Source: Anaerolineae bacterium
GTDB taxonomy: Bacteria > Chloroflexota > Anaerolineae > 4572-78 > NAK82
Length of the DNA stretch: 23,988 nt
Direction: 5' to 3'
NCBI GenBank assembly: GCA_030598425.1
Contig: JAUVPY010000001.1
Coordinates: forward strand, 1-23,988
Part shown: positions 1 to 23,988 of the stretch, in pieces
Position numbering within the stretch: the stretch's first letter is position 1
How the letters are laid out: each line of letters opens with the position of its first letter
The notes under the pieces: generated by a model
What the model saw: the letters and a program-made list of their open reading frames with translations, nothing else
Database searches by the model: none
What the model was told of the DNA's origin: nothing
Made by a program: the position numbers and the translations under genes

Positions 1-1490
1 CGCTGCGTACGGCTGACGCGGGATACCTCACTCGCCGGCTAGTGGACGTGGCACAGGATTTGATCATCAACGAAATTGACTGTGACACCAATGCTGGACT
101 GTGGATTCGCGAGGATGAATCGAAAAAAATCGGCGAGTCGCTGGCTGAGCGCATTTGGGCGCGTGCGGCTGCTGCCAAAATTGTTAACCCAGAAACGGGT
201 GAGATCATAGTCGATCGCGGCCAAGTGATCGAGGAAGCCGAAGCTGAGGCAATCGTCAAGGCCGGTATAACAGAGGTCTATGCTCGCAGCCCGATGGTGT
301 GCGAACTCGAGCACGGCATTTGTGGCACGTGCTACGGACGTGATCTCGCCCGTGGTGGACTGGCCAGGATAGGCGAAGCAGTGGGCGTCATCGCTGCTCA
401 GTCCATTGGTGAGCCCGGCACTCAGCTTACGCTGCGTACCTTCCACACGGGTGGCGTGGCCGGTGTCGAAGACATCACCCACGGTTTGCCGCGCGTACAG
501 GAGCTTTTTGAGGCCCGCAACCCCAAAGGTGAGGCAATCATTTCCGACATAGACGGGCGCGTAGAGTCGCTGTCCACCGAAGACGGTGGGCGGATGCTCA
601 AAGTGATCTTTTCCGAGATGCGCGAGGATGTGCCTGAGATCCCCGGTAACTGGGCAATCCTGGTGGAGGATGGAGATGAGGTTGCTGCACGTATGCGGCT
701 GGCTAAGCGCGGTGACAAAGAGATTTTGGCTGAGCACGCCGGCATTGTTCAGAGAGATGGCCGCAAAATTGTTGTGCGATGGGAATTCAAAGACGAGTAC
801 GAGTACGAGGTGGCGTCAGCAGCCCGCCTGCGCGTCGAAACTGGGGATGCGGTGGCCGCTGGACAACAGCTCACCGAAGGCTCCAAGAATCCCAATCGCA
901 TACTCCGCATCTTGGGTCGTGAAGCGGCGCAGGTGTATTTGATGGAGGAAGTTCAGCGGGTCTACCATTCGCAAGGTGTGTCCATCCATGACAAGCACAT
1001 AGAGCTTATCGTTCGTCAGATGACCAGCAAGGTTAGCGTTTCTACCAGCGGGGACAGTGAGTATTTGCCGGGTGAACTGATTGATCGTCTGAAATTCCAG
1101 AGTATGAATGACCGACTAATTGCCGCCGGCAAGGCACCTGCTAGCGGACGACCGGTTTTGTTGGGTATTACCAAAGCTTCCCTTAAAACCGAAAGCTTCC
1201 TTTCGGCTGCGTCGTTCCAGCATACCATCAATGTGCTGGCGGAGGCTGCCATTGAAGGCAAGGAGGACTCACTGTACGGCCTCAAGGAGAATGTAATCAT
1301 CGGCAAGCTTATCCCGGCTGGCACTGGCTATTACCAGCACAGAGAGCGCGAAGAAGAGGTAAAGAGCCAGGACGGCCGCGATGGAGATGGAGACATCTCT
1401 TTGGATGTGGAGGGTATCTTCGACCAGGTGATGGAGAGCGACGTTGAGGAGGTCGAAGAAGCGAATATGCAGGACGCCGAAAGCGATTAG
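1..1490 (+). CDS. rpoC: RNA polymerase subunit beta', C-terminal part (cut by window start)
   Basis: This is the C-terminal portion of the beta' subunit, the catalytic clamp subunit of RNA polymerase. The frame is open from base 3 and reads [19 protein letters not shown], a conserved RpoC stretch, so the true start lies upstream of the window and the GTG at 42 is internal. Cysteine codons at 300, 321 and 330 form the C-x6-C-x2-C part of the second zinc site. The trigger loop follows at about 373-470 ([19 protein letters not shown]), with the Arg and His that contact incoming NTP. The text runs straight on to the jaw region, so the large trigger-loop insertion of E. coli is absent. The protein ends in an acidic tail rich in Glu and Asp. 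rpsU follows 108 bases later with no obvious terminator between, so the two may be cotranscribed. Confidence 0.98.
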
Positions 1491-1598
1491 CTGGAAATGA
1501 TGTAGGTAAACCATTCGCGGAGGATGCTATATCTGGGAAGTGATGCAGACCAGAGGGCAGACAGTTATCGCGTTAGGAAAGGAGGTGAGACCAAGGCA

Positions 1599-1802
1599 AT
1601 GAGTGTGACACTACGGCCAGGTGAATCGCAAGAGAATCTATTGAAGCGATTCCGGAAGGAAGTCGTCAAGGGGCGTATTCTCAGTACATATCGCAAGAAG
1701 CGCTGGTATGTTTCCAAGAGCGAGCAGCGCCGTCTGGCGAAGCAGCGCGCAGCACGAAAGGCACGGCGCAAGATGCTGCGACGGATGGCAAAACAACGGT
1801 AA
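1599..1802 (+). CDS. rpsU: 30S ribosomal protein S21
   Basis: This 67-residue basic protein matches the S21 family, a small-subunit protein near the 3' end of 16S rRNA that helps initiation. Recognisable features are the early ESQENLLKRFRKEV helix, the central RKKRWYVSKSEQRR segment and the very basic AARKARRKMLRRMAK tail. The frame is open further upstream from an ATG at 1524. The ATG at 1599 is preferred because a strong Shine-Dalgarno (GGAGGTGA, 1581-1588) sits 10 bases before it and because the family begins at this point. It lies between rpoC and gyrA on the same strand. The next strong hairpin is at 1894-1922. Confidence 0.93.
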   Translation: MSVTLRPGESQENLLKRFRKEVVKGRILSTYRKKRWYVSKSEQRRLAKQRAARKARRKMLRRMAKQR

Positions 1803-1824
1803 CTATGGGTAGGTAAGGGCGTCT

Positions 1825-1852
1825 TTGAAAAGGTCTAGTGCGTTATTATATG
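1825..1852 (+). promoter_or_regulatory. Candidate promoter for gyrA
   Basis: TTGAAA at 1825-1830 is followed after 16 bases by TATATG at 1847-1852, giving a predicted start near 1859 and a leader of about 90 bases before gyrA. The -10 is imperfect (TATTAT and TTATAT overlap it), so the exact register is uncertain. If real, the hairpin at 1894-1922 lies inside the gyrA leader and is not only behind rpsU. Confidence 0.4.
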
Positions 1853-1860
1853 GAAGACCA

Positions 1861-1939
1861 CTCTGAGACGACGCATATCCAGTTTACGTAGCCAGAGGGG
1901 GTGCCGAACAGTCGCCCCCTCTCTTTTTGAGACTCAGAG
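1861..1939 (+). promoter_or_regulatory. gyrA leader with possible ribosome-site-hiding stem
   Basis: CTCTGAG at 1861-1867 is exactly complementary to CTCAGAG at 1933-1939. The second arm overlaps the only Shine-Dalgarno-like sequence of gyrA (CAGAGGA, 1935-1941). The pairing would enclose the GC-rich hairpin at 1894-1922. What is seen is the complementarity; that it regulates translation is inferred. Confidence 0.35.
1894..1928 (+). terminator. Rho-independent terminator or attenuator between rpsU and gyrA
   Basis: A perfect 8-bp stem, AGAGGGGG (1894-1901) with CCCCCTCT (1915-1922), has a 13-base loop and is followed by a run of five T at 1924-1928. This is a good intrinsic terminator for rpsU. 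It ends only 20 bases before the gyrA ATG and lies downstream of the candidate gyrA promoter, so it may instead attenuate gyrA. Confidence 0.75.
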
Positions 1940-1948
1940 GATTGCCGT

Positions 1949-4567
1949 ATGGAAATTGGCACCGTCCGACTTGTAGACATTGAAAGGGAGATGCAGGAGG
2001 CGTACCTGGACTACGCCATGAGCGTCATCGTGTCGCGTGCGCTGCCCGACGTGCGCGATGGGCTCAAGCCGGTCCACCGGCGTATTCTGTACGCAATGCA
2101 CGATATGGGGCTTCAGGCCAGCACTCCCTACAAAAAGAGTGCGCGCATTGTGGGTGAGGTGCTGGGCAAATATCATCCGCACGGTGATGCGGCCGTTTAC
2201 GAGGCTATGGCCCGTATGGCGCAGGATTTCTCAATGCGCGCGCCGTTGATCGATGGTCAGGGCAACTTTGGCTCCATCGATGGTGATCCCCCAGCGGCCA
2301 TGCGCTATACTGAGGCGCGGCTGACCACGTCATCCCAAGAGATGTTGGCCGATATCGAGAGAGAGACCGTGGACTTCGTCGAGAACTTCGATGGTAGTCT
2401 CACGGAACCCGAGGTCTTGCCAGCCAAGTTACCCAATTTCCTCGTCAACGGCGCTTCGGGCATTGCCGTGGCGATGGCCACCAACGTGCCACCTCATAAC
2501 CTGGGTGAAATCTGCGACGCTCTTGTTTTCATGATGGATCGGACGGTGAAGGGCACAGGGGATGCTGTCTCAGTAGAAGACTTGCTTAAGTTTGTACAGG
2601 GGCCGGATTTCCCCACTGGCGGTATCGTCTATCGCTATGCCCGGGGGGGCGATGCCAGTGACGAAAGCGCGGACCTAATTCGGAGCGCGTACGCAGTGGG
2701 GCGTGGCCGCTTCACTGTGCAGGCAAAAACGCACATTGAAGAGATGACGCGCAACCGACATCGCATCGTGGTTACTGAGTTGCCTTACCAGACCAACAAG
2801 ACCAACCTCATCGAGCGCGTCGCTGAGTTGGTTCGCGATGGCAAAATCGAGGGTATTACCGACCTGCGTGACGAAAGCGACCGGCAGGGCATGCGCCTCG
2901 TCATTGAGCTCACTCGCACGGTCGAGCCTCGTCAGGTGCTCGAACAGCTCTTCAAGCTAACGCCAATGCAACAGACTTTCGGAATGAACATGCTGGCATT
3001 AGTGGACGGCGAACCCCGCTTGCTTCCGCTTAAGCGGGCTTTGCAGCTCTTCATCGAGCACCGGCAGGAAATCATCACTCGTCGCAGCCGCTTTGAATTG
3101 GCCAGAGCCCGTCAACGCGCTCATGTGCTAGAGGGTTTGTTGGTGGCACTGGCCAATTTGGACGAGGTCATAGCCACTATCCGAGCCTCGCGCACTGTGG
3201 ACACGGCTCGCCGAAACTTACGCCGTAAGTTCAAACTGACTGAGGCTCAGGCTCAGGCAATTCTCGAGATGCCACTGCGTCGCCTGGCTGCCCTGGAGCG
3301 CAAGAAAATCGAGACTGAATACAAAGAGGTGCTGAAGCGCATTAAAGTGTTGGAAGACCTGCTGCGCAGCCCTAAAAAGATATTAGGCGTCATCAAGGCC
3401 GATTTGCTGGAACTCAAATCGAAATATGGCTCGCCGCGTCGCACCCATATCGTAGCCGGTGAGAAGAGCCAGCTCATGGCCCAGGATCTGGTGCCGGATG
3501 AATACGTGGTCGTTGCCGTCAGCGAGAGTGGCCGGGTCTGTTGCTGGCCCGTCGACCAGGGAGTAGAGCCAGCCCGAGGCCGCCAGAAGGACCCGCTGGT
3601 CGCTATTGCTTCGGCCAACACGCGAGATAATCTTTACCTCTTGACTGAGGATGGCACAGCTATCGTGATACCCACTCACCAGGTCCCGCCTGGGGCGACC
3701 CCTGGTGAAGGGTTGTCGGTCGCGGAACTGGCTGGCCTTCCTGCTCAGCCGACAATAGCGGCTGCACTCGCGTTAGCACCTACAGGTCCTGCTGAGAAAC
3801 AAGGGGCGGACGGCCCGGCCGGTTACCTTTTCCTCACCAGTCGACTGGGCCGGGTTAAACGAGTCACCTTGGCTGACCTGGCTGCCGCCCGCACCAATGA
3901 GATCACTGTGATGAAGCTGGACAAGGACGATGCGCTGGGCTGGGCCGTTCTCACCACTGGCAAGGAGGAGGTAATCCTCATTGTTTCGAACGGCCAGGCT
4001 ATTCGCTTTTCAGAGGGGGACGTCCGACCCACAGGCCTACCGGCCGGTGGGGTGTTCGGTGTGAAGATGGGTGAACAGGATTGGGTGGTGGGCATGGGGG
4101 TCTACCGCTCTCGGGGTGATGTGGTTGTCATCTCCGAGATGGGTGTCGGTAAGCGCAGCGCTCTAAGCGAATACCCCACCCAGGGACGCCATGGGACAGG
4201 CGTGGTTACCGCCAGCCTGTCAGCCAAGTCAGGTCAACTGGCAGCCGGGGCGGTGGCTAATGTTTCTGACCGGTTGCTGATGGTGTCTGCTAAGGGGAAC
4301 AGCAAGGCTGTGTTCGTCCGCAGCCTGCCGAAGGCTCGCCGGGCCATCCAAGGCAGGGAGCTGATAGCCATTCGTGGGCGGGATAGACTGGCGACCCTGC
4401 TGGTGTTGTCACAGGTGGAGGTCGAGGCGGCCAAACCAGCCAGTCGGAAACGGGCCTCTCGCGCCTCCAGCCGGCGACGCAGCAGCTCGAAAACGACCAA
4501 GGCTCAGTCAAGTCGCAAAAGAACACCGTCTCGCTCGGTAGGTCGCAAGAAGAGGAGCACAAAATGA
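1949..4567 (+). CDS. gyrA: DNA gyrase/topoisomerase IV subunit A
   Basis: This 872-residue protein is the DNA-breaking and rejoining subunit of a type IIA topoisomerase. The catalytic tyrosine is Tyr120 in [10 protein letters not shown]. The DNA-gate helix reads [10 protein letters not shown] (76-85), so Ala81 stands where E. coli GyrA has Ser83 and Glu85 where it has Asp87. A beta-pinwheel C-terminal domain begins near residue 515. The canonical GyrA box (consensus QRRGGKG) is not seen at its usual first-blade place, where the text reads [10 protein letters not shown] later blade has QGRHGTG. The protein ends in about 44 residues very rich in Ser, Arg and Lys, which could bind DNA. Known family members with Ala at the Ser83 site, such as mycobacterial GyrA, respond less to quinolones. 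gyrA is preferred over parC by overall similarity and because no second A subunit is visible, but the box leaves room for doubt. The stop overlaps the next start as ATGA. Confidence 0.9.
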
Positions 4568-4941
4568 ATTATTCAGATACAATGGCAACCTGCCAGCATT
4601 GCGGACGGGAGTTTGTATTCACGGTCACCGCTCAGCGGGAACTGGCGGAGAAGGGACTGCCACTGACTCCGCCTGAATTCTGTTCCCGTTGCCGGGTAAT
4701 GATGCCGCTCACCGACGACGAAGGCAAGGCTCAGGGCGTAGTGAAGTGGTTCAACTCCCAAAAGGGATTTGGCTTCATCGGCTTGAAGAACGGAGAGGAA
4801 ATCTTCGTGCACAAGACGGGTCTGGGTGAAGGGATTCCGGTGCTGACGGATGGGCAGGAAGTGGAATTCGAAGTCGAGGAGACGATCAAAGGGCCGCAGG
4901 CAGTAAACGTAGTCCCGTCTCAACACGGTCCGGCTGAATGA
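4564..4941 (+). CDS. Zinc-ribbon plus cold-shock domain protein
   Basis: The 125-residue product joins an N-terminal zinc ribbon to a cold-shock OB-fold domain. Cys10-x2-Cys13 and Cys40-x2-Cys43 form the likely zinc site. The cold-shock domain spans about 56-117, with RNP1 as KGFGFI (67-72) and RNP2 as IFVHKT (80-85), the motifs that stack on single-stranded RNA or DNA. Ordinary CspA proteins are about 70 residues, so the zinc ribbon is an added module. Its ATG overlaps the gyrA stop (ATGA, 4564-4567), which implies translational coupling. A second possible start is the Met at residue 7. The role is inferred to be nucleic-acid chaperoning or stress adaptation. Cold shock and supercoiling respond together in other bacteria, which fits the pairing with gyrA. 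Confidence 0.88.
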
Positions 4942-4976
4942 CTGAAGAGTTGAGCTAGGTAGTTCGGAGATTCTGA

Positions 4977-5288
4977 TTGGCTGAGTTCAGACGAGTAGCT
5001 AGCATCAACGAGATTCCCCCCGGCAAGGGGATCGTTGCAGAAGTAGATAGTAAGAAGATCGCTGTATTTAACGTCAAAGGCGTTTTCTACGCTATTGATA
5101 ACATTTGCGCCCATCGAGGCGGCCCGCTCGGCGAAGGCCCCCTGCGCGGCACCACAGTCAATTGTCCCTGGCACGGTTCGGGCTTTGACGTAACCAGCGG
5201 TCAGGTTCTTGGGCCACCAGCTTCTACAGGTGTTACCAGTTATTCCACTAAGGTGGAGGAGGGCGGCATCTGGGTGGCGCTTTCCTGA
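4977..5288 (+). CDS. Rieske [2Fe-2S] ferredoxin-like protein
   Basis: This 103-residue soluble protein has the full Rieske cluster motif Cys44-x-His46 and Cys63-x2-His66, separated by 16 residues (CAHRGGPLG and CPWHGSGFD). There is no signal peptide or membrane segment, so it resembles the small electron-carrier ferredoxins of oxygenases and of NirD-type reductases rather than the bc1 complex subunit. The start is a TTG at 4977, chosen because CGGAGA lies 6 bases upstream and the family begins with a short strand here. The gene follows the cold-shock gene by 35 bases on the same strand. No oxygenase or reductase partner is present in the window, so the electron acceptor is unknown. Its stop is one base from the stop of the convergent lipoprotein gene. 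Confidence 0.9.
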   Translation: MAEFRRVASINEIPPGKGIVAEVDSKKIAVFNVKGVFYAIDNICAHRGGPLGEGPLRGTTVNCPWHGSGFDVTSGQVLGPPASTGVTSYSTKVEEGGIWVALS

Positions 5289-5289
5289 T

Positions 5290-7326
5290 CTATCTCCAAA
5301 AACGCCATTCGGTGCCGTAGATGCTCACCCCTTTGCTGCCCATCCATACACTGCTCGCTGAGGCAACAAACAGTTCTCCTGTCGGACCCCATGCCATTGC
5401 TTCCACCAATTCCTCCGCCAACTCGGGAGGACCTGTGGACTGCCACGTTTCACCTCCATCGGCCGACCGGTAGAGCCCAGCGTAAGCTGTGCCTGCGTAG
5501 ACAGTCCTTGGATTCTTGGGATCAAAAAGAATGGCCGTCACTGATTTCTCCTCCAGCCCCTTTCCCCACAGCTCCACCGTGTCACCGCCATCGTAACTAC
5601 GATAGGCCCCCCGCGTCGCCCCGATATAAAGGACTGATGCCCCTTCTTCGGTATTTGGGGCAGGACGGGTCACTAGGGTCAGCACTGTCTGGTCGTCCAG
5701 CCGATGGCCTACCGGCCGCCAGTCTTTTCCTCTATAGCGGCTGCGATAAAGGCCAGTGTCGGTGCCCAAGTATACGGTCGAAGGACTTTGCGGGTCTAGC
5801 GCCAGACTGATCGCCTCGGTAGTCACGCCCATCCCGGTCCAGCGAGCCTGCCACCTTTGGCCTCCATCGTTGCTTTCGTACATCCGCTCCCAGGCCGCCA
5901 GTATGTAGATTTGGGCGGCGTCTTCCGGCGAAATGCGTATGGCCCGGATGCCGATCTCCAGATCCGAGGGCACTTGTGTCCAATTTGCGCCGCCGTCGTT
6001 GCTGCGATATAGCCCGCCGCTGGCTACCCCCGCGTAGGCTACCCGCCCATCCGACGAATCGCTCGCCAGCGCGGTCACGCCCCCTGGCTGGAAATCCTGG
6101 TTGGGCGAGTGTCCCAGTTGTACCCTTTCCCAACGGCGCGTCGTCGGCCGCCAACGGAAAAGCCCGGCGCGTGTACCGATCAGCAGCCCGTCATCGGTGG
6201 CGAGGAGGGCGTTGGCATTGGGGATGCCCAACGATGGTGACAGATACGTCCAGGTCTGACTGGCATCGCCACACTGTTCCCCTTGTTCTTGCGGGCCAGG
6301 ACCGGGCGGTCCGAATGTGGGCGGCATTGGGGTGGCATAAATGCCGGTCCAGGTTCCGGCCAAGAGCCGACCCCCAGCCGTAGCCAAAGCCAATACGCCC
6401 CCCTGAGTTGGCACACGGACTCCAATCTCTTCCCAGGTTTCACCGCCGTCTTGGCTGCAATAAACCTGGCCCTTTCCACTGCCGGCGAAGAGGGTCCCGG
6501 ATACCCCGTTGCCAGATCCCGACTGCGTAGAGGGGTCCGCTAGCCATAGTAGGGAAACCACCTCGTCGAGCGCCCAGCCGACAGGCAATGGCTCCCAGGA
6601 ACCACCACCGTCGTGGGTTCGCACCAGGTGGTTACGTAAGCTGGCTACGGCCGTCATCGGATCGAAGGGGTTAAGGGCTAAATTGGGGGCGTAGTCACCA
6701 GGAAAAGCGGCTTTCCAAGTTTGTCCGGCATCCTGGCTGGCGTACAGTCCGTGACCTGCGGTGCCCGCATATAGGTGTTTCCCATCGGGTGAAACTGCCA
6801 GTGAGAGGACTGCCGAGGTGCTCAGTGGCTCGTCGCGCGCCAGCGGTGCCCATAAGTGCTTGTCTGGCTCTCCCAGGTAGAGCCCGGCATCATCGAATCC
6901 AACGTAAACCTGCCCAGATGCGTCAGTTGCCAGGGCAAAGGCGGTTGCTGAGGGCAGGCCTTCAGTCGCTACCGGTTTCCAGCTTGTCCCTCCATCTGTG
7001 CTTTTCAGCAGGCCATCGCGGGTCCCCGCCCAGAGAACGTCGCCAGGGAGGAGCAGCAGATCAAAAATCGGGTTATCGCCCAACCCTTGGGCACCAATAG
7101 TCCACGTCTGGCCTCCGTCAGGGCTGACAGCCAGACCGCCGGGAGCGTAATATCCGGCCCAGAGTCGACTTGGATCCCCGGGATCGACAGTTAGGGCCAA
7201 GGTTACTGCTTGACGGGGCAGGCCTGCTTCGGCCCGTTCCCAGACCCAATCGGGCGTTGCCTGACACGCGCTCAGGGCCCAAAGGATGCACAAGATTCCA
7301 AGCCCCAAGCCGGGCCTCGATCTCAT
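5290..7326 (-). CDS. Asp-box (BNR/Ycf48-like) beta-propeller lipoprotein
   Basis: This 678-residue secreted protein is built of repeated Asp-box blades. The signal peptide ends in the lipobox LSAC with Cys21 as the predicted lipidated residue, so the protein should sit on the outer face of the cytoplasmic membrane. About nine copies of the S-x-D-G-G-x-T-W motif are visible (for example SPDGGQTW, STDGGTSW, SQDGGETW, SADGGETW), consistent with one or two propellers of the sortilin/Ycf48/sialidase-like fold. No sialidase catalytic set was recognised, so an enzyme role is not claimed; binding or assembly-factor roles are possible. It lies 60 bases downstream of the nitrilase-like gene on the same strand and probably shares its promoter. 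The ATG is preceded by CGGAG at about 9 bases. Confidence 0.85.
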   Translation of the reverse strand: MRSRPGLGLGILCILWALSACQATPDWVWERAEAGLPRQAVTLALTVDPGDPSRLWAGYYAPGGLAVSPDGGQTWTIGAQGLGDNPIFDLLLLPGDVLWAGTRDGLLKSTDGGTSWKPVATEGLPSATAFALATDASGQVYVGFDDAGLYLGEPDKHLWAPLARDEPLSTSAVLSLAVSPDGKHLYAGTAGHGLYASQDAGQTWKAAFPGDYAPNLALNPFDPMTAVASLRNHLVRTHDGGGSWEPLPVGWALDEVVSLLWLADPSTQSGSGNGVSGTLFAGSGKGQVYCSQDGGETWEEIGVRVPTQGGVLALATAGGRLLAGTWTGIYATPMPPTFGPPGPGPQEQGEQCGDASQTWTYLSPSLGIPNANALLATDDGLLIGTRAGLFRWRPTTRRWERVQLGHSPNQDFQPGGVTALASDSSDGRVAYAGVASGGLYRSNDGGANWTQVPSDLEIGIRAIRISPEDAAQIYILAAWERMYESNDGGQRWQARWTGMGVTTEAISLALDPQSPSTVYLGTDTGLYRSRYRGKDWRPVGHRLDDQTVLTLVTRPAPNTEEGASVLYIGATRGAYRSYDGGDTVELWGKGLEEKSVTAILFDPKNPRTVYAGTAYAGLYRSADGGETWQSTGPPELAEELVEAMAWGPTGELFVASASSVWMGSKGVSIYGTEWRFWR

Positions 7327-7386
7327 CGCTGTGCTCCGCTGTGTATGGGGGATAAAGGACAGACGGCAAACTGCGACTTGAGCGTG

Positions 7387-8199
7387 TTAATACTTGCGAA
7401 CGATGGCTCGGTAGGTCGTTGGCTGGCGAAGTTGGAGGAGCTGATACTCTTCGCGCAAGTGACGTACTTCGTCTAGATCCACGCGAGCCAGAGCATAGCC
7501 CTCGCTCTCATCATTTATGGAGCTATAGATCTCGCCGCGCGGACCAACGATCATGCTTTGGCCAAAGAAAGTGTAGCTGGGTTCCTCACCTGTGCGATTG
7601 GCAGCGGCAATGAAGATCGAGTTCTCAAAGGCGCGTGCCAGTGAAAATGCATTCCATTCCTCGGTGTGAGGGCGCTCCCAACTGGCACACAGACACAGAA
7701 TCTCGGCCCCGTCCAACGCCAGAGAGCGAGCCACTTCGGGGAAAGCCATGTCCCAACCCAACATCAGGCCTACCATTCCAAAACTGGTCTCCAGCACCGG
7801 ATAGCGAAAGCCAGGCCGAAAAGCCAGCCGCTCCTCGCCGCGCGGGTGCACTTTTCGATAGTCGCCGAGTAATTCGCCATCAGGCCCAATTAGAATGGCT
7901 GCGTTGTAAATGATGCTCTCTACCTTCTCCTTGAGCGCCATGCCGAAAACGATGTGGGTGCTGAATTCAGCGGCCTGTTGCGCCATCAAGTTGGCGCTGT
8001 GGCCAGGGACCTTTTCGGCCAGGTCGGTAAAGCGGACGCCGCACTCGTAGCCAGTGGTGATCAGTTCTGGGAAAACGATCAGATCGACCTGCTGTTCCAG
8101 GCAGATCTTCTCAATAAATTCCGTCATGCGGATGAGGTTATCCCCCACCTCGTAGAGTCTGGGCTGCATCTGCACAACGGCCACGGTGATTTCGCGCAT
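7387..8199 (-). CDS. Nitrilase-superfamily protein lacking the catalytic cysteine
   Basis: The 270-residue product has the carbon-nitrogen hydrolase fold along its whole length. Of the usual Glu-Lys-Cys triad, Glu45 (FPELITTGY) and Lys116 (YRKVHPRGEE) are present, as is the supporting Glu in GEERLAF. The nucleophile position, normally ICYDxxFPE, reads LGWDMAFPE, so Gly148 replaces cysteine. The codon is GGT, one base away from TGT. The rest of the domain is intact, so this looks like a maintained non-hydrolytic relative, or a single recent mutation or base error. Known family members are amidases, carbamoylases and nitrilases in the cytoplasm. The ATG has AGGAG about 10 bases upstream. It is the first gene of a probable two-gene operon with the propeller lipoprotein. 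Confidence 0.85.
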   Translation of the reverse strand: MREITVAVVQMQPRLYEVGDNLIRMTEFIEKICLEQQVDLIVFPELITTGYECGVRFTDLAEKVPGHSANLMAQQAAEFSTHIVFGMALKEKVESIIYNAAILIGPDGELLGDYRKVHPRGEERLAFRPGFRYPVLETSFGMVGLMLGWDMAFPEVARSLALDGAEILCLCASWERPHTEEWNAFSLARAFENSIFIAAANRTGEEPSYTFFGQSMIVGPRGEIYSSINDESEGYALARVDLDEVRHLREEYQLLQLRQPTTYRAIVRKY

Positions 8200-8228
8200 C
8201 GATCACTTTCTCCTGAAATAGAACATTT

Positions 8229-8254
8229 GTGTCAAGTGAATTATATCTTGACAC
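8229..8254 (-). promoter_or_regulatory. Inverted repeat over the nitrilase-like gene -10 box, likely operator
   Basis: GTGTCAAG (8229-8236) and CTTGACAC (8247-8254) are perfect 8-bp inverted arms 10 bases apart, so their centres are 18 bp apart. The pair exactly brackets the minus-strand -10 box TATAAT (8240-8245). A dimeric regulator bound here would cover the core promoter. The regulator is unknown. Confidence 0.6.
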
Positions 8255-8268
8255 GGCCCCAAATGCAA
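8240..8268 (-). promoter_or_regulatory. Promoter of the nitrilase-like/propeller operon
   Basis: On the minus strand TTGCAT (8268 down to 8263), a 17-base spacer and TATAAT (8245 down to 8240) form a good sigma-70-type promoter. The predicted start is near 8233, about 34 bases before the ATG at 8199. Confidence 0.7.
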
Positions 8269-8269
8269 T

Positions 8270-8444
8270 TCTGTGCTACTTGCCTGATTGGATGCTGAAT
8301 TCTACCTTACGCCGCTAGAGCGCGCAAGCTGCTGACTAATTCTGAGGCCTTCCGTGGCCGCTTCGTGGGTTATGCCTCGTCGCCACGCCAGGCTATGCTC
8401 TATTTCTGGCGCAAAAAGCTCTCCTGTTTCAGCGTGCCTCTCTC
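8270..8444. other. Intergenic stretch without recognised gene
   Basis: This is the left half of the 432-base gap between the divergent nitrilase-like and phosphorylase genes. One plus-strand frame stays open for about 70 codons but has no plausible start with a ribosome site and resembles nothing recognised. The right half, from 8445, holds a promoter and leader. Confidence 0.5.
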
Positions 8445-8473
8445 TTGCTTGCGCGTCTGTTTACAGGTATACT
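8445..8473 (+). promoter_or_regulatory. Candidate promoter of the phosphorylase gene
   Basis: TTGCTT (8445-8450), a 17-base spacer and TATACT (8468-8473) match the sigma-70 pattern. The predicted start near 8480 coincides with the left arm of the inverted repeat at 8479-8488, giving a leader of about 150 bases. Confidence 0.55.
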
Positions 8474-8478
8474 TGGAA

Positions 8479-8561
8479 GTGTTGACATTTGAATTTTCAC
8501 CAGAGAGACATCATTAGACTCTTCGTTGGCGTCTGAGAGGACAAAGACAAGATGTCAACAC
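8479..8561 (+). repeat. Long-range 10-bp inverted repeat in the phosphorylase leader
   Basis: GTGTTGACAT (8479-8488) and ATGTCAACAC (8552-8561) are perfectly complementary arms 63 bases apart. A smaller nested stem is possible between 8514-8519 (TTAGAC) and 8531-8536 (GTCTGA), with one G-T pair. In RNA, the right arm includes the start codon of the short reading frame at 8552. It may be an RNA leader structure or a pair of protein sites. Confidence 0.5.
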
Positions 8562-8629
8562 GACCTATTCTCTCGATGCTCAAGACCGGCAAGCAATCGG
8601 CCGCACCGATATTTCAGTTGGGAGGGTGA
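8552..8629 (+). CDS. Possible 25-codon leader reading frame
   Basis: ATG at 8552 opens a 25-residue frame (begins [14 protein letters not shown]) that ends with TGA at 8627-8629. The stop lies across the start region of the phosphorylase gene, whose ATG is at 8632. A GAGAGG (8535-8540) lies about 11 bases upstream. Nothing similar is recognised, and the case rests on position only: it could couple translation to the main gene or report on leader folding. Confidence 0.25.
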
Positions 8630-8631
8630 TG

Positions 8632-9936
8632 ATGCGTGCCGTAGATAGCATAGTTAAAAAGCGAGACGGCGGTGAACTCTCGGCTGAGGAGATTCAATTC
8701 TTTGTTGATGGCTACACCCGGGGCGACATCCCTGACTATCAGGCTGCGGCTTGGTGTATGGCTGTGCTGCTACGGGGTATGACGCATCGTGAGGCCTCCG
8801 ATTTGACCTTGGCTATGGCTCGTTCGGGCGACACTTTGGACCTTCACCATATCGCCCCCTTCGTGGTCGACAAGCACTCAACCGGTGGAGTGGGGGACAA
8901 GACTACGCTCGTCGTCGCACCGCTGGTCGCCAGCCAGGGGCTGCCCGTCGGCAAGATGAGCGGGCGTGGGCTGGACTTCACCGCCGGCACCCTCGACAAG
9001 CTTGAGAGTATTCGAGGTTTCACTGTCACTCTTGGCCAAGAAGAATTCTTGCGTCAACTTACTGAGCACGGGATTGTCGTGGCTGGGCAGTCGGCTGACC
9101 TAGCCCCGGCCGATGGCAAGCTCTACGCCTTGCGCGATGTGACGGGTACTGTCGAGAGCATGCCTCTCATTGCCAGCAGCATAATGAGCAAAAAGATCGC
9201 CGCTGGCGCTGATGCGATTGTCCTTGACGTGAAGGCGGGTAAGGGGGCTTTCATGAAAACTGAGGCCGAAGCCGAAGAACTGGCTGAGGTGATGGTGGCC
9301 ATTGGTCGCGGGGCAGGGCGCAAAGTAGCGGCTGTCGTCTCCGACATGAATCAGCCACTGGGCTATGCTGTGGGAAATGCATTGGAGGTGCGCGAAGCGA
9401 TCGACACGCTGCACGGGGGTGGCCCGACTGACTTCCGTGAGCATTGCCTGATCGTGGCCGGAATGATGTTGCTGTTAGCCGACAAGGCATCTAGTCTCGA
9501 TGAGGCCAGGAGTATTCTGGTCCGCTCCCTTGACGATGGCAATGCCTGGCACAAATTCATGGAATGGATCATTGCCCAAGGTGGCGACGGAGCTGTGCTC
9601 GAAGCACCCGGCCTACTGCCCAGCGCGTCACTGGTCGAGGATCTGCCCTCCCCCCAGGCGGGCACTATAGCCGAAATCGACGCCTACCAGGTTGGACGGA
9701 CCGCGGTCTTATTGGGTGGCGGACGCGAGAAGAAAGGTGATCCCATTGACTACGCGGTGGGCATCGTCCATCACAAAAAAGTGGGCGACCAGGTTGAAAA
9801 TGGGGAGCCATTGCTGACAATCCACGCTAACGACGCGGGCAAATTAGAGCAAGCGCGTCGCCGATTGCTGTCGGCCATTCGCTGGAGTAACGAGCCAGTA
9901 GCGCCACCATCTCATACTCATAACATCATCCGCTGA
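8632..9936 (+). CDS. Pyrimidine-nucleoside (thymidine) phosphorylase
   Basis: The 434-residue enzyme cleaves thymidine, uridine or deoxyuridine with phosphate to give the free base and (deoxy)ribose 1-phosphate, in cytoplasmic nucleoside salvage. The phosphate site is [10 protein letters not shown], with the catalytic-region His82. The family signature [16 protein letters not shown] lies at 110-125, and [15 protein letters not shown] and [11 protein letters not shown] carry the Arg and Lys that contact the base. The alpha domain, hinge and C-terminal alpha/beta domain are all complete. Starts at GTG 8626, ATG 8629 and ATG 8632 are possible. ATG 8632 is chosen because the family begins MRxVDxIxKKRDG and because GGGAGGG (8620-8626) is well spaced for it. 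Whether it is the thymidine-specific or broad pyrimidine type cannot be told here. The last base of its TGA is the first base of the next ATG. Confidence 0.93.
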
Positions 9937-10136
9937 TGGCGCAGAAGATAATCTGTCGTGCGTGTCGAACTGACTTCCCCCTCGATCCAGAAATGTTACG
10001 CCCCTATCGCGATGGACTCATCCAGGGCCAGCGCTTACCTCGCTACTGGATCCGTTGCCCCGACTGCAAACAGAAGAACGTAATCGAGCTTACCAGCGTA
10101 TCTAAGGTTATCGCCGGTAAACCCTCAGCTCGATAG
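9936..10136 (+). CDS. Small zinc-ribbon protein, function unknown
   Basis: This 66-residue protein has two CxxC knuckles, Cys7-Cys10 (CRAC) and Cys41-Cys44 (CPDC), separated by a 30-residue linker. That pattern is typical of a single zinc ribbon. Its ATG overlaps the TGA of the phosphorylase gene (TGATG, 9934-9938), implying translational coupling. No family with an assigned function was recognised. It could bind nucleic acid or a protein partner. It is convergent with the large NACHT gene, with a 31-base gap and no clear terminator. Confidence 0.75.
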   Translation: MAQKIICRACRTDFPLDPEMLRPYRDGLIQGQRLPRYWIRCPDCKQKNVIELTSVSKVIAGKPSAR

Positions 10137-10167
10137 AAATATCCACGACTGATTCAGGAAGATCGGC

Positions 10168-13100
10168 CTACCCCTCGCGACGCTTGATGATGCGATATGC
10201 TCTGAGCGGCACGCCACCCGCCTTGCGGGAGGTGTAGGCCGGGTCGATAAGCTCGGCGATGACGGCATCGCCCAACATCTCGTGGGTGCGGCCATCCACG
10301 TAGATTTCGCTCTCCTGGCGGCCCTTGATGGCCAGCTTGGAGAGCTTGTTCGCCAGATTGACCGCCGAGCCGACCCTCGCTGTCTCTGAGCCGACTGTTC
10401 CCTTGGCCACCGAGCCAGTGCTGAGTCCAATGCCTACGCCGACGTGCTCAAACTCGGTGCTCTCTTTGGACCACTTGGCGCGCAGTTCCAGAAAGGTCTC
10501 GCGCATCTGGAGGGCGGCCAATAGAGCTCGGTCACCGGAAGTCGTATCGCTTTCACCGTGGCGCTCGTAGAAAGAGCCGAAAACCCCCATTACGCTGTCA
10601 CCCAAGCTGCGGTCCATTGCCCCGCCAGCCTGTACGACAACGCTAGACATACGCATCAGATATTCGTCAAGAAACTCCACCATGAGTTCCGGTCCAATGG
10701 CGTTAGTGAGGAAAGTGGAACCGTGAATGTCGCCCATGACGACTGTGACCTCTTTCTGTTGTACTAGCTCTTCAATGTAGGCCGGGTCGTAATAACGGTC
10801 CAGGTCTGACCGGCGACCGCGTTGACGATCACGCAGCAGTCGCATGCTTGACGTCTCTGCCAGTCGATGGGCTACCGAGGGATAACGAGCCATTACGTCC
10901 TTAAAATCTTCGCGGCTGAGAGCCAGCAGGCGGGTCGGCGAAACGACACGAATAGTCGCCGTACGTGGAACCGCCCGCAGCAGGGCAATCTCTCCGAAGA
11001 AGTCAGTGGGCCCCAATCGGTTCAGGACGCTCGGCATACCCTTCACGTCAGGGGCCAATACTTCTACTTCACCTGTTTCGACGATGTAGAAGGTGTCGCC
11101 CATCTCTCCCATGTGAAACACAATTTGCCCTGGTTCGAACTCGACGACCTGAAGCCGGTTGGCGAGCAGTACGTTTTGTTCCAATGTCAGTTTGCTGAGG
11201 AGCGGTATGCGGTCGAGCACTCTGATCGCACCCGAAGCCAGGGCTTTCACCAGGATATCAAGCTGGGTACGAGCTTCTATGTAGTCGGGCTTCAATTCGA
11301 CAGCGGTCTGAAAAGCACTACGTGCTGCCGGGTAATCGCGGAGCAGCTTTAGGAGAGTGCCCAAGTTATAATAGTGATGCGGATTAGAAGGCTCAAGCTG
11401 AGTAGTTGCTCGAAAGACAGTCAGCGCCTCAACGTATTCGCTCTGGTCGTAGTACGTGATACCCAGTTGATTGTAGGCATCCACGAAGTCAGGCCGTACG
11501 CGAATGGCTTCCTCAAGATGCGTGATAGCGCGATCGTATTGATCCACAAGCCGGTAGAGAGAGCCAAGCTCGTATTGCACATCGGCTGAACCGGGCTGCA
11601 ATTCGGCGGCGCGATGCAGGTAGATCAGGGCTTCCGGATAACGGCTGAGTTGCCGGCAAGCTAACCCCAAGCTGAAGAGCATACCGAGCCTCTGTCTTGC
11701 CTCAATCGCGCTTTGGGCAGATATGGCTGCCTCCAAGCTTTCAGCCGCGTACGTGATATCACCTCCGGCATTAGCCAGACATTCCGCCGCGAGCCAGATG
11801 CGGCTGTAATCGATGCCCTGCCCTAGAATCCTGAAGAAGAGAGTTTCCCTGTGCCGAGAAATGCCATAAAGCAGCACTATTGTGCCCAACCATTGCCGGC
11901 GACTCTCGGCGGTGAGGAGCAGTGGTTCTAGATCAACGGTCTGGTCGCGCAAAGCGAGTGCTGCGAAAAACTCTTGCAGGGAATGATGAGCGAACTCCAC
12001 CCACTCTCGATCGCTAGAGTAGCGAACCAAACCGCTAGACATTGTTTCTTCCATCACGTCCTGAGGCGCAACAGTGCGCGCGGCTTCGCGTTCCTCAGGA
12101 CTGGCTGCCTCGCGATAGAGGTAGATCTCCTGCGTCACAATCGCTGTCCAACGATTGCGCGGGAAGGCCCATATCTCGTTTTCCTGCATCATAAGGCCCA
12201 AGGAGGCCAGTGCAGCGCGTCGAATCTCCAAGGGTACTTGATCCTTGGATCGGTCGGAAATCTCCGTCCATTCGGTGTCAACGCGCTCCAATAGGTTATT
12301 GGTGAACCGTTTGAAGAGCACCCCCCGGTTCTTTGGTAGTACGGGCTCCGTGCCCTTTGCAATCTGCGCGAACATATATAGTGCCAGCGGAGTCTGAGCC
12401 AGGTCCTCGAGCTGAGGATCACTATATATCTCTCGGGCCACACGACGCCCCCGGTCGGCTCCAAGGTATTTTGTCAAGAAGTTGTCGACATCGTCCCCAG
12501 TTAGCCGCTGAAGCATAGCGGTGCGAAAGCGCGCAATGGGTGCGTAGTGCTGAGCCCGGCATGCCATCACAAATCGGTGATGCGAGTATTCCTGAATGAA
12601 CCGATTGAGATCGCGTCTTATCCCCGGCTGGCTACTCATTTCGTTCAGGCCGTCCATCAACAAGACGAGGCTGTGAGCCGGGTGGGCGTTTGATTCCTGT
12701 CCCTTCAATAACCCTGCCAAATCTGCTCTAGTCTCGATTTCAAGAATTCCGTAGCTGTGCAACGATTCGAGAATCAGCTCTTCTACTCGACGCTCAGAGG
12801 TAAGCATATTCAACTTGATGAAGAACGGGACAACGGTCGTCCCGCCTGGCTCCTCAAGAGACTTCAAGCCCTCATTGGCCAGGTCAAGCATCATACGCCG
12901 TAGTACAGTCGTCTTGCCGGCGCCGGCCTCACCCAGCACGACGGCGTACTGATCATCGGCGACAAGCTGGCGCACATCAAGCGGCGTTTGTCGGATGAGA
13001 CTGTGCCCCTCTAGGGCGAAGCGACGCAGCGGTGACACGAGTTCCTGTGGATCGCGTATCCTGGTCTCCAACCGGCGTCGACTTATTTCCATCAACATCT

Positions 13101-13653
13101 CGGCCACGGAGGGTGCTACCTGCGAAATAGTTCCCAGCAGGTCGCGGTCGAGCACCAGGAAGCGAGAAGGTTGTGAGGTGCGGACCGTCGCTGTGCGCGG
13201 TACGCTCTGCAACAAGGCAACTTCCCCGAAAAAGTCGCCAGCCCCCAAGGTTGAGACCATTACATCGTTGCCCAACGCATCAGAGACCAGAACTTCGACT
13301 TGACCGGTGACGATAACGTAACACGTGTCGCCGGGCTCGCCGCGTTCAAAGACCGTTTCCCCCGACTTGCGAGATTCTGTCTGGACGACAGCCTGCTGGA
13401 GTTGGGTCATCTCATCTTTGGTCAGGGTATGCCTTGGTACTACCGGTTTCATTGTATCTGCAGCGCGGACCGCTCTGAGTGGAAGATAAAGATCCTGCCA
13501 GACGGCGAAGTCAGGGTCTACTAACACGTTCTGAAGATAGCGCAGGAGGGGTGACCTTCGGGCTCCAAATGCGTCCATTTCTACATCCAGCTCTCTTCCC
13601 AAAGAGTCTCTCACGGAGGAATCCGGGCCGGGGACGAAGTCAGGGTCAGCCAT
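10168..13653 (-). CDS. CNB-NACHT-TPR-CNB-class III cyclase fusion protein
   Basis: A single 1161-residue protein carries five recognisable modules. Residues about 85-195 are a cyclic-nucleotide-binding (CNB) domain with phosphate-binding cassette FFGEVALLQSVPRTA (Glu144, Arg153). Residues about 235-400 are a NACHT NTPase with Walker A GEAGAGKTT (241-249) and Walker B LLMDGLNE (331-338). A helical region ends in FAHHSLQEFFAALAL (554-568), a usual NACHT-associated motif. Four TPRs occupy about 657-792. A second CNB domain (about 815-930) has Glu888 and Arg897. A class III cyclase domain (about 965-1155) keeps both metal Asp residues, Asp975 and Asp1019. No membrane segment is seen, so it is probably cytoplasmic. 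The adenine-selecting Lys and Thr/Asp positions read Arg1015 and Ala1092, and the transition-state Arg reads Lys1103, so product and activity are uncertain. NACHT and cyclase proteins act in signalling and in phage defence in other bacteria; which applies here is not known. Confidence 0.9.
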   Translation of the reverse strand: MADPDFVPGPDSSVRDSLGRELDVEMDAFGARRSPLLRYLQNVLVDPDFAVWQDLYLPLRAVRAADTMKPVVPRHTLTKDEMTQLQQAVVQTESRKSGETVFERGEPGDTCYVIVTGQVEVLVSDALGNDVMVSTLGAGDFFGEVALLQSVPRTATVRTSQPSRFLVLDRDLLGTISQVAPSVAEMLMEISRRRLETRIRDPQELVSPLRRFALEGHSLIRQTPLDVRQLVADDQYAVVLGEAGAGKTTVLRRMMLDLANEGLKSLEEPGGTTVVPFFIKLNMLTSERRVEELILESLHSYGILEIETRADLAGLLKGQESNAHPAHSLVLLMDGLNEMSSQPGIRRDLNRFIQEYSHHRFVMACRAQHYAPIARFRTAMLQRLTGDDVDNFLTKYLGADRGRRVAREIYSDPQLEDLAQTPLALYMFAQIAKGTEPVLPKNRGVLFKRFTNNLLERVDTEWTEISDRSKDQVPLEIRRAALASLGLMMQENEIWAFPRNRWTAIVTQEIYLYREAASPEEREAARTVAPQDVMEETMSSGLVRYSSDREWVEFAHHSLQEFFAALALRDQTVDLEPLLLTAESRRQWLGTIVLLYGISRHRETLFFRILGQGIDYSRIWLAAECLANAGGDITYAAESLEAAISAQSAIEARQRLGMLFSLGLACRQLSRYPEALIYLHRAAELQPGSADVQYELGSLYRLVDQYDRAITHLEEAIRVRPDFVDAYNQLGITYYDQSEYVEALTVFRATTQLEPSNPHHYYNLGTLLKLLRDYPAARSAFQTAVELKPDYIEARTQLDILVKALASGAIRVLDRIPLLSKLTLEQNVLLANRLQVVEFEPGQIVFHMGEMGDTFYIVETGEVEVLAPDVKGMPSVLNRLGPTDFFGEIALLRAVPRTATIRVVSPTRLLALSREDFKDVMARYPSVAHRLAETSSMRLLRDRQRGRRSDLDRYYDPAYIEELVQQKEVTVVMGDIHGSTFLTNAIGPELMVEFLDEYLMRMSSVVVQAGGAMDRSLGDSVMGVFGSFYERHGESDTTSGDRALLAALQMRETFLELRAKWSKESTEFEHVGVGIGLSTGSVAKGTVGSETARVGSAVNLANKLSKLAIKGRQESEIYVDGRTHEMLGDAVIAELIDPAYTSRKAGGVPLRAYRIIKRREG

Positions 13654-13772
13654 TAATGTCCTGTCGTGTGGGGGGCGGATAGCAAGTCAGTCTCTAACTC
13701 GACGAAACAGGATCTTTTTCTGAGTGGAGTAGTGGCATAGCTGGTTTTTGAGCAACAATTCTAGCAAGCGCG

Positions 13773-13801
13773 ATTATAGCATCAAAAGTAGGGGGTGTCA
13801 A
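13773..13801 (-). promoter_or_regulatory. Promoter of the NACHT/cyclase gene
   Basis: On the minus strand TTGACA (13801 down to 13796), a 17-base spacer and TATAAT (13778 down to 13773) are a perfect sigma-70 consensus. The predicted start is near 13766, leaving a leader of about 113 bases. A weak AGGA lies 5 bases before the ATG, so strong transcription may be paired with modest translation. Confidence 0.8.
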
Positions 13802-13808
13802 TGATTCT

Positions 13809-13837
13809 TTGTCTACCACCCTCATCGCTGGTATAAT
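13809..13837 (+). promoter_or_regulatory. Promoter of the response-regulator operon
   Basis: TTGTCT (13809-13814), a 17-base spacer and TATAAT (13832-13837) give a good promoter with a predicted start near 13844, about 48 bases before the response-regulator ATG. Its -35 box is 7 bp from that of the divergent NACHT/cyclase promoter. Confidence 0.7.
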
Positions 13838-13891
13838 AAGATGGAGGATGGCCTGACTATGCCTTGTGATCGCGCCCAAGGAGCCTGACAT

Positions 13892-14569
13892 ATGAACACC
13901 ATCAATCTGATTCTGGCTGATGATCACGCCATGGTGCGTGCCGGCACTCGCCAGTTGCTGGAACGCCAACCTGATCTGCGTGTCATTGGCGAGGCTGCTG
14001 ACGGTGAAGAGGCCGTACGCCTGGCTAAGGAGCTCAAGCCGGACTTAGTGGTTATGGACGTACGAATGCCTAGGTTGTCGGGTGTCGAGGCGACCCGTCG
14101 AATAAAAACCGAGATTCCTGAAGTGGCCGTCTTGGTTCTGACGGCCCACGACGACGACGAGTATGTCTTCGCGTTGCTCCAGGCTGGAGCGAATGGCTAT
14201 CTTCTGAAGACGGCCGAAATGGAGGAACTGGTGAAGGCCATCCGCACCGTGGCTGCTGGGCAGTCGGCGCTGGACCCGACGGTAGCAGGCAAGGTTGTCG
14301 CCCAATTTGCCAGTGGGCGGTCGCTGCCTGACGCACTAACCGAAGTCAAAGACGAGCACGATGGCCTCACTGAGCGAGAATTAGAGATTCTGGGACTGGT
14401 AGGCAAAGGTCTGACTAACAAAGAGATTGGCCAACAGATTTTCATCAGTGACCGGACAGTACAGGCTCACCTTTCAAACATCTTCTCCAAATTGGGTGTT
14501 AGCTCTCGCACTGAAGCAGTGATGTACGCCGTCCGGCGAGGCTGGATTTCTGCCGGAGAAGGGGAATGA
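13892..14569 (+). CDS. NarL/FixJ-family response regulator
   Basis: This 225-residue DNA-binding regulator is the probable output of the histidine kinase two genes downstream. The receiver domain (1-120) has the acidic pair at Asp10-Asp11, phosphoacceptor Asp56 (VVMDVRMP), Thr84 and Lys106. The LuxR-type helix-turn-helix at about 157-218 contains LTERELEILGLVGKGLTNKEIG and the recognition helix DRTVQAHLSNIFSKLG. AAGGAG at 13878-13883 is 8 bases before the ATG. The stop overlaps the next start as ATGA. Phosphorylated NarL-type regulators usually bind DNA as dimers near promoters; its targets are unknown, but the divergent promoter region at 13766-13844 is an obvious candidate for autoregulation. 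Confidence 0.95.
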   Translation: MNTINLILADDHAMVRAGTRQLLERQPDLRVIGEAADGEEAVRLAKELKPDLVVMDVRMPRLSGVEATRRIKTEIPEVAVLVLTAHDDDEYVFALLQAGANGYLLKTAEMEELVKAIRTVAAGQSALDPTVAGKVVAQFASGRSLPDALTEVKDEHDGLTERELEILGLVGKGLTNKEIGQQIFISDRTVQAHLSNIFSKLGVSSRTEAVMYAVRRGWISAGEGE

Positions 14570-15909
14570 CACGCCACCCATACTCTTCATTTTTCCGGGG
14601 ACAGGCGGCCACACTTCTCTTAATTATTTTTCTTTTTCTGGCAGGGTGTGCACAGAAGCGCATCGCCCCAGCCAAAGATGCACCGGGCGATGCACCCCCG
14701 CTAAACCCCGCTATCACCTCTGATTCTATTACCTTGGATGTGTGGCTGGACCTCGATTTTGTAGCGACCGATCCATTATTTCAGGAAATGGCCAGCGATT
14801 TCGAGCGTGCCTACCCCAACGTCGACGTGAATATCCAGGCCTACGTGCGTGAGACAATGCCTGGCAAGTTGCGTGCCGCCCTCCAGGTAGGTGATCCGCC
14901 CGATCTGGTACAGGGACATGCCTTGGCTATGGCCGCCCAGGGTTATGCTGAGCCTCTGAATGACTTGTGGGCCGAATGGGGGGCCGAAGCAGAGTTTATG
15001 TCTCAGGCAATGGACGAGGTTGTATGGGATGGAGTGAAATACGGGGTCCCTCTCGACATATATACACTGGTGTTGATTTACAACAAGGCCCATTTTGAGG
15101 AGGCAGATCTTCCTTATCCTGATGCTGGCTATACCTGGCGGCAATTAGCTGATGACGCTGCAACCCTCACGCGTGCCGATGGGTCAAGATATGGGTTGGG
15201 GTTCACTGTCGAACCGTGGTACGTGTTTGCCTGGCTGGCCGAAGCTGGCGGCGATGTGATGACGGGTGATTCCTTTATCGGCTATCGCTTCACTTTGGAC
15301 AATACCAATAACGTCGAGGCGTTGCGTTTTCTTACCTCTATGGCGCGTGATGGCTACGGGCCATTGCCTACGTCGCGCCCGCGTGACTATGAAGATCCGC
15401 GCAAGCTCTTCTTGGATGATAAGATTTCGATGTTCTTCGGCACCCCGTGGGACATTCACTACATTCAGAGTCTTTCTCCTGACTTCCCACTGGGTGTGAC
15501 TGAGTTACCCGAAACCCCGGCTGGTGCAGGGGCGGCCTCGGCGTTGGGCAGTACAGCCCTATTTGTCCCACGCGGCGCTCGACATCGCCAGATTGCATTC
15601 GAGTTTATGAAGTGGGCTACTAGCGATCGCTATGCACTACCTATGGCCCGCCGCCTGGGGCGCTATCCTGCGCGCGCTTGGCTTCAGACCACGCCACACT
15701 TCGCCGGCAATCCGTTGCTCAAACCGTTCCTGTTTCAATTGGATGCTGCACGACCTTACCGGTTGGACGCGTTCCCAGAAGTGGAACGAGCCTTTGCTGA
15801 TGCCATAAAGGGTGCTTTCTATGGCGCTGACCCGGCCGATGCGCTGCGTATGGCGCAGGAGCACGCCGATCAGTACATGCAACAGGCGGCCGGTGTTGGT
15901 CAGCAGTAG
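14566..15909 (+). CDS. Family 1-type extracellular solute-binding lipoprotein
   Basis: The 447-residue protein resembles the sugar-type substrate-binding proteins of ABC importers (MalE-like family 1). A signal peptide ends in lipobox LAGC with Cys28 as the lipidation site. Characteristic segments are the N-terminal FERAYPNVDVN, PPDLVQGHALAMAAQGYAEP, WDGVKYGVPLDIYTLVLIYN, and the C-terminal AFEFMKWATS. No permease or ATPase gene lies nearby. Instead the gene is embedded between a response regulator (4-base ATGA overlap) and a histidine kinase (89-base gap), so it is inferred to be a ligand receptor that feeds the kinase. Family assignment is firm; the ligand, probably a sugar or oligosaccharide, is a guess. 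It could also serve a transporter encoded elsewhere. Confidence 0.88.
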   Translation: MTRHPYSSFFRGQAATLLLIIFLFLAGCAQKRIAPAKDAPGDAPPLNPAITSDSITLDVWLDLDFVATDPLFQEMASDFERAYPNVDVNIQAYVRETMPGKLRAALQVGDPPDLVQGHALAMAAQGYAEPLNDLWAEWGAEAEFMSQAMDEVVWDGVKYGVPLDIYTLVLIYNKAHFEEADLPYPDAGYTWRQLADDAATLTRADGSRYGLGFTVEPWYVFAWLAEAGGDVMTGDSFIGYRFTLDNTNNVEALRFLTSMARDGYGPLPTSRPRDYEDPRKLFLDDKISMFFGTPWDIHYIQSLSPDFPLGVTELPETPAGAGAASALGSTALFVPRGARHRQIAFEFMKWATSDRYALPMARRLGRYPARAWLQTTPHFAGNPLLKPFLFQLDAARPYRLDAFPEVERAFADAIKGAFYGADPADALRMAQEHADQYMQQAAGVGQQ

Positions 15910-15998
15910 CAGCGATGTTATGGCCTTTTCTCACCCGCGTTCCGACGGCGCTGAGGCGCTGGCAGGATCGCCAGTACTTCAGACTCTAAAGGTACCCA

Positions 15999-17804
15999 AT
16001 GTCCGACGCATCGCCCAGCTTTTGGACCAGCCTAAGTGATCGCTGGGCCAGCCTGCGTGTGCAGGCCTTGCTCTTTACGATCCTTCCTCTGGCCATAATG
16101 CTTGCCTTGGCAGTAGGCTCAATATTCTATGCTTATCAACAAGTCGCTGAGAAGTTGGCTCTTAGCCGAAACGAAGAACTAGCCCGTGTGTCGGCGGATC
16201 GGCTTTCTGAGAACATGGCCAATTTCGTGCGTGTGCTAACCACTCTCTCTAACCTCGATGTCGTGCGCGGTGGCGACCCAACCCTGCAGAAGAATGCCCT
16301 CACGCAGGCCCGTGACCTGTTCATAGACTTCGATGGCGGCGTTATCATACTCAACACCGACGGCATTGTGACCGTCACAGAACCTTTTCGCCCTGACCTC
16401 CAGGGCCAAGATTTTTCCACCCGCCCCTATTTTCAAAACACGCGTGCCCTAAGATCGTTTACCTTCTCCGATATTATCCAGGAACCTGGGTCCGACGAAG
16501 ATATCATTGTAGTAACCGTGCCTGTTATTTCGCGTGAAGGCGAATTTCAGGGTGTATTAGCCGGGCGATTTTACGTGCGCTTTCAACGTATTGGTGAGGA
16601 AATTCAGAAACTACAGGTCGGCGATGTCGGCGAAGCCTACTTGATTGATCGTAATGGGAGTGTCATTTACCATCCTGATTACTCACTTATAAGTGCTGAC
16701 TTCAGCCAACGAGGTTCCGTTTTTAATCTTATGCGGGGCGAATACGACGGAGCGCTCATCATCCAGGATCTGGGGAAAGCGCGTCAGGTGGTCGGCTACG
16801 CCATCGTTGATGTGACAGGCTGGGGATTGGTGATCCAGGAGCCGTGGGCCGACGTGGTAGCCCCTGCCCGTATTTCCCTGCGACCCATCATTCTGGCTCT
16901 GATCCTCGGGGTGGTGCTGGTTGCGGTTATCGTCTCGTGGGGAGCGCAGCGCGTCGTCCGCCCGATTGCTGAGCTAGCAGCCCGCGCTCGGCTAGTCGCC
17001 ACCGGCAATTACGAGGTTCAGGTGACTCCCAGCCCTATCCGCGAGCTGCGCGACCTGGGCAGTGATTTTAACCGGATGGTGGAACAGATTGCCCGTTATC
17101 AGGCCGGGCTTCGGCAATATGTGGCCGCTATCACCCAAACTCAGGAAGAAGAACGCAAGCGTATTGCGCGTGACCTACACGACGATACCGTTCAATCTCT
17201 AATTGCTATCGGCCAGCGGACAGAGTTGGCCCGCGAAGCGATTTCCGAGGATCCGGAGGATGCCAAAGATCAACTGCGTGAGCTGCGCAAGATGGTTACA
17301 CTTTCCATTGATAGCGTGCGCCAGACGAGCCGTGATCTGCGTCCCACTGTTTTGGAAGACTTGGGCATGGTACCTGCGTTGCAGTACCTGGCTAACGATC
17401 TAGCTCAAAAAGATACCGTTGACGTATCGTTGAATGTGGAAGGCGGCACAGAGGATTTGTCTCCCGCTATGGAGGTGGCCGTTTACCGGATTGTGCAAGA
17501 AGCGCTCATAAACATCCGTAAGCACGCTCGGGCGTCTCACGCACAGGTCGACGCTCAGTTTCTGGCTGATCAGATTGTCGTCACTGTGCAGGATGACGGG
17601 ATCGGATTTGCCGTTCCTGAAGATACCGCCGAGCTGGTCAACATGGGCGGGCTCGGGTTGATGGGTGTTAAGGAGCGGGTGCAACTCTTTGGCGGTCGAA
17701 TGTCCGTTGATTCTATGCCAGGGCAGGGCACAACCGTGCGAGTGATGTTACCCCGAAACCTTCCTCCTTCTCAGTTCGGTCTCGATGAACCCGAGACAGG
17801 ATGA
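15999..17804 (+). CDS. Cache-HAMP NarL-type sensor histidine kinase
   Basis: This 601-residue membrane kinase has a transmembrane helix at about 22-46 and an extracellular double-Cache-like sensor at about 50-285 (with VGEAYLIDRNGSVIYHPD). A second transmembrane helix lies at about 295-314 and a HAMP linker at about 315-367. A HisKA_3 dimerisation domain follows, with phosphoacceptor His394 in RKRIARDLHDDTVQS. The HATPase domain has Asn505 in the N box, DDGIGF and GGLGLMGVKERVQ. All catalytic elements are intact. It is the natural partner of the NarL-type regulator at 13892. The ATG at 15999 follows AAAGG by about 6 bases. The gene is the last clear member of the three-gene operon. What the Cache domain senses, and whether it contacts the solute-binding lipoprotein, is not shown by sequence. 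Confidence 0.94.
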   Translation: MSDASPSFWTSLSDRWASLRVQALLFTILPLAIMLALAVGSIFYAYQQVAEKLALSRNEELARVSADRLSENMANFVRVLTTLSNLDVVRGGDPTLQKNALTQARDLFIDFDGGVIILNTDGIVTVTEPFRPDLQGQDFSTRPYFQNTRALRSFTFSDIIQEPGSDEDIIVVTVPVISREGEFQGVLAGRFYVRFQRIGEEIQKLQVGDVGEAYLIDRNGSVIYHPDYSLISADFSQRGSVFNLMRGEYDGALIIQDLGKARQVVGYAIVDVTGWGLVIQEPWADVVAPARISLRPIILALILGVVLVAVIVSWGAQRVVRPIAELAARARLVATGNYEVQVTPSPIRELRDLGSDFNRMVEQIARYQAGLRQYVAAITQTQEEERKRIARDLHDDTVQSLIAIGQRTELAREAISEDPEDAKDQLRELRKMVTLSIDSVRQTSRDLRPTVLEDLGMVPALQYLANDLAQKDTVDVSLNVEGGTEDLSPAMEVAVYRIVQEALINIRKHARASHAQVDAQFLADQIVVTVQDDGIGFAVPEDTAELVNMGGLGLMGVKERVQLFGGRMSVDSMPGQGTTVRVMLPRNLPPSQFGLDEPETG

Positions 17805-17960
17805 GAGTAGTTGCATGCATTATGACGAATCTACGTGCAATGGCGTAGGCCATATCTAATAAAGAATAGGCAGCTTAACTGATGCAAGCAGGAGCGTGTT
17901 GGGTTATACTTGGACTTGGTTTGTTTCACCCAATTGCGATAAGGAGTCGAGAAAACAGTC

Positions 17961-18095
17961 ATGGAGTTCCTGCTGGTATCAGTGTTGGTGCTGATGTTGC
18001 TTGCATTGGCCTATGCTCAGTGGCAGCGCGGCGTCGTGCGTACAACCGGGAAACTCTCGCTGGATGAAGAAGAGACGGATCATTCGGCAACGTAA
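17961..18095 (+). CDS. Short single-pass membrane protein (44 residues)
   Basis: ATG at 17961 opens a 44-codon frame ending TAA at 18093-18095. Residues 2-19 are strongly hydrophobic (FLLVSVLVLMLLALAY), followed by a basic QWQRGVVRTTGK segment and an acidic LDEEETDH end. This is the pattern of a one-helix membrane protein. AAGGAG at 17941-17946 is upstream with a rather long 14-base spacing. It sits between the kinase gene and the PD40 lipoprotein gene on the same strand. No family was recognised. The organised hydrophobic, basic and acidic layout supports a real gene, but a chance frame cannot be excluded. Confidence 0.5.
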   Translation: MEFLLVSVLVLMLLALAYAQWQRGVVRTTGKLSLDEEETDHSAT

Positions 18096-18120
18096 GTTGC
18101 CATCTTTCACAACAAATCAG

Positions 18121-19401
18121 ATGGGCGTCAACGAGTTTGTCTCCACCCCGCTTGTCAGACTGCGTTGCATTTTCCACCAACCGGCAACAAAAGTAGGCAG
18201 GCGGGATTTTTTGGGTTTTTCAGGCGGCTCAGGGCGTTCTTTTGTTGGGGCCGTCCTGTTGAGCCTGGCGCTCCTGTTGTTTGTGACCGGTTGCGAGCCA
18301 CCACAGGTTCCCGAGTATGACGCTACACCGCCCCCCTCGGCATTGCGGATTGCCTACCTGGACGGCAAGAACCTGCATATGATGAAGACGGATGGCAGCG
18401 AAATCACGCTGTTGGCTCGCAACCTGCAGCCCACCGAATGTGCCCCCTATTATGTCTCGCCTGATGGTCAATGGGTCGCCTACCAGCAGGTCGACGATGG
18501 CCTTTGGGCTGTTTCAACTGCCGGTGGGACACCCATCATGCTGAGCGATGGGTTGGCCGGCTCAGTCTCCTGGTTTCCTGACAGCAGCGGTGTGGTCTAT
18601 ACGTTGAATGATGATGTGTATGCTCAATGGCTTGACACATCGCAGTCTCCCCAACCGTTGGCCGTCGGTGGGCGACGTTTTCTCTTCCCCACGTGGTCAC
18701 CCGATGGCAAGTATATCGCCTTCTTGGAAACCACGACTGACCCTGACGTTTATAACGTCATTCTAATCCAATCAGACGGCACCGGCTGGCGTACCCTTGG
18801 CACGACTGCTCCGCAGATATCCGAAAGGCGTTTGTGTCCTGATGTTGTCGTATGGTCTCCCGATAGCACGCGGTTTTTAGTCGATTTCGGTGATCCATCC
18901 TTCGCTTTCTACGTGGCCGGAGGTAGTCCTGTTCAGATGGGAGCTGGACTTTCTCCAACTAACCACGCGTGGTCTCCCGATGGGCGCAGCTTAACCTATC
19001 AGGACGAGCTTGATCACCTATGGCTGACCAAAGCGGACGGAAGCGACCACAGGCAACTGACCGATTTTCCTGTGAGCGATGCAGTCTGGTCCCCGCCCGA
19101 CAGCCAAGTTGCCTACATTGCCCAACGCAGCGGTGATACAGCTCTTGAGATTATCGACGTCCAGACCGGCGAGAGCCGTTCCCTCACAATCGGGGATGAC
19201 TTCCTTGAGAGTAGCCCACACTGGACACTTGATGGCACTTACCTTATCTTTGCGCGCCACGTCGCCCAGGATCAGCCAGCTTCTACTGAGACAGAAGGGC
19301 TGCCTTCAGCCGGAATCTGGCGTGTTCCGGCAGACGGGTCAGCCCCTCCGCAGCGTTTGGCATTGACTGGAGATGCAGTCCAGGTGTTTGCCATTCGCTG
19401 A
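18121..19401 (+). CDS. PD40/TolB-like beta-propeller lipoprotein
   Basis: The product of about 426 residues is an exported six- or seven-bladed propeller. The repeats are PD40-like: SPDGQWVAY, FPDSSGVVY, SPDGKYIAF, SPDSTRFLV, SPDGRSLTY and TLDGTYLIF. Export is by a signal with lipobox FVTGC, about 58 residues after the ATG used here. Just before the hydrophobic stretch is GRRDFLGF, which resembles a twin-arginine signal, so Tat export is possible. The start is uncertain: the frame is open from well upstream, ATG 18121 keeps the twin arginine but lacks a clear ribosome site, and TTG 18211 with AGGCGG upstream would shorten the signal and lose it. The function is unknown; such propellers often act as protein-binding scaffolds. 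A terminator follows at 19442. Confidence 0.8.
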   Translation: MGVNEFVSTPLVRLRCIFHQPATKVGRRDFLGFSGGSGRSFVGAVLLSLALLLFVTGCEPPQVPEYDATPPPSALRIAYLDGKNLHMMKTDGSEITLLARNLQPTECAPYYVSPDGQWVAYQQVDDGLWAVSTAGGTPIMLSDGLAGSVSWFPDSSGVVYTLNDDVYAQWLDTSQSPQPLAVGGRRFLFPTWSPDGKYIAFLETTTDPDVYNVILIQSDGTGWRTLGTTAPQISERRLCPDVVVWSPDSTRFLVDFGDPSFAFYVAGGSPVQMGAGLSPTNHAWSPDGRSLTYQDELDHLWLTKADGSDHRQLTDFPVSDAVWSPPDSQVAYIAQRSGDTALEIIDVQTGESRSLTIGDDFLESSPHWTLDGTYLIFARHVAQDQPASTETEGLPSAGIWRVPADGSAPPQRLALTGDAVQVFAIR

Positions 19402-19441
19402 TCCCTCCTCGTAGGCCTTTTTTCATCTGCTGTTATCCCAC

Positions 19442-19469
19442 GGACCTGCCCTTTGGCGCGGGTCCTTTT
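19442..19469 (+). terminator. Rho-independent terminator after the PD40 lipoprotein gene
   Basis: GGACCTGC (19442-19449) pairs with GCGGGTCC (19458-19465), including one G-T pair, around an 8-base loop. TTTT follows at 19466-19469. It lies about 40 bases after the stop. Confidence 0.75.
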
Positions 19470-19507
19470 GCGTTCGATCCTACCGAAAGGACCGTCATCT
19501 CTGAGAC

Positions 19508-19556
19508 TAGCATCCTGAGTAGCCGGAGCGCAGCGCAGGCGTATCGAAGGGTGCTA
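19508..19556. repeat. REP-like palindromic element
   Basis: TAGCATCC (19508-19515) and GGGTGCTA (19549-19556) are imperfect inverted ends around a GC-rich core containing GGAGCGCAGCGCAGGCG and TATCGAAGG. The text resembles short dispersed palindromes found in many bacterial genomes. Only one copy is in the window, so repetition is inferred from appearance. Confidence 0.45.
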
Positions 19557-19599
19557 CCCTCTCGACTTTGCACGAGCCGTGGAACATAACGCCTTCAAC

Positions 19600-19628
19600 T
19601 TGACATATAATCCATTTCGGGGTATAAT
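19600..19628 (+). promoter_or_regulatory. Perfect consensus promoter for the LPVTG surface protein
   Basis: TTGACA (19600-19605), a 17-base spacer and TATAAT (19623-19628) match the sigma-70 consensus at all twelve positions. The predicted start near 19635 leaves a leader of about 57 bases before ATG 19692. Confidence 0.85.
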
Positions 19629-19691
19629 CTCATTGTGGACATAATCAGTTTGCATAATGGGGCGTTTTCCCCCTCTGAGGAGGTGTTGGCT

Positions 19692-20201
19692 ATGTCCTTC
19701 CGAGTGTTAATGGCAGTAATGCTGGCGATGGCGTTGTTGCTTCCCACATCTGCCGCCTTCGCAGGTGGCGAAACGGATGCGACGATTCGCATCGTCATCA
19801 GTCCCATTAATGGCGACCCAGGCACTGAGATCGCTGTTACTGGGGAAGGTGCTAAGCCTGGGATAACGGTGCGGGTGATGATTGCGGCTAACGGCGATAC
19901 GGGCGAGGGGGAAATCGCCGGAGTAGAAGTTACCCCCGCTGAGGATGGCACGTTTTCGGCCACAATTACCGTCCCTGAAGGCACACCGGATGGGGGCTAT
20001 GCAGTCCGCGCCGAGCAGCGCAATCAAGGTGGCGGCCTGATCCACTACTATTGGGTTGGCTTCCAGGTCGGCGGTGGCAACGCGTTGCTGCCTGTAACTG
20101 GTACGCTGCCCGGAACCTCCGTTACCGTAACGGCTGCCCTGGCCGCGCTCTTGGTGATTGTGCTGGCGGTCCAGGGAACACGCCGAGCTCTTCGTCGATA
20201 A
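19692..20201 (+). CDS. Secreted protein with C-terminal LPVTG sorting-like signal
   Basis: The 169-residue protein has a signal peptide (1-24, ending near SAAFA) and one Ig-like or CarboxypepD-like beta domain of about 95 residues (SPINGDPGTEIAVTGEG to GYAVRAEQR). The C-terminus has LPVTG (133-137), a hydrophobic segment (about 143-160) and the basic end RRALRR. That tripartite end is the layout of a sortase sorting signal, which would anchor the protein to the cell wall. No sortase gene is in the window, so the tail could equally be a plain membrane anchor. The ATG 19692 is chosen over GTG 19635 because GAGGAGGTG (19677-19685) precedes it and the signal peptide starts there. The promoter is a perfect consensus, so strong expression is expected. 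The nearest terminator is 170 bases downstream. Confidence 0.75.
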   Translation: MSFRVLMAVMLAMALLLPTSAAFAGGETDATIRIVISPINGDPGTEIAVTGEGAKPGITVRVMIAANGDTGEGEIAGVEVTPAEDGTFSATITVPEGTPDGGYAVRAEQRNQGGGLIHYYWVGFQVGGGNALLPVTGTLPGTSVTVTAALAALLVIVLAVQGTRRALRR

Positions 20202-20369
20202 CCTTGGTTGTCCAGCAAGAGGCTAAACACAAGCACCATTTTTTCATCGCAACAGGCCCCTTTGAACGTTGTCGCTATATAACGGAGGGTCAAAACCAGT
20301 ACCAATGGCCTGAGAGTCTGTTCGCTTGTCTCACGTGACGTTTGGCCGTTCGTTAGAATGGATAAAGAA

Positions 20370-20411
20370 AAAGAGTGCCCCAGAGCGCCGGTAAGCTTTA
20401 GGGCACTCTTT
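20370..20411. terminator. Bidirectional-looking intrinsic terminator
   Basis: AAAGAGTGCCC (20370-20380) and GGGCACTCTTT (20401-20411) form a perfect 11-bp stem with a 20-base loop. The A-rich left side (from about 20364) and T-rich right side would give U tracts on both strands. It ends the surface-protein transcript. Confidence 0.75.
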
Positions 20412-20480
20412 CTATAAGGGTGTGTTCAAATCGCGGCACATATTGTGCCACATCTTTCGTTAGGCGTAGTCACGGCTCGC

Positions 20481-20509
20481 TTGCGCTTGTCAGCGCCGTG
20501 GGGTAGAAT
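20481..20509 (+). promoter_or_regulatory. Promoter of the HD-domain gene
   Basis: TTGCGC (20481-20486), a 17-base spacer and TAGAAT (20504-20509) give a likely start near 20516. An inverted repeat, CACGGC (20471-20476) and GCCGTG (20495-20500), straddles the -35 box and spacer and could be an operator or chance. Confidence 0.5.
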
Positions 20510-20551
20510 TTGCCATCGGTTATTGCTCTTGACAGTGTGAGGAGGAAAACA

Positions 20552-21133
20552 ATGCCCAACCGACAGGATGCCTGGGATCTGGTCTGTGAGTATACCAAGA
20601 ACATCAATCTCCGCCGCCATATGCTGGCGGTGGAGGCCGGCATGCGTGCCTACGCCCGCCGCTTTGGCGAGGATGAAGAGCGGTGGGGTTTGGTTGGGCT
20701 GATTCACGATTTTGACTATGAGCAGAATCCCGACGTCGCAACCGATGGGCATCCCAATACCGGCGCGCCTATCCTGCGCGAGCGCGGCTATGATGAAGCA
20801 GTGGTTCGGGCTGTCCTTTCCCACGCCACTGAGGTAACGGGCGTTGAGCGACAGACGCCGCTGGAGCACGCTCTGTACGCCGTAGATGACCTCACAGGCC
20901 TGATAGTCGCCGTGGCCTTAGTCCGGCCTTCGAAAGACATCCGAGACGTTAAGGTTAAATCGATCAAGAAGAAGTGGAAGGACAAGGCCTTCGCGGCTGG
21001 CGTTCACCGGGAAGCAATCCAGGCTGGTGCGGCGGCCCTGGGTGTAGATCTGTGGGAGCACGTCGGTATTGTGTTGGAAGCGATGCAGGGCATTGCTGGT
21101 GAGTTAGGGTTAGATAACACAGGAGGATCGTAG
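20552..21133 (+). CDS. HD-domain metal-dependent phosphohydrolase
   Basis: This 193-residue cytoplasmic protein belongs to the HD superfamily, metal-dependent phosphohydrolases acting on nucleotides or phosphoesters. Likely metal ligands are His23 (LRRHMLAVE), His52-Asp53 (LIHDFDYE), with His91 (VLSHA) and Asp112 (YAVDDLTG) completing the site. The C-terminal third (SIKKKWKDKAFAAGVHREAIQ) is helical and resembles HDIG-type proteins of unknown substrate. ATG 20552 is preferred over an upstream GTG because GAGGAGG lies about 7 bases before it. It is convergent with the thymidine kinase gene, with a gap of only 10 bases. Its nucleotide-related activity would suit that neighbour, but the two are not cotranscribed. 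Confidence 0.85.
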   Translation: MPNRQDAWDLVCEYTKNINLRRHMLAVEAGMRAYARRFGEDEERWGLVGLIHDFDYEQNPDVATDGHPNTGAPILRERGYDEAVVRAVLSHATEVTGVERQTPLEHALYAVDDLTGLIVAVALVRPSKDIRDVKVKSIKKKWKDKAFAAGVHREAIQAGAAALGVDLWEHVGIVLEAMQGIAGELGLDNTGGS

Positions 21134-21143
21134 AAGGACGTAC

Positions 21144-21740
21144 CTATTCCACCAACTGGTTCTTGGGCGGAGGCACTTCGTGGCAACGACGGCAGCGCGC
21201 CTCGTACACCTCGTTGGCGCCCACCAAGATGACCGGGTCGTCGTAGTTGGCCGGCCGGCCGTTGATGAGACGCTGGGTGCGGCTGGCCGGAGCGCCGCAT
21301 ACGACGCAAATCGCCTGAAGTTTGTCAGTAGCTTCGGCTTGAGCCATCAAGAGTGGCATAGGGCCAAAGGGTTCACCGCGAAAGTCCATATCCAAGCCTG
21401 CCAATATTACGCGCTTACTTCGGTTGGCCAGTTCGTTGCAAACGTCGGCGATTGTCCAGTCGAAAAACTGTACCTCGTCAATGGCGATGACATCAGTGTC
21501 TTGCTCGACCAGGGAAAATATCTGGTTGGCATCGTGTACTGTAATTGCATCCCAGTGCAGCCCATCGTGTGAACTGACTTTTTCTACTTCGTAGCGGTCG
21601 TCGAGGATGGGCTTGAAGACCTGTACCTTTTGGCGGGCGATCTGGGCGCGTTTTATGCGGCGGATAAGCTCTTCGGTCTTGCCGCTGAACATACTGCCGC
21701 AGATCAACTCAATCCAGCCACCGTCGTAGCGGTGATACAT
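21144..21740 (-). CDS. tdk: Thymidine kinase (type II)
   Basis: The 198-residue enzyme phosphorylates thymidine with ATP to dTMP in salvage. The P-loop is [11 protein letters not shown]. The Walker B-like segment AIDEVQFFD contains the catalytic Glu. The lid/zinc domain has [13 protein letters not shown] and CRRCH, four cysteines for a structural zinc. Length and motif order match bacterial type II kinases. The frame is open upstream from 21788. ATG 21740 is preferred because GGAGGTGGAG lies directly before it and the family begins a few residues before the P-loop. It is the last gene of the minus-strand run that begins with ribosomal proteins, 76 bases after rpmE. Together with the phosphorylase at 8632 it gives the cell both kinase and phosphorolysis routes for thymidine. 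Confidence 0.95.
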
Positions 21741-21816
21741 ACTCCACCTCCAAGAACAAAGAGCAGATGATCTCATCTGCCCTTGCACTTTCCATCACTA
21801 ACTGATAGCTTTCACC

Positions 21817-22284
21817 TCAAGCAGGAACTAGGCCGATCGCCTCGAGTCGGCCCTTAACTTCCTCCAATGCCTTGGGCCCAACGCCGTCTACCGCTAAGAG
21901 TTCTCGGTCGCCGGCTTCCAGCTTTTTAACCACATCGCCTATGCTGGCCAGGCCACCTTCAACCAGGGCTTTATTTACGCGTTCGCTCAAATCCAAGGCT
22001 TCGACCTGCTGCTTGAGCAGTATCTCATGTTCCTTGAGCGAGGCCTGATCAAGCCGCGTCTTCTCCTCGGCCACGTGCTTTTCAAAGCGCTCCAGGCGCT
22101 TCTGATAGCGGTCTACCTGTCCTGCCGTGTCCACGATGCGCTGCTCGCCGGTGAAAAAGGGATGGCATGCCGAGCAAACGTCGGTGCGAATGACCTCCAC
22201 CGTTGACCCAGTTGTCCAGGTGTTGCCACAACTACATATGACCGTTGCATTCGGATAATACTTCGGGTGAATACCTTCCTTCAT
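21817..22284 (-). CDS. rpmE: 50S ribosomal protein L31 fused to an RpoA-CTD-like helix-hairpin-helix domain
   Basis: Residues 1-66 of this 155-residue protein are a zinc-type L31 (MKEGIHPKYY, Cys17-x-Cys19, Cys37-x2-Cys40, then HPFFTGEQRIVDTAGQVDRY). Typical L31 proteins end there at about 65-80 residues. The remainder is a charged helix (about 60-95), then a domain at about 95-152 that reads LDLSERVNKALVEGGLASIG and GVGPKALEEVKGRLEAIGL. This closely resembles the C-terminal domain of RNA polymerase alpha, which binds DNA and activators. ATG 22284 is chosen by the L31 family start; a TTG at 22296 would add four residues. It lies between rpmA and tdk in the rplU operon. The L31 part is firm; the function of the tail is unknown and could be in ribosome binding or in linking transcription to translation. 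Confidence 0.9.
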   Translation of the reverse strand: MKEGIHPKYYPNATVICSCGNTWTTGSTVEVIRTDVCSACHPFFTGEQRIVDTAGQVDRYQKRLERFEKHVAEEKTRLDQASLKEHEILLKQQVEALDLSERVNKALVEGGLASIGDVVKKLEAGDRELLAVDGVGPKALEEVKGRLEAIGLVPA

Positions 22285-22287
22285 TAC

Positions 22288-22330
22288 TTTACCCAAAACC
22301 TTTCGATAATTTGCCCAAAACCTTTTCGAT
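22288..22330 (-). repeat. Tandem direct repeat in the rpmA-rpmE gap
   Basis: Two near-identical copies, 22288-22307 and 22310-22330, share CCCAAAACCTTT(T)CGAT. On the minus strand each contains AAAGG followed by TTTTGGG, so the unit before rpmE appears duplicated, including a ribosome-site-like sequence. Confidence 0.7.
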
Positions 22331-22333
22331 CCC

Positions 22334-22591
22334 TCACAAATCGGGATAGACGCTGATACGCTGCTTGCCGCGTCTCACGTATTCAAACTTCACAAAGCCG
22401 TCGGACGCGGCAAACAAGGTATAATCGCGTCCCATTCCGACGTTAACTCCAGGCTGGAACCGAGTTCCGTGCTGGCGCACCAAGATGTTGCCAGTACGGA
22501 CCCTCTCGCCGCCAAACTTCTTGACACCCAATCGCTGTGATTGGCTGTCGCGGCCATTGCGGCTGGAACCACCGCCTTTTTTATGAGCCAT
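22334..22591 (-). CDS. rpmA: 50S ribosomal protein L27
   Basis: The 85-residue protein matches L27 throughout: [20 protein letters not shown], the [17 protein letters not shown] segment and [17 protein letters not shown]. Its N-terminal tail reaches towards the peptidyl transferase centre of the 50S subunit. The tail starts directly with AHKKGGG, so the cleaved N-terminal extension known in Firmicutes is absent. GGAGG precedes the ATG by 5-6 bases. It follows rplU by 46 bases, the usual L21-L27 order. Confidence 0.97.
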
Positions 22592-22637
22592 TGTATCCTC
22601 CAGGTGTTACGCCATACGTGATAGGCTGTCGGTAAGC

Positions 22638-22949
22638 CTAATGGACAATCTTCTCGATGCGGAGACGGGTATATGCCTGCCGATGGCCTTGACGCCGACG
22701 ATAGCGTTGCTTGGGCCGATACTTCCAGACCAGGATCTTGCGGCCCCGCCCTTCGGCTTCAACTGTGGCCACGACTTTGGCCCCTTTGACGATCGGCTGG
22801 CCAATGGTCACGCCTTCTTTCCCGGAAACAAGTAATACTCGTTCAAATTCGACTTCATCGCCAACTTCATAAGGTAACTTCTCAACACTGATGGCATCTC
22901 CCTCGCTGACGCGATATTGCTTGCCACCAGTTTCAATTACAGCGTACAT
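22638..22949 (-). CDS. rplU: 50S ribosomal protein L21
   Basis: The 103-residue protein matches L21: [18 protein letters not shown] at the start, [26 protein letters not shown] in the middle, and the [22 protein letters not shown] basic loop that contacts 23S rRNA at the end. The ATG follows GGAGG. It is the first gene after a perfect consensus promoter and heads the rplU-rpmA-rpmE-tdk run. Confidence 0.97.
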
Positions 22950-22990
22950 TCAAGCCTCCATCTGGGCAGCAGTTGCAGCTAGCATATACC

Positions 22991-23006
22991 GAGACCGATC
23001 AGTCTC
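22991..23006 (-). promoter_or_regulatory. 5'-terminal stem-loop of the rplU leader
   Basis: On the minus strand GAGAC and GTCTC, extended by a T-G pair, form a 6-bp stem with a GATC tetraloop. It starts about 4 bases after the predicted transcription start near 23010. It could stabilise the mRNA or be part of an L21 autoregulatory site; only the stem is seen. Confidence 0.4.
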
Positions 23007-23016
23007 ACAAAAGGTA

Positions 23017-23045
23017 ATTATATCCACATAATCATAGACTGTCAA
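23017..23045 (-). promoter_or_regulatory. Perfect consensus promoter of the rplU operon
   Basis: On the minus strand TTGACA (23045 down to 23040), a 17-base spacer and TATAAT (23022 down to 23017) match the sigma-70 consensus completely. The -35 box lies inside the last codons of the upstream DUF2344 gene. The start is predicted near 23010. Confidence 0.85.
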
Positions 23046-23691
23046 ATTCGAACAGCAGTCGCGTGCGCTCGACTTGGACAAAGGCATCCTCCAGACCCAA
23101 GGCGGCTAGAACCGCATCGGGTCGCACGTTGCCGTGTTGTCCTGCGCTCAGCCGCATAAAGAACACGGCCTGGCCGTCGCCGATGGCTTCCAGGCGCACG
23201 TCGTCTACGAGAGGGCGTAGGTCAAAGGTCTCGACACGCCCCCTGCGCACACGTTGCTGTTCGAGTTGATCGCTGGCCATCAGGTTTGCTACACGCTGGT
23301 TCAATTCTACCTCTGTCAGTGAGGTTTCCACAGTAATGCGGTACACAGCCTGGCGGAGTGCTGATTGCGGCGATGGGGATTTTAGTGGCACTTCTTCAGC
23401 TCTGGCGATGCTTAACCCCTCGGGCAAAGTTGGATCCACACAAGCAATGAACTCCTCTGGAGCCATCCGGTCGGTAAAGATAACATCCATTACCTCCGCG
23501 GCTCCGGTGTAGCCCAGAGGCAATCCGGAAGCAAGCTGGGTGTTGGCCTGAGGGTTGTACACCTGTGAGTAGGCCAGCGGAACCCCGGCGCGCCGCAGTA
23601 CCCGCGTCCAAGCTAACGCCAGGTCGAGGTGGGAGATGTATTTGAGCTGCCGGCCCTTGGAGAAGGTGATACGCATTCGCATCTGACTCAT
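23032..23691 (-). CDS. DUF2344 (TIGR03936) radical-SAM-linked protein
   Basis: This 219-residue protein begins MRITFSKGRQLKYISHLDL, with RRAGVPLAYSQVYNPQ and LASGLPLGYTGAAEVMD following, the hallmarks of the TIGR03936/DUF2344 family. Members usually sit next to, or are fused with, a radical-SAM protein and lie beside rplU-rpmA, as here; a role in RNA or ribosome modification is suspected but not established. No radical-SAM gene is visible in the window; it may lie upstream beyond 23988 or elsewhere. The start is 3 bases after the stop of the preceding gene, so the two are likely coupled. The 3' end of the gene contains the -35 box of the rplU promoter. Confidence 0.88.
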   Translation of the reverse strand: MSQMRMRITFSKGRQLKYISHLDLALAWTRVLRRAGVPLAYSQVYNPQANTQLASGLPLGYTGAAEVMDVIFTDRMAPEEFIACVDPTLPEGLSIARAEEVPLKSPSPQSALRQAVYRITVETSLTEVELNQRVANLMASDQLEQQRVRRGRVETFDLRPLVDDVRLEAIGDGQAVFFMRLSAGQHGNVRPDAVLAALGLEDAFVQVERTRLLFEFDSL

Positions 23692-23694
23692 GGC

Positions 23695-23988
23695 TTACGA
23701 TTTCCGCTTCCACTCCAGGCGCAGTATTTGTATCATGTCGTCATCCTCACAATCGCGAGAGGAGGTCCACTCGATCTTCTCTGAGACGATTTGGTCGCCT
23801 TCCTTGAGCTGAACGTACCATGTGGCGTCGTCTGGGTGGTCTAGCAAAGTGCCGAGGTGAATATCATATTCGCCATCGCCATCGGAGCTCTCAGAGTAGG
23901 TCTCTTCTTCCCCGATTACTTCAACGGTGATACCCTTCAGGGGGTTGTCTTGGGCGTCACGTATGATGCCGTGCACACCCAGGTCATA
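23695..23988 (-). CDS. Carboxypeptidase-regulatory-like beta domain, partial (cut by window end)
   Basis: The visible 97 codons read through the window edge without a stop, so the true start lies beyond 23988 and the GTG at 23976 may be internal. The stretch GVHGIIRDAQDNPLKGITVEVIGEEE is the first strand pair of a CarboxypepD_reg-like (Ig-like) domain, followed by a DGDGEYDIHLG turn. No signal peptide is seen in the visible part. Such domains are usually modules of secreted or surface proteins. The gene ends 3 bases before the DUF2344 gene. The function is unknown, and a complete short protein starting at GTG 23976 cannot be excluded. Confidence 0.6.
   Translation of the reverse strand, partial: YDLGVHGIIRDAQDNPLKGITVEVIGEEETYSESSDGDGEYDIHLGTLLDHPDDATWYVQLKEGDQIVSEKIEWTSSRDCEDDDMIQILRLEWKRKS

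Follow-up and report, generated by a model that had tools for sequence, protein, structure and literature searches.

We found that a window of DNA from an Anaerolineae bacterium (the whole stretch that was analysed, 23,988 nucleotides) holds an uninterrupted frame for a 1161-residue protein, in which a CNB domain (CNB1), a NACHT NTPase, a TPR array, a further CNB domain (CNB2) and a class III cyclase fold follow one another on a single chain (Table 1). The NACHT part scores above the Pfam gathering score and displays Walker A and B motifs and the NLR-type fold, and the C-terminal part has the cyclase fold. On other contigs there are four relatives that also measure exactly 1161 residues, at 98, 92, 89 and 86% identity, and the gene is therefore not an artefact. 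The sequence-only reading had proposed this five-domain order together with the individual CNB, NACHT and cyclase residues, all of which are in place in the intact gene; the frameshift or assembly join by which, as it had allowed, the gene might be undone is countered by the open frame and by the equal-length relatives on separate contigs. A large NLR-like protein with two CNB domains and a cyclase-type domain on one chain is real and is conserved in one group of Chloroflexota.

Table 1. Features of the NACHT-cyclase gene and its surroundings (window positions, except where loci are named)
Feature	Position	Strand	Remark
Whole gene	10168..13653	-	1161 aa, five-part domain order
Pre-NACHT motif W52-x3-Y56-x-P58	13480..13500	-	Invariant in the 75 rows of alignment A2
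CNB1, residues ~74-195 (E144, R153)	13069..13434	-	Inserted between pre-NACHT motif and P-loop
NACHT NTPase core, Pfam 237-398	12460..12945	-	Walker A 241-249, Walker B D334, C365-R366
H556..QEFF motif, residues 556-563, winged-helix part	11965..11988	-	H556 in 75/75 rows of A2
TPR array, residues ~655-800	11254..11691	-	With CNB2, highest conservation in the protein
CNB2, residues ~812-935	10849..11220	-	E888, R897
Class III cyclase-fold domain, residues ~965-1158	10180..10761	-	D975, D1019 and N1099 kept; R1015; K1103
Promoter-like site, perfect TTGACA-N17-TATAAT	13773..13801	-	Also upstream of the locus in L009 and L010
Stretch from promoter-like site to start codon	13654..13772	-	In relatives, e.g., L009, holds gene A and the NTD-coding part
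ATPase/AAA+-like module loci	L052-L059, L064, L067, L068, L070, L072, L074-L077, L081

CNB domains and conservation of the chain

The phosphate-binding cassettes of both CNB domains are strongly conserved in alignment A2, which has 75 rows, three CNB1-less relatives included: E144 of CNB1 is present in 73/74 and R153 in 72/74 of the rows with a letter there, and CNB2 displays E888 in 75/75 and R897 in 74/75 rows. We predict that both domains bind a cNMP; CNB-type matches also occur on seven other contigs of the window's own genome. The pre-NACHT motif and the P-loop residues, which flank CNB1 on either side, are invariant in all 75 rows, though the spacing between them is 125 residues in the window as against 14, 34 and 38 in three distant CNB1-less relatives, and CNB1 is thus an insertion, placed in the linker that leads into the NTPase core. 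Such a position, directly before the P-loop, could suit it to gating the NACHT switch.

Mean pairwise identity across 72 rows is 0.72 for the TPRs, 0.71 for CNB2, 0.67 for the cyclase, 0.54 for NACHT and 0.53 for CNB1. The sensors of immune STAND proteins are described as highly variable (excerpt of PMC10907252), whereas the TPRs are among the most conserved parts here. In a codon comparison with four relatives, dN/dS did not exceed 0.21 for any domain whose dS is finite; the ratios are rough, since dS is near or beyond saturation in many cells. They point to purifying selection, on the part that encodes the cyclase too.

A non-canonical cyclase domain

The C-terminal domain displays the fold and the two metal-binding aspartates of class III nucleotidyl cyclases, with D975 and D1019 kept in 74/75 and N1099 in 70/75 rows of A2. 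The position of the transition-state Arg is occupied by Lys (K1103) in 70/75 rows of A2 and by Lys in 31/31 rows of alignment A1. The first base-recognition position is Lys in 47/75 and Arg in 25/75 rows, the window protein having the latter (R1015), and the base-recognition segment with the second recognition residue is absent, leaving four residues fewer than in CyaB and others. The full complement of a canonical purine cyclase (base-recognition Lys and Thr/Asp, transition-state Asn and Arg) is hence not found. Judged by these residues, the cyclase is non-canonical; the sequence-only reading had taken it to be a working enzyme, which the two retained metal aspartates support and which the missing segment and the Lys in place of Arg speak against. 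Among eight distant relatives, the domain is absent in three and has lost a metal Asp in one, and the wider family therefore cannot have cyclisation as its function.

Of the solved cyclases, CyaB is the nearest in sequence (E 3e-16), while 7r65, which we take to be PaPycC, is matched far more weakly (E 5e-4). In EaPycC, a cytidylate cyclase, a substrate-recognition Arg, R142, precedes the second metal Asp, D146, by four positions (excerpt of PMC11224242). The likeness of R1015 to this Arg is an analogy that we use solely as a lead on the putative substrate.

Distribution and descent

At E<=1e-60 in whole genomes, 21 of the 25 genomes of the order have the gene, in one copy each: it is found in all 18 members outside the window's family and in three of the seven inside it, with no match at 1e-60 in the other four, whose assemblies are 71-95% complete. 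In a sample of the class, 29 of 396 genomes have it, 21 of which belong to the order, the occurrence outside the order being patchy (8/371 genomes). A phylum sample gave 3/400: the window's own genome, another genome from its class, and a third, with 46% identity, that lies outside the class. Scanning an 84,980-species collection by pattern, which detects close relatives only, recovered 15 loci from records titled Chloroflexi, Anaerolineae, Anaerolineales or Anaerolineaceae only; many of these overlap the genome-sample matches as the same genes, and they were counted once. In a tree of 26 sequences, which leaves out three partial members of the order, the families f1, f2, f3, f11 and f35 each form one clade and f51 is a single row, the pattern expected under vertical descent. 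A long relative from another class of the same phylum (G405:C334:30674-34033; 46% identity over residues 30-1161) is a possible case of lateral transfer.

An upstream ATPase, an N-terminal domain and the short form

Most relatives are longer than the window protein at the N-terminus, where 100 of the 120 listed have a degenerate AAA+ domain (NTD), and a P-loop ATPase gene (gene A) lies just upstream in 19/19 genomes that hold its orthologue. Both gene A and the NTD are absent at the window locus, and gene A has no match in the window's genome, the assembly of which is 63% complete. The relatives are, as their predicted domains and gene order have it, mostly two-gene systems of an upstream ATPase and a protein with an N-terminal AAA+-like domain, of which the window has a reduced form. 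This short form corresponds to a supported clade with seven members, the window's sequence among them, and a separate, second loss of the NTD is found in P0022. Gene A was not found in 10 of the 21 genomes with the NACHT-cyclase gene (one of these assemblies being 55% complete), and L010, which is devoid of it, still has 38 residues left over from its C-terminal end (45% identity, E 1e-5). The divergence ratio of the NTD is 0.79-0.97 where gene A is present and, among genomes without it, 0.84-1.00 in a six-genome clade and 1.30 and 1.32 in two others. As gene A is not found in 10/21 genomes and the NTD is not relaxed in the six-genome clade, the link between the partners is not a simple one.

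A promoter-like site stands ahead of the window gene (Table 1), which in L009 precedes gene A; 100 shuffles of the window contain no perfect TTGACA-N17-TATAAT site. The window has two more such perfect sites, at 19600-19628 (+) and 23017-23045 (-).

Two further observations concern the N-terminal regions. A 1526-residue relative (L018:6894-11471) has some 200 extra residues ahead of the NTD, which are hydrophobic by eye and possibly serve as a membrane anchor. Widespread in the class is a module of two genes: the first encodes a P-loop ATPase, and the second, which at times overlaps it, a protein whose N-terminal domain is AAA+-like and degenerate and which usually has TPRs. Pfam gave no family for this N-terminal domain.

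Comparison with known systems

The antiphage STANDs of bacteria that are NACHT- or NLR-like (bNACHT, Avs, EruA) and the animal NLRs (NLRP3, NLRC4, NOD2) share with the window protein a central NACHT with Walker A/B and the winged-helix motif, the NLR-like fold and a repeat array C-terminal to the NTPase. Unlike them, the window protein has no N-terminal killing effector; one CNB is inserted ahead of the P-loop, the other follows the repeats together with the cyclase, and the repeats rank among its most conserved parts. Its match to the NCBIfam EruA model is weak (42.5 bits against a cut-off of 1000). With Pycsar (PycC with PycTIR or PycTM), it has in common that a class III cyclase and a CNB belong to one signalling unit, and also that an Arg precedes the second metal Asp by four positions, as is seen in a cytidylate PycC (excerpt of PMC11224242). 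Pycsar comprises two genes, a cyclase and a separate CNB effector with a TIR or transmembrane killing domain, whereas the window has one chain with NACHT and TPRs added. The PADLOC models for PycC and PycTIR match its CNB and cyclase parts as partial, single-domain hits, and there is no TIR match. The earlier remark that no separate killing domain is visible stands, neither a TIR nor a transmembrane effector domain having been found in the window protein.

Multi-domain class III cyclases of a cyclase-STAND-TPR-LuxR type are present in Actinobacteria and likewise join a class III cyclase and a STAND NTPase on one chain; their domain order is different, and the window protein has two CNBs and is devoid of the DNA-binding LuxR end. 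Predicted conflict systems from multicellular bacteria, among them VMAP, iSTAND and further two- or three-gene systems, combine STAND or inactive STAND NTPases with cNMP cyclases, cNMP-binding domains and partner genes (excerpts of PMC7159879 and PMC8195603). The exact chain of the window and the pair of gene A and NTD do not appear in the excerpts of these two papers. The sequence-only reading knew of no described system with this domain order, and searches of open-licence literature likewise yielded neither the order, nor the CNB insertion, nor the gene A/NTD pair, which is weak evidence of absence. The component parts are known, as are cyclase-STAND combinations in predicted conflict systems; what seems new is how the parts are strung together, with a CNB inserted and gene A paired with the NTD.

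To survey the surroundings, 94 ORFs from 152 candidates at 18 loci were scanned, excluding gene A and small or outer ORFs. No PADLOC family was matched by more than one of these 94 ORFs at 1e-10, a count that has no background set for comparison; this may be a further difference from the antiphage STANDs. Single neighbour ORFs are matched by 42 PADLOC families (again with no background rate), and among the 25 of these that are listed are models for PD-T4-6, mad3, mad6, PDC-M37B, C3a189 and DolB. MoxR and vWA, adjacent genes for which mark the vWA-MoxR ternary conflict systems, are not among the 25 listed of the 109 Pfam families matched by the 94 ORFs. For the four window neighbours scanned with PADLOC, the response regulator alone gave matches, which were weak CARF ones.

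A predicted signalling switch

We favour, with a probability of about one half, the reading that the gene encodes a chromosomal, vertically inherited NACHT (STAND) signalling switch, in which NACHT assembly pairs the cyclase domains under the control of the CNBs and TPRs. The TPRs would bind a conserved endogenous partner or ligand, and cNMP on CNB1 (before the P-loop) and CNB2 (before the cyclase) would bias the ATP-dependent open or closed state of NACHT, such that the two inputs together set this state and ATP-bound NACHTs assemble. Class III cyclase domains work as head-to-tail dimers (excerpt of PMC6027212); as they need pairing for an active site, an assembly that brings the C-terminal domains together would turn nucleotide cyclisation on, or tune it through CNB feedback. 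The product might act on the particle's own CNBs and also on further CNB proteins in the cell. We posit that the ancestor was a two-gene system, whose upstream P-loop ATPase worked with the N-terminal degenerate AAA+ domain, and that the window lineage, devoid of both, may now work as one gene under the former promoter.

An endogenous role is indicated by the family-congruent tree, the single copy per genome, the conservation of the TPRs and CNB2, and the neighbourhoods with no repeated defence family. The same observations weigh against anti-phage defence, in which a bacterial NLR would sense phage by its TPRs and its cyclase, much as in Pycsar, would make a cNMP alarm for further effectors with CNB domains. 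Defence does employ NACHT proteins as well as cyclase-CNB pairs, cNMP cyclases occur in the predicted conflict systems cited above, and the PycC/PycTIR and weak EruA matches and the single neighbours with defence models point the same way; however, the matches of the window protein are partial and single-domain, and we consider defence unlikely. The sequence-only reading had judged signalling as likely as defence, and the evidence now tips the balance towards signalling, albeit not decisively.

Another reading makes the cyclase domain a pseudo-enzyme whose sole part is to bind a nucleotide, or to pair, as a third allosteric input. It would explain the missing base-recognition segment, the Lys in place of the transition-state Arg and the loss or decay of the domain in four of eight distant relatives, and inactive cNMP cyclase domains are indeed reported in conflict systems (excerpt of PMC7159879). 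Yet the metal aspartates, N1099 and K1103 are retained in nearly all rows under purifying selection, and we give this reading a real chance, though one well short of even. That the window copy is a decaying remnant on its way out, its partner and NTD lost, is very improbable: the absence of gene A and the NTD and of any match in four of the seven family genomes would fit, but the frame is open, the motif residues and the promoter-like site are kept, dN/dS is low, and the short form is a supported clade with an independent parallel in P0022.

The signalling switch might go as far as a self-contained NLR-like particle, with a cNMP sensor in the NACHT hinge, a cyclase output of unusual base specificity and a product that feeds back on the same particle, an idea that we hold to be doubtful. 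If true, such a relative of the NLRs would both produce its own second messenger and read it, all on one chain. The sequence-only reading, too, had thought of a signalling particle, self-amplifying or self-limiting, which may exist. The gene itself, conserved in a bacterial order, joins two regulatory principles that are usually separate, assembly of the NLR type and gating by cyclic nucleotides, and its conservation pattern suggests that NLR-like machines also serve in routine signalling. The natural lack of the ATPase partner and NTD offers ready short and long forms for comparison at the bench.

Other fusions at the loci

Two large neighbours of relatives (L023:11357-15931 and L022:12120-14474) fuse a transcriptional-activator (BTAD) domain to a solute-binding protein domain, and one of the two adds a protein kinase and an AAA domain. 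In the window itself, the gene at 22296 to 21817 (21817-22296, -) encodes a fusion of ribosomal protein L31 with a domain that resembles the C-terminal one of RNA polymerase alpha.
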